Shown in pieces: positions 1 to 64,000 of a stretch of DNA of 64,000 nucleotides (the first letter of the stretch is position 1; every line of letters begins with the position of its first letter). Where the stretch lies: positions 1,550,001 to 1,614,000 of the forward strand of contig NZ_CP135052.1 in NCBI RefSeq assembly GCF_029193595.2, in the 5' to 3' direction. The DNA comes from Providencia hangzhouensis. Its GTDB lineage: Bacteria > Pseudomonadota > Gammaproteobacteria > Enterobacterales > Enterobacteriaceae. The notes beneath the pieces were generated by a model. The model saw only the letters and a program-made list of their open reading frames with translations, searched no databases and was not told the DNA's origin. The position numbers and the translations under genes were made by a program.

Positions 1-372
1 GAAAATGGGTTGCGACTACGCATATATGGCAGCCAAGGGAGTCTTTCATTTTCCCAAGAAAATCCTAATCAATTATGGTTAAAACCGTTTGATTCGCCCA
101 TGTACTGTGTGTCTCGGGGATCAATGTCTCAATGGGAGGAAAACCGTGCGATGTCAAGGGTTCCAGCCGGGCATCCCGAAGGATATTTAGAAGGTTTTGC
201 ACAGATTTACCGTGAGGCAGCAACACGTTTACGCGAGGGAGGTGGCGCATCACCGCTATTACCGGGTATTGAAATTGGCCTACAGGGGATGGCTTTTATT
301 GATGCTGCAAAACGTAGCGATGATAACTGTGGTCAATGGATTGATTTTACGCAATATCGTTGCTCATCATAA
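1..372 (+). CDS. Gfo/Idh/MocA-family oxidoreductase, C-terminal part
   Basis: The frame is open from the first base, so the gene begins upstream of the window and only about 123 residues are seen. The stretch IYGSQGSLSF followed by a WLKPFD strand, and the tail with PGIEIGLQGMAFIDAA, match the C-terminal substrate-binding half of NAD(P)-dependent sugar or inositol dehydrogenases of the Gfo/Idh/MocA family. The catalytic Rossmann half is outside the window, so the substrate cannot be judged. The gene ends about 145 bases before a hairpin shared with the convergent efflux gene. Confidence 0.8.
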   Translation, partial: ENGLRLRIYGSQGSLSFSQENPNQLWLKPFDSPMYCVSRGSMSQWEENRAMSRVPAGHPEGYLEGFAQIYREAATRLREGGGASPLLPGIEIGLQGMAFIDAAKRSDDNCGQWIDFTQYRCSS

Positions 373-516
373 TCTCTGTGATGGATGGTATGAGGCTAAT
401 GTGAAATTGAGAGTACTATCACCGAGTTAAAAAAGAAACCCAGCCAGAAAATATGAAGTTTGCTGACATATTATCATATTAATGAGTTGGTAGAATCCCG
501 TTAATTACAGTTATAA

Positions 517-545
517 CCTCTGTGTAATATATTACCACACAGAGG
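517..545. terminator. Inverted repeat between convergent genes
   Basis: CCTCTGTG pairs with CACAGAGG around an AT-rich loop. It sits between the convergent oxidoreductase gene and the SMR gene, so it could serve either strand. No strong T-run follows on the plus strand. Confidence 0.5.
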
Positions 546-612
546 CTGTAATAATGATTTTCTCTTTGTAATTGTCGTCATTTAATCCATTCTTGTTGAG
601 TAATTTCGACAC

Positions 613-948
613 TCAATGAGTAATTGATTTAGAGAACAGCTGGATAATAACAATTCCCAGCGCAATGCATGCCAGACCAATTAATGCTGGAAAATCAAGT
701 TTCTGTTTATAAACAAAAAATGATAATGCTGAAACAAGAAATATTCCTGCTCCAGCCCATATCGCATAGGCGATACCAATATTCATACTTTTTACAACTT
801 GGGATAAGCCATAAAAAGAAATGGCATAACCAATAACGACAATAATACTGGGCACCAACTTGGTAAACCCATCAGACGCCTTCATCATGGTTGTCGCGGT
901 TGTTTCAGCTATGATAGACACCATTAAGATTGCGTACACTTTCAGCAT
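613..948 (-). CDS. SMR-family multidrug efflux protein (EmrE-like)
   Basis: This is a 111-residue protein with four hydrophobic helices, the standard size for small multidrug resistance transporters. The essential membrane glutamate is present in helix 1 (motif IIAETTATTMMK, residue about 15), and the GIAYAIWAGAG signature of helix 3 is intact. The family works as an antiparallel dimer in the inner membrane, exchanging protons for quaternary ammonium or other cationic drugs. A good ribosome site (AAAGAGG) precedes the ATG. Substrate range cannot be read from sequence; a polyamine or guanidinium exporter subtype is also possible. Confidence 0.9.
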   Translation of the reverse strand: MLKVYAILMVSIIAETTATTMMKASDGFTKLVPSIIVVIGYAISFYGLSQVVKSMNIGIAYAIWAGAGIFLVSALSFFVYKQKLDFPALIGLACIALGIVIIQLFSKSITH

Positions 949-1036
949 AAAAACCTCTTTAACTTATTTAGCAAACATTCCAAAATGACAATTCTAAACT
1001 ATGTTTGAGATAAAAATGTCATCATAGCTATGAAAC

Positions 1037-2341
1037 TCAACGCCTAAGTAAGCGTTTATACCAAGGGACAGGAACGGGGTGTACAATAGCCCGCAAAGCA
1101 CGTGCATAATCCATAATTAATCCTGGGGTCCATGCCATCATCAGCGCACGCCGACGAATTTGAGCCGCAATCCATAACTCTGGCATACAAAGTACATTTA
1201 AAATCCCGATAAAATCACTTCTCTTTTGCATAGACAAAACACCATCCAACGCAGCTTCCAAACCATATGCAACACTGCTGGAACAGTTTTGATATGTTAG
1301 GTTATAAATAGGATACTGGCGATATTTTTCCCAAAAACTCAATAAAGAAGCATAGTTATAAACATTGAAAACAATCTGTCTGTCAGATTCACACCATTCG
1401 GATGCTTCAGCTTGATAATTAGGCAAGAAACGCCCCGGAACGTTATTATCAGCGGTTGCTTTTAGTAGCCTGAAAAACTCTGATGGCGAGCGATCAATAT
1501 CTTCTTTAGGGTATAAGCTGATATAGAGGTGCGGATAGAGTTCTAGAGATGCATGCCCCGTAGAGATTACCCCCTCAGAATCAACAGCCGCAATATAACG
1601 ATTAATAATTGGTCGTGGTACAGGACGTTGGTTTGCGGAGCCTTCGGGGGTCCAGATATGAACAGTCAAAATAGTATCTTGTTCAGTTTCTCTATTTAAA
1701 GGGGAAGATTGTGGGTTCTCTGTTATTGGTCGCATTGCTCCTTTTTTCTTAAACGACACAGGTAAAGGACGCATTAGTTCAAATATGGATGTTCCTCGTT
1801 GAATATGACGGGCTCGAAATGCTAACTTCAGGCATCCAAATCCACTTCCTATCATCAAAAAGCCGATGAAAAAAGAAATTGTTGCTTGGTGATGGGTAAA
1901 CAGAAAAAAGGCAAACAGCATTTCAATTACGCCCCATAATAGGATTAATTGCCATCTAGGAAAACGTACGATCCAAGCTGATGCAACAACAAACAATCCG
2001 GTAATAAAAAAAACAAAACCGAACATTGCTGACAATAATACATTGCTATATGTTTGATTAATTAAGATAACCAATGCACAGAATAAAAACAAACCACCTT
2101 TAAAGAAAAGTATCGTTTTTTGTGTCCCAATTCCACTTGAAGCGACACTTAATGTGATCAGACTTTCAAGTAACAATAGAAAACCAAACAAATGTATTGG
2201 AAAAAAAAGAATACCATCAATACCATCAATAAAAATAAAGATACCAATAAAACACCAAAGGAGCCCAATCCCCCAGAGGTAATGTGCTTTTCCTCTGATA
2301 AATTCGGCACCGAAAAGTAATAATGCAATTTGTAGCATCAC
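1037..2341 (-). CDS. HdeD/DUF308-type membrane protein with C-terminal papain-like domain
   Basis: The protein has 434 residues. Residues 1-190 form two sets of hydrophobic helices resembling the duplicated DUF308 unit of HdeD acid-resistance proteins. Residues 225-434 are soluble and carry GHASLELYP and, later, NCSSSVAYGLEAALDG. Together these look like the His and Cys of a permuted papain-like fold, as in DUF4105/NlpC-type hydrolases. It lies 24 bases downstream of the MASE1 gene on the same strand, so the two probably form an operon. The hydrolase assignment is inference. E. coli HdeD lacks the second domain. Confidence 0.65.
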   Translation of the reverse strand: MMLQIALLLFGAEFIRGKAHYLWGIGLLWCFIGIFIFIDGIDGILFFPIHLFGFLLLLESLITLSVASSGIGTQKTILFFKGGLFLFCALVILINQTYSNVLLSAMFGFVFFITGLFVVASAWIVRFPRWQLILLWGVIEMLFAFFLFTHHQATISFFIGFLMIGSGFGCLKLAFRARHIQRGTSIFELMRPLPVSFKKKGAMRPITENPQSSPLNRETEQDTILTVHIWTPEGSANQRPVPRPIINRYIAAVDSEGVISTGHASLELYPHLYISLYPKEDIDRSPSEFFRLLKATADNNVPGRFLPNYQAEASEWCESDRQIVFNVYNYASLLSFWEKYRQYPIYNLTYQNCSSSVAYGLEAALDGVLSMQKRSDFIGILNVLCMPELWIAAQIRRRALMMAWTPGLIMDYARALRAIVHPVPVPWYKRLLRR

Positions 2342-2365
2342 TTATCCTTTGTTATTACATCAATT

Positions 2366-3640
2366 TTAGGATACTTCACCCAAAATAAACCAATTCCCAA
2401 CAATCATTACTGGCTTGTTATGACTAAAAATAACACTTCCACGATCTTCTATATTCCACCAACGACCTTCTTTATCTTTCAGACAAAAGGTTATTATTGG
2501 AAGAGTGGTCTGAGCTTGCTCTTGTTCCCAATGTCGAGCGAGTTTTTCTCGGTCGTCAGGGTGAATAGATTCCATAATTTGTCTTAGAGCGGAAAGGGTT
2601 ATTAAATCAGCCTTCGGATATGAACAATCTGTATTTCCCCATTCTATAGCACCATTATCTAGATTAAGTTGATATACTAGGTGCTGCGGTTTATAAGCCC
2701 CTTGTGTGTCATCAATTCTATGAGTACTTCGAGCGACAACTCGCAAAAAAACCATTAATAATGATATTACGGTCAAATATCCCTGTATTAACCACAGTGA
2801 TTCATGGCGAAATAGGCCATGAAGGTAAAAAGGACCTTGCTGATTACGAGTGTAATAGATTGTAATAGTGGCAAGTATTAATAGTGCGATTGATCCTCCT
2901 CTGTTTCCCCATAGCATAGACAGGGTAACAGCAAGCAAAATAGGGATGCAGAGTAGTGATAATTTAGCAGTATTACGATGCTGATGAAAATAGGAATAGT
3001 ATATCTGTATCGCAGTATCATTGAATATTAATATTGTGCTAATAATAAGAAGAATAAAAACAATACTTCCCCAAATTATATTAATTTTGAAAGAAGGCAC
3101 CACCCTTTTGAAATGGGTATTAATTAGCCCCATAATCACTGTTGTCGCAAATATGTTGCCAGTAATATCAGCAATAAAACCATCCCAGAAAATATCATTA
3201 AGTGATGTATTATCAAACCAATACAAACTGATAGAAAATAAAACTGCATCTGCAAAACTGACAATTATTACTGCCGATAGCCATAACAATATTAGTTGCA
3301 GATCATCTCCTCTCTGAGCATACCTACGGACAATCCAAGCAATAGCAATACAAGAAAGTACAGCTAGAGCGGCGTATATAAGTGAAAGGGTGATTTGCTC
3401 ATTATCGAAGCCATTCAGAATCAAGTTTAATACAACGAAGCCAATCAGTAATGGTAACCATTGGCGCTTGTGCATACATAAAAAAGCGGTTGTTGCGACT
3501 CCCGCAGGAAACCAGACAACAGAAATATCTGAATTCTCTGGTGTAAGTATTTCGGAGATTTCACCTGTTACGTAATAAAGTAATAGCCATCCTATTATTA
3601 CGATTAGCGTGGTCTTATTTGATAGCAAGGATGTTTTCAT
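2366..3640 (-). CDS. MASE1 membrane sensor with a C-terminal PAS-like domain
   Basis: There are about ten transmembrane helices in residues 1-310. The opening of the membrane region (TGEISEILTP, then SVVWFPAGVATTAFL) is characteristic of MASE1 sensor domains. Residues about 330-424 (IHPDDREKLARHW, then FCLKDKEGRWWNIEDRG) look like a PAS fold. MASE1 proteins usually end in a GGDEF, EAL or kinase output domain, and none is present here. This is therefore a sensor without recognisable output, or a truncated cyclase. It is probably the first gene of an operon with the HdeD-like gene. Confidence 0.7.
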   Translation of the reverse strand: MKTSLLSNKTTLIVIIGWLLLYYVTGEISEILTPENSDISVVWFPAGVATTAFLCMHKRQWLPLLIGFVVLNLILNGFDNEQITLSLIYAALAVLSCIAIAWIVRRYAQRGDDLQLILLWLSAVIIVSFADAVLFSISLYWFDNTSLNDIFWDGFIADITGNIFATTVIMGLINTHFKRVVPSFKINIIWGSIVFILLIISTILIFNDTAIQIYYSYFHQHRNTAKLSLLCIPILLAVTLSMLWGNRGGSIALLILATITIYYTRNQQGPFYLHGLFRHESLWLIQGYLTVISLLMVFLRVVARSTHRIDDTQGAYKPQHLVYQLNLDNGAIEWGNTDCSYPKADLITLSALRQIMESIHPDDREKLARHWEQEQAQTTLPIITFCLKDKEGRWWNIEDRGSVIFSHNKPVMIVGNWFILGEVS

Positions 3641-4012
3641 AGTTTATTTTAGGTTATACATCATAAAGTTATGTTTGGCCTTATCTTAACGCAAAAAGGT
3701 CTACATCATTTCTCTTTTCAAAAAATATCAAAATGATATCTTGAGGTATAGCTATTATTATATTTTTTCCTGTATTTTTAGACACTTTTTATTTCTTATT
3801 TTAGTATGAGTTCGGCTCTGTAGGTACTTCAATGAACATTACGCTCCCAGTCAAAGCCAATAGCACCCCAAATCTGAATTTTTTAAAATATAAAACATGG
3901 CTTGTTGTTTTCATAGACAGCTATTCGTGAAAGATACCCAACGTCATATAAAGCAATACTCGAGCAATAATGGCAAAAATTGAACGTGTTCACCACAATT
4001 AAAAATAGCTAA
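3641..4012. other. Gene-free stretch
   Basis: AT-rich sequence upstream of the MASE1 gene. It should contain that gene's promoter on the minus strand, and near 3970 it has a stub of phage-like reading frame (MAKIERVHHN, then stop). No complete gene, RNA or convincing promoter is visible. Confidence 0.4.
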
Positions 4013-4798
4013 CTATGTCCCGCAGGGAATTATGTGCTCAAAGGCGAGAGTTATACCAAAGCGGAAGGGGATATGCGGTGCCAAGCTAAGGCGAGTTATC
4101 AGTCATCGGGGGGATATGTAATAAACACAGCACTCAATAACGGGCTTAATACTAAGCTAAACACGAGTAGTGTTGACCAATCAACGAGCGAATCAACAAC
4201 GAGTGTGATGAGCGAGAAGGCCGTCAGCGATGTATTACAAAACGCGGTTAACCTAAATACGGTCTATCCCGTTGGTATTGATGTGTGGTTCGCGCAAAAC
4301 AAGAACCCCAATACGTTATTCCCTGGTACAAAATGGCAGTATATTGATGAAAACAAAACCATTAGTTTAGCCGCGACAAGTGGCTCGAATGTCTTCACAC
4401 CAGGTGGTTCGGATTTAGTGACCATTGGTAAAGGCCATCTACCCGTAGTGCCATTAAAGTATTTAGGAACAACTGTAAGTAGCAGAGGGCATACTCATAC
4501 CCGAGGAACGATGAATATCACGTGTGAGATTGGATATATCCGGAGTGATAATGCTATTCACTCTATGGCAACAGGCGCTTTTAGTCTTGCTAACGGGGGA
4601 ACTGGCTATAATGGTAATAACACAACTAGCGGCTATAAATATGTATTTAACGCATCTAAAATATGGTCAGGTGAAACGTCTAATAGTGGAGCACACACGC
4701 ATACCTATTCAGGTAACACGGAAAACCTCGGTTCAGGAACGGCCTTAACAGTTACCAACGCCTATACCATGTTGATGAGGTGGTATCGATTAAGTTAA
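4013..4798 (+). pseudogene. Phage tail-fibre 3' fragment
   Basis: The frame opens at 4013 after a stop and reads PAGNYVLKGESYTKAE, the repeat unit typical of long tail fibres, but without a start codon or the N-terminal baseplate part. The rest contains YPVGIDVWFAQNKNPNTLFP and two His-rich HTHT motifs like the metal-binding tips of phage fibres. It ends with MLMRWYRLS, a usual fibre C-terminus. A GTG at 4034 could start a 254-residue product, but loss of the 5' end marks a relic. It lies beside gtr genes, as in serotype-converting phages. Confidence 0.75.
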
Positions 4799-4815
4799 GT
4801 GCTATTAGTAAATAA

Positions 4816-4851
4816 AAGTGTGGCGTGCATTGTAATATGCACACCACACTT
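4816..4851. terminator. Strong bidirectional hairpin
   Basis: AAGTGTGG-C-GTGCAT pairs with ATGCAC-ACCACACTT. The hairpin lies between the convergent tail-fibre fragment and the gtr operon, with an A-run on one side and TTAAATT on the other, so it can end transcription from both sides. Confidence 0.75.
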
Positions 4852-4854
4852 AAA

Positions 4855-6489
4855 TTAAAAGATTACTTGTTGCTCAATTGTTTTTTTGTTATCCATATCT
4901 ACAATGAAATTAATGGATTTTATATTTTTAGGTGAAACTGGAATAGTGAAACCAACTAAATTCATACCATAAATAGAGTCTATCTTGTTATTCTCTTCAG
5001 TATGTATTCTATTTTTGTCATCCATTACTATTATTCTATAGCTTTCATTTGACATTAACTTTTTGTTATCAACAAGTTGTAGGGCTATAGTTGTTCCTTT
5101 TAAAAATCTATCTTTACCTAAGAATAGATTTGAAACATTTGTATTTGTTACATTAGGTAGTGGCAGTTTTATTCCATCTAAAATAACTGCGTAGTTATAG
5201 TCTATTTTATAGGTTTCAATCGGATGGCTAATATTAAAGTATTCAGCCATTGCATTAGGATTATGATATAAATCCATTTCGTCACCACCTCTGAAAGAGC
5301 GTGGATAGTAATACTCGGGTATCTTATCGGTTTTAGAATCACCAATTATTTCTTCGTTTATAGCATAAATTCTTATTTTCTCTTGAGTCGTTATTGTATT
5401 ATATGAATAAACCATTTGAATATATGAAAAAATGAAACCACAAAGAGTTAAAATACCAATAAAATATGTAATTGCGATTCCTCTTTTATTTTTCATACTA
5501 AATGCGTATCCAATAGAAAAGGAGCATGAAATAACATAAAAAAGGTGAGCGCCACTCAAAGACCTAGTAGGAAATGTTGGGGATGCAACCATGGAAAATA
5601 TACTTAAAAAGCCTAATACGATAAACAATAATGAAAGATAAAAGCTTTTTGACTTCTTTTCACCTACATAAGTTAGCAGTAAAAGTAATGAAGCAACTAG
5701 TACCCCCCACGTTTTAGTAAATGAATGTGAAAGTTTATCCGATAAAAAATATGTGATTTTTTCTATCGTACTGAGGGAGTAAAAGTCAGTGAAAAGAGCG
5801 GCTCGATGAAAATTACCAGGGCTCGAAATCAAAGTTACAAACCCAAGTATAACAAGTACAGATGAAAAGATAATAAGTCTGTTTTTATGTTTAAAAAAAA
5901 CATAACAGGAGGTAATTACTGAAATGGCAACTATAATCCAACTCGTATTTTCATTACTGCATCCAGCAAAAAAAGAACTGATTATGAGAGGGATTAGGCA
6001 CTTTTTATCATCAAGATAACGAAATAAAAAATAAAGATAAATAACAATAAATAAATTTGTGACAAGATAATTTGCTGCACCAACAACCCAAAAAACAATT
6101 TGACCAAGAGCTGGATTTGTAACCCAGTAAATTGAAAATAAAACAATAAACTGTAAAAAAAATGTTTTTTTACTTGTGTCAGAGTTACTACTTATTTTAG
6201 TAATTAAAAAGATCATCATTGTTAATACAAATGCAATCATACTATTTTTTAGTATGTTAGAGTCTGATGTAAGAACTAGAGTGCTAAAATAGTCTGATAC
6301 AAATCTTCCACTCCATGAAAGGTAGTGAGATACATGAGCAGATAATGAATTTCCTTTAATATAATACACATAGTCATCAGAATGCATAGGTGTATAGTAT
6401 TCGACTAAAAAAATAAGCGAAAAGACAATTAGGACACTTATGTAGCCTAAATTAATACGTTTTAAGTAGTTAGTCATTTTTGTTCTCAA
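4855..6489 (-). CDS. GtrC-like O-antigen glucosyltransferase
   Basis: This is a 544-residue membrane protein with about eleven hydrophobic helices in residues 15-370 and a soluble C-terminal third. It starts with a run of helices followed by [13 protein letters not shown], a loop with acidic residues typical of GT-C glycosyltransferases after helix 1. As last gene of a gtrA-gtrB-X operon (20-base overlap with gtrB), its expected role is the serotype-specific transfer of glucose from undecaprenyl phosphate to O-antigen in the periplasm. Sugar position cannot be predicted; these proteins share little sequence. Without working GtrB it would lack its donor. Confidence 0.7.
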
Positions 6490-7408
6490 TATAATCTGTC
6501 TTTTTTAGCAAGTATCTAGGCCTTGCTTTGCTTTCAGTATAAATACGACCAATATACTCACCGAGTACACCAATACCAATAAGCTGAACTCCACCTAAAA
6601 ATAGAATAGAAACAAGTAATGAAGGATAACCAGGAACAGGATTACCCCAAATTAATTTATCTACCATCATCCAACCACCATAGATAAAAGATGCAAAAGC
6701 AACAAATAAACCAATGTAAGTCCAAACGCGTAATGGAAAAGTAGAAAAACTCGTTATACCTTCTAAGGCTAAGTTCCATAATTTCCAGCCATTAAATTTA
6801 CTTTCTCCAGCAGATCTTTCTGCTCTATTGTATTCAACAACATCAATTTTTCCACCCACCCATGAAAGGATACCTTTCATGAATAAATTACGCTCAGGTA
6901 ATAATTTTATATATTCGACACTCTGACGAGATATCAACCTAAAATCGCCAACATTCTCTTCAATTTCAGGCGCGCTAATTTTATTATGGAGCTTGTAAAA
7001 CCATTCAGCTGTTTTGCGTTTTAACCATGTATCACTAGTACGATTAGCTCTTTTTGCGAGAACAATATCTGCGCCTTGTTACCATTTATCTATGAGCTGA
7101 GGAATAACATCAATAGGATCTTGAAGGTCTACATCAATAGGTATTACAGCTTCTCCAGTTGCGTATTCAAGGCCCGCAAACAAAGCCGGTTCCTTTCCAA
7201 AATTTCGCGTGAAGTTTAAAGGGATCACTAAAGGGTCAGCAATAGCTATTGCATTGATAATATTTTCAGTGCTGTCCTTACTTCCATCATTTATGAAGAC
7301 TATTTCGATATCATATTGATTAAGAATCGGGTGTTCTCTTACTGACTTATAAAATATAGGGATAGCTTCTTCTTCGTTATAAACTGGTACTACTAATGAT
7401 ATTTTCAT
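6470..7408 (-). pseudogene. gtrB: gtrB, bactoprenol glucosyltransferase, interrupted by an in-frame stop
   Basis: Residues 1-109 show a GT-A glycosyltransferase start ([32 protein letters not shown]). A TAA at 7079-7081 follows IDKW. The same frame then resumes with [13 protein letters not shown] and continues for about 200 residues to the two membrane helices and [16 protein letters not shown], the usual C-terminus. Total length would be 313, normal for GtrB. A single base change (for example CAA to TAA) explains it. The gene overlaps gtrA by 4 bases and the GtrC-like gene by 20. The first part ends before the membrane anchor, so function is probably lost unless the stop is read through. Confidence 0.85.
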
Positions 7409-7779
7409 TGTGGAGTATCTCTGAAAACAAAGATTTTGGAGTAAAGGAAACCTAATACGAGGCTAATGGAAGAAAAAATTATTAAAGTTGCTATAGGGGG
7501 GAATTGTAGTTGGTCTGAAACATAACCAGTCAAGTAACTTAATAGCCCCATAAATAAGGTAAATGATAAGTATCGTGCTGTAGTCGCTTTAGCTTTGAAG
7601 GTGAATTTTGCATTAGCAAAAAAGGAAAAACTGACAGCAGCTATGAAGCCTATTAAGTTAGCTATAGCTTGAGAGGTTGAAAGGAACACTGTCAGTAGCC
7701 CAAAAATGGACCAATGTATAAGAGTGTTTAAAATTCCAACCGAAAAGTATTTAGTGAATAACTTAATCATTTCAATCAT
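7405..7779 (-). CDS. gtrA: GtrA-family flippase
   Basis: This 124-residue protein has four hydrophobic helices and the GtrA pattern: [14 protein letters not shown] near the start, [10 protein letters not shown] in the middle and KIFVFR at the end. GtrA is thought to flip undecaprenyl-phosphoglucose across the inner membrane for GtrC-type transferases. An alternative start lies three codons downstream (7770). It is the first gene of the gtr operon. No GATC site occurs in about 230 bases upstream, so the Dam/OxyR phase switch known for some gtr operons is not evident. Confidence 0.85.
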
Positions 7780-8019
7780 TCGTATTGAGAAGAGAATAAG
7801 TAATTTAGTATACCTGAATATACCTACTGATGCAGCAAACTGATAAGGAAAGTTTATGTGAAATGTCGTGTTAGTCTTACTTTATTCTCCACCAAATTGT
7901 GAGACAGAAAAGCAAGCCTATATTATAAAATAGGGGAAATGGGATTTTACTACAGTACCACTACGAACTATTTATATTTTGGTATAAGTGTGAATGGTAG
8001 GTGTACTCAGAAAGCAATA

Positions 8020-8045
8020 AAAAAGCCCACCGAAGTGGGCTTTTA
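8020..8045. terminator. Rho-independent terminator, copy 1
   Basis: AAAAAGCCCACCGAAGTGGGCTTTT is a symmetric hairpin with A- and T-runs on both sides. A near-identical copy stands at 15304, in the same position relative to the att-like scar. Confidence 0.85.
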
Positions 8046-8157
8046 GTAACTTTCAAATGCGCGTGCATTTCACGTGCACTTTCTAGTCTTAATGTTGCCA
8101 GTGTCTAGTCCAACTGATTTTGCTAACTTCCTGTTTTTAAACCTGTTGTCCTATCAC

Positions 8158-8253
8158 TGAGCTGGCGGAGTCTGAATTCGTCGCTTAACTAAATGATTTT
8201 ATAGTGCTAATGTTCAATTCAACTTTTCAAAAGTGCCTAATAAGGTGCCTAAA
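8158..8253 (+). repeat. Attachment-scar repeat, copy 1
   Basis: The sequence starts GAGCTGGCGGAGTCTGAATT, resembling a decayed ssrA 3' end (compare GAGCTGGCGGGAGTTGAACC at 55828). About 70 bases later it carries AAGTGCCTAATAAGGTGCCT, close to the GTGCCTATCAAGGTGCCT next to the P4-type integrase at 55690. Related copies are at 15431 and 24832. The rest of 7780-8781 holds the flanking terminator and AT-rich sequence without a recognisable gene. Confidence 0.6.
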
Positions 8254-8619
8254 AATGAATTAGTTTATTTCTTGAGTCTATGATTACTTAAATTCACGTA
8301 AAAAACTATATTTTTTTCGGTTAGCTTTAAATAAGGTATAATTTTTCATATTGGAAATATTCATAGTGGCTGTAATACTATTAATTTTCTAATAACCTTT
8401 AAGGTTTATTCATTATTGGCTCTTGTATAAAACATAATGGATGTTGTTCAGGATATGAATAATGTTGTTTAAAACCTAGAATAACATCCTTAGTTCTTAC
8501 GGTATTGAATATTATTGGCCATAATTTAAATTAACCAGAAACTTTAACTTATTGATAATTATTGTGAAATGTGGGTTTTACTGAAGGTAAATTATAATTA
8601 GTCAATTAGAAATTAAACT

Positions 8620-8648
8620 AAAAAAGGCCCACATGCCTAATGCGGGCC
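8620..8648 (-). terminator. Terminator downstream of the racemase fragment
   Basis: GGCCC pairs with GGGCC, with an AAAAA run to its left, so on the minus strand a T-run follows the hairpin. It lies downstream of the minus-strand racemase fragment. Confidence 0.6.
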
Positions 8649-8781
8649 ATAATATTTTTCGGTTAACATAAGTTTTAATATCTATCTTCATTAATTGAGA
8701 CGTATTCATATAGATATTAATAGTACCTTCGATAGATTCATTGGTGTAATTTTAACTAATCTGTTGTTTTTTTAAAGAAAA

Positions 8782-9156
8782 TCAAAAAAGTTCTGGTGAT
8801 AAATTTTGGCTGCCCATTTTAGGTGATGGCGTTTGCTGGTTACGATTTGGCTGGGGAACGTACTTTGCTAGAGTGAGTGCCGTTGAAATGGTTACTGCGA
8901 GATTATCAATCAGTGGAACACTTACTCGCTCATGAAGGATTGCGGGGAAACCTGCGAGTGCAGCTCCCCCCAAAATGACACAGGATGCCCCATCTTTTTG
9001 TGCACAGGTATCGCTGAGTTTCACTATCATTTCATAAGCTTTATCTGGATTGTTAACGATTTCTGCGCCTGTCATTGAAACAGTTCTCACGGAAGCTAAC
9101 CGGTTTGCTAGGCCAAAATTTTCAACTTGTTTTTCCAAACTGCTTACGTTGAGCAT
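8782..9156 (-). pseudogene. Asp/Glu/hydantoin racemase, C-terminal fragment
   Basis: About 124 residues match the second half of the aspartate/glutamate/hydantoin racemase family: QVENFGLANRLASVR, then SCVILGGAALAGF and VPLIDNLAVT. Family members are about 240 residues, so the N-terminal half is missing. Just upstream, another frame reads DFDLGIYSCKDL, which resembles the family's central segment and suggests an internal deletion with frameshift. The usual second catalytic cysteine (LGCAG) is a glycine here. It is very likely non-functional. Confidence 0.7.
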
Positions 9157-9272
9157 TTGACTGTAGTTGTGCTAAATCTTTACAACTATAAATGCCAAGA
9201 TCGAAATCAACGCCATCTTGCGGATGGCTACTTATTAATTCAATAAACCGGAACACTCCGCAGGGTGGGGAT

Positions 9273-9416
9273 ATGCGTATGCATGAAAAAAACTCAAGCC
9301 CTTTTTCCTATGCTCTCGGAGTAATTACTACAGCGGCAGGAGCATTATTCCTAGGTCAATGTGCGCCGATCTCCAAAACACTAACCGAACCAGTACCACT
9401 ACTGCCAGCACATTAA
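9273..9416 (+). CDS. Small phage holin-like remnant
   Basis: A 47-residue frame starts MRMHEKNSSPFSYALG and has one hydrophobic segment. The MRM-EK opening is seen in lambdoid holins, and the next frames are small phage-like genes. The tail after the helix (CAPISKTLTEP) is atypical and too short for a full holin, so a 3' deletion or frameshift is likely. The start was chosen for the phage-like N-terminus and the GGTGGGG upstream. Confidence 0.4.
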   Translation: MRMHEKNSSPFSYALGVITTAAGALFLGQCAPISKTLTEPVPLLPAH

Positions 9417-9435
9417 CTTATTGCCAAGCGGTACT

Positions 9436-9525
9436 ATGGATAACTCTTTGTTATCAGCTTTAGATAAAGCTAATGAGCAATTAAAAGGTATTCGAGAGAT
9501 TGAAGCGACTAGAAGCAATAACTAA
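9436..9525 (+). CDS. Short phage-type frame of unknown function
   Basis: This is a 29-residue frame (MDNSLLSALDKANEQLKGI...). It is amphipathic and may be the helical end of a larger phage protein rather than an independent gene. There is no clear ribosome site. It is listed because it lies in line with the neighbouring phage-like genes. Confidence 0.3.
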   Translation: MDNSLLSALDKANEQLKGIREIEATRSNN

Positions 9526-9540
9526 AAGAAGGAAAGCATC

Positions 9541-9654
9541 ATGTTTAATGATTCATATGTGTCAGCTTTCCTTATCCTCGGTATTGTATGTGCGGTGCGC
9601 GGATGGGGAGTCATTGAAGGTCTGATTTATCTCTGCTGCAAGTGGATGTTTTAG
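9541..9654 (+). CDS. 37-residue single-helix membrane protein, phage-type
   Basis: ATG at 9541 follows AAGAAGGAAAGCATC, a good ribosome site. The product (MFNDSYVSAFLILGIVCAV...) has one membrane helix and ends CCKWMF. Position between a holin-like frame and the Acb2/Tad1-type gene suggests a small prophage gene. Function unknown. Confidence 0.5.
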   Translation: MFNDSYVSAFLILGIVCAVRGWGVIEGLIYLCCKWMF

Positions 9655-9731
9655 ACAAGAAAGCAATATGGGAAATAGAACAACAACGAGCCTCCAATTA
9701 GGGTGCTTTTTAATATCAATAGGAGTACTAA

Positions 9732-9920
9732 ATGTCTAACCCAATTATGAAATATTTTGAATACCAACATTTACTCGCTCACTTACAAGAAGTTAGTAAG
9801 CCGATTGGCGATCTATCTAAGCAGATGGGTGCACAGTTACCTGATGATACTGAAAAGTCAGTAGGGCTTCGCAAGTTACTTGAAGCTAAAGACTGTCTTT
9901 TTCATACAAAATTAGGTTAA
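9732..9920 (+). CDS. Acb2/Tad1-type hairpin-domain protein (prophage anti-defence)
   Basis: The 62-residue helical protein reads YFEYQHLLAHLQEVSKPI and then DDTEKSVGLRKLLEAKDC. The conserved LP-x-x-x-EKS-x-x-L-x-KL-x-EAKD signature is that of the small helical-hairpin family including Acb2 and Tad1, phage proteins that bind cyclic nucleotide signals and block CBASS or Thoeris immunity. Activity in this subfamily is not shown by sequence alone. A ribosome site (AATAGGAG) precedes the ATG. It is the best-preserved gene of this prophage remnant; a generic phage protein of other function is the alternative. Confidence 0.65.
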   Translation: MSNPIMKYFEYQHLLAHLQEVSKPIGDLSKQMGAQLPDDTEKSVGLRKLLEAKDCLFHTKLG

Positions 9921-9932
9921 ATTTCCATTTAA

Positions 9933-10316
9933 CTACTTCTTAATACGAATAAATAGCGTATAGCGGCTCATTGGATTTCGACTGTCCTCCTCAAATGTTT
10001 CATGCAGTATTACGATGTCGCCTCGTTTAAGGCTTAGCTTTGGATCTCCCACTGATAAAGATTGTCGATATTTTTTGTCTATATATTGATGACATCCCTT
10101 ATCCGCGCGGCCAGATGGCCTTGTATTAATTATTTTCCCACTAACTAGAATAGATATTTCCTTGTGGCTACAAATATTTTCATCCATATCAAGACAAGAC
10201 GTTTGTGCGGAAGTATTTTCTAGAATATTAATATCCAGATTGCATGAGTTGACATATGAAGCCCATGATAATTGGGGTATTGATATTAAAAACAATAGTA
10301 GAATTCGTTGCATCAT
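9933..10316 (-). CDS. Hypothetical secreted protein
   Basis: This 127-residue protein has a clear signal peptide (MMQRILLLFLISIPQLSWA, cleavage after SWA) and five cysteines in the mature part, so it is probably periplasmic with disulfides. The mature part contains KLSLKRGDIVILHETF, suggesting a small beta-rich fold. No family recognised. It is convergent with the Acb2-like gene. Confidence 0.6.
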   Translation of the reverse strand: MMQRILLLFLISIPQLSWASYVNSCNLDINILENTSAQTSCLDMDENICSHKEISILVSGKIINTRPSGRADKGCHQYIDKKYRQSLSVGDPKLSLKRGDIVILHETFEEDSRNPMSRYTLFIRIKK

Positions 10317-10469
10317 AGATCTCTATGGTTAGCATGTGTTTATAATTATTTATAATTACAAGTTAGTTTTGTCCTCTGTTGTTATAATTAGAGGCGATTT
10401 AAGATGTTGGAGTGGAGAGAAAAAATAGACCCACGTGTCTAATGAGGGTCTGAATTATGGGCTACAGTA

Positions 10470-10597
10470 TGTCTTATTATTATGCCTAATGAGTAGGTGT
10501 ACTACATGAGTTAGTCAACAGTACATTACTGATTAAATAATAGCCAACTTATATTTGTAAAGGTTTATAGTTATCAGCTGATCACTGGTGGTTTTTT
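10470..10597. repeat. Dispersed repeat P, copy 1
   Basis: About 125 bases align with 10914-11041. Shared landmarks in order are TCTTATT, GGTGTACT-CATGAG, CAATAGC or AATAGCC, CTTATATTTGTAAA, and a final TGGTGG/TGGTAG before a T-run. A minus-strand terminator-like hairpin lies to the left (about 10427-10452). Confidence 0.6.
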
Positions 10598-10913
10598 CAT
10601 TTAAGGTAATTGATAAAAAGTGTCTGGAAATATAGGATCAAATACAGAATTGTATTAACACTAGAATAAATTAACTCTTTTCATGGGTTTGAACAAGAAG
10701 GAGGGTAATCATCTTATAGTATTGGAGTGGCGATCATTTTTGCTGGTACTGAAATCTATTATGAAGGTTTGATTGCTTATTTAGGCTCGGAAGAACATGG
10801 CGCTCTGCAACTGGAGGACTAAAGATAAAAAAATAGCCCATCATGGATGAGCAAATAATGCAGTAATTTCACTATATCCTTGTCACGGGATAGTAAACAA
10901 TGAGTTAGCATAA

Positions 10914-11041
10914 ATCTTATTGTTATTCCCAATGACACTGGGTGTACTGCATGAGGCCAATGACAATACGTGTTTATTCAAACAATAGCTATCTTATATT
11001 TGTAAATATTCATAGCCATAAGCTAATCGTTGGTAGCTTTT
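10914..11041. repeat. Dispersed repeat P, copy 2
   Basis: Aligns with 10470-10597 over its length, with scattered substitutions. A minus-strand terminator-like hairpin (GCCCATC/GATGAGC, one mismatch) lies to its left at about 10837, as with copy 1. Confidence 0.6.
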
Positions 11042-11265
11042 ATTTATGAATAAAGTCATGTGAAACAAAGAAAAAACAAGAGGAATTGACTCGATAAAGA
11101 TTAAAAAAAAGCCTACTTTGTGAGTAGGCTAAAGGATAAATAATTCTTAATAACATACTTAAGTTAACAATGACGAATGATACATATGAAAATGATGAGA
11201 TATTGTAATAAAGAGTAATAAAGAACGAGTACTCTTGCATTTACTGGGTCATTTTTAATGAAAAA

Positions 11266-11387
11266 AAGCTTACACAGGAGTAGGCTAAGAGATGTTACTT
11301 CATACAATTGAATATCATTTTAAACATAATAGGTGTTTTAAAGTATGCAAATTATTTCTAAGTATTTTAAATTGATAGTCGATTAAG
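11266..11387. repeat. Dispersed repeat Q, copy 1
   Basis: Starts with an A-run and a hairpin, then ACTTCATACAATTGAATATC and TATTTTAAATTGATAG. A second copy with the same order is at 19428-19556. Its function is unknown; the terminator at the left end suggests a minus-strand transcript. Confidence 0.6.
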
Positions 11388-11754
11388 TGTACAATGAGCC
11401 TCCATTTGGTGTCTTTTTAGTAGCCAGATATTGAATAGCCCTCTCAGCAGCCTTTAAGTTGATATGACCAATCATTAATAATTTGAAATATCTAGGTTTA
11501 CATCTACCCTTTAATTACTCATAATTAGTGTAACTAACATTGGTTTTTTTAGCTATATTATAGATTAGTTACGGTGAATAAAAAATTAGTAAGAGTAAAG
11601 CAGTTAACTTACGAACTTTAATCTATTGATTAAAGTTATATAATTAGCTAAATCAATTAGATAGTTATTTCAATTAAATTACTCTGCGATGGATAATGAC
11701 ATTCAGAGGTTATTAACCAAGTAAAAGTATGGCTAATGTGTTATAGTGATTTAA

Positions 11755-11857
11755 ATAATTATACCCCATTGCTATAAAAAGCAAACCTTGCATTCGCAAG
11801 CTTTTATCTAAAAAATAGATGTGGTATCTAAAGGAATCGTTTCCTAAGGAATTACCT
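11755..11857 (+). promoter_or_regulatory. Structured leader A of a micro membrane protein gene
   Basis: About 100 bases are nearly the same as 13115-13218. Three hairpins can form: CTTGC-ATTC-GCAAG (11787-11800), ATCTA-AAAAA-TAGAT (11806-11820), and GGAA-TCGT-TTCC (11833-11844). The TTCC of the third can instead pair with the ribosome-site AAGGAA (11846-11851) through a three-base loop, so the two pairings exclude each other. This suggests translational control of the gene at 11858. The mechanism is inference. Confidence 0.6.
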
Positions 11858-11962
11858 ATGAATTTATCTGCATTATATCATCGTTTTTTATCATTTACAG
11901 AAAATGTGTTAATTATAACGGTATTACTTCTGGCTACTTTTGCACTTGTATACTGGATGTAA
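11858..11962 (+). CDS. 34-residue single-helix membrane protein (leader A)
   Basis: ATG at 11858 stands six bases after AAGGAA. The product (MNLSALYHRFLSFTENVLII...) has a short basic N-terminus and one long membrane helix. It shares the pattern LYxRxLxFxxNxL with the product at 13616 and, more loosely, with that at 13219 and with the start of PsiE. Possible roles are a small membrane regulator or type I toxin; no known family is recognised. Reality is supported by conservation of leader and frame between copies. Confidence 0.6.
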   Translation: MNLSALYHRFLSFTENVLIITVLLLATFALVYWM

Positions 11963-12083
11963 AATTATTTGACAGTTAGCTAAAACTAAATGAGTAATGA
12001 GTTTTAACAACGCTGAGATTCGAGGACTAATTTATGGTGGAAAAATATTGGTATAGCACCTTTGAAAAATAAAGGAGAGATAA

Positions 12084-12290
12084 ATGAATTATTATATTCA
12101 GACTATAGTTGAACCACTGGGTGGTTATAAAATACATAAGGTTGGATGTAAGAATATGCCTATGGCTGCAAATAGATTTTACCTTGGTAATTTTTTTAAT
12201 GCTATGCAAGCGATTGAAGCTGCTAAAAAATCACGCTATAAGATTGTTAAGATATGCTCTGATTGTATAAAAAATAGAATGAAACACTAA
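12084..12290 (+). CDS. Small conserved hypothetical protein with Cys/His pattern
   Basis: The 68-residue product reads YKIHKVGCKNMP, then NRFYLGNFFNAMQAIEAAKK and ICSDC. This order (His and Cys, LG-F, a helix AxxAxKxA, then a C-terminal Cys pair) is seen in a family of short bacterial proteins of unknown function that may bind metal. A strong ribosome site (AAAGGAGAG) precedes the ATG. Function unknown. Confidence 0.6.
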   Translation: MNYYIQTIVEPLGGYKIHKVGCKNMPMAANRFYLGNFFNAMQAIEAAKKSRYKIVKICSDCIKNRMKH

Positions 12291-12468
12291 ATTATAAGCA
12301 ATAAAATTAAAAAAACTGTAGATTTTTTACATTTATTCCAGTAAGACAGGTGTTAACTCAGAGAAAAAGTCGTCATTTTCAAAGTAATTTCTTTTTTAAG
12401 ATTTGTATTGAAAAGGAATTCGTTAAATAATAATTTATCTTATAAGTGGAGTGAAAAATAAAACTTGC

Positions 12469-12674
12469 TATAATCGGGGGGGTGTGGCTTAATGCCCTTA
12501 CTGTTTTGGACGTACAAACCTATTTATGTTAGTCAGTTTCAAGTTGTTCACCATTTAGCGTTATCCCTGATATCACTTCATCGCGAATTCCTTCTAATTA
12601 ATTCCCATAAGTAAAAATTGAAAACAAACGCTATTATGCTTTATGGCAAATATTAAATAATTAAAGGAATTTCT
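12469..12674 (+). promoter_or_regulatory. Cold-shock promoter and long 5' leader of csp
   Basis: A TATAAT stands at 12469. GTGGCTTAATGCC at 12483 and TTTTGGACGTACAAACC at 12504 closely resemble the E. coli cspA promoter/leader (GTGGCTTAATGC and the cold box TGACGTACAGACC). The start would then lie near 12500 with a leader of roughly 170 bases, the length typical of cspA-type thermo-responsive mRNA. Confidence 0.75.
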
Positions 12675-12887
12675 ATGTCTAATATATTAACTGGTTCAGT
12701 AAAATGGTTTAACGATGATAAAGGCTTCGGTTTTATTACTCCAGCAGATGGTAGTAAAGATGTATTTGTCCATTTTTCTGCTATTCAGAGCGATGACTTT
12801 AAATCGTTAATTGAAGGCCAACAAGTCTCATTCACCATCGAGAATGGAATGAAAGGCCCTGCAGCTGGAAACGTGGTGGCACTATAA
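12675..12887 (+). CDS. CspA-family cold-shock protein
   Basis: The 70-residue protein has the RNA-binding motifs [12 protein letters not shown] and DVFVHFSAI, so it is a single OB-fold nucleic-acid chaperone. Length and ending ([10 protein letters not shown]) match E. coli CspA/CspE. The long leader with a cold box indicates cold induction. A YmcF-like zinc-ribbon frame begins almost at its stop codon, an arrangement also known downstream of cspG and cspI in E. coli. AAAGGAA is the ribosome site. Confidence 0.95.
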
Positions 12888-12889
12888 AA

Positions 12890-13024
12890 ATCTATTTGTA
12901 TTTTAAATGTCCTTGCTGTAGTGGATCCCAGTATAGAACTTCACAGTTTGATGTTTCGGTCAATAATCCACATGGTGCAAAATGTATCTTTTGTAAAAGT
13001 GTCATGAAAGCTCAAGTTAGCTGA
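12890..13024 (+). CDS. YmcF/YnfQ-like cold-shock zinc-ribbon microprotein
   Basis: No ATG exists in this frame before the conserved part. The frame runs from ATC at 12890 (alternatives: ATA at 12884 or TTG at 12896) to TGA at 13022. The product reads FKCPCCSGSQYRTSQFDV and GAKCIFCKS, with two CxxC pairs, closely resembling E. coli YmcF and YnfQ. Those are encoded after cspG and cspI and start at non-canonical ATT codons. The overlap or near-contact with the csp stop suggests translational coupling. Start codon is uncertain; the ribbon itself is convincing. Confidence 0.75.
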   Translation: MYLYFKCPCCSGSQYRTSQFDVSVNNPHGAKCIFCKSVMKAQVS

Positions 13025-13114
13025 TAAATAATTTGATTCATATTTAAATCTCTTTTTAATGAGGTTTTATCGCATTAATCGTATTTATTTAAGCTGACGT
13101 GGTATGCTTGTTTG

Positions 13115-13218
13115 ATAATTATACCCCATTGCTATGAACAGCAAATCTTGCCTCTGCAAGCTTTTATCTAAAAAATAGATGTGGTATCCAAGGGAATCAC
13201 TTTCCTAAGGAAACACGA
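13115..13218 (+). promoter_or_regulatory. Structured leader B of a micro membrane protein gene
   Basis: Second copy of the leader at 11755. The stem CTTGC/GCAAG is kept while its loop differs (CTCT here, ATTC in A), the ATCTA/TAGAT stem is identical, and the GGAA-TTTCC-AAGGAAA alternative pairing around the ribosome site is retained. Retention of stems with loop change supports a structured RNA. Confidence 0.6.
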
Positions 13219-13374
13219 ATGAAAAAGCAAACATTTTATAGTCGAGTTCTAAGTATCTATAAAAAAATTCTCATTGTGGCTGTACTAATTATCGTCGTTC
13301 TTGGTGTAATTTATTTGTTCGATAGTTCATCATGGAGCCAGCTCGGTGGTGGATACATTTTCCCTAAAAACTAA
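13219..13374 (+). CDS. 51-residue single-helix membrane protein (leader B)
   Basis: ATG follows AAGGAAACACGA. The product (MKKQTFYSRVLSIYKKILIV...) has one membrane helix at residues 16-34 and an extra 17-residue tail (SSSWSQLGGGYIFPKN) absent from the sister proteins. FYSRVL matches the YxRxL motif of the 11858 and 13616 products. Function unknown. Confidence 0.6.
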   Translation: MKKQTFYSRVLSIYKKILIVAVLIIVVLGVIYLFDSSSWSQLGGGYIFPKN

Positions 13375-13615
13375 CACTAATCAAATGTAATAGCTTTTCT
13401 AAAGTATTATGTTGTTGTGAATAAAGATCCTATTAACCAGTGTATGCTCTATGTCATGTTTTAAAGCGAGTAGTATTCTTAATTCAGTTCTTATAGTAAT
13501 TAATTGAAAAATTACAATTCTCTGAGTGTTAGCAATTTAAAGTATCTCATTACCATAACTCTTGCATTTACAAAATATTATCTGAAAGGTAAGTGAGATT
13601 TCTAAGGTATTATTT

Positions 13616-13735
13616 ATGAAATGGTCAAATCTTTATCAACGTATTTTGAATTTTTCACAAAACATGCTTGTTGTTCTTGTACTGATTATCATATTCATTC
13701 TAATTATTGCATATATTATAAATTTAGCTAAATAA
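13616..13735 (+). CDS. 39-residue single-helix membrane protein, third family member
   Basis: The product (MKWSNLYQRILNFSQNMLVV...) shares LYxRxLxFxxNxL with the 11858 product, then one long hydrophobic helix. Its leader (13555-13615) keeps CTTGCATT and TATCTGAAA and a CTAAGG before the start, but is more diverged. The gene lies 145 bases upstream of psiE, with a tRNA-like element between. Confidence 0.55.
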   Translation: MKWSNLYQRILNFSQNMLVVLVLIIIFILIIAYIINLAK

Positions 13736-13742
13736 ATTTATT

Positions 13743-13820
13743 CCACCATTAACTCAATTGGAAGAGTATTTAGTCCTGACAAAACTAAACGTCGAGGTTC
13801 GAGGCCTCGATGGTGGTCCA
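13743..13820 (+). tRNA. tRNA-like cloverleaf, probably degenerate
   Basis: A perfect 7-bp acceptor stem (CCACCAT/ATGGTGG) is followed by T and CCA. A D-arm ACTC-AATTGGAA-GAGT and a perfect T-arm CGAGG-TTCGAGG-CCTCG are present. The anticodon arm is abnormal: TTTAG/CTAAA encloses an 11-base loop (TCCTGACAAAA) with only three bases left for the variable loop. An alternative folding gives a 7-base loop CTGACAA (anticodon GAC, Val) with an imperfect stem. It may be a decayed tRNA, a phage tRNA or an att target; functional status is doubtful. Confidence 0.45.
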
Positions 13821-13880
13821 TTTAAATATTTAATGATGCTATATTCTTAATGAGAAAGGTTAAACTCCTGAGGAGTTACC

Positions 13881-14291
13881 ATGTCAGGACTAAGTCAATC
13901 AAAATTAATATGTAGAGTGTTGCAGTGGATTAGCAGTGCTGCGCTGATTTTACTTGCTATTATATTAATTTCTTTTTTAATAAAAGAAACTATTATTTTA
14001 TCGAAGCTACTATTTTCCGCTAGTGATTCCATTTCGATTTATTTGCTGGTCGATGAGCTTATTATATATTTTCTATATTTTGAATTTGTTGCTTTGATTA
14101 TCAAGTACTTTCAGTCAAATTACCATTTTCCATTACAATATTTTATTTATATTGCAATTACAGCAGTAATTCGGCTTATTATAGTTGAACATAATGAACC
14201 TCAGCTTTTTATTATTTACTCTGTTTCAATACTAATACTTATTATTGCCCTGTACATTGCTAATGCTGATAGACTTAAACCCAAAGAATAA
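13881..14291 (+). CDS. psiE: PsiE, phosphate-starvation-inducible membrane protein
   Basis: The 136 residues equal the E. coli PsiE length. The four-helix pattern is kept, with the conserved blocks FLIKET, VDELIIYFLYFEFVALIIKYFQS and HFPLQYFIYIAITAVIRLIIV. In E. coli psiE is induced by phosphate starvation and cAMP-CRP; its role is unknown. A strong ribosome site (CTGAGGAG) precedes the start. The first 40 residues (CRVLQWISSAALILL...) resemble the three micro-proteins encoded just upstream. No clear Pho box was identified. Confidence 0.92.
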   Translation: MSGLSQSKLICRVLQWISSAALILLAIILISFLIKETIILSKLLFSASDSISIYLLVDELIIYFLYFEFVALIIKYFQSNYHFPLQYFIYIAITAVIRLIIVEHNEPQLFIIYSVSILILIIALYIANADRLKPKE

Positions 14292-14592
14292 AAATTGTCA
14301 TAAGGTGGCTACTTTTATCTTGAAAAATATTTAACTGGTTGTATTTTATTTAGCACTATTTTAGTTAACAGCGTAAAAATTAAATTTCTTTTATAAATAT
14401 AATGCTGTAGCAAGAATAATTTTTTCGGTGTGGAAATATATAATTTTTTATAAATTATGTTCTATAAGGAATTTTTATTATTCTTTAGGTGGTATTTGTT
14501 ATCAAAGGCTAACTTCATAGTGATAATGCATTTAAAACAAACGAAATTAAATAATAATTGTCTAAGCTTCATACAATAAAGAGGGGTGAGTT

Positions 14593-14787
14593 ATGGCTGA
14601 TAGCAGAACAAGTGAAATAATGATTGAAATCGGATATGCAACCGTCAAGTTGTTGTTTGGAAATATGATGGTATTTAAGTCGACACTAGTGAACGAGTTA
14701 ACCGAAAGGATGGTAGCATCAGGAGATGATGAATATAAAAAATTATTGAATGAGTCCATTGAGTTTTTGCATAGAAATGTTGGTTAG
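14593..14787 (+). CDS. Small helical protein, AriR/YmgB-like
   Basis: The 64-residue all-helical product (SEIMIEIGYATVKLL, then KSTLVNELTERM) fits the layout of the AriR/YmgB/YcgZ biofilm and acid-resistance regulators. Exact membership is uncertain because those proteins are short and divergent. GAGGGGTGAG is a good ribosome site. It stands 76 bases before a second protein of similar design, probably in one operon. Confidence 0.45.
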   Translation: MADSRTSEIMIEIGYATVKLLFGNMMVFKSTLVNELTERMVASGDDEYKKLLNESIEFLHRNVG

Positions 14788-14863
14788 ATTGAAAACTATA
14801 CAAATCTTATCTGGGCATTATATCAATAAAGTGCTACTGTCGAGTGAATAGGCAGAGGTGATT

Positions 14864-15070
14864 ATGGATACAGACAAAGATGTAATTTATATGCGGATAT
14901 GCCAAGTAGTTGGTAGGGCTGTTATGTTGCTAAATGAATCAAAACATAACATCACAGGAGAGCGTATATCTGCAATTTTAAAAGAGCAGAGAGAAAGTGA
15001 GCAAGAAAAATACATGATTGTCATATATGGTATAGCAATTGATTTAATGGAGTCTAGGCGTTGGAGTTAG
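14864..15070 (+). CDS. Small helical protein, AriR/YmgB-like
   Basis: The 68-residue product contains YMRICQVVGRAVMLLNESKH, then NITGERISAILKEQ and a final helix. This is the usual helix-turn-helix-hairpin order of YmgB-type proteins (a G-AV-LL helix, a small loop, then I-x-x-L). The ATG at 14864 was chosen because AGAGGTG lies just before it. Its presence near hdeA and hdeD-like genes fits an acid/biofilm link, by inference. Confidence 0.45.
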   Translation: MDTDKDVIYMRICQVVGRAVMLLNESKHNITGERISAILKEQRESEQEKYMIVIYGIAIDLMESRRWS

Positions 15071-15303
15071 GTTTTAATCATTAAATAGTATATAATAATG
15101 TTTTATATTTGAATAAATAGTGGTTATCAAAATTAATTTTTTATGTTATCAATGGATTAGAAAATATGTTTTTAGCATACTAAAAACAATAAATTATTAA
15201 TAATAACAATAAATATCAGTTGATTATGAACTATTAGGCTATGTACTGCTACGTCAAATGGGGTGGATTTAAATTATAAATGACTGTAATATTCGATAGG
15301 CAA

Positions 15304-15330
15304 TAAAAAAGCCCACCGAAGTGGGCTTTT
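15304..15330. terminator. Rho-independent terminator, copy 2
   Basis: Same hairpin as at 8020 (AAAAAAGCCCACCGAAGTGG...), again about 110-130 bases before an attachment-like scar. Confidence 0.85.
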
Positions 15331-15430
15331 AGTAACTCTCAAATGCGCGTGCATTCCAAGAGTACTTTCTAGTCCAACTGATTTTGCTAACTTCCTATTT
15401 TTAAATCTGTTGTCTTATTACTGACCCATA

Positions 15431-15510
15431 ATTTGGCGGAATCTGGATTAGCCGATTAAATAATTGATTTTATATTGCTAATGTTCAATTCAACTTTTCA
15501 AAAGTGCCTA
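15431..15510 (+). repeat. Attachment-scar repeat, copy 2
   Basis: Diverged copy of 8158-8253: TTGGCGGAATCTGGATT, then the shared GCTAATGTTCAATTCAACTT and AAAAGTGCCTA. Only one GTGCCT unit remains, so this copy is more decayed. The surrounding 15071-15717 has the terminator at 15304 and no recognisable gene. Confidence 0.55.
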
Positions 15511-15717
15511 AATAGAAGTTAATGGCTATACTCAGTGCTAAAACGTTTTTTAGAAAGTGGTGCTGAATATAATTCTCTCAATTTAATAAGCTAATCTATT
15601 TATCAGTAATATGCGCACCTTTGTAAAAATGCATGTGTATTTTGATAACCGATAATATTTTTCGAAATTAACAATATTATTTAACTGATTACTTAACCGT
15701 TCTATAGGTAGCCATAT

Positions 15718-15945
15718 ATGAAAATTATCATATCCCCTGATTATTTCAAGGAAAGCATGAGTGCAGAATGTACCGCAAATGCCATAACTAAAGGATTTAA
15801 AAGTGTATTCCCTGATGCCCAATACCTTTGTTTACCGATTGCTGATGGTGGTGAAGGAACTGTTGATGCATTGATTGCAGCCGCAGGTGGTGAGTATCGC
15901 AGTGTTATTGAACAATGTGAAGAGTATGGATACAAATTGAACTAA
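15718..15945 (+). pseudogene. Glycerate kinase N-terminal fragment (GarK/GlxK-like)
   Basis: Seventy-five residues match the N-terminus of glycerate 2-kinases: [17 protein letters not shown], then [22 protein letters not shown]. The family is about 380 residues; the match ends soon after residue 65 and the frame stops. The rest is not found downstream, so this is a truncated relic. The start is the natural one. Confidence 0.8.
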
Positions 15946-16040
15946 TGCAGATCGGTGAGTCTTGAAAAGAATAGCATCCCGAAGTATAAATATATCATAT
16001 TACACGTGTTATAGACTCGTCAGTAATGTCAGGTTTTATA

Positions 16041-16104
16041 CCTAAAACAAACATAAGGCTTGCTGTTACGATTGTTCATAGTTACATGTGTAGTTATGCA
16101 CAAT
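16041..16104. repeat. Dispersed repeat S, copy 1
   Basis: CAAACATAAG, GTTACGATTG, GTTACATGTG and TATGCACAA occur in the same order and spacing as at 17549-17610. It ends just before the hdeA terminator. Confidence 0.6.
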
Positions 16105-16134
16105 AAAAGAAAACCCCACCAGAGGGGTGGGGTC
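16105..16134 (-). terminator. hdeA terminator
   Basis: ACCCCACC-AGA-GGGGTGGGGT hairpin with AAAAGAAAA to its left, so the minus-strand transcript ends in a T-rich run directly after hdeA. Confidence 0.85.
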
Positions 16135-16140
16135 TTTAGA

Positions 16141-16443
16141 TTACATTTTTTTCAAATGAGCTTCGACTTTTTGAATAAATGATTCTTTGGGAGCTTTTTC
16201 GCAAGCTTCAACAATTAACGGAGTGGATGTTTCAATACCACTAATATCTAAAGTAGGGTCTTCTACCTTACCTTTCTGGGTAATAATCTCAGCAGCACCA
16301 ATTGCTGTTGGATAAAATGCATCATCGATTGCTAAGAAATCTTCGCATGTCCATTGAGATACAGGTTTTGCATCTGTTGCGGCGAAAGCTGAAGTGGTCA
16401 TTAACGATGTTGCAATGATGCTAGCAAATAATATTTTTTTCAT
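16141..16443 (-). CDS. hdeA: HdeA-like periplasmic acid-stress chaperone
   Basis: The 100-residue precursor has a signal peptide ending SAFA. The mature part follows E. coli HdeA: KPVSQWTCEDFLAIDD, PTAIGAAEIITQKGK, LDISGIETSTPLIVEACEKA. The two cysteines that form HdeA's single disulfide are present. HdeA is a periplasmic dimer that unfolds at low pH and shields proteins from aggregation. It is monocistronic with its own terminator. The closest other name would be HdeB, but the WTCEDFL block and length favour HdeA. Confidence 0.9.
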   Translation of the reverse strand: MKKILFASIIATSLMTTSAFAATDAKPVSQWTCEDFLAIDDAFYPTAIGAAEIITQKGKVEDPTLDISGIETSTPLIVEACEKAPKESFIQKVEAHLKKM

Positions 16444-16916
16444 AAAATATCCTCATTGTTTTTAGTGAGACTTGCCTAATGCTTATTTTAATATAACTTA
16501 TTATTTTAAAAAGCAAAATAATCATTATTTGAATGTTGTTTTTTGATGGCTATTATGTGTCGGATTATTGAAATAATAAAAATATATCTTCAATTTTTCT
16601 CTATAACGATAAAGTAATTTCAAGTGGTAGGTCTGCCGTTCTTGAAATCCACACGCAAAGTTGGGAGTTACTTTTTCATTCTGGTGCATGTCAAGGCTGA
16701 CGGGCTAAACCCTATTACAATTACTCAGGGATCTGAGCAGGGGTATCGATTGAATTTTTTATTGTCGTTGATTTTTTATTTATATTTAATGAGCCATCTT
16801 TTGTTACTATGCTTCAAGCATCCCAACACATTAAAAATAATAATTATACTAATAATAAACAATTGCCCTTTTCTCTACTATATTCATAATATCTATTCAT
16901 AAGGCGTGTATGTATA

Positions 16917-17438
16917 ATGATTGATCTATTTAAATTGACAAAGAAAAGCTCTAGGCATATTTGTATAGCAATATATGTTGGTATTATTGCGGGTATATTT
17001 TCCGCTTTAGTTAAATCTGGCTTTGAAGGTTTGATTCCACCGAGAACGCTAGAAACAACCCCACCTCCCATTGTCTTGTTAGAAAAGCTTGGGCTAAATA
17101 TAGATACTATGACTTATCATTGGATGGGATATAGTATTAATTGGGGCGGGAATGGTGTTCATATATTATTTTCGATAGTTATTGCAGTTATATATTGTGT
17201 TATCGCTGAATACTTACCTAAGGTGAAATTATTACACGGTATATGTTTTGGTATCGGTGTTTCTGTTTTTGCTCATGGCTTAGTTGTACCATTATTAGGA
17301 TTGTCTGGCTGGCTTTGGGCTGCTGGTTATCAAGCACTAATATCTGAGTTTGTTGGAACTGCTTTTTGGATTTGGTCTATTGAAGCTATTAGGCAAAACT
17401 TGCGTTATTGTTTAACTAAAGAAAAAGACGCTGAGTAG
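16917..17438 (+). CDS. yagU: YagU-family inner membrane protein (DUF1440)
   Basis: The 173 residues contain four hydrophobic segments. Matches to YagU include GIIAGIFSALVKSGFE, PPRT, HILFSIVIAVIYCVIAEYLPK, and the ending WIWSIEAIRQNLR. E. coli YagU contributes to survival at low pH. It is about 30 residues shorter than E. coli YagU because the PPRSPVD loop is reduced. Together with hdeA next to it and the HdeD-like protein it suggests an acid-survival group. It is followed by a terminator. Confidence 0.85.
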   Translation: MIDLFKLTKKSSRHICIAIYVGIIAGIFSALVKSGFEGLIPPRTLETTPPPIVLLEKLGLNIDTMTYHWMGYSINWGGNGVHILFSIVIAVIYCVIAEYLPKVKLLHGICFGIGVSVFAHGLVVPLLGLSGWLWAAGYQALISEFVGTAFWIWSIEAIRQNLRYCLTKEKDAE

Positions 17439-17516
17439 AGAGTGATGTTCACTCTTAATCTTTAATAAACTTATGGTCAGGTTAAACTTTTCATCTGAGC
17501 TATATCAGTTATTCAT

Positions 17517-17542
17517 AAAAGATCGCTTAGGCGGTCTTTTTT
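17517..17542 (+). terminator. yagU terminator
   Basis: GATCGC-TTAG-GCGGTC hairpin (one wobble pair) followed by TTTTTT, about 80 bases after the yagU stop. Confidence 0.8.
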
Positions 17543-17548
17543 ATAGTT

Positions 17549-17610
17549 AAAATAAACATAAGATTTTCTGTCACGATTGGTCAGAGTTACATGTGCTGCT
17601 ATGTGCAACA
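17549..17610. repeat. Dispersed repeat S, copy 2
   Basis: Same order of blocks as 16041-16104: AAACATAAG, GTCACGATTGG, GTTACATGTG, TATGTGCAAC. It lies upstream of ygiW. Confidence 0.6.
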
Positions 17611-17688
17611 ACCGATCTAAAGTGTTAATTATTTGCCTTAAGATTCAATTGATAAACTATAAAAAATTAACAGACAAAAGGAATTATT

Positions 17689-18081
17689 ATGAATAAGACA
17701 GTTATTGCGCTCGTATTATCAGCAGCTTCATTTGGCGTATTAGCTAATAACCATGCTGGTGGATTTGTTTCGAATGAGGGTTCTGTTGGTCCAAAAGGTG
17801 GGTTTGTTGCAACAGCTCAAGCAGTAACAACTGTCGTTCAAGCGAAAGAGCTTCCTGATGATGCATGGGTTTCACTTGAAGGTCATATTGTTAAACAGAT
17901 TGGTAAAGAGCTTTACGAATTTAAAGATAGTACTGGCTCAATTGCTGTAGATATTGATGATAGGCGCTGGCGTGGACAGGTTGTGACACCTGAAACAAAA
18001 GTTCGTTTAGATGGTGAAATTGATAAAGAGTGGGCTTCATTAGAAGTTGATGTAAAGCGAGTAACCATTATCAATAAATAG
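17689..18081 (+). CDS. ygiW: YgiW/YdeI-family periplasmic OB-fold stress protein
   Basis: The 130-residue precursor has a signal peptide (MNKTVIALVLSAASFGVLA). The mature part starts NNHAGGFV and carries the BOF-fold core ELPDDAWVSLEGHIVKQIG, YEFKDSTGSIAVDID and RVRLDGE-like strands, as in YgiW (VisP) and YdeI. Family members protect against oxidative, acid or peptide stress and bind small ligands in the periplasm. AAAGGAATT is the ribosome site. A terminator follows directly. High confidence for the family. Confidence 0.92.
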   Translation: MNKTVIALVLSAASFGVLANNHAGGFVSNEGSVGPKGGFVATAQAVTTVVQAKELPDDAWVSLEGHIVKQIGKELYEFKDSTGSIAVDIDDRRWRGQVVTPETKVRLDGEIDKEWASLEVDVKRVTIINK

Positions 18082-18096
18082 CTGTAAATTTTTAAT

Positions 18097-18119
18097 GAGC
18101 CCCATGATTGGGGCTTTTC
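18097..18119 (+). terminator. ygiW terminator
   Basis: AGCCCC-ATGATT-GGGGCT followed by TTTCT, 15 bases after the stop codon. Confidence 0.85.
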
Positions 18120-18161
18120 TGCAATGAAAACTCGCTTACTAGCTTCTGTCTAATTCATATG

Positions 18162-18368
18162 TTAGATAGCTTTATCTATAGCTCTTTCAATCGCTTTACA
18201 TTCGGGACTATTTCCACTGGACTGCTCTATTTTCCCAGGCAAGTTACCTTCGGGAGTATCCATTTTTATCTCGCAAGTATCTGACTTAGTTAGGGGTTTA
18301 GTGTTTGATGAACAAGCTGTTACTAAAGCGATAACAAAACATACTAATATAGCTTTGTTTTTATGCAT
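18162..18368 (-). CDS. Small lipoprotein of unknown function
   Basis: The 68-residue product has a lipoprotein signal with lipobox VTAC (Cys about 19), then a Ser/Thr-rich linker and two further cysteines (SDTCEIKM and SPECKAIER) that may form a disulfide. AGGATAG precedes the start. No family recognised. Confidence 0.55.
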   Translation of the reverse strand: MHKNKAILVCFVIALVTACSSNTKPLTKSDTCEIKMDTPEGNLPGKIEQSSGNSPECKAIERAIDKAI

Positions 18369-18511
18369 ACTGTCTATCCTGTTTTTAAAGGGCTATTCTT
18401 GATGCTATCAAAGGTTAAGCGTGAAGTGCAAAGTAATCAATAAAGCTGGTCAGTACGGCTTCTTTATCTTCTATAACGATGAGGTAATCGCAGAGAAGCG
18501 GAGGCGGCTAT

Positions 18512-18652
18512 ATGTCATGGAAACTTATAGTGGTAGTAATTTGCTTTATGTTACTCGCGATATCAATGATTGTATTTGGCGCCAACAGACTCACTGACAA
18601 TACATGCGGTATTGATAAAGCCAGTTTAGAAAAACGCGCCAGAAAGTTATAG
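18512..18652 (+). CDS. 46-residue membrane protein, phage lysis-region type
   Basis: ATG at 18512 follows GCGGAGGCGG, a strong ribosome site. The product (MSWKLIVVVICFMLLAISMI...) has one membrane helix and a polar tail. It lies just upstream of the Rz/Rz1 relic, so it may be a prophage lysis-region gene. A second frame over the same bases (KCKVINKAGQYGFFIFYND...) is also open from about 18420; one of the two is presumably the older gene. Confidence 0.45.
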   Translation: MSWKLIVVVICFMLLAISMIVFGANRLTDNTCGIDKASLEKRARKL

Positions 18653-18704
18653 AACACTACAAAAGTCGGCAAGTTAATTTTTAATTATCTATATAGTGGA
18701 TACC

Positions 18705-19154
18705 ATGAATACAGTCAGTGCATTGTTATATATCGCTGCGTGGGTGGCCATATGGGGAATGTAGAAACAACACGAGAGGATAGGTGAGTTAAATACCAAA
18801 AATGCCGGACTACTCGTTGAGTTGACAGAGTAGGTCAAAATTAATGAGGATTACCAAAAACGTATTAACTCACTTCACGAACTCGACAAAACTCACACAA
18901 TGGATCTCTCAAATGCAAAAGCTGAAATTGATAAGCTGCGCAATGATGTTAGTAATGGTACTAAGCGCGTGTACGTCAACGCCAAATGTCCAAAACCCGA
19001 AGCGAATACCTTCGAAAGCGGAGGCAATGAAAGCTCCGCACGACTTAGTGAAGCAGCTGAACAAGATTATTGGCGTCTCAGAAAAATGATAGTTGAGAAC
19101 GAAAAACAAACTTTGTATTTGCAAGATTACATTAGAACGGAGTGCTTACATTAG
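18705..19154 (+). pseudogene. Rz inner-membrane spanin with two amber stops
   Basis: One continuous frame reads MNTVSALLYIAAWVAIW (membrane anchor), then a coiled-coil region NEDYQKRINSLHELDKTH, LSNAKAEIDKLRNDVSNGTK and ending YIRTECLH. This is the layout of lambda Rz. TAG codons at 18762-18764 and 18831-18833 break it. Rz spans the periplasm with Rz1 to fuse the membranes at lysis. The embedded Rz1 frame is intact. A short product from ATG 18900 would lack the anchor. Decay of a lambdoid lysis cassette is the simplest reading. Confidence 0.8.
18913..19089 (+). CDS. Rz1 outer-membrane spanin lipoprotein, nested in Rz
   Basis: The 58-residue product from ATG 18913 (MQKLKLISCAMMLVMVLSAC) has a lipobox with Cys about 20, followed by TSTPNVQNPKRIP, proline-containing as usual for Rz1. 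It lies wholly inside the Rz gene in another frame, the classical arrangement. It is intact although Rz is broken by two stops, so it is a leftover without partner. Confidence 0.7.
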   Translation: MQKLKLISCAMMLVMVLSACTSTPNVQNPKRIPSKAEAMKAPHDLVKQLNKIIGVSEK

Positions 19155-19351
19155 TTCCAGCCAATGAAAGTTCTAATTAAAAAAAGTAAGTTTAAGAAGG
19201 ATATAGCTGCAAGTAGATATATAAAAGCTTTAAAGAATAGAGTTGTCACGTCTGCTTGATAGTTATCACTAATAAGAATAAATACAACGCAAAGAAATAG
19301 GGAGGTAACGATAAGTATGGTTGTGATCGGGAGGTTGTGTATAAGGTTCAT
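19151..19351 (-). CDS. Possible small two-helix membrane protein
   Basis: The 66-residue frame has two hydrophobic helices (ITTILIVTSLFLCVVFILI and FIYLLAAISFLNLLFLI) separated by a short polar loop. It lacks a clear ribosome site. It resembles many small enterobacterial membrane proteins only in general form, so it is kept at low confidence. Confidence 0.35.
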   Translation of the reverse strand: MNLIHNLPITTILIVTSLFLCVVFILISDNYQADVTTLFFKAFIYLLAAISFLNLLFLIRTFIGWN

Positions 19352-19984
19352 ATTTTTGAAAACGTGATTTTATCTTGATTCTGTAATGGTGAGAGCCTTA
19401 AAAGTTATAGTACCAGAAATTGTATGGATAAAAAAAGCCCACACAGCGTTGGGCTAAATATGTTGCTTTATACAATTAAATATCGCCTTAAATATAGTTG
19501 GTATTTCAAAATACGCAAAAGTATTTCCAAATATTTTAAATTGATGGCTGTGTAAGACAGCAACAGCGAGCTTTTAAGAAAACAGAGGCTTTTTAAAGGC
19601 AAAAAATAGCCCCTAGGTTGGGGCTTAAAAGGGATGGTCTATTTAGCTGAGGGTAACTCTTGTAAATAGTTATACCGCTAAATAGGTCATTTTTTGAAAG
19701 TGAAAATAAAAGAACTCATTGTTTTGTAAAGATAGTAATCAAACCACTTTTCACCCGGTATATAGCAGACATATTTAAAACACTAAGAACCCACAGAAGG
19801 GAGCATCGGAACTGTTGCTATAAATGGCGATCTCTCTTGGGAGCTTTTTTGTGCTAACAGGTTGCTTTTATTTAACTAAGTATTGATAAGTTTCTTATAT
19901 CAAAAAAATGGATTTTTCATATTTTATAGGCGTACACTGATAGTTATGGCTAGCATGTATTTATTATTAAGATGGAGCTATAAC
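19352..19984. other. Intergenic stretch before gss
   Basis: Contains repeat Q copy 2 and two further terminator-like hairpins with left-hand A-runs: one at the left end of Q (19428) and a second at about 19603-19630 (TAGCCCC-TAGGTT-GGGGCTTA). The promoter of gss should lie in the last 200 bases. No gene is visible. The gss frame stays open upstream to 19883 but without a ribosome site there. Confidence 0.4.
19428..19556. repeat. Dispersed repeat Q, copy 2
   Basis: A-run, hairpin AGCCCAC...GTTGGGCT, then CTTTATACAATTAAATATCG and TATTTTAAATTGATGG. Aligns with 11266-11387 over about 120 bases. Confidence 0.6.
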
Positions 19985-21880
19985 ATGGGGTTATTAAGTA
20001 GTGAATACGAACCTTTTGGAACTTTACTCGGATATGCTCCAGGAGGCGTAGCAATATACTCATCAGATTATGATTCATTGCCTAATGTGGAAAATAAAAA
20101 AGATATTTCTTTTCGAAGTTATATTGGCAATGAATATATGGGCTATAAATGGCAATGCGTTGAGTTTGCTCGTCGTTTTTTATACCTCAATTACGGTACT
20201 GTTTTTAGTGATGTTGGTATGGCCTATGAAGTATTTTCTCTGCGCTTTCTACGACACGTAGTTGATGATGACATTTTACCGTTAAAAGCTTTTGTTAATG
20301 GGAGTCCTGTTAAGCCTGCCGCGGGGTCATTGTTAATTTGGGATGAGGGGGGTGAGTTTAATAAAACAGGCCATATAGCAATTATCACCAAGGTTTATGA
20401 TGATAAAGTACGTATCGCTGAGCAAAATGTCATTCACCATAAATTGCCCATAGGCCAGCAGTGGACAAGAGAATTGTCTCTGAAAAGAGATAAAGGAAGA
20501 TATACACTATCAGATACTTTCCCAAACACTAAAATTTTGGGATGGATGATACAAACAGATAGTGATGAGCATGCTTATTCAGGCCCGTATACTAATCCTG
20601 AGTTGCTAAAGATTCATGCTGCTAAAATAGATAATAAGATTGACTATAATAACGAATGGTTGAATAGCTCAAATCCCATAGAAAATAAATATATTCAAGC
20701 TAGACAAGGTCGCGCGCTAAATAGCGCTCTTCATGAATATTTTACAATATCTAGTACCGCTGAAAATAAACTGATACAAGCAACCAATGAAGTTCATCTT
20801 ATGTATCTGCATGCGACAGAAAAAGTATTAAAGAGTGATAAGTTATTGAAACTTTTTAATATTCCAGAAATACTTTGGCCTCGCATACGTTTATCCTGGA
20901 AGAATCGACGTCATGATATGATCACAGGAAGATTAGACTTTTGTTTGGATGAGCGAGGGTTAAAAGTCTATGAATATAATGCGGATTCAGCTTCTTGTCA
21001 TACAGAGGCAGGGGTAATTATTGATAAGTGGGCAAAAGTAGGGCAGCTGAAAGATGGCAAAAACCCAAGTGGTTACTTAACTGAATTACTTTCTAGTACA
21101 TGGGAACATTCTTCAGCTAAACCGTTTATTCATATTATGCAGGATGTAGATAGTGAAGAAGATTATCATTCGCAATACATGGCGCATGCAATTACTGAAG
21201 CGGGATTCGATTATAAAATTATTCATGGTTTAGACGAATTATTTTGGAATGAAACAGGTCAAGTCGTTGATAGTGATGGCCGTATATTAGAGTGTGTTTG
21301 GAAAACATGGGCGTGGGAAACTGCTCTTGAGCAAATTCGGCAGGAATGTGAGAAAGACTATGAGCATTCAGCGCTACAAATTCGTACCGGACACTCAGAA
21401 TATAATGACGTCAGACTAGTTGATGTATTATTAAAGCCTGAGATTCGTGTCTTTGAGCCTTTATGGACAGTCATTCCAAGTAATAAAGCGATATTACCTA
21501 TTCTTTGGTCGTTATTTCCCTATCATCCCTATCTTTTGAATACAAGTTTTGATATCAGTGACGAGTTACGCTCGAGTGGTTATGCAATAAAGCCAATAGC
21601 AGGCCGCTGTGGTGACAATATCGGTTTGATAGGTGAGTGCGACACGATTTTAGATGAGACTTCTGGCCAATTCGATAAACAGGAAAATATTTACCAACAA
21701 TTATGGTGCTTGCCAAACGTTGCAGGGCGTTTTATTCAAGTCTGCACATTTACTGTCGGAGGTCACTATGGTGGAGCATGTTTACGTTCAGACCCATCAT
21801 TAGTTATCAAAAAAGATAGTAATATGGAGCCATTATGGATACTTGATGATAATGATTTTTTGGAAAAACCATTATGTTAG
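19985..21880 (+). CDS. gss: Bifunctional glutathionylspermidine synthetase/amidase
   Basis: From ATG 19985 (GGAG eight bases upstream) the product has 631 residues, against 619 in E. coli Gss. The N-terminal CHAP-type amidase has its catalytic Cys in KWQCVEFARR (about residue 58) and His in GHIAII. The C-terminal ATP-grasp synthetase starts near residue 200 and shows SWKNRRHDMITGRLDFC, YEYNADSASCHTEAG and IYQQLWCLP. The enzyme joins glutathione and spermidine using ATP and also hydrolyses the product. A further upstream start at 19883 is less likely. It is monocistronic with a terminator. Confidence 0.97.
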   Translation: MGLLSSEYEPFGTLLGYAPGGVAIYSSDYDSLPNVENKKDISFRSYIGNEYMGYKWQCVEFARRFLYLNYGTVFSDVGMAYEVFSLRFLRHVVDDDILPLKAFVNGSPVKPAAGSLLIWDEGGEFNKTGHIAIITKVYDDKVRIAEQNVIHHKLPIGQQWTRELSLKRDKGRYTLSDTFPNTKILGWMIQTDSDEHAYSGPYTNPELLKIHAAKIDNKIDYNNEWLNSSNPIENKYIQARQGRALNSALHEYFTISSTAENKLIQATNEVHLMYLHATEKVLKSDKLLKLFNIPEILWPRIRLSWKNRRHDMITGRLDFCLDERGLKVYEYNADSASCHTEAGVIIDKWAKVGQLKDGKNPSGYLTELLSSTWEHSSAKPFIHIMQDVDSEEDYHSQYMAHAITEAGFDYKIIHGLDELFWNETGQVVDSDGRILECVWKTWAWETALEQIRQECEKDYEHSALQIRTGHSEYNDVRLVDVLLKPEIRVFEPLWTVIPSNKAILPILWSLFPYHPYLLNTSFDISDELRSSGYAIKPIAGRCGDNIGLIGECDTILDETSGQFDKQENIYQQLWCLPNVAGRFIQVCTFTVGGHYGGACLRSDPSLVIKKDSNMEPLWILDDNDFLEKPLC

Positions 21881-21954
21881 AAAGTATATTTTAAAATTAA
21901 TATAGTTATATTTTGAAAGTGGCATTATTAAAATCTGATTTTTTGTAGTTTCTT

Positions 21955-21981
21955 AGGCCTTCAGTTAATAGCTGATGGCCT
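21955..21981 (+). terminator. gss terminator
   Basis: AGGCC-TT-CAG-TTAATAG-CTG-AT-GGCCT hairpin followed by TTATTT, 75 bases past the stop. Confidence 0.8.
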
Positions 21982-22219
21982 TTATTTATAAAAAAATTGA
22001 AAAGCAAAGAAAAGCCCCAAATATCGAGGCAAAATAAACTGATACAATAGTTTAGAACACACTATCAGCATAGACATATTTATAAATGTTTTACATGAAT
22101 AAAGTGTAAGCAAATACGGAAAAGAAAATACAAATTGGAGTCTCGTTAAATGAATAAGGAAATGCTAGAGGATTCAAAATAAATATACCCTCTAGCATTT
22201 GAAATAAGAGCATTAATGT

Positions 22220-22351
22220 TTACTGGGCTGCTCTTTGTATTGCTTCTCCTCCTGCTTCTATATCTTCACCAACACCTTTAGTGGTATTACAGGCAGTTAA
22301 TGTGAAAGCAACAACTAATGAGCAGATGAGGAAACTGATTTTTTTTAACAT
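22220..22351 (-). CDS. ecnB: Entericidin B-like lipoprotein
   Basis: The 43-residue frame reads MLKKISFLICSLVVAFTLTA then CNTTKGVGEDIEAGG, the entericidin pattern (lipobox LTAC followed by NTT-GVGEDI). EcnB is a small outer-membrane lipoprotein acting as bacteriolytic toxin of the EcnA/EcnB antidote-toxin pair in stationary phase. No EcnA partner is visible. GGAAGACAAT precedes the ATG. blc lies 400 bases away, as entericidin and blc genes are also close in E. coli. Confidence 0.85.
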   Translation of the reverse strand: MLKKISFLICSLVVAFTLTACNTTKGVGEDIEAGGEAIQRAAQ

Positions 22352-22588
22352 ATTGTCTTCCTTTAAAGTTTGAAGTTATAAGTTTCAAAAGATCATTTTT
22401 AATTATAGCAGAACAATTCGATGACTATTTCTAGCTGTATACAGCAGTAAGATTGGGGTTAAACCCTCATTTTTATGTGGAATTGCCGTAGTTAGTGATA
22501 CCTAACAAATGAAAATGAGCTGCTATATTTTAAGTGTTAGTACTTATTTTGGGCGATCAATCTACATTAGCAATAAAGGGTATACTCT

Positions 22589-22714
22589 ATGATATTAAAA
22601 GAGCTATTTATCCGTATGCTTTATGTTTTTCAATACTTATTATTTGGTTTTCTTTTGTTATTATCATCAATAGCCTTACCTAATTGGTTAGGTAACGTCA
22701 CAAATTTTTTGTAG
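22589..22714 (+). CDS. 41-residue membrane protein of unknown function
   Basis: ATG at 22589 follows AAAGGGTATACTCT. The product (MILKELFIRMLYVFQYLLFG...) has one membrane helix with an LFIRMLxxFQxLL start that recalls the RxLxFxxNxL pattern of the 11858-13735 micro-proteins. The leader found there is not evident. It lies 37 bases upstream of blc in the same direction. Confidence 0.45.
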   Translation: MILKELFIRMLYVFQYLLFGFLLLLSSIALPNWLGNVTNFL

Positions 22715-22751
22715 GATAGTATCTCATCGAGAAATATTCAACGGAGTTACC

Positions 22752-23267
22752 ATGCGAGTGAAGTCAATTTTTATGTTTTTAAGTATGCTTCTACTTAACG
22801 GATGTAGCGTTAAAGTGCCAAAAGATATATCACCTGTTGAGAAGTTTGATTTATCACGTTACCTTGGCGAATGGCATGAAGTAGCGAGAATAGATAATCG
22901 ATTTGAAAAAGGATTAAGTAAAGTCTCTGCTAACTATTCTCTTCGTGATGACGGAGGTGTAAAAGTAGTGAATAGAGGATGGAATTCTGAAAGCAAAAAA
23001 TGGAAAGAGAGTATAGGGAAAGCTTACTTTGTTGAATCCTCGGATACTGGGGCTTTAAAGGTTTCATTCTTTAGGCCCTTTTACGGCGGCTATAATATTA
23101 TTAAGCTAGATGATAACTATCAATATTCATTAGTTGTTGGACCTAATAAAGATTATCTATGGGTGCTATCACGTACTCCAACTATGCCACCAGAGTTATT
23201 AAATGAATACCTTAGTTTTGCAAGTAACCATGGTTTTGATAGGCAAAGAATATTGATATTCCAATAG
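22752..23267 (+). CDS. blc: Outer-membrane bacterial lipocalin Blc
   Basis: This 171-residue lipoprotein has lipobox LNGC (Cys 18). The first lipocalin motif is clear (FDLSRYLGEWHEVARIDNRFEKG), as are YFVESSDTGALKVSFF and the C-terminal LWVLSRTP motif. Blc binds lysophospholipids and is induced in stationary phase through RpoS in E. coli. ACGGAGTT is a good ribosome site. It may be co-transcribed with the micro-protein gene before it. Confidence 0.95.
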   Translation: MRVKSIFMFLSMLLLNGCSVKVPKDISPVEKFDLSRYLGEWHEVARIDNRFEKGLSKVSANYSLRDDGGVKVVNRGWNSESKKWKESIGKAYFVESSDTGALKVSFFRPFYGGYNIIKLDDNYQYSLVVGPNKDYLWVLSRTPTMPPELLNEYLSFASNHGFDRQRILIFQ

Positions 23268-23439
23268 TATTTATTCCTTGTGATTAGCTTTACAGTGTTG
23301 GTTACTGAAGCTATTAATGTTAAATGAGTCGGTTATTTGTGTTTCACATCAATTGAATAGATAGGGGATTTAACAGAATCAATAATATGCATTAGACTGA
23401 GAAATTTACAAACAGAAATTTTGTTTAGCGGGTTCGTAT

Positions 23440-24261
23440 ATGGCTGTTAGTAAGAAGAATTTAATTCATCAGTCTGAGTTTGCTTGTTAGGACAGTTATT
23501 CACAATTCGCAGACTATGTTCGCAAGACTAGCCGTTACATCTTAAGTAAAGAGCAGAATGTATTCCTTGATACTGTTCTAGCTACAATCAAGGGACGAGA
23601 TCGTGAGTTGAAAGAGGGGAGCATTTTTTATAGGGCTCAGCTTGGTATAGATATTTGTGATAGGACCGATAATGATGGCAACTGGATCGAAGAGGATATG
23701 TTAGGTTTTAGAGCTTCTCGTATGAAGCCTTTGGTTGATAGAGCCAAAGAAGGGCGTACAAATCCCTAAGGCATTCCAGTGCTATATGTAGGTACAACAG
23801 TAAAGACTGCGATTTCTGAAGTGCGGCCTTGGGTCGGTGCTAATGTTTCTTTAGCAACATGCAAACTTTTATCTCCATTGAGGGTACTCGATCTTTCGCT
23901 TGGTCATGGTAAGTCCTCACTTTCTGGGCCTATTTTTAGTTATATACTCGGTGTAAAAGAGCTTACAGTACAACAGAAAGAGAAAGCTGTTTGGACTGAT
24001 ATTGATAACGCATTTTCAACGCCAGTTACGCGGTCGGATGATAAGGCTAATTACGCACCGACTCAAATACTGGCTGAGCTTTTTCGCAGTGCTGGGTATG
24101 ATGCAATAGCATATAAAAGCCATTTCGGAGATGAGGGCTATAACATCGCAATATTTGATTTAGATTCGGTCGATGTAGTTAGTTGTGCTCCCTATCAGGT
24201 AAAAACGATAAATATTATTGCCGAACAGGTAAATAATGCATGGTATAAGACTTCTACCTAA
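23440..24261 (+). pseudogene. RES-domain protein with two in-frame stops
   Basis: One frame from ATG 23440 reads KNLIHQSEFAC, TAG (23488-23490), SQFADYVRKTSRYIL, GSIFYRAQLGID, KEGRTNP, TAA (23767-23769), then GIPVLYVGTTVKTAISEVRPWVG. The last block with FYRAQ-like and AISEVRPW motifs is the NAD-consuming RES domain found in ParT/Xre-RES toxins and phage-defence proteins. About 273 codons in all, full length apart from the two stops. The 160-residue part after the second stop could start at 23779 but lacks the active-site arginine region. Confidence 0.8.
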
Positions 24262-24407
24262 TGAATCATGTTTTTATGTTTGCAAGGCTTAACATGAAAA
24301 CTATTATATATTTCAGCAAAGGATAATTAATTTAGTGTGATGGTAAAAAAAGCCTAATTCTTTTAAGAAAATTGAATAATAAATAGTTATTGATGTTTAC
24401 TTTGAAT

Positions 24408-24743
24408 TCAACTCCCTGTGAGGGAGCTGAATTGATATTTATTGAGTAGTTGCAAGCTATTGGTAATTCCATTAATGATTGAGGTGAAATAGTTTGTAAG
24501 CCCCCGTCTGAGTTCATCAATTCTCTTCTCAATATTCAGATGAAAATCATCTATTTCACGCTTCCGCCATGCGTTGACTAATAACCTAAGTTGCTGCTGG
24601 AAAAAGACAATGTATTCCTTGACCGTTTCCGTGGTTCCTGAATATAGGGCTTGCCAGTGATTATATTGGCTATTGAAGATTAAGGCTAATGGTCGGGATG
24701 GTTTTACGAAACTATCATGTATTGGTTCGATAGTAGAGGTAGT
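24408..24743 (-). pseudogene. 3' gene fragment of unknown family
   Basis: An open frame without ATG reads KPSRPLALIFNSQYNHWQALYSG, then a helical stretch QQQLRLLVNAWRKREIDDFH and NIEKRIDELRRGLTNY, ending QFSSLTGS. Steady amino-acid composition over more than 100 codons suggests a real coding remnant. Its 5' end stops near the att-like scar at 24832. The family was not recognised. Confidence 0.5.
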
Positions 24744-24831
24744 GGGAGAGCTTTAATGTCGTCATGCAGTACATCCTACAGCACAATTTCAACATGAAAT
24801 GGTTTGAAACTCGTTATAAATCAATTAATTA

Positions 24832-24928
24832 GGCTGGCGGAGTCTGAATTCATCGCGTAACTAAATGATTTTATAGTGCTAATGTTCAATTCAACTTTTC
24901 AAAAGTGCCTAATAAGGTGCCTAAAAAT
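24832..24928 (+). repeat. Attachment-scar repeat, copy 3; probable left end of the CP4-57-like island
   Basis: GGCTGGCGGAGTCTGAATTC, ACTAAATGATTTTATAGTGC and AAAAGTGCCTAATAAGGTGC are almost identical to copy 1 (8158-8253). Genes typical of CP4-57 islands begin to its right. The flanking 24262-25316 holds only the fragment at 24408 and AT-rich sequence. Confidence 0.6.
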
Positions 24929-25316
24929 AATTTGATTGATTTTTAAGCGTTAGATTTAGTGGAGCACTTACTAACTGTAACTTGGTGTTTTATCAACAAA
25001 TACAAAAATTGCTATTTTATCTCAGAGGTTAATACTTTAGCTAGTGTGGTAAAGGGGAAAATGAGGATTTTACCTTATTTCTGTTCCTTGATTAAAAACA
25101 ACTTGTGTGAGGTCATTCAAAATAAATCTAAAAATTATCAAGTCATAGAGGGTAGCCCAATAACCTATTATAGTATACGCACTAAAGCTAGTGTCCACTC
25201 CCCTTGACTTTGACAATATGTATTTGCGTACATATATGCTTTTTATTAAGTTTACTTTAAATACGATTTATGACTTATAATAATGAAAATTATGATAAAA
25301 AAGGCATAGAATAGAT

Positions 25317-26687
25317 ATGTTCAAAAAAATAGTAATGACTTCCTGTATCGCCCTATTAGCTGGGTGTGGCGATAGTCCCATCGATGAAGTTAAAAATCAA
25401 CATTTTGAAGGTTTCAATAATTATACTATAGGCCAAATACTTGATAATCGAGGTGTTTGCGGTAGTGTTCTATGGCAAGAGAATAAAGAAACTAAAACGG
25501 TGCAGTACACTTGTAACTTAAATAAAGGCAAAACGCATTTCTCATTTGATGAAGGCTATGCCAATAATCTGAGAAACACTTCAAAACAAGAAGGTCTAAA
25601 ACTCGCGGTTGATAAAACTGAAAGCGAAATTGAAAGGGCAAAAAATACGCTGGGTAACATCAAAGAACATAATGAAATTATCACAAAATTATTAAATGAC
25701 GATAACAATATTTTTGCACTAAGGAAAGATCAAGAATACCAAGGATATATATTTGATGCTATTAGGAGTTACAGTTACTCACCAGAAGCACAAAAACTTG
25801 ATGAAATAGCAAGACTAGAATTTAACAACGGTCCATTACACATGGACTTTGATGAATATTATGCTTTATACCAGTATCTTATAGAAAAAAATGACACTGA
25901 TTCTGGTGCTCATGTTAAATACAAGTTCGCAATAGAGGGGGGAGGGCAAAGTTATGGTTTATACAAACAGTGCGTAGCCCGTGAAACTTACGATGCTATA
26001 CAATCGCTTAGAAATGATAAACACTGGATTGATGAAATAAACTCAAAACATAATGAAGAAATGAAAAAAATATGTGTTGATCATTTGAGTCGTTACGAAC
26101 CCACAGATTACGATAAGGAATTAGAAAATTGTATTTCAAGGTCATACAAGCCAGATTACGATAAATTAGTAAGAAAACAAGGGTTAAGCGAAGAAACCAC
26201 GAAAAAAATAGCCAACGACTGTTCAGAAGAAAAAGATCGCAAAATTGCCGAATACCATAGTTTGTTAGAACAATACAGTACAAATGTTCGTAATGTTATT
26301 AATTCACAATTAACAGATGAATTAACTAAAAATAAAGTTCTCTTTGAAGAAACTGAAACTAAGCTAAAATTCCTTGAATCAAGTGGAAGAAAGACAGAAG
26401 AAGAACAAGAAGCTAATCAATATGCAGAAAATAATGTTAAAAGATATTCTCTTACCCATATTTTAAAAGGTGAAGAAATTATTGTGTGGGAATACAATAA
26501 AATTTCTAAAGATTATATTATAAAACAGATGGGTTCAGTTCAGTATGAGTATGGTGGAAAAACTATGTCAACTAGCTTACCTCTTGATGTTCTGATCTAT
26601 GCAGCTTTGAACAATGTAAATGACATAGATGACTACATGATCATAAAACGAAAAAAAGCACTGAATAAACTTATGAACCTATTTTAG
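25317..26687 (+). CDS. Large lipoprotein, paralogue of the 29903 gene product
   Basis: The 456-residue product has a lipobox LLAGC (Cys about 17) and then YTIGQILDNRGVCGSVLW and VQYTCNLNKGKTHF. The same order (TLGGVLNHRKDC, VVYKCQLAEGAL) occurs in the lipoprotein at 29903-30952, so they share an N-terminal domain with a probable Cys-Cys pair. The middle is charged and helical, likely coiled coil. Near the C-terminus both have a THILKG/THVLYN element. Function unknown; island cargo, single gene followed by a short inverted repeat. Confidence 0.65.
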   Translation: MFKKIVMTSCIALLAGCGDSPIDEVKNQHFEGFNNYTIGQILDNRGVCGSVLWQENKETKTVQYTCNLNKGKTHFSFDEGYANNLRNTSKQEGLKLAVDKTESEIERAKNTLGNIKEHNEIITKLLNDDNNIFALRKDQEYQGYIFDAIRSYSYSPEAQKLDEIARLEFNNGPLHMDFDEYYALYQYLIEKNDTDSGAHVKYKFAIEGGGQSYGLYKQCVARETYDAIQSLRNDKHWIDEINSKHNEEMKKICVDHLSRYEPTDYDKELENCISRSYKPDYDKLVRKQGLSEETTKKIANDCSEEKDRKIAEYHSLLEQYSTNVRNVINSQLTDELTKNKVLFEETETKLKFLESSGRKTEEEQEANQYAENNVKRYSLTHILKGEEIIVWEYNKISKDYIIKQMGSVQYEYGGKTMSTSLPLDVLIYAALNNVNDIDDYMIIKRKKALNKLMNLF

Positions 26688-27298
26688 TCTCTTAGTATAG
26701 AGTGGTTGGAGAAAACTCAACCACTCTATACCATCTCTCATCATAAATAATTAAAAACTAGATTGAATAAAAAAAAAACAATCAGATGTATGTATTCAAA
26801 TGCATATTTATAGGTAAGCATTTCGAGCCTATCATCACCTCACTGGTACTCACCCAATAACTGCATAAATACCGCATATTAATCAGTAAATGCTGACAAT
26901 GGCTAGGTAGTAGTACTTCCTTCCCGGTAATTGTCAACACTAGTGACAATTGCGGAAACTTACGGGGTATAACTTTTGACCGAGAATAAATTAGGAGATA
27001 GTAGCAGTGATGTAATAACTACCCATACCCTAAGCGAGTGTGATACACATACCACACACTATTCTAAGGTTGTATGGATGCCGGATTTGACCTCTCCCAA
27101 ATGAAGTTCTGCATATTAGCCGCCTGTACTTTAAGACTGACCCTTATGATGGTTTAAAGGCTGTAAAGCCAGAGTTATGTTGAGTTCCATAATTTCATGC
27201 CACCATAAGGTCACTAGATTTACATTAATTAAAATTTGACTTTAGTTAGATTGAAAATAAGAATACTATTATAATAGAAAATTCCAAAAGGTAAAAAA
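26688..27298. other. Gene-free stretch
   Basis: A possible terminator follows the lipoprotein gene (AGAGTGGTTG...CAACCACTCT, about 26699-26727). Further on is an ATTGTCA-ACACTAG-TGACAAT inverted repeat near 26933. No gene or recognisable mobile-element end is seen. The base composition is higher in GC around 27070-27200, suggesting an old remnant. Confidence 0.4.
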
Positions 27299-28063
27299 AT
27301 GGGCACATTAAATCTGAAAGTAGGAGATCATATTTATTCTCCACGAACAGGCTACACACACCATGGTATTTATATTGGTGGTGATAAAGTGGTTCACTAT
27401 GCAGGCCTTTCACATGGTCTTTCTAAAGACGGCATTCAAGAAACAACGCTTATTGAATTTTCAGGCGAGAAGCAACTTATTGGCGTTGTTCAACATGAAT
27501 ACTCAATCTACACTCCAGAAGAAATAGTTAACAGAGCTAGAAAAAAAATAGGTGAAGATGATTACAATGTAGCTACAAATAATTGTGAACACTTCGCCAA
27601 CTGGTGCGTCACTGGAACAAAGGAAAGTAAGCAGGTACAGTCCGTTGTAAAAGCAACAGTTAATGTTGTCAATGTTTCTTACAATGGATACACAATATAT
27701 AAATATTTAAACGGAGCACAAGCTGGTGCTGGTCTGCTGAAAACCGTTGTGAATGCAGCTAGCACTAGCGCACTAAGAACCACAGCACCAACAATAATAA
27801 ATTCAACCGTTGCTTCAACCACAACATCAAGTGCCATTAACTCTTTTGTGGCAACGTCTACAGCTTCAAATTTAGCAGGTGTGGTTGGAGGAAGTGCGGC
27901 TGGGATCTCGAGTGGGGTTGCAGCTTCGGGGGGAACAACCATCGCGTTGTCGGCATTAACAGGAGTAAGTGCTGTAGGTGCTGCACCAGTCATTGTTGGT
28001 GTGGCCGTTGCCGCTGGAGTTGGTTTAGGTGTTAAGTACCTTTGGGGAAAGATATTTGATTAA
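27299..28063 (+). CDS. LRAT-domain protein with hydrophobic Gly/Ala/Ser-rich tail
   Basis: Residues 1-115 form an LRAT (NlpC/P60-related) fold: GDHIYSPRTGYTHHGIYIGG with the catalytic His, and NNCEHFANWC with the catalytic Cys. Such proteins act as acyltransferases or phospholipases on lipids. Residues 140-254 are low-complexity (TTSSAINSF, GGSAAGISSGVAA) and end in glycine-rich membrane-like helices (AAPVIVGVAVAAGVGLGVKYLWG), so a membrane-inserting tail is likely. AAAAGGT is the ribosome site. Its role could be defence, toxin or lipid modification. Confidence 0.75.
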   Translation: MGTLNLKVGDHIYSPRTGYTHHGIYIGGDKVVHYAGLSHGLSKDGIQETTLIEFSGEKQLIGVVQHEYSIYTPEEIVNRARKKIGEDDYNVATNNCEHFANWCVTGTKESKQVQSVVKATVNVVNVSYNGYTIYKYLNGAQAGAGLLKTVVNAASTSALRTTAPTIINSTVASTTTSSAINSFVATSTASNLAGVVGGSAAGISSGVAASGGTTIALSALTGVSAVGAAPVIVGVAVAAGVGLGVKYLWGKIFD

Positions 28064-28224
28064 TTGCCTAATGTGAATGAACCATCTGCTCTTGTATAAA
28101 CATTTAGAGAAAACTAAGGTTCGAGCGCCCCGACCCTGTAAATAATTTCTGTTTAACAAAAAATAAAGCTACTAACAAATAGGTTGCAGCACATCATTTT
28201 ATGAAAATAATGTGCTGCCACTTT

Positions 28225-29061
28225 TTATATTCTTTCTCTGTCAGAAAAACACTCATACATCTTTTCTGTCATCACCCACAGTGCCTTATTCAATTTAATA
28301 TCCCCATCAATACCATTCACTGAACGAGTGCGAGCGCGCTTACCTTTAGCATTCCTACCCGATAATCCTCCCTTGATTAAATTCTCCTGCAAGCGTTGGT
28401 ATACCGTCCACAGATCATCTTTCTTATCTTCCCAGCGACGAGGTTGTAATACTTGTTCTTCGGTAATCGGTTGATGTTCCTCACCAAAACGATACGTCAA
28501 AGCCGCTTGTGCCAAGGCTTGCTGTGCTGGTGGCGGTAACAATAGTGACTGCATCTGTTCGCGCTTTTCAGCCACTGAATCAAACGTTTCTAGCACCTCA
28601 TAAGCCCCCTCAATTACCTTACCTACAACATCGCCTTTATGGGGTACACGCACTTCACCAAAGGTGTCTCCGCAAACTAAACCGTTCGAACATACAGCTC
28701 TAAATAGTCCCGGTAACATTTGATAACTGCTTGAGCCGTCATGGCTGTTAAGTAAGATGATTTCAGGTACTTGTATACCCGTAATTTGGTCATGACGTCT
28801 AAGCCGTAGCATGTGCTTGGTGTGCTCTCGACGGCTGGCATCACGTACACGAGTTTGACAAGCAAAGAATGGATAGAAGCCTTCTTTTTGCAGGCTGTCT
28901 AACAAAGTAATGGTTGGAATATAAGTGTACCGTTCACTTCTGGAATCATGTTTTTCTTCAGAGAAAACACTGGGTACAGTACGGAATAATTCTTCTGTGG
29001 TTAACGGGCGGTCACGACGAATGCTATTCGCCGCACCAAAGCGGGAGGCTAAGCGAGCCAT
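28225..29061 (-). CDS. yfjQ: YfjQ-type DUF932 protein
   Basis: The 278 residues follow E. coli CP4-57 YfjQ closely: MARLASRFGAANSIRRDRPL, RYTYIPTITLLDSLQKEGF, ILLNSHDGSSSYQMLPGLFR, ENLIKGGLSGRNAKGKRARTR. This is a DUF932 family protein of unknown function found on CP4-type islands and plasmids, almost always next to antirestriction genes, as here. It is the last gene of the minus-strand cluster 32424 to 28225. Confidence 0.9.
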   Translation of the reverse strand: MARLASRFGAANSIRRDRPLTTEELFRTVPSVFSEEKHDSRSERYTYIPTITLLDSLQKEGFYPFFACQTRVRDASRREHTKHMLRLRRHDQITGIQVPEIILLNSHDGSSSYQMLPGLFRAVCSNGLVCGDTFGEVRVPHKGDVVGKVIEGAYEVLETFDSVAEKREQMQSLLLPPPAQQALAQAALTYRFGEEHQPITEEQVLQPRRWEDKKDDLWTVYQRLQENLIKGGLSGRNAKGKRARTRSVNGIDGDIKLNKALWVMTEKMYECFSDRERI

Positions 29062-29120
29062 AATGAATTTCCTTTAAAATAAAGTAGATAGATAAGAAGG
29101 CAGCGTAAATAAGGGCGAGG

Positions 29121-29537
29121 TTAATCGATTAAATGGAAAATGGCTGAACTTTCAGGGTGTTGAATGGCGTAATCACGAAGCTGATAGAAACGCTCAACGA
29201 GTAGCTCACTTTCGGTTCTAAATGACCACATGCTATACAGCATCAAACAGACGGCCACACCAGCAGCTTCAGGGCTGAGTTTCGCTTCATTACCATTATG
29301 CATATTAAACAGTGTTAATTTTTCGGGGCCCAAATCAGGATAAATAAACGCACCGCCATTGGTTAAGGTACAGTATTCCCAATAACCGCCCGTGTATTCC
29401 TCACAGAACTGTCCCATGATAGTGAAAATCACCGCTTCAAAGGTGGCGAAGCCTTTAACGGTGCCAAAGTGGGTTTGCCAAAAATGCGTGCGCTGGCGGT
29501 TGGAAACGGCTGTTGCGATGATGGGTTCAAGTGTCAT
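29121..29537 (-). CDS. Antirestriction protein, ArdB/KlcA (YfjX) family
   Basis: The 138-residue protein matches the family: FWQTHFGTVKGFATFEAVIF, GGYWEYCTLTNGGAFIYPDLG and a C-terminal ESELLVERFYQLRDYAIQHPES. These proteins inhibit type I restriction enzymes without mimicking DNA. It is in an island that itself encodes a type I system at 38912-47338. It lies between the YfjQ gene and a small membrane-protein gene. Confidence 0.92.
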   Translation of the reverse strand: MTLEPIIATAVSNRQRTHFWQTHFGTVKGFATFEAVIFTIMGQFCEEYTGGYWEYCTLTNGGAFIYPDLGPEKLTLFNMHNGNEAKLSPEAAGVAVCLMLYSMWSFRTESELLVERFYQLRDYAIQHPESSAIFHLID

Positions 29538-29626
29538 AAAAAAGCCCTTTTGTGGATGTTACGAAATAAAAAAGGCAGACCGATTGGTCTGCCGTTATGT
29601 TGAATCTACATTGAAATAGTTGAGTT

Positions 29627-29845
29627 TTAGTGGTCACTAAATAGCCCGTTAAGCAGTCGCTCAATGGCTCCCCCCAATAAGGTTGTGCAAGCAAGCGTCG
29701 CCCCAAGTCGAGCCGCTTGAATTTCTGCATCAGAATACTCACCTTCAAGCGTAAGTTGCTCATTGACCGTCTTCTGGGCGTAGTAGGTGATAGACACCAG
29801 TGTCATAACGCTCACAGAGGTGGCGATAAGTTTAAAAATGGACAT
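29627..29845 (-). CDS. Small membrane protein of the island cluster
   Basis: The 72-residue product has a first membrane helix at residues 5-22 and a second hydrophobic, glycine-containing stretch near the C-terminus (LGATLACTTLLGGAIERLL). No family recognised. Spacing to the genes on both sides (about 60-90 bases) suggests it belongs to the same minus-strand cluster. Confidence 0.5.
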   Translation of the reverse strand: MSIFKLIATSVSVMTLVSITYYAQKTVNEQLTLEGEYSDAEIQAARLGATLACTTLLGGAIERLLNGLFSDH

Positions 29846-29902
29846 AGATTACCCTTTAGTCAGGCGTTCACTGAATATGAACGCCGAATAGTGTGTGAAA
29901 AC

Positions 29903-30952
29903 TCAGTATTGATATCGGGCGATATCCGGTTTTTGAAAGGATTGTGTTTGGTAGTAAAATAACGCTTTCGCTATTCCGTTAATAATTTGAGGTGTTTCAA
30001 GTTTACCTTGGTACGCCCATGCGACGGCATTCGTTCTTGCAGAGCGGCCCAATGTTTTTTCCATCATGGCGGTAAAATCCTCCCGCCCTTGTTTATCCTC
30101 TAGGTTATACAGAACATGCGTTAGAACAGGCTTTTCAGGGTTAACGAGGCTCCAAATAAAAACTTGGGTGATTGACCAGTCGTGTGCATTTTGTTGTGCA
30201 CGTTTTAGGTCTGTGATGTATTGCTCCGTGATTTGAATGGCTTCATTTTGCTGGTGTCTAAATTGTGTTAACGCATTGGCATTGTGTTGCTGAAGCTCAG
30301 AGACCTTTTTCCGGAGCATTGCCTCGACATTTTCCGTTTGGTTTAACCACGGTAATAAATACAGGCCAACATCAGGGGCGTGGTCATTCAATGTCTCCGT
30401 TAACGTATTCCACGCTTTAAGCTGGCGCTCGGCTTCCTCTGACGGAGTATAACCGGCATTAAATGCAATCGGTGTCGTCATTGCATAAGGCTGGTCAACA
30501 TTGTCACGGAGCAGTGACCAGTCATGTTGAGACAGTGTTGTGATGACCTGTAAAACCTGTGTAAGCCTCTGCTCCTCAAGGGTTGAATCTGTTTTCGGTG
30601 TTTCCGCATTGGCAAAGCGCGGTATGAGTTTAGTCATGCCCTCTATTGCCGTTTGATACCAGTTATTTAAATCATGGTTAATCGTGGTTTGTAATGCCCC
30701 TTCAGCTAATTGACACTTATAGACCACCAAGGGCCTTTCTTGTTCATCCGTTAAGGTTTCCCATGTTGGCGAAACACAATCTTTACGATGGTTGAGTACA
30801 CCGCCTAGCGTAACACTGCGGTCGTAATCATAAATCAATCCTTGAACACGCAAAATGTCTTGGGAAACAGTCTTAGCAGGTGGGGGGGGGGCATCATCAC
30901 ATCCCAACAAGAGTGCGCTGCTGATGCAAACGGTATAAAAAATAGTTTTCAT
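29903..30952 (-). CDS. Island lipoprotein, paralogue of the 25317 gene product
   Basis: The 349 residues start with a lipoprotein signal (LLLGC, Cys about 18) and a proline stretch. SVTLGGVLNHRKDC, then VVYKCQLAEGAL parallels the N-terminal domain of the 25317 lipoprotein. The central part is helical with many charged residues. It lies 9 bases downstream of the YfjR-type regulator, so probably in its operon. In E. coli CP4 islands a lipoprotein gene also follows yfjR; identity with yfjS could not be confirmed from memory. Confidence 0.65.
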   Translation of the reverse strand: MKTIFYTVCISSALLLGCDDAPPPPAKTVSQDILRVQGLIYDYDRSVTLGGVLNHRKDCVSPTWETLTDEQERPLVVYKCQLAEGALQTTINHDLNNWYQTAIEGMTKLIPRFANAETPKTDSTLEEQRLTQVLQVITTLSQHDWSLLRDNVDQPYAMTTPIAFNAGYTPSEEAERQLKAWNTLTETLNDHAPDVGLYLLPWLNQTENVEAMLRKKVSELQQHNANALTQFRHQQNEAIQITEQYITDLKRAQQNAHDWSITQVFIWSLVNPEKPVLTHVLYNLEDKQGREDFTAMMEKTLGRSARTNAVAWAYQGKLETPQIINGIAKALFYYQTQSFQKPDIARYQY

Positions 30953-30961
30953 CTTAATACC

Positions 30962-31639
30962 TTATAATTTAACGAGTGATTGAATATATTGGTAATGGGG
31001 TAAGGCTTGAATAAACGCCTCTTCACATAGCCGCTGGTTGAGGTCTTCACGATAACGAAAGCCCCGCGCCGTCATGACCACGTCTTGCAAGGCCATCACA
31101 TCAAAGACATGAATGTGCTGCGCGATATCAGCGGCGAGATACCAATGACCGTGGTAATAAATCAACTTATACGGGGCGACGTTCGTGAAGCTTTTTCCTT
31201 GGTGGGTAAATTGCAGTAAACGCCGTTTCACAATAGCTTGTGTGAGGACATAAAATCCCCCAAACAGCGAAGGACGCTGCTCAGGGGGTGTATGGTAGAC
31301 AATGAACGGTGAATCAATCGTCGGGTCGAGCAGAACCGTCAGCAGCTTCCTGTCTAAAGCCGGAAACAGTGAGGTGACATGCGTAATGGCGGCAAAGCGC
31401 AATATGTCCTTATCGGTACGAAAGGGACGCTGTGATGCTGCCAATCGATAGCCACCTTGGTGATATTCCAAGTCCAGATATTGAAGGCGCTCATTAAAGT
31501 CACGCCGTAGGGTACGGGTTGAGACGTTCAGCTCCTCTGACAGCGTCGATAAATAAACGGTTTCTCCTCGAAATAATTGACTAATAATAAACGCCAACCG
31601 AGACGCAAGCCGGTCATGGCGAGACACAGAAGTCGACAT
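30962..31639 (-). CDS. yfjR: YfjR-type WYL transcriptional regulator
   Basis: The 225 residues have an N-terminal HTH (YLSTLSEELNVSTRTLRRDFNERL) and a WYL-type ligand domain (YKLIYYHGHWYLAAD, FDVMALQDVVMT). The overall match to CP4-57 YfjR is good. WYL regulators sense single-stranded nucleic acid or nucleotides and often control defence operons. It is situated 57 bases after the YaaW-like gene and 9 bases before the lipoprotein gene. Confidence 0.88.
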   Translation of the reverse strand: MSTSVSRHDRLASRLAFIISQLFRGETVYLSTLSEELNVSTRTLRRDFNERLQYLDLEYHQGGYRLAASQRPFRTDKDILRFAAITHVTSLFPALDRKLLTVLLDPTIDSPFIVYHTPPEQRPSLFGGFYVLTQAIVKRRLLQFTHQGKSFTNVAPYKLIYYHGHWYLAADIAQHIHVFDVMALQDVVMTARGFRYREDLNQRLCEEAFIQALPHYQYIQSLVKL

Positions 31640-31695
31640 GATGTTGTCCTTATTAAAATAGCTCCGGCAAGCGGATAGAATGGGATTGATAAACC

Positions 31696-32424
31696 TTATT
31701 GCGATAAGGCTTTTTGTCGTAAGTACGCCACAATGATACAGGCGGGAACGGTGACCCGATAAGCGGGTCCCGCTAAGTCAGCGACAAGCCATGCTGAGCT
31801 CACTGCAAGACCAATCGGCCCAGCAATCAAGGAAAGCGCTCGGTGTGCGGCAAAGAGTGTACCGAGGGTGGCAACCCCGCCGAGCGCATTAATCACGCCA
31901 ATGGCGGAGAGTGTGGCCACTTCCAGCGCGGCAATGCCCGATGTACGGATAGCCGCTTGAACAGCAATCAAAATCAGTTGGGGCGTCGGGTTGGTGAGGT
32001 TAAGTTGCATATCACGGGAAAAAGTTTGTAGCTCTTCCGTGGTCAACTCATTTAAGCTTTTTTCTAACACTTTCAATAACAAATTTAATTCCAAAGTTTC
32101 GGTATTTCCGGCCTTCGGATAATTGACATCAAGGTGGTCACAGACATCCTGTAAGATTTCACGGTACAGCACGCCCTTATTACCTCGAACGAAACTCATC
32201 AAGCTGTTAGCCCCAAAGGCTTGCAGCTCTGCCGCAATCGACATCCAATATTGCTGGTGCTCTGGATGGTAGAGTTGATATTCAGGCGAGCTGGTTAAGG
32301 TTTCAGTCCAACGCTTTTGTCCGTCTTTGCTGTCGTGAGTTAGGACGGATACAAGTAAGCCCAGTTCTTCATTGCTACATTCACGTAAAAACGCTAAATC
32401 GGTATCTAATCGGTAAGTTGCCAT
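31696..32424 (-). CDS. yaaW: YaaW/DUF3944 (UPF0174) family protein
   Basis: From the ATG at 32424 the 242 residues read DTDLAFLRECSNEELGLLVSVLTH and AELQAFGANSLMSFVRG, as in YaaW, then a hydrophobic, glycine-rich region (ALGGVATLGTLFAAHRALSLIAGPIGLA) and AYRVTVPACIIVAYLR at the end. The tail resembles the membrane-associated part of the family. The longer frame with MFSFSYWG in front is less likely because AACACTGATGG lies just before 32424. Members occur in CP4-type islands; function is not known. Confidence 0.85.
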   Translation of the reverse strand: MATYRLDTDLAFLRECSNEELGLLVSVLTHDSKDGQKRWTETLTSSPEYQLYHPEHQQYWMSIAAELQAFGANSLMSFVRGNKGVLYREILQDVCDHLDVNYPKAGNTETLELNLLLKVLEKSLNELTTEELQTFSRDMQLNLTNPTPQLILIAVQAAIRTSGIAALEVATLSAIGVINALGGVATLGTLFAAHRALSLIAGPIGLAVSSAWLVADLAGPAYRVTVPACIIVAYLRQKALSQ

Positions 32425-32837
32425 CAGTGTTATTCCCCAGTATGAAAAAGAGAACACTACGATAACAACCTCACCGGACAGGTTATGTCCGGCTATTTGA
32501 CTTTTTTTCGGGGGAAAAAAGGAGGGGAAATGACAGGGTGTGTCACGAATGCAATTTAACTAATTGATATTCATTTAATTATTGGATTTCATATGAGTGA
32601 TATATATCTGAAAAATATTTGATTAAGAATATTGATTATATTGTGAAGAATATGAGCTATAAAAACTCGTTTGAGTGTTAGAAAAAAAGGGAGATAGAGC
32701 GAGAATGATTGTAAATATATGTAAACTTTGATTCTGATGAAGAACAATACAATCCAATAGTTTTTTTCCTACTTGACGCAGGTTAAGGATTACTATTTAT
32801 TCCCATAACTCAATGACAACGGACTAATGGAGTTTAC
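32425..32837. other. Divergent promoter region
   Basis: It lies between the minus-strand cluster and the plus-strand yfjI-like gene and must hold both promoters. It is very AT-rich after 32560. No operator repeats or RNA genes could be recognised. Confidence 0.4.
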
Positions 32838-34262
32838 ATGAATCGATTTCCATTAAACGCTTTTCCTCAGGATCTAAAAGAGGTTATTTTAGATTTAAGA
32901 GAAGAAACACAAGCGCCTGAACCTTTAATTGCTTCTTCAGTACTGAGTGCGCTATCTTTGGCACTGCAAGATAAATTAGATATACAGGTCACTACATCTA
33001 TACAGTCACCTGTTTCATTATTTTTTCTTGTTATTGCAAACTCGGGTGAACGGAAAACGAGTGTCGATAGACGTGTATTAGCGCCAATTTATGAGCACGA
33101 TAGAATATCCGCACAGAACTATGAAGTTTTAATGGCCAAATATTCGGCGGAACATAAGATTTGGAAAGCTAAAGAAAAAGCCATACTAGCGAGTATTGAA
33201 AAAAAAGCTAAAAAGGGGCTAGCAACTGAATTAGAAGATGCTCAATATTTAGCTCACAGCAAATTGTGTCCTAAATTACCAAAGAATGAAAAGCGCATCT
33301 ACAACAATGTGACACCGGAAGCACTGCAACTGAATATGTTTCTTCACCAATCCAACATTGGACTAATTGCTGATGAAGGCGCGAATATCTTAGATCGCAA
33401 AGTGATGAATGATCTTAGCTTTCTAAACTCAATCTGGGATGGGCACTCTTTTCAAGTTGAGCGAAAGACAATGCAAAGTTTTCAGATTGAAAATGGGCGG
33501 ATCACTTTATCCGTGATGGTGCAACAAGCTATCTTTGAAGAATATTTAAAGAAACAAGGAATAAAAGCGAAGGGAAGCGGTTTTTTTGCACGTTGTTTAC
33601 CTGTGTTAATTGATGAGCAATTATCGACACAAGGGTCACGCTTTATTCGCGATTATTCAAATAATCATCATACTTATATTGAACTATTTCATCAGAAAAT
33701 ATGTAGTTATTTAAAGGCGAGCTGTCAAGAGCATCGAGAATGTATAGCTTTTGATCCTCAAGCTGAATTAGAGTGGAAAGGAATCTATAATGATATTGAA
33801 GAGCAATTAAGAAGAGGGGGAGACTACGAAAATATTAGGGATACGGCATCAAAGATGGCTAATAACATTGCACGTTTATCAGCTCTATTAAGTTATTTTG
33901 AACGGGGAACTGCTCCTATAGATAAAGTTTCTGTGGGGCAGGCTAAAGATATTTGCTTGTGGTATATGGAGCAAGCTAATAATTTATTTGGCGCACTCGA
34001 GTGGAATGAAGAGGTTAAATTATTAGATTGGTTAGATTATTTCTATCGTAGAGAAAATTGCAATAGTATACGTAAAAATGATATACGAAAATATGGTCCT
34101 AACTCATTAAGAAGAGGAAAACGATTAGATGTTGTTCTACAACGTTTAGAGCGTGAAGGTTGTATTGATATTGAACAATGTGAAAGACAAAGTTTGTGGG
34201 TATGCCAAGGTCCTACTTTTTTTAACAATAGTTATACAAAAAAACAGTGGTTCAGAAATTAG
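32838..34262 (+). CDS. yfjI: YfjI-type DUF3987 protein (primase/helicase-like)
   Basis: The 474 residues start FPLNAFPQDLKEVILDLREETQAPEPLI, as in CP4-57 YfjI. A P-loop-like segment (IANSGERKTSVDRR, about residues 70-83) and a Walker B-like IGLIADEGANIL (about 173-184) fit the DUF3987 ATPase domain, linked to replication initiation in satellite-like elements. The C-terminus has a winged-helix character (KRLDVVLQRLEREGCIDI). It is followed by a strong terminator. It is probably part of the island's replication module with the YfjJ-type gene. Confidence 0.88.
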   Translation: MNRFPLNAFPQDLKEVILDLREETQAPEPLIASSVLSALSLALQDKLDIQVTTSIQSPVSLFFLVIANSGERKTSVDRRVLAPIYEHDRISAQNYEVLMAKYSAEHKIWKAKEKAILASIEKKAKKGLATELEDAQYLAHSKLCPKLPKNEKRIYNNVTPEALQLNMFLHQSNIGLIADEGANILDRKVMNDLSFLNSIWDGHSFQVERKTMQSFQIENGRITLSVMVQQAIFEEYLKKQGIKAKGSGFFARCLPVLIDEQLSTQGSRFIRDYSNNHHTYIELFHQKICSYLKASCQEHRECIAFDPQAELEWKGIYNDIEEQLRRGGDYENIRDTASKMANNIARLSALLSYFERGTAPIDKVSVGQAKDICLWYMEQANNLFGALEWNEEVKLLDWLDYFYRRENCNSIRKNDIRKYGPNSLRRGKRLDVVLQRLEREGCIDIEQCERQSLWVCQGPTFFNNSYTKKQWFRN

Positions 34263-34302
34263 ACCCTGCTATTTCTGCTATTAGTAGCAAGAATAGCAGG
34301 GT
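34263..34302 (+). terminator. yfjI terminator with nested stems
   Basis: ACCCTGCTATT pairs perfectly with AATAGCAGGGT; inside, TGCTA pairs with TAGCA. It starts one base past the stop codon. The following sequence is GAAAATTTAAA, so the T-run is weak. Confidence 0.7.
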
Positions 34303-34682
34303 GAAAATTTAAAAATAGGCCAAAGTAATATCAGAGTGAAATAATCACAATTCTGACGTTTTTCTAAGTTAATGAATGTCTATGGCTTTTGTTTTTCTCT
34401 AATCGTTAAGTTTTATCGTGTCGGTATAGTAATATATGTTTATCATTATATGTGTTTTGATTAAGAATACATATATTAATTACTATATGTATTTAATCAT
34501 GATTAATATCATTTAATAGAAATGGATTCTAATTCTATTAACTAAATGTATGCTCAGTTAATTAATGAGGTGGCATCTCTTATGCCTCATTGGTTATCAT
34601 CATAATAATATAGATTGGAATAACATAATTACTGATACCGACACATCCTTTTAATATCTAATTAAGGAGCGTCAAAATAAAG
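34303..34682. other. AT-rich intergenic stretch
   Basis: Very AT-rich, with repeated ATATATG/CATATA and TTAATTA elements around 34430-34560. An origin of the island or a promoter region is conceivable, but no iterons were identified. No gene is seen. Confidence 0.35.
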
Positions 34683-35267
34683 ATGAAACCGTATACGTAT
34701 AATGCGCAATATCAACAAGCCTTCTCGGATGTGATTAATGATGCTGTACAAGAGTTTCCTCGTACGCTTGCTTTACGAATCGATCTTCACTTCCCTGCTG
34801 ATTACCAATATGGTGATTCAAATAAAGAGATAACGCGTTTTATCGAATCGTTGAAAGCAAAGGTTAAAGTCGCTAGTAAAAATAAAAATCACGATTGGGA
34901 ACGTAACTGGCATAATCGTTTACGGTATATTTGGGTACGTGAGATTGGTGAGCTTAATCACCGTAAGCATTACCACGTTTTATTACTGCTGAATAAAGAT
35001 TTTTACTGGAATGCAGGGGATTTTAAATCAACTACCAGTTTAGCGGGATTAATCCAGCAAGCATGGTGTAGTGCATTAGGAATTGAGCTAGCCCAATACG
35101 AAGGGCTTGTCCATTTTACAAAGAACGGGCGTCATGTACTTAATACCAATAAAGAAGACTATTCTCAGCGGCTAGTGAGTTTACTTCACTGCATGGATTA
35201 TCTAGCAAAGGATCATACAAAGAGTTATCACGATGGCTATCGGTCTATTGGGATGAGTCGGGGGTGA
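34683..35267 (+). CDS. yfjJ: YfjJ/YagK-type protein (inovirus Gp2-like)
   Basis: The 194 residues match the inovirus Gp2/YagK-YfjJ family: RTLALRIDLHFPADY, a basic stretch, YIWVREIGELNHRKHYHVLLLLN and YLAKDH. HYHVLLLLN resembles an HUH-type replication-initiator motif, and the family is related to rolling-circle initiators of filamentous phages. It is shorter than full Rep proteins and lacks an obvious tyrosine motif. It is the partner of yfjI in CP4-type islands. Confidence 0.85.
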   Translation: MKPYTYNAQYQQAFSDVINDAVQEFPRTLALRIDLHFPADYQYGDSNKEITRFIESLKAKVKVASKNKNHDWERNWHNRLRYIWVREIGELNHRKHYHVLLLLNKDFYWNAGDFKSTTSLAGLIQQAWCSALGIELAQYEGLVHFTKNGRHVLNTNKEDYSQRLVSLLHCMDYLAKDHTKSYHDGYRSIGMSRG

Positions 35268-35580
35268 CTTGCTTTGGGGCTTGTTAAAGAGAGCTGTAAT
35301 CATATTATTCAAGCCTCAGTTTTGGTGGGCATCCGAGAGTGATCGTGTAAGACGTTTTTATGAACACATTAGTTTGTCGATTGCAGATTGAGCGAATGAT
35401 ATTGATGATAACGCTTGCCGATATACAACTCGCAATGGGTATTCACTCTAGCTGATTATGTACCAAAAGAATATTAAATACAGTGCTTTAAAGAAGTAAA
35501 TTTAGGTTAGTTGAATAAAATCATTTAAACTCGTATATTTTATAGGGTGATTAAATTCTTACAATATAGGGATATTTTAT
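35268..35580. other. Intergenic stretch with a possible 36-residue frame
   Basis: A TTG-started frame at 35281-35391 (LLKRAVIILFKPQFWWASES...) is open but has no independent support. The promoter of the next gene should lie in the AT-rich part after 35500. Nothing else is recognised. Confidence 0.3.
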
Positions 35581-36858
35581 ATGGGATTCTTTGATAATTT
35601 ATTTTCTAAATCAAAACGTGAACCGAAGATGTTAAAAGCTATCTTAAATAGTGGAGCACGTTTGCACGAAGCTGAAGTGGATATCCTCTTTATAATTAAA
35701 AATGGCAATGTTTTGTATGTGAACTATGACACTGAAAACCTTTTTGAGATTGATGGTGATGGTGACAGCTTATTCAAAGGTCGTGTTGTTAATTACAAAC
35801 ATCTGGGAGAAACAACAAAAGATGAAGTTCAGATCTTTGTTGGTTTTAATGAAAACGACGCCTATACGATGTTCACTCTTCAGCTTAACTTAGAAGATAG
35901 ATTGGAATTAGTTGGTCAAGCTTTGACCAGTTTTTTTTCTAACAACCGTATTAATGGCGTGTTTTCATGGGAAGGGTACTCTGTACAATATCAATACACC
36001 TATAAACTATATAATAAAAATAATATCAACTTTTTGATTAATTCTAGCCAAACTCATGGTTACTTAATTAGTGAAGACACCTTCGAACAAGGTGAAGGAG
36101 ATATCCTTAAAGAAAAGTTTTGGTCTACTGCAACTAACGCAGATAGTAGTCCTGAAACATACACATATAACGATCCTAAAACCAATACTGGATACTCTGT
36201 GTCTTCTAGCTGTATTAAAAGTACTAACGAATTTGCTAATAAAATATATGAGCAAGGCGTTGAATCGCTTAAAAAAGCTGATTTTAAAATGGCATTTAAT
36301 AATTTTAAAATAGCTGCAAAATATGGACATACTTCTGCAACGTTCAATTTGGCATTAATGTATAAAAATGGAAATGGGTGTGATTATAGCTATGAGGATG
36401 CATTGCAATTATTTATAAAATCCCAGAATGAAGGGCATCAGGGGGCATTTAGGCATATTGATGAACTAGAAAGTGTAAAAGAACGCTCAAATGACTTATC
36501 CAATCTTCCTCTGGTAATAAATGAAGCTAGCCACTTACATGATGGAACAATTCTCTACTTTTTTTATTTCTTCTTGCTAAATAATTTAAGTGAGGTTGAT
36601 ATCGTAAGCTGGATAAGATATGAGCTTGATTGTGCATCTTTAGGTAATGAGCTTGCGCAGCAATATGTCAATGAAATATCGCCTAATAGACATTTTTATA
36701 AAAATGGAGGGAATGAGTTAACTCCTCATGCCTCATTATTTAGTGATCTTTTTGATAATGTTACCATTCCACTGAGAAAAGAAGAAGATTTTAGCGATAT
36801 AATCAAGCTGAGATGCAATCTAGTCAAAAATTTATTTAAACATATTTTTGAACAATAG
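35581..36858 (+). CDS. Unknown protein with Sel1/TPR-like repeat segment
   Basis: The 425-residue product starts MGFFDNLFSKSKREPK, a short amphipathic start seen in membrane-associated or scaffold proteins. Residues 20-210 are beta-rich and of no known family. Residues about 220-290 hold a helical repeat: EQGVESLKKADFKMAFNNF, KYGHTSATFNLALMYKNGNG and EDALQLFIKSQNEGH, which is Sel1/TPR-like. The C-terminal third is helical and unknown. It lies between island core genes and the restriction operon, so a defence or stress function is plausible but unproved. Confidence 0.6.
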   Translation: MGFFDNLFSKSKREPKMLKAILNSGARLHEAEVDILFIIKNGNVLYVNYDTENLFEIDGDGDSLFKGRVVNYKHLGETTKDEVQIFVGFNENDAYTMFTLQLNLEDRLELVGQALTSFFSNNRINGVFSWEGYSVQYQYTYKLYNKNNINFLINSSQTHGYLISEDTFEQGEGDILKEKFWSTATNADSSPETYTYNDPKTNTGYSVSSSCIKSTNEFANKIYEQGVESLKKADFKMAFNNFKIAAKYGHTSATFNLALMYKNGNGCDYSYEDALQLFIKSQNEGHQGAFRHIDELESVKERSNDLSNLPLVINEASHLHDGTILYFFYFFLLNNLSEVDIVSWIRYELDCASLGNELAQQYVNEISPNRHFYKNGGNELTPHASLFSDLFDNVTIPLRKEEDFSDIIKLRCNLVKNLFKHIFEQ

Positions 36859-37173
36859 CAGAATAACTCCCTCGACTACTTTTAAATGCCTAGAGCTATG
36901 CTATACAGTTGAAACGAGGCTCTTTGTGGCAGTAGTAAGCGCAATGAGATCTACATTGAAATATGTTCTTACTAGAGTCCATGAGGTAATAATCGTCCTT
37001 TCCTTAGGTATGATCTGCTAACTAATTTAGCTGTTGGCTTTGAACGAGGAATGGACGTTATACAAGCGCTAACGTCCATAAAAATTAATATTAATATCAA
37101 GTACAGTACATTAGTGTTAGATAAAGCTGCCCTTAATAATATCCGTATAATTAATAATATCCGTATAATGAGT
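36859..37173. other. Intergenic stretch with inverted and tandem repeats
   Basis: GGACGTTA pairs with TAACGTCC across a 9-base loop (37053-37077). TTAATAATATCCGTATAA occurs twice in tandem at 37133-37150 and 37151-37168, just before the alpA stop. No gene is visible. Confidence 0.5.
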
Positions 37174-37392
37174 TCAGGCAGTAGCTATCTCGCGTTGAAG
37201 AAGCCATTCATCAAGTTCTAATTCTACCCAGCCAACAGACTGTTTTCCTAACTGCCGCTGCTTTGGAAAAGTGGGGTCATAGCGTTTTGACTTTGGGTTG
37301 AGCCAGTCATATATCGTCGCTCTTTTGATGCCAATTTTAGCTATAACAGCTGGAAGACGCAGGATTTTCATAGTTTGAGTGTGGGATATCAT
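37174..37392 (-). CDS. alpA: AlpA-family regulator/excisionase
   Basis: The 72-residue protein has the MerR-like HTH of AlpA: ILRLPAVIAKIGIKRATIYDWL, then FPKQRQLGKQSVGWVELELDEWL. In CP4-57 AlpA activates the integrase and promotes excision. The true start may be the later ATG giving MKILRLPAV (37371). The gene is oriented as the integrase at 54397, but 17 kb of cargo separates them. Confidence 0.9.
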   Translation of the reverse strand: MISHTQTMKILRLPAVIAKIGIKRATIYDWLNPKSKRYDPTFPKQRQLGKQSVGWVELELDEWLLQREIATA

Positions 37393-37553
37393 ATTTTTAC
37401 CTCTTTAAATTCTTACAATTCAAGTTCATTATTGAATAACGTTTTTTCTACCTGAGCCGATTGGCTGGTATGCAAAGGATTGTAATGAAGATGAACGATG
37501 TCTAAAATGTGCTTTAATGTGCATTTATTAATTACTTTTTTTGACACTAAATT

Positions 37554-38750
37554 ATGCCAGCTCTAACTTCTCTACAAAAAGCAGCGTTTGATGCAATAGA
37601 TACTCTTCATTTCAATCAAATTTTAATGAGTTTCGTATACGAAGAGCCGATCGAAGAGTGGTATCATTACATTCTTAACCGGATCAATGGAGAGATCCAA
37701 AAGAAAGGGATTACAGGAAAGCAAGCAGAAATAGCCAAACATTATATATTGGCTAATCTTGAAATTCACTTATCTGTTGATAATAAATATCTTTTGTATG
37801 TGGCTGAGAATGTTAAAAATAACAACATTGATGATGAGTCTTATAGCAAAGAGACTGCTAAGAAAGTTGTGGAACACGGAATAAATTTTAGCCTTGCCTA
37901 TCTTTCCTTTATTGCTGATAAGAATGGTATTGATAGAGAATTTGTTAGCCAAGTCGTTGATGACTTGATAAATGATGATAAGGTTTCTTTATCAACAATG
38001 CCTTTTTTTATCAAATACAGGCTGACTGAATGTTGCTATGCATTTGAGTATCCAGATGCCCCTATAGGCTTTTATCATGAACTGGTGAGTCACGATATTA
38101 TCCCGTGTGGCAAATATTCACCTAATATTGATAAAAATGTGAAGGAATCTGGCTTAGAGCTATCACTGTTGTTCATTCGTGCTGGTTTACTTTTTGAGTT
38201 TAGGATGCTGCAAAGTGCGATTAGAACAATGATATCTGTTGATTTAAAGAACGAGATTTTTTTTACTAAACATGATTCCGATGTATATCATATTAATCGT
38301 AGGATGATAGCAGATTATTATAAAAGGCCTATTAATTTTCAGTGTAACGAATATGTGTCGGAAATAGATGCTGAAAAATTACTTAAAAATATGAGCAAAT
38401 TTTACGTTCATAAACGAATGTTTAGTGGTACGCAGGGGAGTTGGCTGGGAACGTTGGGAGCTTTTGATATTGAGGCTAGTCGCTGGAATGAGCCAAACAA
38501 AGCAATTTATGATGAGGCTGATAATAATCTTACGATTTCAGAGAAGGTTAAATCAAAGCTTTTAGATTACGGTTTTAGTGTATCAGCAAGAAGTTTGTAT
38601 CTGAGGCATAAAGCAATAAGGCAAGATAATTACTCTAAAATCCAGCGTTACTACTATTTCTTAATAAAACAAGAGTTTGGGCCTCCTTGGAATAATAACT
38701 ATTATTATAACTTAGCCCTTGAATATAAAAAGAAAGATTTGAGTGAATAG
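37554..38750 (+). CDS. Unknown 398-residue protein next to the restriction operon
   Basis: No family was recognised. It starts PALTSLQKAAFDAIDTLHFNQ and is mainly helical. It has charged helices up to residue 260 and a basic, aromatic C-terminal third (KMFSGTQGSWLGTLGAF-like segment, then YYYFLIKQEFGPPWNNNYYYN). No membrane helix or catalytic motif is apparent. It lies 160 bases upstream of hsdM in the same direction and may be an accessory or independent defence gene. Confidence 0.6.
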   Translation: MPALTSLQKAAFDAIDTLHFNQILMSFVYEEPIEEWYHYILNRINGEIQKKGITGKQAEIAKHYILANLEIHLSVDNKYLLYVAENVKNNNIDDESYSKETAKKVVEHGINFSLAYLSFIADKNGIDREFVSQVVDDLINDDKVSLSTMPFFIKYRLTECCYAFEYPDAPIGFYHELVSHDIIPCGKYSPNIDKNVKESGLELSLLFIRAGLLFEFRMLQSAIRTMISVDLKNEIFFTKHDSDVYHINRRMIADYYKRPINFQCNEYVSEIDAEKLLKNMSKFYVHKRMFSGTQGSWLGTLGAFDIEASRWNEPNKAIYDEADNNLTISEKVKSKLLDYGFSVSARSLYLRHKAIRQDNYSKIQRYYYFLIKQEFGPPWNNNYYYNLALEYKKKDLSE

Positions 38751-38911
38751 AGTTTGTTTATTATTTTTCTATGAAACGGAGGATAAATAATGTTCACTGG
38801 GTTGGTTAACTTTTGGATAACTAGCGTTTTTTGCGTCTCCTGTCGCTACCACTAGGCTTGTTATAAAGGTACAATCAGTTAACTTTTTTAATATACAATG
38901 TGCTGATTACA

Positions 38912-40951
38912 ATGACTAATAACAATTTCTCTTCAACAGCGGCATTTCTATGGTCAGTAGCTGACCTGTTACGTGGTGACTTCAAGCAATCTCAATACGG
39001 ACGCATCATTCTCCCTTTCACTCTGCTAAGACGCTTAGAGTGTGTGCTTGCTGCTACAAAGGCTGATGTTCTGGCTAAATACGACGCAGTAAAATCAATG
39101 CCGATTGAAGCGCAGGACAAACTACTTACCCATGCTGCGCAGTTAAGTTTTTATAACACCTCAAAAATGGATTTGAACCGTCTTGGTGAAACTGGTGTAG
39201 CAAATAATCTTCAGAACTACATTCAATCATTTAGCCCAAATGCCCGTGAGATTTTTGAGCACTTCGACTTTTTCAATACCATTGATAAATTGGAAGAAGC
39301 CGATCTGCTTTATAAAGTTGCAAAACGTTTTGCGACTACCGATCTTCACCCTGACACCATTAGCAACTACGGTATGGGTTTAGTGTTTGAGGAGCTTATT
39401 CGACGCTTTGCCGAAAGCTCGAATGAAACAGCAGGGGAACACTTTACCCCAAGAGATATTGTTGAGCTGACAACGTCATTGCTTTTCACTAACGAAGAAG
39501 AGTTAACCAGCTCGGGTTTAGTTCGCTCAATTTACGACCCTACTGCAGGAACAGGTGGCTTCTTATCGTCTGGTATGGAGTATGTCCACAAACTCAATGA
39601 GAAAGCCTCTTTATCTGCATTCGGTCAAGAGCTGAACCCAGAGTCATACGCAATCTGTAAAGCAGATATGCTGATTAAGGGGCAGAAGGTCGATAACATC
39701 AAGCTGGGCAATACCTTATCGAATGACCAGCTCCGCAATGATAAGTTTGACTATATGCTATCTAATCCGCCCTTTGGTGTGGATTGGAAGAAAATCCAAA
39801 AATACATCACTGATGAACATACCCAAAAAGGTTTTGAAGGCCGCTTTGGTGCGGGCTTACCACGAGTGTCTGATGGTTCATTACTGTTTTTGATGCACCT
39901 GATTAGTAAAATGCGCCCTGAAAGTGAAGGTGGTTCACGTATTGGTATCATCCTGAATGGTTCACCACTTTTTACTGGCGGAGCTGGTAGCGGTGAGAGT
40001 GAAATTAGACGCTATATTCTGGAAAATGACTTACTCGAAGCGATTGTGGCATTGCCTACTGATATGTTCTACAACACGGGTATTGCCACTTATATTTGGG
40101 TGTTATCTAACCATAAGCCAACTGCTCGCAAAGGCAAGGTTCAATTAATTAATGCGTCAAAAGAACGCGCTAAAACAGGCGGGCGCGGGCGTAGTGGTGG
40201 CAGTGAAGTCGAAGGCGATGATGAAAACGTGTTTTATGCAGCCATGCGTAGATCACTAGGTAGTAAACGTAAAGAACTGACAGAAGAAGCGATTGAGACA
40301 ATTGTGCAAACATACGGTCAGTTTGTAGAAAATGATTTTAGTAAAATCTTTGATTACAAAGCATTTGGCTATCGACGAATTACGGTTGAACGTCCACTGA
40401 AATTAGCTATTTTCCCGAAAGATGCTATACGCCTCGAAGCTCTGCAAGCAGATAGTGTTTGGCAGAAAATGGATGAACCCATTCAACAAACTATTCTTGA
40501 CGCGCTAGCGTCATTTGAAGGCGAAAAATATTTGTCTCGTGATAAATTCCTCAAGCAGCTAAAAAGCAAGCTGGTGGATGTTAAACTAAGCGCAGTACAA
40601 CTAAAACTGATTGTCAAACACCTTGGTGAGTACGACGATGAAGCTGAAGTGTGCAAAGCCAAAGGCCAGATTGAAGCTAACCCTGATTTACGCGACAACG
40701 AAAACGTACCACTCACTGAAAATATTACTGATTATTTTGCTCGAGAAGTTCTGCCACACGTACCGGATGCGTGGATTGATAAAAGCAAGCTGGACCCGAA
40801 AGATGGTGACGTGGGTATAGTGGGTTATGAAATTCCGTTCAATCGCCATTTCTATGTTTATGAGCCACCGAGAGCATTAGAAGAGATTGATGCGGAGTTG
40901 GATGCGATATCAGCTGAGATTATGCAATTGCTTAATGAGGTGCATTCATAA
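38912..40951 (+). CDS. hsdM: Type I restriction-modification DNA methyltransferase subunit HsdM
   Basis: From ATG 38912 the product has 679 residues. The N-terminal helical domain reads [21 protein letters not shown]. The SAM-binding motif I is DPTAGTGGF (about residue 208), and the adenine-methylation motif is NPPF (about 284). The enzyme methylates adenine in the bipartite site chosen by HsdS. A start at 38900 (GTG) is possible but has no better ribosome site. The stop overlaps the hsdS start (TAATG). Confidence 0.96.
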
Positions 40952-42291
40952 TGGCGGGGCGCTATAAGGTATATCCTGAGTATAAGGAGTACAACTCAGC
41001 GTGGTTCGACTTTCTCCCAAGTCATTGGCAGTCAGTTAGCTTGAAGTGGACTTCACACCTTTATTCAGGTGGAACACCAAGTAAAGACAATTTATCGTTC
41101 TGGGAAAATGGTTCAATTCCTTGGTTAAACTCTGGCGCAGTGAACCAAAGCCTAATTGAAAAACCATCAGCATTTATTACTAGAGATGCTTTTAATAATA
41201 GTAGTGCTAAGTGGATTCCAAAAGAATCGTTGGTAATGGCTTTAGCTGGTCAAGGAAAGACTAAAGGAATGGTTGCTCAACTAGCTATTGATTCTACGTG
41301 TAATCAGTCAATGGCAGCTATTGTTCCAAGTAAGGATATATCTTCTCGCTTTTTATTTTGGTGGCTAACTAGCAATTATCAAAAAATTCGAAACATGGCT
41401 GGAGGGGATCTGAGGGATGGTCTCAACTTAGAGCTACTAGGAAGTATCAGTTCTCCTATTTTCGACCGTAAAGAACAACAAAAAATCGCTAATTTCCTCG
41501 ATCATGAAACAGCCAAGATAGACACTTTAATAGCTAAGCAAGAAAAATTGATTGAGCTGTTAAAAGAAAAACGCCAAGCGGTGATTTCTAACGCTGTGAC
41601 CAAAGGACTTAACCCAGATGTACCAATGAAAGACTCAGGCGTGGAATGGTTGGGTGAAGTACCGGAACATTGGGATATGAAAAGGTTGAAGTATATTGGT
41701 GAAGCGAGAAACGGGCTTACTTATTCGCCTGATGATGTTGTTACTCAGGAGGAGGGCGTTTTAGTTTTAAGATCTTCAAATATCCAAGGTGCGAGATTAA
41801 GTTTTTCTGATAATGTTTACGTCAATATGGATATTCCTATTCGTATTAGAACCAAAGAAAATGACTTGCTAATTTGTTCAAGGAACGGCAGCAGGCAACT
41901 TATCGGTAAAAATGCACTAATTACAAAAGAGGCTGTTGATATGGCTTTTGGTGCATTTATGGTTGTTTTCAGAAGTAAGTTAAATCCTTATTTATATTGG
42001 GTATTAAACTCCCCATTGTTTGAATACCAATCTGGCTCATTTTTAACATCCACTATAAATCAATTGACGATCAGCAATCTTGAAAGTATGGAGATTCCTC
42101 TTCCTCCAGAATGTGAACAAGAAGAGATCAAAAGCTATCTTATCAAGAAAAGTGAGTACTTTGATGATTTAACCAGTAAGACACTTCAAAAAATTAACTT
42201 ATTGAAAGAACGTAAAACAGCTCTTATCTCAGCCGCAGTTACAGGAAAAATTGATGTACGTGATTGGCAACCAAAAGGAATTCAAGAATGA
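40951..42291 (+). CDS. hsdS: Type I restriction-modification specificity subunit HsdS
   Basis: The 446 residues show two target-recognition domains, each followed by a conserved helix: EQQKIANFLDHETAKIDTLIAKQEKLIELLKEKRQAVIS in the middle (about 175-215) and a second coiled coil near the C-terminus (KTLQKINLLKERKTALISAAVTG). Each TRD reads one half of the bipartite DNA site; the site itself cannot be deduced here. The start overlaps hsdM by one base, and the stop overlaps the DUF262 gene (ATGA). Confidence 0.94.
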   Translation: MAGRYKVYPEYKEYNSAWFDFLPSHWQSVSLKWTSHLYSGGTPSKDNLSFWENGSIPWLNSGAVNQSLIEKPSAFITRDAFNNSSAKWIPKESLVMALAGQGKTKGMVAQLAIDSTCNQSMAAIVPSKDISSRFLFWWLTSNYQKIRNMAGGDLRDGLNLELLGSISSPIFDRKEQQKIANFLDHETAKIDTLIAKQEKLIELLKEKRQAVISNAVTKGLNPDVPMKDSGVEWLGEVPEHWDMKRLKYIGEARNGLTYSPDDVVTQEEGVLVLRSSNIQGARLSFSDNVYVNMDIPIRIRTKENDLLICSRNGSRQLIGKNALITKEAVDMAFGAFMVVFRSKLNPYLYWVLNSPLFEYQSGSFLTSTINQLTISNLESMEIPLPPECEQEEIKSYLIKKSEYFDDLTSKTLQKINLLKERKTALISAAVTGKIDVRDWQPKGIQE

Positions 42292-44135
42292 GTCGTTTTG
42301 AAAATAAAATTGATGCAAATAACCGTTCTATTTTAGAAGTGCTTGATAATAAAAAATACACAGTTGATTACTATCAGCGTGAATATAGCTGGGAGCAGAC
42401 TCACATAGAGCAGCTTGTTACTGATTTGTGTAATGCATTTTTGGATAACTACGACTCTGAGCATCAACGCCAAGATGTAGCCGATTATAATAGTTACTAC
42501 TTAGGCCCTTTTGTCCTTAGTGAAAAGTCGGGTAAACGCAGTATTATCGATGGTCAGCAACGTTTAACGTCACTAACATTATTTTTGATTTATCTGAATA
42601 ATAAACAACGAGAACTTGGTCTAAAAGAAGCCATTTCAGGTATGATTTTTTCTGAGAAATTTGGAGTGAAATCATTCAATATAGATGTACCTGAGCGTAC
42701 AGCCTGCCTTGATGCCTTATTTAACCAAGGGGAGTACGTACCACCAGAAGATGCAGATGCCTCAACGGTTAATATGGTGGCTCGTTATCAAAATATCTGT
42801 GATGCATTTCCAATAGACCGCATTGATGAAAAAGTATTTCCGTTATTTATTGACTGGTTTAAAGAATTAGTTGTTCTTGTCGAAATCGTGGCATATAACG
42901 ATGAAAATGCCTACACTATTTTTGAGACAATGAACGACAGGGGGCTAAATTTAACCCCAACTGAAATGTTAAAAGGTTTTTTGCTATCGAAGTATCGCGA
43001 CGATAAAAAGCGGCAAAAGGCTAACGATTTCTGGAAACAAACGGTCATTGACCTTAAAGCTTTTGATAAAGAAGAAGATCAACGTTTTATTCAGGCGTGG
43101 CTAAGAGCAAAATATGCTGAGTCCATCCGCCAAAGTAAAGCAGGCTCACTTAACGAAGACTTTGAAAAAATTGGTACTCGTTTCCATAACTGGGTTAGAG
43201 ATAACCTATCCAAGATGAAGCTTGCTAAGGCTGGTGAAAATGAGTTTGATGTGTTTATTAATACCGAGTTTAAATACTACGTGAACGCGTATAAGCGCCT
43301 ACGTCAAGCAGAAGAAACGATGACGTCAGGACTCGATTCAATTCATTACATCTATCAATGGGGGATCGCAACCTCATTAAGCTATCCTTTGATGCTTGCA
43401 CCGTTAAAAACGACAGACTCCGTTGAATTAGCCAACAAAAAAATGAATCTTGTGGCGAAGTATATTGATATTTTTTGTGTTCGTAGAGCGATTAACTTCC
43501 GTAACTTCTCTGCCAGCTCTATTCGCTATACGATGTACAATTTAGTTAAAGAAATCCGTAATAAAGACTATAATGAGTTACTCGTTATTTTTGATAAAAT
43601 GCTTTGTGAGATGGATGAACGGTGGGATGGTTTTGATAGGTTTTGTCTGCATGGGCAAAACGGCCGTTTCGTTAAGTACTTACTTTCACGCTTATCAAGT
43701 TATGTCGATAGTTTAGCAGGGGCAAATACAGACTTTTCGACCTACTATCATGCAACAAATGGTAAGCCTTTTGAAATAGAGCATTTATGGGCGAATAACT
43801 TTGACGATCATAAGGATGAGTTCGAACAACAAAGTGATTTTTATGATGCTCGAAATAAGATTGGGGCTTTGGTACTACTTCCACGAGGCACAAATCAGTC
43901 ATACAGTGATAAACCATATGTAGATAAGCTTCCTCACTACATTAAAGAAAACTTGCTGGTTAAGTCTCTACACCCATTGGCATATGAAAATAACCCTAAC
44001 TTCAATAAGCTATTCACAAACAATGGGTTAGCATTTAAGGCTCATTCAGACATGAAAGTGGCTGATATCAAGGAACGTTGTGAGTTATATCGCCAAATAG
44101 CAGAACAAATTTGGTGTTTGGAGGAAGCTAACTAA
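42288..44135 (+). CDS. DUF262-DUF1524 (GmrSD-like) protein embedded in the hsd operon
   Basis: Start at 42288 gives 615 residues. DUF262 features are YYQREYSWEQTHIEQLV, IIDGQQRLTSLTLFLIYL (ParB/Srx-like nucleotide-binding motif) and IFETMNDRGLNLTPTEMLKG. The C-terminal DUF1524 HNH nuclease shows FEIEHLWANN and ARNKIGALVLLP. The same domain pair forms GmrSD-type enzymes, which cleave DNA with modified bases. Both its ends overlap the hsd genes by a few bases, so it is co-translated. It may extend the RM system against modified phage DNA. Confidence 0.9.
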   Translation: MSRFENKIDANNRSILEVLDNKKYTVDYYQREYSWEQTHIEQLVTDLCNAFLDNYDSEHQRQDVADYNSYYLGPFVLSEKSGKRSIIDGQQRLTSLTLFLIYLNNKQRELGLKEAISGMIFSEKFGVKSFNIDVPERTACLDALFNQGEYVPPEDADASTVNMVARYQNICDAFPIDRIDEKVFPLFIDWFKELVVLVEIVAYNDENAYTIFETMNDRGLNLTPTEMLKGFLLSKYRDDKKRQKANDFWKQTVIDLKAFDKEEDQRFIQAWLRAKYAESIRQSKAGSLNEDFEKIGTRFHNWVRDNLSKMKLAKAGENEFDVFINTEFKYYVNAYKRLRQAEETMTSGLDSIHYIYQWGIATSLSYPLMLAPLKTTDSVELANKKMNLVAKYIDIFCVRRAINFRNFSASSIRYTMYNLVKEIRNKDYNELLVIFDKMLCEMDERWDGFDRFCLHGQNGRFVKYLLSRLSSYVDSLAGANTDFSTYYHATNGKPFEIEHLWANNFDDHKDEFEQQSDFYDARNKIGALVLLPRGTNQSYSDKPYVDKLPHYIKENLLVKSLHPLAYENNPNFNKLFTNNGLAFKAHSDMKVADIKERCELYRQIAEQIWCLEEAN

Positions 44136-47100
44136 TGTCTGATATAGCACAAGAAAAAATATTCCAAAACGACATCCTTGAGGAAATGCTGTCCCACGGT
44201 TGGTTATTAGGCGAATCGAGCAAGTACAACAAAGAGTTAGCTCTTTATCCTGAAGACGTTATCGCGTTTGTGAAAGCCACACAGCCAGAGCAATGGGATA
44301 AACTCGCGCAACACTTTCCAAATACGACGGCTGAAGTGCTACTCAAATCATTAGAACAAGAACTGAAAAAAGAAGGCACACTCTGGGTATTGCGAAACAA
44401 GGTCAATAACCGAGGTGCTAAGTTTGAGCTTTGTAGTTTTAAACCGGATCACGAGTTGAATCCAACGGCAATGGTTCGTTATCAGCAAAATATTTTACGT
44501 GTTGTGCCAGAACTGGTTTACTCACCCAATGGTTATGACGGTCGATTAGATTTAACGCTATTTGTGAATGGAATACCTGTTGCCACTTGTGAGCTTAAAT
44601 CTGAGTTTAAACAGTCAATTGATAATGCCAAAGTCCAATATATGAAGGACAGGCCACCGAAAGACAAGAAGACACATAAGTCCGAACCGTTATTGACCTT
44701 TAAACGGGGGGCACTGGTTCACTTTGCCGTCAGTCAATACAACGTGGCAATGACCACGAATTTAAATGGTAAAAATACCTATTTTTTACCGTTTGACCAA
44801 GGGACAAGCGAAGGCGGTAAGGGGAATGATACCCCCGAAGATGGCAGCTATGCGACATCCTATCTTTGGAATGAAATTTTCCAAAAAGATAATTTGCTGC
44901 TTATCCTTGGGCGATATATTCACCTTGAAGTCAAAGATGTTGAAAATTTAGATGGTTCAATTAGTCAAAAAGAAACGCTGATCTTTCCTCGTTATCATCA
45001 GTGGTCGGTGGTTTCAAAGTTGCTCAGAACCGTAGACAATGAAGGTACAGGGCATAAATACCTGATCCAGCACAGCGCAGGTTCAGGTAAATCAAACTCG
45101 ATTGCGTGGTTATCTCACCAATTAGCATCAAAACACTATGATATCGATCACCCTGAACTTGATAAGCAAGCAGGGGATAAGGTATTTGATTCCGTTATTG
45201 TGATCACTGACAGAACGGTGTTGGATAGCCAGCTACAGGATACAATTTATCAGTTTGACCACAGTGAAGGGATGATTGCTCGCGTTAACCGCGAAGAGGC
45301 TCAGGGCTCTAAATCTAGCCAGTTAGCTGGGGAGCTGAAGGCTAGTACCTCTATCATTATCGTGACTATTCAAACTTTTCCTCACGTATTAGAAGCGATA
45401 CGCCAAGACTCAACCCTTGCAGGCCGAAGCTACGCTGTGATTGCTGATGAAGCGCATTCAAGCCAGACAGGGACAACTGCTCGTAAACTGCGAGAAGTCC
45501 TTATGGCAGAGAAATTAGATGGTGATGAAGAGCTAGATAGTGAAGATATGCTGCGTTTATCACTGGAAGCTCGTAAAGGCTCGAATAAACTCAGCTACTT
45601 TGCTTTTACGGCGACACCGAAGGCAAAAACACTAGAGTTGTTTGGTCGTAGGCCCAATCCCTATGAGCCTGCAAGCGATACCAATAAGCCCCGGCCTTTT
45701 CACGTCTATTCAATGCGCCAAGCGATTGAAGAAGGTTTTATTCTGGATGTTCTGCAAAATTACACCAGTTACCGAGTGGCTTACCAACTAGCGCATAAAA
45801 ACCCAGATTTAGACCATGAGGTAGACAGTAAAAAAGCCGCATCGAAAATGGCAAAATGGGTTCGCTTTCACCCTTACAATATTGCTCAAAAAGTGGAAAC
45901 CATCATTGAGCATTTCAATGATAAAATTAAGCATTTACTAGGCGGTGAAGCCAAAGCCATGGTAGTCACCAGTAGTCGTTTAGAGGCTGTACGCTACAAA
46001 CTAGCTTTTGAAAAATATGTGCAAGAGAAGGGCTACACCAATGTTAACGCCATGGTGGCATTTTCTGGAGAAGTGAATGATCCTGATTTCCCTGATCACG
46101 CTTTCACTGAAAATAATATGAACCCTAATCTTCGTGGTCGAGATATGCGTAAAGCATTCGATACCTCAGATTATCAGGTCATGCTGGTGGCAAATAAATT
46201 CCAGACAGGTTTTGACCAGCCGAAATTAGTGGCGATGTATGTCGATAAGCCCTTAAAAGGCGTTGAGTGCATTCAGACACTTTCGAGATTAAACCGTACT
46301 TATAAAGGCAAAGAAAAAACCTTTGTGCTTGATTTCGTGAATGATCCTGAAGATATATTGGCAGAGTTTAAAGTATATTTCCAAACGGCAGAACTAGCTG
46401 ATGTCTCTGATCCAAACATTGTCTATGAACTAATGAAAAAGCTCGACAAAGTTGGTATTTATCAATGGCGAGAGGTTGAGATGTTTGTTGAAACGTATAA
46501 CAACAAGCAAGCAAATCAAGCCAAACTCGCTAATTTGTGTAAGCCAGCTGTTGACCGCTTTTCTGTCCGTTACAAAGAAGCGTCGCAAGTTCTTCGAGCT
46601 GCACAATCGGAGCTGTCTAAGGCAAAAATTGAGAAGAACGACAAAAAAATTAAGTATGCTGAAAATAGCGTAAAGCACGCGAAAGAAGCCCGAGATATTC
46701 TTGAGGTATTCAAGAAAGACCTCATCTCGTTCTATCGCTATTACGAGTTTACGTCTCAGATTGTCAATTTTGATGATTATGAATTAGAAAAGCTGAGTAT
46801 TTTCGCCAAATATCTTCATCCGTTGTTGCGCCTCGATGTTGTGGAAGACGAAATCGATTTATCAGATGTGGTGATGACTCATTACCGTCTTCACGAGCAA
46901 CGTGAAGCCGATTTACAGCTTGGCCTTATGATAGGAGAAGAACCAACGCCTTACCTATCTGCGGCAAAAGAAGGCGCTGGTGCTGTGCCGAAAGACCCTA
47001 AAACTGAATTGCTTAACGAGATTATTCAGCGAATGAACGACTTGTTTATTGAAGATGGTTTGTCTGAAAATGATATGCTCAATTATGCCAATACCATTGC

Positions 47101-47338
47101 AGGTAAAATCTCAGAAAATGAAGTTGTTATGGATCAACTGCGCAGTAATACCAAAGAACAAGCCATGCTCGGCCAATTCCCTGAGTCAATCAACAATGCC
47201 ATTATTGAGAGTATGGATACTCATAATGAGATGGCAATGAAACTTTTATCTAATGAAGCGATAGCGAAAGGCTTTGCTGGATTGATGTTTGATGTGTTAA
47301 TGAAGGGATTAGGAAAGGCGAGTGAAGCTCAACGTTAA
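44135..47338 (+). CDS. hsdR: Type I restriction endonuclease subunit HsdR
   Basis: The 1067-residue product has the N-terminal PD-(D/E)xK nuclease core (DGRLDLTLF and ATCELKSE, about residues 140-155), Walker A QHSAGSGKSNS (about 311-320), the DEAH-type box IADEAHSS (about 435), FAFTATPK and the motif VI region QTLSRLNRTYKGKEKTFV. The C-terminal helical part binds the HsdM/HsdS core. The start overlaps the DUF262 gene stop (TAATG). The hsdM-S-DUF262-hsdR genes appear intact. A hairpin follows. Confidence 0.96.
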   Translation: MSDIAQEKIFQNDILEEMLSHGWLLGESSKYNKELALYPEDVIAFVKATQPEQWDKLAQHFPNTTAEVLLKSLEQELKKEGTLWVLRNKVNNRGAKFELCSFKPDHELNPTAMVRYQQNILRVVPELVYSPNGYDGRLDLTLFVNGIPVATCELKSEFKQSIDNAKVQYMKDRPPKDKKTHKSEPLLTFKRGALVHFAVSQYNVAMTTNLNGKNTYFLPFDQGTSEGGKGNDTPEDGSYATSYLWNEIFQKDNLLLILGRYIHLEVKDVENLDGSISQKETLIFPRYHQWSVVSKLLRTVDNEGTGHKYLIQHSAGSGKSNSIAWLSHQLASKHYDIDHPELDKQAGDKVFDSVIVITDRTVLDSQLQDTIYQFDHSEGMIARVNREEAQGSKSSQLAGELKASTSIIIVTIQTFPHVLEAIRQDSTLAGRSYAVIADEAHSSQTGTTARKLREVLMAEKLDGDEELDSEDMLRLSLEARKGSNKLSYFAFTATPKAKTLELFGRRPNPYEPASDTNKPRPFHVYSMRQAIEEGFILDVLQNYTSYRVAYQLAHKNPDLDHEVDSKKAASKMAKWVRFHPYNIAQKVETIIEHFNDKIKHLLGGEAKAMVVTSSRLEAVRYKLAFEKYVQEKGYTNVNAMVAFSGEVNDPDFPDHAFTENNMNPNLRGRDMRKAFDTSDYQVMLVANKFQTGFDQPKLVAMYVDKPLKGVECIQTLSRLNRTYKGKEKTFVLDFVNDPEDILAEFKVYFQTAELADVSDPNIVYELMKKLDKVGIYQWREVEMFVETYNNKQANQAKLANLCKPAVDRFSVRYKEASQVLRAAQSELSKAKIEKNDKKIKYAENSVKHAKEARDILEVFKKDLISFYRYYEFTSQIVNFDDYELEKLSIFAKYLHPLLRLDVVEDEIDLSDVVMTHYRLHEQREADLQLGLMIGEEPTPYLSAAKEGAGAVPKDPKTELLNEIIQRMNDLFIEDGLSENDMLNYANTIAGKISENEVVMDQLRSNTKEQAMLGQFPESINNAIIESMDTHNEMAMKLLSNEAIAKGFAGLMFDVLMKGLGKASEAQR

Positions 47339-47350
47339 CATATGATAATT

Positions 47351-47380
47351 CACCACCTTGGGAATAAGCTCAGGGTGGTG
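47351..47380 (+). terminator. hairpin after hsdR
   Basis: CACCACC pairs with GGTGGTG around a 16-base loop, 13 bases after the stop. The following ATGTATTTG is a weak T-run. Confidence 0.6.
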
Positions 47381-47759
47381 ATGTATTTGTATGCTTTGAA
47401 TAAAGGTCTGTGGCAGTAGAAAATATGTGCCAAAAAGATTAAGAATTGAACGGCTACGGAGTCTGACTGAAAATGGTTATTGCTATTGTAGCTAGCTCAT
47501 TAATTTAACTGGTGTGATGTCCGCAATGAGCGAAGAGCGGAAGTTCGTGAGTGTTCTCATAACGGAGTAAGACGCTGCTGATATTAAGGTGTATTATTGA
47601 ACAGTGTAGATCAACGATTACTGGCGCTTAACGCTCAGATGAGAACGTTCACCGATTCCGCACGAACAAATTCAGAATGGGGGGATTTGATATCCCCCTG
47701 GTAGATGCCTTGGTTAATGTTTATAGGTCAATTGAACTCAGAGCATCATTCTTGCCGCG
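47381..47759. other. Gene-free stretch
   Basis: About 380 bases between the hsd operon and the convergent HD-domain gene. No gene or repeat recognised. GC content is somewhat higher than in neighbouring intergenic DNA, which may mark an old junction. Confidence 0.4.
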
Positions 47760-49121
47760 TCAGAGATGGTCAAAAATAGACCCTTTACGTGGAATAAGGA
47801 TTTTCTCATAAAGCTTTGTTGCATAGTCATCAGTCATCCCTGAAACATAGTCGCAAATGACTCGCATACCAGCCTTCTCGCCTAAGCTAATCTGCTGCTC
47901 GTAAATTTCCCTCGTTGAGGCAGGTAGAAACCGACACGGATCGTTAGCCAGTACACCGAAAAGCTCAACAATCAACTTTTGTCCCTTGAATTCAAGCTGC
48001 TGTACATTTTCATGCTTAATTACTTTGTTTTTGACCAGTTTGAAAATTTTCAACCTTAGTGCTTCGACCGCATCCGGAAGGACCGCATTATATTTGAGCA
48101 TGCCACATTCGAATGCTGCATTCTTTGTATTCAGCTCAACACTTGTAATCATCAGGTGAACTAGCATCCCGATGCACTCTTTTCTCTTGTAACTTTTACC
48201 AAAAAGGCTATCCGCGACAGATTCGCATGTTTCGGCAAATGTTTTTCCATGGCAGTCAGTAAATAGGGTTTCATGTCCACTGAAATGCTCCATCCACATT
48301 GCTCGTGTCACCATTCCGAGAGAAATAGCATCCTCCAAATCGTGCAGCGAATACGAAATTTCATCGGCAAGATCCATGATGGTTGTATCGAGAGCTTTAT
48401 AAGAAGCTTTTTTATGATCGGATTTGGTTTGACCATCTTCAACGGAAGTAAAAAGCCTCCGATCCTGTTCAGTAAATGGTGAGAGAGCAAATTCTACAAT
48501 ATCGCATTCTGAATCTAGATAGCATTTTGGAGGTTTAAAATCAGATGACTTAAAGAGCCAGTTCGGCGATCCGATAGTGGCCGGGATACTGTCTTTTTTA
48601 ACCACTAGATCCGAGTATTTAACCGGATATTTCAGTATGCCTAGCAGAAGTCTGCGTGTAGGATCGAGTCCGTGTTCTAAGGTATACTTATCTAGTTTCG
48701 AGAGAATGCGAAGCGTCTGGCCGTTTCCTTCAAAACCACCGTAATCCAGCATACAGTAGTTAAGAGCTACCTCACCGCCGTGACCAAATGGAGGATGTCC
48801 AATATCATGTGCGAGACATACTGCTTGCATCAGATCGTTATCTGGTAAAAATTGCTCTTCCTCTTTACCTTTATATTTTATTTTCAGCTTAGCAAGAAGA
48901 CCTGAACCGATTTGGGCGACTTCCATAGAATGAGTCAGTCGTGTGCGGTAGAAATCACTTTCACCCAGACCAAGAACCTGTGTCTTGGATTGCAATCGTC
49001 TGAAAGGAGACGAGTGAATCAATCGAGAAAGGTCGCGCTGAGCTTCAGATCGAATCTCCTCAACTCGAGGACTATTGGTGCCTCGTCTCACATCCCAGAC
49101 GTTTATTTCACTCCGAGTCAT
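47760..49121 (-). CDS. dGTPase-family HD phosphohydrolase (anti-phage type)
   Basis: The 453 residues show the dGTPase layout: SPFRRLQSKTQVLGLGESDFYRTRLTHSMEVAQI, then LAHDIGHPPFGHGGE (HD metal site, residues about 95-110), GGFEGNGQTLRIL, and MDLADEISYSLHDLEDA, the third metal ligand block. The family hydrolyses dNTPs to nucleosides. Chromosomal dgt serves nucleotide balance; this version, on an island with other defence genes, fits the dNTP-depleting anti-phage enzymes. Role as defence is inferred from context. It is monocistronic. Confidence 0.88.
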   Translation of the reverse strand: MTRSEINVWDVRRGTNSPRVEEIRSEAQRDLSRLIHSSPFRRLQSKTQVLGLGESDFYRTRLTHSMEVAQIGSGLLAKLKIKYKGKEEEQFLPDNDLMQAVCLAHDIGHPPFGHGGEVALNYCMLDYGGFEGNGQTLRILSKLDKYTLEHGLDPTRRLLLGILKYPVKYSDLVVKKDSIPATIGSPNWLFKSSDFKPPKCYLDSECDIVEFALSPFTEQDRRLFTSVEDGQTKSDHKKASYKALDTTIMDLADEISYSLHDLEDAISLGMVTRAMWMEHFSGHETLFTDCHGKTFAETCESVADSLFGKSYKRKECIGMLVHLMITSVELNTKNAAFECGMLKYNAVLPDAVEALRLKIFKLVKNKVIKHENVQQLEFKGQKLIVELFGVLANDPCRFLPASTREIYEQQISLGEKAGMRVICDYVSGMTDDYATKLYEKILIPRKGSIFDHL

Positions 49122-49424
49122 ATTATTCCTTATTTTTTACTTTGTGCAGTGCGGTGTTCTAACGTAACAAATTAGCAAAATAACGTATATATTTCTGACC
49201 TAATCTTCAATAATCGATGTTGTGTGAACTTAGTAAGGTCCGCTCCTGGCACTAAGCTATCGTAGGTCAGGCCAAAGAACAGCTTTGAGCGAGGATCGGA
49301 CATTAAAGCTCTATTAGAAACTTGAGCACTGCTTTAGCCAAGCCACTGCAAACTATCTTACACATAAAAATCAACCCATAGTTAAAATACCCCCGACTAC
49401 GTATCTCTCTAACAGTTTTTAGGC
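49122..49424. other. Intergenic stretch with short dispersed repeat
   Basis: It holds AAGGTCCGCTCCTGGCACTA (49231), one of three related short repeats (others near 50704 and 54312), and GAGCGAGGATCGGAC, partly complementary to it. It must include the promoter of the HD gene. No gene seen. Confidence 0.4.
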
Positions 49425-50393
49425 TTATTCCCCGAGAATATTTTCAGCTGTGAACTTATGATCAAGAGAGTTTTCGACTAGTTTTTTGTATAAGAAAAAT
49501 TGTTGCCTCGCATATTTTAAACCATATTGTTCTTTAATATAAAAGTATTGTTCAAAGTTGTTTTTGTATAAATCAAGTTGCTTATTGGCAATTGCAAGCT
49601 CTTTCATAGCTAGTGCATGTCTTTCACTTTCAGATAACGGCAACGCCTTAAATAAGTTAATATTATATCGCCATGGATTTTGTTCTTGCTCATATTCCCA
49701 CATGGTTAAGTAGCCAGAGGAATCAAAAATATCAGTAATCTCAGTATCATATTTCGGGTCGGCAATTAAGGCCGAAGTAATATCTGGAAGTGATTGGATT
49801 TTGTCGCCTAATAATTTTCTAACAGATTTTAGTATATTATTTGTTATTTCAACTTGCTTTTTTATCGGGTCATAACTCTTAGCAAACTCAATTTCTGCTG
49901 ATTCGGCTTGATATATACAATCTTTAACTTCATGTACAAACATTGAGTCAGCAATTTCTTGCGGCAAACATGCGTAACTGTTTTCAACAAGTTTTACGCC
50001 TCCCAACTCAAACGCTGTTGCCACTAAGCGGGAACAAAATTGCCTTTTAGCATCCATCTTTGTAAAAATTTTAGTGAATGCATTTACAGCGCTAACCTTA
50101 GAATAAGTAGTTCCAATTTGTGATCGCGCATAACTTATTGCTTTTTCTATTGCAATAGGATCGTCAACTCGCACAACTTTTACGTATTTAGGATCATCTA
50201 TTAGTAATCGTTGTATATTTCCTGAATGGACCCCATGAAAGTCAGAATGAATATAGCTCGATTCACCAACACATAAAATCGCATGTGAGAAGTTTGAATT
50301 AGTAATCTTACAAATAAGCGAGCTATTTTTTTCATTCGAGCGAGTTAGAATGATATCGCCTAGCATTAATTTTGATTTATCTAATAGATACAC
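49425..50393 (-). CDS. YiiX/YebB-like NlpC/P60 cysteine hydrolase
   Basis: The 322 residues begin with a permuted papain-like fold: KLMLGDIILTRSNEK, FSHAILCVGESSYIHSDFHG with the catalytic His, and KRQFCSRLVATAFELGGVKL with the catalytic Cys (about residue 118). This order (GDI, His, then Cys) is that of the YiiX/YebB group of amidases or lipid hydrolases. Residues 165-322 are helical and unknown. It lies alone between the HD gene and a recombinase relic; a defence or toxin role is possible. Confidence 0.75.
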   Translation of the reverse strand: MYLLDKSKLMLGDIILTRSNEKNSSLICKITNSNFSHAILCVGESSYIHSDFHGVHSGNIQRLLIDDPKYVKVVRVDDPIAIEKAISYARSQIGTTYSKVSAVNAFTKIFTKMDAKRQFCSRLVATAFELGGVKLVENSYACLPQEIADSMFVHEVKDCIYQAESAEIEFAKSYDPIKKQVEITNNILKSVRKLLGDKIQSLPDITSALIADPKYDTEITDIFDSSGYLTMWEYEQEQNPWRYNINLFKALPLSESERHALAMKELAIANKQLDLYKNNFEQYFYIKEQYGLKYARQQFFLYKKLVENSLDHKFTAENILGE

Positions 50394-50466
50394 TGTACTC
50401 CCTAGAAGCTTAATGCTTACATTTGAAGCTGGTTATTATTGTAGCGGAGAATCAGTTCCACAATTT

Positions 50467-50680
50467 TTATATTTTTCCCGCATGAAATTCACGACCAAAT
50501 GGGGGCGTGGTTCTAGTACTATCGAAAAAATTATATTTATTGGTGATATGTCCGGCTCTATCCACTTCCAAAATTAGATATGTATCTCTATCATAACCAC
50601 CTTTTATATTCCAGTTAATATGATTGGTTATTAGACCATGTTCATATGAAATGACTTTCCTTTTGTTGTCTCTCTAAACT
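50467..50680 (-). pseudogene. 3' gene fragment of unknown family
   Basis: An open frame without a start codon reads ISYEHGLITNHINWNIKGGY, then DTYLILEVDRAGHITNKYN and ends GREFHAGKI. Codon use is plausible for a coding remnant. The frame begins after a TAG near 50686. The family is not recognised; it may be the tail of a toxin or hydrolase. Confidence 0.4.
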
Positions 50681-50748
50681 AATCAACTAATTATACCTTG
50701 TTGGAAGGTCTGCTCCTGGCACAGGGCTGATAAACAGCCTTGATAGAT

Positions 50749-51352
50749 TTATACTTCAATTGACTCAGAAATCTCCAATGCATCATCGACTTCAATGCCA
50801 AGGTAACGAACCGTGCTTTCCAGTTTTTTATGTCCTAGTAATAACTGAATTACACGAAGATTCTTTGTTTTCTGGTAGATCAGGTATGGCTTAGTTCTGC
50901 GCATAGAATGCGTGCTGTACAACGAATTATCAAGGCCTAGCTTTTCAATCCAACCATGAAAAATACGGTTGTATTGTCTGGTAGAGATATGTTGAGCAGA
51001 ACCTACTCGGGATTGGAAAATATAGTCTGCACTATGCAAGTGAGCTATTCTTATCCATGCAGCAACTGAATATCTAGTTCCTTTAGTCAGCTCAAATTGG
51101 ACAGGACTACCAGTCTTTTGTTGTAACACTGTTGCTCTGCTGGAGACTGAACTGCCATATGCAACATCTGATACCTTCAATTTAACGAGATCACAGCCTC
51201 GAAGTTTACTATCCAAGGCTAAATTAAACAAAGCTAAGTCGCGAATTTTCCCTTCTAATTCCAGTCTAATACGGTTATCCCCAGATATGAGATATTTTAA
51301 GCGGTCGTTTTTGCTCAATGATACGATTTTTATTCCACGGTGACTTAGACAT
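50749..51352 (-). pseudogene. Small tyrosine recombinase with an N-terminal frameshift
   Basis: The long frame (starting 51318) contains the catalytic residues: SKLRGCDLVKLKV (Arg I), THSMRRTKPYLIY (HxxR) and LLGHKKLESTVRYLG (His and Tyr), in a catalytic-domain-only recombinase of about 200 residues. Another frame starting at 51352 gives MSKSPWNKNRIIEQKRPLKI, the usual N-terminus, and joins it after ISHIWG near 51285 by one extra base (GGGGATAACCGT). An internal start at 51318 might still give a 189-residue protein. It is probably inactivated. Confidence 0.75.
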
Positions 51353-51550
51353 AATTAAATCTCCTATGATGTAGAGATTTAATTATGGCTGTTATCCCGA
51401 AAGAGAGAACATCGGACATCGGCTTGTTATCCGGAATGGCAATTGTTTTATAAACCTGCAGAATAGAACTCTGTCAAAAGCAACAAGAAAACTCCGCAGG
51501 CGCAAAACCTGATTAGGGAAATTATCCGCTACCGGAGTTATACCAAATTG

Positions 51551-52816
51551 CTACACGTCTTTTTTCAGGATCAGGACAATGTAGTAGAGTGTAGCCTTGA
51601 TGAGATGATTCAGGCTGTGAACTTCACGGAATAGCAGCAGAGTTTTGCGCAGAAACTCCATAAAAGTAATATCTTCCGACTTAGTACGTTCCATACCTTC
51701 TTTAGCAGGGTAATAGGTAATGACTTGCGTTGATTCTTTATATTCGTATTTATAGTGTGCAATACCGTTCCTGAGCCTATTATCGATGGCTGTTATATTA
51801 ATTGTATAAAAGCAATCGTCGATATACTGAATTTTCTGGCCTAAATCCACATCAGCAAATTTATTCAGAGAGGATAATTCTTTACGAAATTCGTTCTTCT
51901 TGTTCAACTTTAATGTCGCTTCAAATTCATTGTGATCACCTCGTTTTAGTAAATTATTCAGGCCTGCAAGAAGCGTTAACTGACGGGCGAAAACCTCTGC
52001 CAAGTCTTTGTAGTAATTATTGCATGTGTAAAAGTAAGCCGTTGATACGCGAGCGGGAACTGGTCGGTATTTCTCTACCTCAATGTAATCATAAAAGAGG
52101 GCTGGTCGTAATGGTAATTCAAGTTCAATAAGGCGTGGGTATAAGCCAAGACAATCAAAATGTAGGTTTTTTAGAAATTTATTATTAATAATTTCCTCAA
52201 CAAAGCTGATGACGTTCTTTTTATGCTTCCCGTGAAGATGTTGATATAAAAGAGTAAAACCTTTGGACAATTCTTCGTTTTGCTCATGGATTGTAAAAGG
52301 CGATGACATAATCGATGTTGCTGTGTACAAGGATGCTAAAACGTCTTCTTTTTTATGACTTCTCAGCTTTTCCATAGGTAACTTCGCACACACTTTTTCA
52401 AAGTTATTTATATTACCTTTTTTGTATTGAGTAATAACTCTCTCTAACTCCCTTTGCAATGGATAGAGCCGATTCAACATATCAAGGCGTTGAGCTAAAT
52501 GACCAAATTCATTTCTACCAATTTCACTCATTGCACGAAAAAAAGTCGTCATTCCCTGCGTGTACTTACAAAAATAAACAGGGAAATCAAGGTGTAACTC
52601 AACGAAATGATTCTCACCTGTGAATGGTGCTTCAAAATCAATTATATCTGATGCGCCCGTGAGATCGTCTTTCTCAGAGCCGATTGTAAAAGTGATGCGT
52701 TCTTCACACTCTGGGCAGGCAAACTGAAAAGGCTGAATGTCCCTGTTAGACATCCCAATTCTGCAATCAATTAACGTTTCACAGGTATCACATTTAAAAC
52801 ATTTGCATATATTCAT
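51551..52816 (-). CDS. Zinc-ribbon protein with a HEPN-like motif
   Basis: The 421-residue protein starts with a zinc ribbon: CKCFKCDTCETLIDCR and FACPECEERITF, giving CxxC knuckles. Residues 90-300 are helical and unknown. Near residue 360, IDNRLRNGIAHYKYEY holds an R-N-x-x-x-H motif, typical of HEPN RNases or their relatives. The C-terminus is hydrophobic and helical (HLIKATLYYIVLILKKD). Location between recombinase relic and IS in a defence island supports an abortive-infection type role, by inference. Other functions cannot be excluded. Confidence 0.6.
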   Translation of the reverse strand: MNICKCFKCDTCETLIDCRIGMSNRDIQPFQFACPECEERITFTIGSEKDDLTGASDIIDFEAPFTGENHFVELHLDFPVYFCKYTQGMTTFFRAMSEIGRNEFGHLAQRLDMLNRLYPLQRELERVITQYKKGNINNFEKVCAKLPMEKLRSHKKEDVLASLYTATSIMSSPFTIHEQNEELSKGFTLLYQHLHGKHKKNVISFVEEIINNKFLKNLHFDCLGLYPRLIELELPLRPALFYDYIEVEKYRPVPARVSTAYFYTCNNYYKDLAEVFARQLTLLAGLNNLLKRGDHNEFEATLKLNKKNEFRKELSSLNKFADVDLGQKIQYIDDCFYTINITAIDNRLRNGIAHYKYEYKESTQVITYYPAKEGMERTKSEDITFMEFLRKTLLLFREVHSLNHLIKATLYYIVLILKKDV

Positions 52817-53015
52817 GTTTTTCCGTTGAAGTTAAATTTTCATCTTAATAAGTATATATTTTGGTTCATATTCTTCAGATACAAAAATTACAGCTATAGC
52901 CCCTGCATGGCCCAACTTCTCTCGAACAGGTAGATGACATTAGGTTAACCGATAATCATGCAAAACGCGATATATGCAGGCTCCTGGGGAAACTAGGTGG
53001 CATAGACTGAAGTGG

Positions 53016-54190
<1,175 letters not shown>

Positions 54191-54396
54191 GTGCTCACCT
54201 GTGATGTTATTGAGGTAAGAATATCACCTCTACTCAGGTGGCCAAATTAACTATGCCACTTCAGACTTCTATCGAGTGCTCACTGTTGGATCAAAGTACA
54301 ATCGCAACTTCCGCTTCTGGTACAGAGCTGACATCTCGATGGTACATAGCTCCGCGTTATTATAGTACCCGCTCAAATTTGAGCGGGTACTATAAG

Positions 54397-55638
54397 TTAC
54401 CCAACTAGCGATATTCCCCTTATCCCGCCTTCTATAATACTTCCCCTGTCAGCCTCTTCAATAAAATCAGCCCACCATTGCATCATAGGGCGTCTTTGCT
54501 CTAGGTAGTCACTACGGTTGTATGCGCGACGAACCTCATTTTTATCAACGTGGGCTAGGGCGGCTTCAATCACATCGGGTGGAAAGCCTTGCTCATTGAG
54601 TGCGGTACTGGCAATTGAGCGAAGACCGTGTGAAACAAGTACACCACCGAATCCAGCACGTTTTAATGCAGCATTGACGGTTTGGCTGTTCATCGGTTGA
54701 GTAGGCTTGATTCGGCTAGGAAAGATAAACTCACGATTACCACTTAATGGTTTCATTAGCTCTAAAATAGCTAAAGCAGCGTCAGATAATGGAACAGTGT
54801 GCTCACGGTTCATTTTCATTCTAGCAGCGGGGATCTTCCATTCCTTGGTTTCAAAGTTGATTTCGTCCCAGCGAGCTTCAGCGGCTTCGGCAGGGCGCGA
54901 GATGGTGAGTAGCTGCCACATAAACAAGCATCGAGTAGATAGGCTAATACTAGCTGTACGCATTGTCTGCATGAGCTTTGGTAGCTGATCAGGGGGAATA
55001 CTTGGCATATTCTTTTTCTTGGGTTTTTCAAAAGCTTTGCCAATATTGATACTTGGAACTGCATCAATTAACCCAGTATTTTGAGCGTAGATCATGACTT
55101 CGTTAATACGCTGACAAAGGCGGCGAACGGTTTCTAATGCACCTCTGGCTTGAACTGGTTGTATTGCTTGGACCAATATATGTGCTTTGATGTCGGTAAC
55201 GCTGATATCGCCTATGGCGGGAAAAACATCTCGTTCAAGTGAGCGCCAGATATCATTACCGTAATCTTCGGTTACAGTGGACTTCTTCACTTCCCACCAA
55301 CGTTCAGCAACAAGTTGAAAGGTATTTGCCTTAGCCTCTAAGGTGTTACGGACTTGCTCTTTATGGTGCTCTTGAGGGTCTATCTGTTTAGCGAGTAGTA
55401 TTCTTGCTTCAAGGCGGTAACTACGTGCATCAGCAAGGCTGACGGCAGGGTAAGAACCAAGGCTCTTTTTAGCTCGCTTTTTAGTGAGAGGGCGAATGTA
55501 GCGAAATGACCACAACTTGCTGCCATTGGATTTAATCAATAGTTCTAATCCATCGCCATCATAGAGGACATAATCGCTCTGTTTTGGCTTTGCTGCATCG
55601 ATCTCTTTTACGGATAAGGGTTTGGTTTGTCTTGCCAT
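54397..55638 (-). CDS. P4-type tyrosine integrase of the CP4-57-like island
   Basis: From ATG 55638 the 413 residues read KPLSVKEIDAAKPKQSDYVLYDGDGLELLI, the P4-type DUF4102 arm-binding start, then a SAM-like core domain. The catalytic block is VSHGLRSIASTALNEQGF, EAALAHVDKNEVRRAYNRSDY with His, Arg and Tyr. A frame-extending start at 55701 is unlikely. GTGCCT repeats lie immediately upstream. It faces away from the ssrA 3' fragment about 185 bases off, as in E. coli CP4-57, so it is taken as the enzyme that inserted this island at ssrA. Confidence 0.92.
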   Translation of the reverse strand: MARQTKPLSVKEIDAAKPKQSDYVLYDGDGLELLIKSNGSKLWSFRYIRPLTKKRAKKSLGSYPAVSLADARSYRLEARILLAKQIDPQEHHKEQVRNTLEAKANTFQLVAERWWEVKKSTVTEDYGNDIWRSLERDVFPAIGDISVTDIKAHILVQAIQPVQARGALETVRRLCQRINEVMIYAQNTGLIDAVPSINIGKAFEKPKKKNMPSIPPDQLPKLMQTMRTASISLSTRCLFMWQLLTISRPAEAAEARWDEINFETKEWKIPAARMKMNREHTVPLSDAALAILELMKPLSGNREFIFPSRIKPTQPMNSQTVNAALKRAGFGGVLVSHGLRSIASTALNEQGFPPDVIEAALAHVDKNEVRRAYNRSDYLEQRRPMMQWWADFIEEADRGSIIEGGIRGISLVG

Positions 55639-55753
55639 TTTTGATGTTCCATTGTTTTTAGGCACCTCAAAAACTATAAAGGTTAACGAGGTGCCTATCA
55701 AGGTGCCTAAGATGATTGGATTTAATTAGGTGACATCAGACTGCGTAGGACAT

Positions 55754-55789
55754 AAAAAAGCCCGCAACTCATTGAGTTAGCGGGCTTTT
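55754..55789 (-). terminator. ssrA-type terminator
   Basis: AAAAAAGCCCGC-AACTC-ATT-GAGTT-AGCGGGCTTTT is a long symmetric hairpin. On the minus strand it follows the ssrA 3' end and would end its transcript. It belongs to the target-site region carried with the island. Confidence 0.85.
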
Positions 55790-55821
55790 CAGTCTTCTTT
55801 GGACGTCCTTAGAAGATAATT

Positions 55822-55868
55822 TGGTGGAGCTGGCGGGAGTTGAACCCGCGTCCGAAATTTCTACATTC
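55822..55868 (-). other. ssrA: 3' fragment of ssrA (tmRNA), attachment site
   Basis: Minus strand reads ATTTCGGACGCGGGTTCAAC then TCCCGCCAGCTCCACCA, identical to the 3' end of enterobacterial tmRNA including CCA at 55824-55822. The upstream part of tmRNA (tag frame, pseudoknots) is absent: beyond about 55868 the sequence is phage attP arm. So this is the duplicated 3' end left by integration, and the full ssrA should lie outside the window beyond the other prophage end. Confidence 0.85.
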
Positions 55869-55919
55869 TCTAATGGGGTATAGTGAAATCAATAGGTTAC
55901 TATATTAATCAATAAATTA

Positions 55920-55969
55920 GCTAACAATGGCTGATAACGGCTATCAATAGATATCAACGAATAACAATA
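55920..55969 (-). repeat. 10-bp-phased repeats in the attP arm
   Basis: Five consecutive 10-base units follow the pattern GCTAWCAAYR: GCTAACAATG, GCTGATAACG, GCTATCAATA, GATATCAACG, AATAACAATA. The inverse orientation of the same motif forms the array between cI and the apl/cox-like gene (57691). In phage 186 Apl binds such phased sites at both attP and the control region. Confidence 0.75.
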
Positions 55970-56032
55970 GTTATTGAGTTAGATGGACACTATGTGGACA
56001 TAATAAATTGTTAGCTGTGTAAAAAGCAATGT

Positions 56033-57049
56033 TTATTCATCCAGTGAACATAATGGATTTTTGGTGACGGCATCTTCCAAATGACTAGGTGCAAAGTGAG
56101 CATATATCATTGTCATTTTTATATCTGAATGGCCTAGAATGTCTCTTAGCACTAAAATATTTCCCCCGTTCATCATAAAGTGGCTTGCAAATGTATGTCG
56201 CAAAACGTGGGTGCATTGCCCTTCGGGTAATTCAATTCCTACTTTATTTACCGTTCTTTCAAATGTTTTACGACAAGGGGTAAACAGCTTGCCTCGTTTT
56301 TTGGGTATCTCGTTATATAGTTCTTTTGAAATAGGAACAGTTCTTACTTTTTTACTTTTTGTGTTTTTATAAGTAATACGATAGGGGGTTACTTGGCTAC
56401 TTTCCAAATTTTCCGCTTCGCTCCATCTTGCGCCAGTGGAAAGACAGATTTTTGCTATCATTAAAACGCTATCACTTTTAGATTCTGAAAGCGCATCAAG
56501 TAGAATTTTGATTTCATCTTTATATAGAAATGTCACCATGCTTTCATCTACCTTAAAAGTAGGTAGACCAGCAAGAGGGTTAGGTAAAGACCAATGACCT
56601 AACTTTTTTAAAGTACCAAAGACTGCTGATAAATTGCGTTGTTCATGATTAACCGTGACAGGCTTTATTTCCATGCAGCGCCCATTAACATCAGGTATTT
56701 CACCTTTTAAGCGACCCTCACGATATAAACTAAAATCAGATGCGGTTAGTTGTGATGCGATTGGATCGCCTAGCCCTGCACAAATAGCTTTTAGCTTTGA
56801 CATCATGCGGTCTACATCGGTTAAGGTTCTACCGTATAAGTCATGCCATTGATTGATTAAATCAGAAAGCCGCCTGTTATCCTGTTTTTCACCAAGCCAC
56901 GGCTTATCCTCCATTTCACCTAGGATATATTTCTCGTAATAAAGAGCTTCACCCTTTGTGGCAAATTTTTTTCGTATGCGTTTACCGTTAACACCGTTAG
57001 GCCTTATATCACATAGCCATTCGCCAGAGTCAATTTTTCTAACAGTCAT
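56033..57049 (-). CDS. int: P2-like phage integrase
   Basis: The 338 residues match P2 Int in length and order: CDIRPNGVNGKRIRKKFATK, KICLSTGARWSEAENL (Arg), TKSKKVRTVPISKEL, THVLRHTFASHF (HxxR), ILGHSDIKMTMIYAHFAP (His, Tyr). It recombines attP with the ssrA 3' end. It starts 5 bases after the cI stop, so the two genes form the cI-int operon as in phage 186. Confidence 0.95.
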   Translation of the reverse strand: MTVRKIDSGEWLCDIRPNGVNGKRIRKKFATKGEALYYEKYILGEMEDKPWLGEKQDNRRLSDLINQWHDLYGRTLTDVDRMMSKLKAICAGLGDPIASQLTASDFSLYREGRLKGEIPDVNGRCMEIKPVTVNHEQRNLSAVFGTLKKLGHWSLPNPLAGLPTFKVDESMVTFLYKDEIKILLDALSESKSDSVLMIAKICLSTGARWSEAENLESSQVTPYRITYKNTKSKKVRTVPISKELYNEIPKKRGKLFTPCRKTFERTVNKVGIELPEGQCTHVLRHTFASHFMMNGGNILVLRDILGHSDIKMTMIYAHFAPSHLEDAVTKNPLCSLDE

Positions 57050-57054
57050 ATTAT

Positions 57055-57639
57055 TTATTGATTTTCAATAATAGTAACAACTCGACCTAATATAGATAAG
57101 TCATCTAAATCACAATCAAACGGTATACCAACGCCAGACACGCGAACTTTTTTTATAGGTATGCGAGTAAGTTCTCTAATACTTATTTTACCCTCAATAT
57201 CAACTAGCCATTTACCGTCAAAAATATCACTGAAATGTTTATCAATGATGTAGTAATTATTATCTTCCTGAATGGATTTAGGTTCAGCAGGAAGCGGGGC
57301 GGTGTTTTTGAACATAGCTTTATCAAACATAACGTTGCTTGACTGAATAAGTTCACCATTGATTAACTTAAAGTTAGTAATTTTTAGAACATCAACTTTT
57401 TCATGCGTGAATGGTGTTCCAGTGCCAAATGTTAACCACTCAAGATTAGCGCCTGTTTCCAAAACGCAACGTACAACTATATCGGCGGGGAATAAATCTC
57501 TTTTGTAACGCATCGATAAGCTACTACTAGCGATACCTAAATGTTCTGCTAAAGCTACTTTGGAGCCAAATCCATAAGCCTCAATACAACGATCTAGTAC
57601 CTCGCCACCACTTTTAGTGAAGTCTATTTCTAGATTCAA
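57055..57639 (-). CDS. cI: 186-type CI repressor
   Basis: The 194 residues have an N-terminal HTH (KVALAEHLGIASSSLSMRYKRDLFP) and a C-terminal oligomerisation domain (GKWLVDIEGKISIRELTRIP, ILGRVVTII). Length equals that of 186 CI (192). No catalytic Ser-Lys autocleavage pair is obvious, as in 186, where induction goes through Tum rather than LexA-like cleavage. It represses the divergent lytic promoter and keeps its own. Confidence 0.9.
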   Translation of the reverse strand: MNLEIDFTKSGGEVLDRCIEAYGFGSKVALAEHLGIASSSLSMRYKRDLFPADIVVRCVLETGANLEWLTFGTGTPFTHEKVDVLKITNFKLINGELIQSSNVMFDKAMFKNTAPLPAEPKSIQEDNNYYIIDKHFSDIFDGKWLVDIEGKISIRELTRIPIKKVRVSGVGIPFDCDLDDLSILGRVVTIIENQ

Positions 57640-57690
57640 GGTAAATACCTCTTGATTTTAGCTTTAAGTGAATCTATTATTCACTACAAG

Positions 57691-57742
57691 CTATTGTTAG
57701 CCATTGTTAGGTAGTTAGCAATTATTGTTAGCTGTTGTTAAC
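57691..57742 (+). repeat. Phased operator repeats between cI and the apl/cox-like gene
   Basis: TATTGTTAGC (57692), CATTGTTAGG (57702), TATTGTTAGC (57723) and TGTTGTTAAC (57733) form 10- and 21-base-spaced units, with TAGTTAGCAA between. They are the inverse of the attP-arm motif and lie where the divergent promoters must be. Presumed binding sites of the apl/cox-like protein or CI. Confidence 0.75.
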
Positions 57743-57761
57743 CAACTGGAGATTTTGCCTT

Positions 57762-57962
57762 ATGAACGAACAATGTTCAACTGAAACAACCATGAAAAAG
57801 CGCTGGATTCCAATATCAGAATTTTGTGAAAAGTATGGAATATCGCTTAGTACTGCCCGTTATTGGAAATCTCAAGGTAAATTAAAAATCAAACCAAAGA
57901 AGAAAGCTAATGAACGTGTATACGTTGATTTGGTCGCTTACCATAAAGAATGGTTTGAATAA
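57762..57962 (+). CDS. Apl/Cox-like DNA-binding regulator-excisionase
   Basis: From ATG 57762 (GGAG ten bases upstream) the 66-residue protein has an HTH: WIPISEFCEKYGISLSTARYWKSQGKL, then KKANERVYVDLVAYHKEW, a winged MerR-like excisionase fold. Position directly after the cI-facing operators identifies it with 186 Apl or P2 Cox, which repress lysogenic transcription and act as excisionase. Confidence 0.85.
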   Translation: MNEQCSTETTMKKRWIPISEFCEKYGISLSTARYWKSQGKLKIKPKKKANERVYVDLVAYHKEWFE

Positions 57963-58023
57963 AAAAGTTCACGTTTCGTGAATGTTGATGTGTAAATAGT
58001 GAATTACAAAAAGAGTAAAGGCT

Positions 58024-58533
58024 ATGTTTGATTATCAAGCTTCCAAACAATCACACTTTGATAATGCATGTCGTGCTTTTGCGATTGCTCACAAAGGTGA
58101 CCTTGTTCAGATAGCGGAAGCAATCGGCATGAATGCGCAAATGTTGCGTAACAAGTTAAACCCAGAACAGCCGCACCAATTTACATGGGGCGATTTAGTT
58201 AAAGTTACCGATGCAACAGAAGACGCAACTTTAATTGATGGTTTATTAGAGCAGCTTCAATGCCAGCCGTCTGTACCTTTGAATAATGCAAGTGAAGGAA
58301 ATTTCCCTGCGCATATTCTAAATGCAACGGCAGAGGTCGGAAAGTTAGCAAGCCAAGCGGTTTTAGGTGGTCATATTAATAATGCCCGTTCCGCTGAAAT
58401 TAAACAGAGCGTAAATAATGCGATCCGTTGTTTAGCATTAGTTGGTGTGACAATTTCAGCCCGTTTACATTCATCCCCCGCATTTGTGTCAGCGATTGAT
58501 ACCGTTGTGGGATTCAGTCAAGCAATGGTGTGA
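58024..58533 (+). CDS. cII: 186-type CII protein
   Basis: The 169 residues match the P2/186 CII family: HFDNACRAFAIAHKGDLVQIAEAIGMNAQMLRNKLNP (HTH), HQFTWGDLVKVTDATED, and a C-terminal ALVGVTISARLHSSP. It activates the establishment promoter for cI. The gene is 58 bases after the regulator gene in the early operon. Confidence 0.92.
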   Translation: MFDYQASKQSHFDNACRAFAIAHKGDLVQIAEAIGMNAQMLRNKLNPEQPHQFTWGDLVKVTDATEDATLIDGLLEQLQCQPSVPLNNASEGNFPAHILNATAEVGKLASQAVLGGHINNARSAEIKQSVNNAIRCLALVGVTISARLHSSPAFVSAIDTVVGFSQAMV

Positions 58534-58535
58534 TT

Positions 58536-58823
58536 ATGTGTAATGAAAAAAGTGCATTAGAAAAATTAGCAGAAATAACAAATAGAAATCGTGATTTGAA
58601 TAAAAAAGGAATAAAAGTAAATACAGATAACATTCGCAATAGGAGCAAGTATAAGTCTGAATTGAAGTCTGATGTGCTTAGTTGTCTTTTCTTATATATG
58701 GAAAATCATAATTTAGGCATTGATGCGGTGTATGAGGTGTTACTAGACATAAGGACAGAGTTAAATTGCGAGTTTAACGCAAAAATATACCATGATGATT
58801 ATGATGATGAAGTTCCATTTTGA
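58536..58823 (+). CDS. Early-region protein of unknown function
   Basis: This 95-residue protein is lysine-rich at the N-terminus (NRNRDLNKKGIK), helical, with an acidic tail (YHDDYDDEVPF). It starts at or just after the cII stop (GTG 58530 or ATG 58536), so translation is probably coupled. No family recognised. Confidence 0.6.
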   Translation: MCNEKSALEKLAEITNRNRDLNKKGIKVNTDNIRNRSKYKSELKSDVLSCLFLYMENHNLGIDAVYEVLLDIRTELNCEFNAKIYHDDYDDEVPF

Positions 58824-58833
58824 GGGTTAACAA

Positions 58834-58989
58834 ATGACTCAAGCACATAAACAGCAGTACAAATATAAAGTCACTGGCGACTCATTTAAACGTTTAGAAG
58901 AAATCAGCGTAAACAAAAAAGATGGTTCATTAAAATATATTGTTCCAGTTCTTTTGCTTGCCGTTGTTTATCTAATTTCTAGAATATAG
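58834..58989 (+). CDS. 51-residue tail-anchored small phage protein
   Basis: ATG 58834 follows GAGGGTTAACAA. The product has a charged first part (QQYKYKVTGDSFKRLEEI) and a C-terminal hydrophobic helix (YIVPVLLLAVVYLIS) ending SRI, so it is predicted to be a tail-anchored membrane protein. Its gene ends one base before the next frame opens. Function unknown; exclusion or lysis-linked roles are possible. Confidence 0.6.
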   Translation: MTQAHKQQYKYKVTGDSFKRLEEISVNKKDGSLKYIVPVLLLAVVYLISRI

Positions 58990-58998
58990 GTGATTGCT

Positions 58999-59349
58999 AT
59001 GCAACAGAATCCAGCGTTATCAGAAAATAGATTCAATCCAATGACAATAAAAGACCGTTCAAATGGTTTGAATCATATTAATGAATTGAGAAACAAAATA
59101 TTTGGGGAAACTGATAAAGAATTAAAAGGTTATATTAACAGCGCCAATGATAGATTTAGCGATGATGCTGAGAGTAGTAAAAGATTTCTATCTATGATTT
59201 ATTGGTGGGCAAAAATAGAGCCAAGTAGACATGGTTGTAAATATGAAGAATTAACCAAGAAAGAAATTAAAGCAATTGTTAAAGCTATGATTGATATAAA
59301 AAGTAATACCGCTAATTTACCAAAGCGATTTCCATCAATAATTAATTAA
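58999..59349 (+). CDS. Early-region protein, DUF5347-like
   Basis: The 116-residue helical protein contains RSNGLNHINELRNKIFG, RFSDDAESSKRFLSMIYWWAKI and ELTKKEIKAIVKAM. It resembles a family seen in P2-like prophages of Morganellaceae (DUF5347, from memory, not checked). Start at ATG 58999 after TAGGTGATTGCT. Function unknown. Confidence 0.55.
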   Translation: MQQNPALSENRFNPMTIKDRSNGLNHINELRNKIFGETDKELKGYINSANDRFSDDAESSKRFLSMIYWWAKIEPSRHGCKYEELTKKEIKAIVKAMIDIKSNTANLPKRFPSIIN

Positions 59350-59367
59350 ATAATACCCAATTAAATA

Positions 59368-59420
59368 AATGACGTTAGCGCGTCAGGGAATCTTACACTC
59401 TAAATTTAGGAATTAAATAT
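59368..59420 (+). repeat. Duplicated leader, copy 1
   Basis: TGACG-TTAGCG-CGTCA hairpin, then CAGGGAATCTTACACTCTAA and ATTTAGGAATTAAATA directly before the ATG of the exonuclease gene. It is repeated at 59989-60041 before the next gene with only few changes. The AGGAA ribosome site is part of the repeat. Confidence 0.8.
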
Positions 59421-59990
59421 ATGTTTGAACATTTAATGTTAGACCTAGAAACGATGGGAACGAAACCAACAGCGGCAATAGTTGCTATAGGTGCTGTGTT
59501 GTTTAATCCTGAAACTGGAGAATTAGGCTCAAGATTTTATGATGTCATAGATTTATCATCGGTGATGCGACATAAAGATACAACCGTTGATGCTGAGACT
59601 ATTAAATGGTGGTTGAAGCAATCAAGTGAGGCTCGCTCAGAAATTATAACGGGTGATGTGCATATTTTAAATGCATTGTCGGGGCTATCTAAATTTATAA
59701 ATGAAGAATCAAATCCTCGCTTATTAAAAGTGTGGGGTAATGGGTCTAGCTTTGATAACGTTATTTTACGTTCAGCATATGAAAGGTATGACCTTACAGC
59801 ACCATGGATGTTCTATAACGATAGAGATGTTAGAACAATTGTAGATATTGGACGTAGCTTTGATTTCGACCCTAAAGTAAATATGCCTTTTGATGGTGTT
59901 CAACATAATGCTTTGGCTGATGCTATTCATCAAGCTAAATATGTATCAGCAATATGGCAGCGAATTAATATAAACAAGGAATCTATTTAA
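59421..59990 (+). CDS. DEDDh-type 3'-5' exonuclease
   Basis: The 189 residues begin FEHLMLDLETMGTKPTAAIVAIGAVLF with the DLE metal site (residues 7-9). Then come DAETIKWWLKQSSEAR, KVWGNGSSFDNVILRSAYE (second Asp) and HNALADAIHQA (His and final Asp), the DEDDh set of the Rv2179c-like/exonuclease VIII-like family common in phages. It may process DNA or RNA during phage replication. It has its own copy of the duplicated leader. Confidence 0.9.
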   Translation: MFEHLMLDLETMGTKPTAAIVAIGAVLFNPETGELGSRFYDVIDLSSVMRHKDTTVDAETIKWWLKQSSEARSEIITGDVHILNALSGLSKFINEESNPRLLKVWGNGSSFDNVILRSAYERYDLTAPWMFYNDRDVRTIVDIGRSFDFDPKVNMPFDGVQHNALADAIHQAKYVSAIWQRININKESI

Positions 59991-60041
59991 TGACGTTAGC
60001 GCGTCAGGGATTTTTACACTCTAAATTTAGGAATTAAATAA
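59989..60041 (+). repeat. Duplicated leader, copy 2
   Basis: Same hairpin TGACG-TTAGCG-CGTCA and following CAGGGATTTTTACACTCTAA, ATTTAGGAATTAAATAA before the DUF2732 gene. Its first base overlaps the stop codon of the exonuclease gene. Confidence 0.8.
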
Positions 60042-60293
60042 ATGAATATACCAGAACCAACATTCACACCTGTAGTTGATATGGGTAACGGTGAAGATGT
60101 CACAATGATTGCTGTTATTCAAGCTAACCGTGAAGATGAAAAAAATGCACGCTCAATTATTTTTGCTTCTCGTTTACGTCGCCTTTCATTGCAAGTTATT
60201 CGCGACAAGCTCGACTATGGACAGATAGCACAGTTATTGGAAAGTGAAGCTAATCACATCGAAAATCAGGCGCAAGAACTGAATTATGTTTGA
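60042..60293 (+). CDS. DUF2732 family phage protein
   Basis: The 83-residue protein (NREDEKNARSIIFASRLRRLSLQV, then DYGQIAQLLESEANHIENQA) fits the short DUF2732 family that precedes gene A in many P2-like prophages. It overlaps the replication gene start by 8 bases. Function unknown. Confidence 0.8.
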   Translation: MNIPEPTFTPVVDMGNGEDVTMIAVIQANREDEKNARSIIFASRLRRLSLQVIRDKLDYGQIAQLLESEANHIENQAQELNYV

Positions 60294-62415
60294 AGCGCAA
60301 GAACACAATAGCGACGTATATATTTCAATACGTCGCCAACAAGAAGAAAATAAGCCAGAGTTGCCGAAATCAGCGACTCTGGCTGAACGCATTATGTGGG
60401 ATGCCAATAAAGATGATGCTGAGTGGCGTCATGAAATCATTTCTCATGTCCCAGATTTTCTATCAATTTACTTTGCCACTAAATACGCACGCCTTTTTAA
60501 TCAAAAGGGTCGTCGTCGTGCCAATGAATTTTTGCGCAAAACCGCTAAAAATGTATTGCCACGATTCGAACGGGTCATGAAACAGTATGAGTTTAAGCAT
60601 CGTGTTTCAGGTGATAGACCATTCCCTTTTATTGAACAACTCGAAAATATTGCGCAGTTAGATAGAACGGTTATCAAAACTTTAGCAAATGAAATTGCCA
60701 GTTTTATGAGTGATAACTATGAAGCTGCAACAAAGCAATACGCCAACAGCGACCCAAAAGATGAATGTGAAGCCCGTCAGCGTCTTGATAAAACTTACGC
60801 TTTCCTTGCTAAATTAACATTGCAGTCGGGCACACAGCCGCCATATTGGCAGCAATTTAACAAGGGTAGGATTAGGCCAAGTGAAGATAAACTTTGCGCG
60901 GCATTGCTTCGCATGTTTGATGTTGCTTGGTGGTATCGTCGTTTAAAACGTTTATGTGACCTGAAGCGTGAGCACCTTGCTATCGCGATTGGTCAAGTTC
61001 AAAAATCCGCATCCCCTTATGTTTCAAAAACAACCTTGCATCGCTGGGTAGAGCAAAAGCGTTCAAACTGGCAATTTCTTAAAGACTTTGAATTAGAAGA
61101 CGAAGACGGCAACCGAACCGAACTTACAAAAATGGTTTTAGGTAGCGTGGCAAACCCTGCTGTTCGTCGTTGTGAGTTAATGGCACGCATGCGCGGGTTT
61201 GAAGACCTCGCAAATGAAATGGGCTGTGATGGTGAATTTTATACAATGACAGCTCCATCAAAATACCATTCAGCCTATCAAGCAGGTGGTTTTGTTGATA
61301 ATTGGAACGGATGTGATCCAAGAGCAACCCAAAAATATCTATGTAAAACGTGGGCGAAAATACGTGCGGCTTATAGCCGTGCGGGTATCCGTGTTTTTGG
61401 TTTTCGTGTTACTGAGCCACACCATGATGGTACACCGCACTGGCATATGTTGCTGTTTGTTATGCCTGAACATAAAAAACAATTGCGTTCTATTTTTAGT
61501 CACTATGCACGTTTAGAAGATAAAGACGAACTTACTACACCTAAAGCATTAAGAGCCCGTTTTCACGTTGAGCCTATAGACGAAAGAAAAGGCAGTGCAA
61601 CTGGCTATATCGCTAAATACATTTCAAAAAATATCGACGGTTACGCGATGGACGATGAAGTCGATAAGGAATCAGGCCAGAAGTGCAAGGACATGGCGCG
61701 GGCGGTTTCCGCTTGGGCTTCACATTGGAAAATTCGCCAGTTTCAACAAATAGGCGGTGCGCCTGTGTCGGTGTGGCGTGAGTTGCGCCGTATGGGTGAT
61801 GATACCGAAGCATCAACAGGTTTAGATGTTGAATTTGCCGAAGTCCACAAAGCAGCCGATACCAGCAACTGGAGCGAATACACCAAATTGCAAGGTGGTG
61901 CATTTGTACGTCGTGCCGACCTTATCGCCCGTCTTTGGTATGAGCGCGAAGAAAAGACCAACGCCTACGGTGAGCCTGTTGATTGTATCAAAGGGGTTTA
62001 CTGTACTTTAGTGGGTAACGACTCCCCAATTATCACACGCATTAAGAATTGGCAGATTGTGCCGAAGTTAGCCGAAGCGACAGCGGAGGCTGGTTTTGAT
62101 GGCGCGATTAGCGCCCCTTGGAGTTCTGTCAATAACTGTACGCAGGCACGGAGGACGATTAAAGACAAAGAAACGGTTATTCCCGATATTGTCAGAAAAG
62201 CCAAAGAAATTGGCATCACTTTAGACCCCGAAAAAGACCCTTTCATGATCCATTCAATAGCAAGAGGGGCAATTTATACAGAAAACGGTCAAAGCGTGAA
62301 GTTTCACGCGAATGGCCATATTCAAAAAATCGTATTTAAGTCAGATAAAGTCAAAAAATCACTGGCTCGGTGTGAACAAGCCATGTCTAGAATTCAATCA
62401 CTCATAGGAAATTAA
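60286..62415 (+). CDS. A: P2 gpA-like replication endonuclease
   Basis: The 709 residues are close to P2 gpA (761). The HUH motif is PHWHMLLFVMP (about residue 384), and the two active tyrosines are in GYIAKYISKNIDGY (about 441 and 445). gpA nicks the phage origin, joins to the 5' end and starts rolling-circle replication; in P2 the origin is inside gene A. Frame is intact. Alternative start codons within the first 20 residues are possible. Confidence 0.95.
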   Translation: MFEAQEHNSDVYISIRRQQEENKPELPKSATLAERIMWDANKDDAEWRHEIISHVPDFLSIYFATKYARLFNQKGRRRANEFLRKTAKNVLPRFERVMKQYEFKHRVSGDRPFPFIEQLENIAQLDRTVIKTLANEIASFMSDNYEAATKQYANSDPKDECEARQRLDKTYAFLAKLTLQSGTQPPYWQQFNKGRIRPSEDKLCAALLRMFDVAWWYRRLKRLCDLKREHLAIAIGQVQKSASPYVSKTTLHRWVEQKRSNWQFLKDFELEDEDGNRTELTKMVLGSVANPAVRRCELMARMRGFEDLANEMGCDGEFYTMTAPSKYHSAYQAGGFVDNWNGCDPRATQKYLCKTWAKIRAAYSRAGIRVFGFRVTEPHHDGTPHWHMLLFVMPEHKKQLRSIFSHYARLEDKDELTTPKALRARFHVEPIDERKGSATGYIAKYISKNIDGYAMDDEVDKESGQKCKDMARAVSAWASHWKIRQFQQIGGAPVSVWRELRRMGDDTEASTGLDVEFAEVHKAADTSNWSEYTKLQGGAFVRRADLIARLWYEREEKTNAYGEPVDCIKGVYCTLVGNDSPIITRIKNWQIVPKLAEATAEAGFDGAISAPWSSVNNCTQARRTIKDKETVIPDIVRKAKEIGITLDPEKDPFMIHSIARGAIYTENGQSVKFHANGHIQKIVFKSDKVKKSLARCEQAMSRIQSLIGN

Positions 62416-62416
62416 T

Positions 62417-63115
62417 ATGATGCTAAAAATATTTAACTATAAAATTGATATTACAAATGAATTGCTATTCAGTTTACAAAAAGAACAATTGAATTTTTTG
62501 CCGTGGCAAAAGCGTTGGTATCAAAATAGATTTTTGAAAAATAGGTCATTAAAAAAAGCTCGTCAGGTTGGAGCAGATTATTACTTTTTATTTGAAGCTT
62601 TACAGGATGCCTGCTTAACAGGCAGAGATAAAATATTTATGGGTAATATTCCAGTAGAATATTTATTAAAACATGCAGGAATAAAAGAATTTAAAGCCGC
62701 CAGAAATTATATTTTTAATTTAAGTAATGGTGCACATATTTATGTGTTAAATCATGAGTATTTTAACGATATACCTTTAGGCGGGGTATCTGGTGATGTT
62801 TATGTATCAGAGTGGTCATGGATTGAGAATTTACGCGATGTTGTATCGCTAGCTGGGGCATTTTCAGCGCATGATAAATGGCGAGTTACTCTCTACTCCT
62901 ATAGGTCAAAATGTGATGTTTCTTCTAATCGCGGTAATTCAATATTGTGTGATTCATTATTAGGCCGTGATTATCATTATGATTTGGTTCAAAACTCAGA
63001 ATATGAATTAGGTAGTCTGTTTAAAATTAATACTAAAAAGTTAAACGATTGGGAATTGATATTCACTAATGAAATAGCTCAAGAAATGATTTTTTGTTGT
63101 TTTAACGATAACTAA
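62417..63115 (+). CDS. Terminase-ATPase-like protein lacking key residues
   Basis: The 232 residues align with the N-terminal ATPase part of P2-type large terminase (gpP): KKARQVGADYYFLFEALQDA corresponds to the SRQIGAT/FxxEAL block, then GRDKIFMGNIPVEY, FNLSNGAHIYVLN, VYVSEWSWI (where gpP has VDE-W) and SMHKKW-like AHDKWRVTLYS. The P-loop GAT becomes GAD, and the Walker B Asp is Ser. The nuclease half is missing. It starts one base after gene A. It could interfere with packaging of other phages, or act as regulator. Confidence 0.65.
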   Translation: MMLKIFNYKIDITNELLFSLQKEQLNFLPWQKRWYQNRFLKNRSLKKARQVGADYYFLFEALQDACLTGRDKIFMGNIPVEYLLKHAGIKEFKAARNYIFNLSNGAHIYVLNHEYFNDIPLGGVSGDVYVSEWSWIENLRDVVSLAGAFSAHDKWRVTLYSYRSKCDVSSNRGNSILCDSLLGRDYHYDLVQNSEYELGSLFKINTKKLNDWELIFTNEIAQEMIFCCFNDN

Positions 63116-63128
63116 GGGAGTAGAACTA

Positions 63129-63500
63129 ATGGCAAAAACAGCAGCAGAGCGCAAAGCGGAACAGCGTAAACGACAAAAAGACAGTGGCGAAACGAAATTT
63201 GAGCTGATTGTCGATAGTCAAGAATTGGAAATGTTGAAAAATAATTGTGCTATTCGTCGACCAGGGCGGGAGCCTTACGAAATGAATGAGTACATTCAAC
63301 TATTAATTCGCCAAGATACTGCTCGACTAAGTGACAAAATTCACGAGTTATCAAAATCAACCTGTAAAAGATGTGGTGAGCAATTGCCTGTTAGTCAGTG
63401 TTGCTTATCGGGTGCGGCTGATTGTTGGAATACAAACGGCTGGCATGATTTGAAGTTGGATAATATTGCCGTGACATGTCACAAAGCGGATAGTTTATAA
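63129..63500 (+). CDS. Phage protein with basic helix and Cys-rich C-terminus
   Basis: The 123 residues start with a very basic helix (AAERKAEQRKRQKDSGETKF) followed by a ribbon-helix-helix-like FELIVDSQELEMLKNN. The C-terminal part has CKRCGEQL, CCLSG, DCW and a final CH, probably a zinc site. GGGAGTAGAAC precedes the ATG. Likely DNA-binding; function unknown. It is the last gene before a terminator. Confidence 0.65.
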   Translation: MAKTAAERKAEQRKRQKDSGETKFELIVDSQELEMLKNNCAIRRPGREPYEMNEYIQLLIRQDTARLSDKIHELSKSTCKRCGEQLPVSQCCLSGAADCWNTNGWHDLKLDNIAVTCHKADSL

Positions 63501-63511
63501 ATGAATCACAT

Positions 63512-63561
63512 AACCCTGTAATTCAAAAGAAATTTTAATTATTTCTGATTTACAGGGTTTC
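63512..63561 (+). terminator. Terminator of the early operon
   Basis: AACCCTGTAA pairs perfectly with TTACAGGGTT around an AT-rich loop, followed by TCCC. It lies 12 bases after the last early gene. Confidence 0.75.
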
Positions 63562-63581
63562 CCAATGACTTTATTTATGTA

Positions 63582-63601
63582 TACTGTACAAATATCCAGT
63601 A
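63582..63601 (+). promoter_or_regulatory. Probable LexA operator
   Basis: TACTGTACAAATATCCAGTA matches the LexA consensus TACTGTATATATATACAGTA except in the central AT part and one half-site base (CCAG for ACAG). It is 20 bases upstream of the start of the gene at 63621 and after a terminator, so it would control that gene alone. Confidence 0.7.
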
Positions 63602-63620
63602 TACAAATGGGAATTTGAAT

Positions 63621-63842
63621 ATGAGCGATTTATTACAGGAATCGGTAGCGTTTGAGCGCATTAGTGTTATTGCAAAGCTAGGGAGTTTAGAGGGTTGCAA
63701 CCATTATGAGCGTCAAGTTGTACTCACACTGATTACTGAACTTGCAGACGGTGCAAGGGAAGAAATAGCAAAAAAGAGCAATCAAAAAATTAGGCTGCTA
63801 AATAGCAGCCCTGATGTAAATCAGCAATCATGCACCCTTTGA
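63621..63842 (+). CDS. LexA-controlled small phage protein
   Basis: The 73-residue helical protein (LLQESVAFERISVIAKLGSL, then HYERQVVLTLITELADGARE) starts at ATG 63621 (TTG 63615 is less likely). In phage 186, the LexA-controlled gene is tum, the anti-repressor for SOS induction. Sequence similarity to Tum could not be recognised, so the role as inducer is inferred only from the operator. Its 3' end overlaps the convergent ogr gene by 15 bases. Confidence 0.65.
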   Translation: MSDLLQESVAFERISVIAKLGSLEGCNHYERQVVLTLITELADGAREEIAKKSNQKIRLLNSSPDVNQQSCTL

Positions 63843-64000
63843 GGTTAATAACCCTAGCGCCAGTTGGCGCTGTTCAGGGTTAAATTTCTCAATCATGGAT
63901 TGAATCAAATCATCTGAGTGGGCACTAGGGCTGATTGTGTGACTAAACGTTAGATTTAAAACATAGGTGTGACCGCATTCAACATCATTACAGGCGCAAT
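63828..64000 (-). CDS. ogr: Ogr/Delta-type late-gene activator, C-terminal part
   Basis: On the minus strand the frame entering from the right edge reads CNDVECGHTYVLNLTFSHTISPS, matching the second half of the Ogr/Delta zinc finger (CxxxxC-x-x-x-F). It ends EKFNPEQRQLALGLLTSKGA before TGA at 63828-63830. The N-terminal Cys pair is outside. Ogr activates P2 late promoters. In P2 itself ogr lies at the other end of the prophage, so its place next to the early region is a variant arrangement. Confidence 0.8.
   Translation of the reverse strand, partial: CACNDVECGHTYVLNLTFSHTISPSAHSDDLIQSMIEKFNPEQRQLALGLLTSKGA

Follow-up and report, generated by a model that had tools for sequence, protein, structure and literature searches.

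The window analysed here comprises 64,000 nucleotides of the Providencia hangzhouensis contig NZ_CP135052.1 (positions 1,550,001 to 1,614,000) and carries, at positions 11755–14291, three very short open reading frames close to a psiE-like gene. The question raised by this locus is whether the frames encode proteins and, if so, whether these are regulators of PsiE-like proteins or type I toxins, as suggested in the initial annotation, or parts of a different genetic unit.

The cluster and its micro-proteins

The features of the cluster and its neighbours, all on the plus strand, are as follows (window coordinates; SD, Shine-Dalgarno sequence; TLS, tRNA-like element).

11742..11747, plus: TATAGT, the TG-extended -10 element belonging to the first cassette copy (position checked)
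11760..11857, plus: first copy of the structured leader, with ATACC/GGTAT closing its three hairpins and AAGGA as SD
11858..11962, plus: micro-ORF 1 (34 aa; one hydrophobic span)
11970..12040 (approximate limits), plus: apparently decayed tRNA-like element 3′ of micro-ORF 1
12084..12290, plus: 68-aa phage ORF, PHROG 4298, a recurrent neighbour of the cassette
12500..12928, plus: cspA thermoregulator, the RNA element of the neighbouring csp gene (Rfam RF01766, 185.8 bits)
12675..12887, plus: cold-shock protein gene, neighbour (Pfam CSD, E 2e-31; PHROG 729)
12896..13024, plus: YmcF-like gene, neighbour (Pfam PF23641, E 1.3e-19)
13120..13218, plus: structured leader, copy 2 (covariance model R2)
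13219..13374, plus: micro-ORF 2, 51 aa, hydrophobic span and C-terminal tail
13535..13615, plus: diverged third leader; possible closing stem ATCTCATTACC / GGTAAGTGAGAT
13616..13735, plus: micro-ORF 3 (39 aa; one hydrophobic span)
13736..13742, plus: 7-nt spacer between the stop codon of micro-ORF 3 and the TLS
13743..13820, plus: TLS of 78 nt ending in CCA, with a lengthened anticodon stem (ARAGORN)
13881..14291, plus: prophage-type psiE-like gene (PHROG 21122), a neighbour that the cassette does not require

The three micro-ORFs of 34, 51, and 39 codons are present as initially annotated, micro-ORF 1 starting at an internal ATG of a 47-codon ORF listed from 11819, and the adjoining gene indeed belongs to the PsiE family (Pfam PF06146, E 6.6e-18). 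The TLS at 13743–13820 and the decayed element after micro-ORF 1 were absent from that annotation. The cspA thermoregulator is the sole Rfam match in the window at the gathering level; at E up to 5, the region 11600–14400 yields one additional match, to a snoRNA and at chance level. No Rfam riboswitch is listed in the window or, at E up to 5, in 11600–14400, and no Rfam tRNA is listed for the latter region at the same threshold.

Judged by sequence comparison, a typical cassette is an extended -10 element, a conserved, structured leader of approximately 98 nt, a single-span ORF of 34–51 aa, and, usually, a TLS 7 nt past the stop codon. Of 24 distinct leaders, 18 have the extended -10, against a mean of 0.7 and a maximum of 4 in shuffles, while a scan of two loci for the -35/-10 consensus listed no cassette promoter; T-runs lie upstream of 21 of the 24, counted without a control. 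A terminator-like site lies upstream of the cassette in locus L138, and terminator-like sequences were noted by eye downstream of a few cassettes. A micro-ORF follows each of the 20 leader copies and is broken in one (L122); some copies keep the micro-ORF while the TLS is decayed or absent, and in L138 the SD-covering part of the leader is lost.

Purifying selection on the micro-ORFs at the protein level is supported by codon comparisons. Among 58 equal-length pairs, which are not independent, 21 were dropped as saturated or lacking synonymous change; omega is below 0.66 in all 37 usable pairs and at most 0.35 in 28 of them. Compared with their L019 homologues, micro-ORF 1 shows dS 0.59 and dN 0.19, and micro-ORF 2, dS 0.80 and dN 0.25. 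Equal synonymous and nonsynonymous rates were not seen among the usable pairs, and the suggested selection on the protein is supported.

Six micro-ORFs were compared with Pfam, PHROGs, and NCBIfam; the best match has E 0.0038 and is to PHROG 1919, an entry without an assigned function. Two further matches, both weak and of the single-span kind (0.018 for a moron membrane protein, 0.79 for a Sie-like protein), were not counted as evidence. The micro-proteins make up a prophage membrane-protein family unrecognised by scans of these three collections. The looser relative noted at 22589 is itself a conserved micro-ORF (84–86% identity in five prophage loci, 71% in a sixth), but it resembles the cassette family only weakly (E 0.60 against L150), and neither the leader nor the TLS model matches there.

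The leader RNA

The duplication of the leader is confirmed: copies 1 and 2 share 90% identity across 84 nt, and a genome search with leader 2 recovers leader 1 at E 7.8e-31. The fold of leader 1 beats 200 of 200 shuffles (z -3.5), that of leader 2, 189 of 200 (z -1.9); the R2 model scores them at 110.4 and 109.3 bits, respectively, both being among the model's own sequences. The third, diverged leader is weakly supported: its sequence is barely related (nhmmer E 0.087), it does not match the R2 model at E 0.01, and its predicted fold is not better than those of shuffled sequences (z -0.11).

Two mutually exclusive helices can form in the leader, one of them over the SD, with weak covariation there. 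As first drawn, the two SD-side helices had 50% and 87% of cells paired, and the register was then shifted; for six of the seven positions of the helix covering the SD, pairing is possible in no fewer than 16 of 18 leaders. Over the leader, two-sided change is seen in 1 of 25 pairs, and the covariation score is reached by 36 of 500 shuffles. In the messages that were folded (5 of 20), the SD is wholly or partly paired, and the TLS pairs with itself; a loop–loop pairing between leader and TLS, inspected by eye only, was dropped. The leader is a candidate for a new cis-regulatory RNA.

In hok- or BsrG-like logic, a toxin message is silenced by its fold and an antisense or 3′ element, and the cassette, like type I toxin genes, encodes a small hydrophobic peptide in a structured mRNA. 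It could accordingly be read as a prophage type I toxin, a membrane-active peptide silenced by the folded leader plus an antisense or 3′ element, with the TLS as 3′ control. The small size, the single span, the several diverging copies, the broken copy in L122, the SD pairing, and the prophage location agree with this, as does a minus-strand promoter match with TG (10 of 12 positions) inside the L138 ORF; a further minus-strand match (9 of 12) lies in the window at 13604–13577. However, promoter matches are no commoner than in shuffles, their totals in two loci being at or below the shuffled level (4 vs. 3.6 and 11 vs. 18.8); the TLS folds on itself, not onto the leader, in the five messages; and no toxin family, or any other in the three collections, matches better than the E value given above. 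We regard a toxin as unlikely.

The tRNA-like element

The window TLS scores 96.9 bits with model R1, in which it is included. The decayed element 3′ of micro-ORF 1 reaches 20 of 78 in local alignment to the TLS consensus, compared with 7–9 for loci lacking a TLS. The acceptor stem, elbow, and T-arm are retained. In the helices, 97% of cells are paired vs. 33–49% when the helices are slid; two-sided change is seen in 6 of 23 pairs, reached by 2 of 500 shuffles, while a measure of further pair types is no better than in shuffles. The elbow nucleotides of the cloverleaf (G18G19, TTCRA) are invariant in 14 aligned rows except for one TTCCA, and CCA occupies positions 76–78 in 18 of 20 cassettes; L150 has TCA, and L128 an insertion.

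A functional tRNA is expected to have a 5-bp anticodon stem and a constant anticodon. Here, the stem has 6–7 bp, the sixth pair being present in 11 and the seventh, innermost, in 7 of 13 distinct rows, and the anticodons assigned by ARAGORN among 14 TLSs include gac, att, ttt, agc, aac, and agt. Because the stem is lengthened and the anticodon is not constant, the TLS is probably not a decoding tRNA.

Stop codon and TLS are 7 nt apart in all but one of 21 distinct cassettes (20), which are related rather than independent, and these spacers comprise 12 different sequences; one cassette has a 14-nt spacer. A constant spacer could also be inherited without selection.

A blastn search of E. coli genomes with one Providencia TLS gave no match at E 0.1. 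Among 392 genomes of the family, R1 matches of 54–70 bits are found in genomes from 19 other genera; the 26 such loci viewed are tRNAs or tRNA-like elements without the leader. At least 112 further loci of the TLS family (at least 43 distinct) include two with an ORF of at least 25 codons ending within 21 nt: L173, a cassette of the Providencia type, and L226, with a 30-codon ORF in which no hydrophobic span is seen. In a few of the other-genus loci (L101, L105–L107), the element lies close behind unrelated ORFs.

The functional product might instead be the tRNA-like RNA, as an anticodon-nuclease decoy or a regulatory RNA, with the micro-ORF as a translated leader whose terminating ribosome controls release. 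The TLS body hardly varies, unlike its anticodon loop, the 7-nt spacer sets the ribosome at the acceptor stem, and related phage tRNAs occur in the same interval of Gifsy-1. Against this, the micro-ORF is under purifying selection as a protein and persists where the TLS has decayed or is absent, which leaves an RNA product a rather poor prospect.

Prophage setting and proposed role

The leader model (18 copies) and the TLS model (14 copies) match the same 10 of 24 Providencia genomes. TLS copies score at least 85.7 bits, while eight other R1 matches score at most 43.8 bits and are all tRNA-Lys by ARAGORN; only 150 candidates were scored per genome in the genus searches and 10–12 in the family searches. 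G202, a genome of the same species as the window, has neither leader nor TLS, as expected of a prophage.

Where the flanks are long enough, the cassette has the antiterminator gene Q upstream and holin/endolysin genes downstream, as in lambdoid prophages. Fifteen TLS-bearing loci on viral contigs were compared, L275 and L278 (detected afterwards) not being among them. Nine have a Q-like gene upstream and 11 a lysis gene downstream; seven have both, six have one, and two short loci have neither. Like a moron, the cassette lies between core genes of temperate lambdoid phages, in whose prophage loci csp-ymcF and psiE adjoin it.

As the cassette precedes the holin, the micro-protein might be an antiholin-like protein timing lysis, and in L138 the holin ORF starts 218 nt past the TLS start. 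Yet the cassette has its own -10 element, with the terminator-like site upstream in L138; further genes intervene before the holin in other loci; and the holins of L138 and L146 fall into separate PHROGs, whereas the micro-ORF family is retained. The chance of a role in lysis timing is slim.

The suggested regulation of PsiE-like proteins is very improbable, since psiE, although starting 137–142 nt past the TLS start in several loci, is missing beside many cassettes (it is near 6 of 15 Providencia loci with a TLS or leader copy, the others having none at E 0.001), and the likeness of the micro-ORFs to the first PsiE helix, scored with a position matrix in five PsiE N-termini against hydropathy-preserving shuffles, is not significant (z 0.57–1.82, uncorrected p 0.047–0.265). 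Homology to that helix was rejected, one N-terminus reaching p 0.047 before correction.

Our preferred reading, to which we give, as a whole and including its mechanism, about an even chance, is that the window cluster is a lambdoid prophage remnant carrying a family of moron-like cassettes from the Q–lysis interval, each being a moron that encodes a small inner-membrane protein, with a 5′ switch and an RNase P cut at the 3′ end of the message. In the lysogen, the cassette would be transcribed from its own promoter. The leader would act as a translational switch, open when GGTATCC pairs with the 5′ ATACC and closed when it pairs with GGANNNACC, covering the SD. RNase P would remove the TLS from the message, leaving a 3′ end 7 nt beyond the stop codon. 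Given the size of the ribosome footprint, a 7-nt spacer puts the terminating ribosome at the acceptor stem; as it would reach into that stem, translation and RNase P cutting should compete, and a cut, unprotected message would be short-lived. Once the prophage is induced, polymerase modified by Q would read on past the cassette, and the RNase P cut would then also separate the cassette and lysis messages. The micro-protein would most likely act in the inner membrane of the lysogen, in superinfection exclusion or with another benefit; such a benefit is suggested by position only.

A stronger version holds that a phage tRNA gene became a 3′ control element, with a non-decoding TLS 7 nt past the stop, competition between ribosome and RNase P coupling micro-protein translation to message lifetime, and a 5′ switch of a new RNA class; this we put forward tentatively, as a possibility rather than an expectation. 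If RNase P does cut at the TLS, geometry alone would link translation termination to RNA processing, and the leader–ORF–TLS cassette of Providencia prophages and their remains could represent a new mode of message control. Literature searches among open-licence PubMed Central papers found no bacterial mRNAs whose 3′ end is a conserved tRNA mimic, apparently non-decoding, set at a constant distance from the stop codon.

Several known systems share parts of this arrangement. Hok, TisB, and BsrG, like the cassette, combine a tiny single-span peptide with a folded mRNA; the cassette differs in its tRNA-like 3′ element, and no antisense gene was found in the two loci scanned. The isrK RNA, an Rfam family, gave no cmscan match in the window or in 11600–14400. 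The isrK-orf45-anrP locus of Gifsy-1 is described as a structured RNA before a 45-codon ORF, the fold controlling translation, and lies, like the cassette, just downstream of an antiterminator gene (PMC4825925). The Gifsy-1 record has a tRNA-Arg between Q and the holin, the same interval as that of the cassette, but following an antirepressor-like gene, unlike the TLS. Both elements have the same CCGCCATTAGCTCA start and the same TTCGA..CC.CGATGGCGGACCA end, and over the TLS, identity reaches 74% with Gifsy-1 and 76% with an unverified record of one Escherichia phage; compared with lambdoid tRNA-Arg genes, the TLS has a lengthened anticodon stem, an inconstant anticodon, and a stop codon 7 nt upstream. 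With phage morons, of which HK97 gp15 is an example, the cassette has in common that it is an apparently autonomous unit between genes of a temperate phage; in contrast to them, its mRNA carries a conserved leader resembling a switch and, at the 3′ end, a tRNA-like element.

Anatomy and distribution of the cassette

Leader, micro-ORF and tRNA-like pieces co-occur at further sites when the region is compared by BLAST with 24 Providencia genomes. Together they form a cassette with an extended –10 element, a structured leader of about 98 nt, a micro-ORF for a single-span membrane protein, a 7-nt spacer, and a 78-nt tRNA-like element (TLS). The window locus contains (forward-strand coordinates):

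11858–11962, micro-ORF 1
13219–13374, micro-ORF 2
13616–13735, micro-ORF 3
13743–13820, TLS
13881–14291, psiE

The micro-ORFs, their leaders, and psiE lie where the initial annotation placed them; the TLS, detected by ARAGORN, is an addition, and an Infernal search of 11600–14400 against Rfam gives no tRNA hit up to E 5. The duplication of leaders 1 and 2 holds (90% identity over 84 nt); the similarity of leader 3 is marginal.

The covariance model of the TLS finds 14 copies with at least 85.7 bits in 10 of the 24 genomes; the eight remaining matches, from a tally of 13 genomes, score at most 43.8 bits and are all tRNA-Lys according to ARAGORN. The leader model, built from 18 leaders, yields at E 0.01 18 copies in the same 10 genomes. 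Sequences used for building match their own model by construction; the sharing of 10 genomes with both elements and 14 with neither is not a consequence of this. At E 0.001, the leader model matches, among 392 family genomes, only four of Providencia and two of another genus (g93). Neither model matches the analyzed genome of the window's own species (G202). The TLS is also present on two Providencia plasmids, NZ_CP145926.1 (50167–50244) and L048, the latter with the order csp, ymcF, leader, micro-ORF, TLS.

Two further ORFs of the window may be mentioned. A 41-aa micro membrane ORF (22589–22714), without leader or TLS matches, precedes an ORF at 22752 that resembles an outer-membrane lipocalin; it is 84–86% conserved in five cassette-bearing loci (L143, L145, L148, L151, L158) and 71% in L066. 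The ORF at 15718–15945 has only 75 codons, is perhaps truncated, and resembles the start of glycerate kinase.

Conservation of RNA structure, protein, and spacing

All 14 tRNA-like sequences, of which 13 are distinct, form a gap-free alignment of 78 nt. The hand-written structure is paired in 97% of cells, compared to 33–49% with partners slid by 1–3 columns. Two-sided changes are seen in 6 of 23 pairs (reached by 2 of 500 shuffles), and the covariation score is reached by none of 500, with relatedness among the sequences uncontrolled; additional pair types are no more numerous than in shuffles (364 of 500 attain the count). The anticodon stem exceeds five pairs, with a sixth in 11 and a seventh in 7 of the 13.

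Pairing in the three leader hairpins and in the closing helix ATACC/GGTAT is retained in 94–100% of cells; a two-sided change occurs in one pair only, and the covariation score is attained in 36 of 500 shuffles. Two helices on the Shine–Dalgarno side, as first drawn, are paired in 50% and 87% of cells; in the corrected register, GGTATCC is able to pair with GGANNNACC over the Shine–Dalgarno sequence, the seven positions being paired in 17, 18, 18, 10, 16, 18, and 17 of 18 leaders. For five of the 20 full messages, the predicted folds show a self-paired TLS, whose pairing with other parts does not exceed 0.06 per base, and a paired Shine–Dalgarno sequence, only partly so in L143. Among 24 distinct but related leaders, 18 have the extended –10 (TGnTAYART) at a common position (mean 0.7, highest 4 in 1000 shuffles). 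A T-run lies farther upstream in 21 of 24, counted without a control. A –35/–10 scan lists no cassette promoter in the window or in prophage locus L138.

A micro-ORF follows every one of the 20 leader copies (18 from the genus and two from g93); it is broken in L122 and starts with GTG (35 codons) in L137. Ten copies have an intact or nearly intact TLS directly behind the ORF, four a decayed or truncated one (L126, whose score of 10 is near background, only by analogy with L125), and six none; of these six, L131 and L134 carry the TLS after a second ORF, and window copy 2 carries it after ORF 3. Of 58 equal-length ORF pairs 37 are scorable, all with omega below 0.66 and 28 with at most 0.35, demonstrating selection on the protein. 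Conserved positions in 24 distinct proteins include Y7, R9, N16, L23, and W33.

The distance from stop codon to TLS is exactly 7 nt in 20 of 21 sequence-distinct cassettes, many of them close relatives and hence not 20 independent events. The stop is TAA in 17 and TGA in three, the spacer has 12 different sequences, and the ORFs have 34, 35, or 39 codons (in one case 41, counted from a TTG upstream). In the exception, L141/L157 (also L132), no ORF satisfies the Shine–Dalgarno rule of the scan; the ORF that is read there ends 14 nt ahead of the TLS. Two more viral copies, examined by eye, also have 7 nt (L275, TLS intact; L278, TLS decayed).

The sequence comparisons show the cassette's anatomy and distribution, its place in prophages, and selection at the protein level. 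Because ORFs remain where the TLS is missing, and ORF–TLS pairs remain where the leader has diverged, selection probably acts on the micro-protein as the product, with the RNA elements serving as controls. The cassette promoter would be used, with the leader acting as a switch, and the protein may function at the membrane. RNase P could cut the transcript, possibly in competition with the ribosome: extending roughly 10 nt past the stop codon, a ribosome at termination would touch the acceptor stem.

Prophage position and related tRNAs

The TLS pattern matches 14 viral contigs, and a wider pattern adds a fifteenth, L173. In these 15 loci (the later L275 and L278 are left out), a Q-like gene lies upstream in nine, a lysis gene downstream in 11, and both in seven; the two loci with neither are each shorter than 1.3 kb. 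L138 has CII-like, replication O-like, RusA-like, HNH, and Q-like genes upstream and holin and endolysin downstream; L146 has holin, endolysin, Rz, and terminase downstream. Recurrent neighbors are csp, ymcF, psiE (PHROG 21122), and a 68-aa phage ORF (PHROG 4298). Pieces of such a prophage are present in the window: besides the cassette region, these are a holin-like stretch at about 9.2 kb and, at about 18.7 kb, a spanin-like stretch with a stop in the frame shown.

The psiE of Providencia prophage L146 is a phage gene that lies after the TLS and before the lysis genes; its PHROG, 21122, has no assigned function. L147 and L173, with lysis genes downstream too, carry a holin-like fragment about 350–500 nt upstream of the TLS (80–90% identity in two pieces).

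No description of such a cassette was found in the searched literature (open-licence PubMed Central); related topics are treated in papers on IsrK/orf45 (PMC4825925), Pas sRNAs of lambdoid prophages (PMC13192938), SieA (PMC10883804), and non-canonical tRNAs (PMC7609411).

Phage tRNAs and tRNA-likes of the CCGCCAY type occur across Enterobacteriaceae (L092–L117, L159–L270), some with odd anticodon arms, e.g., L168; a few sit 8–11 nt past the stop of unrelated genes (csp in L101, a cysteine-rich ORF in L105–L107). Among known prophages, Gifsy-1 has a tRNA-Arg between Q and holin, with the same ends as the TLS, and a similar tRNA-Arg is located upstream of holins in an E. coli prophage, where the part viewed has no annotated Q.
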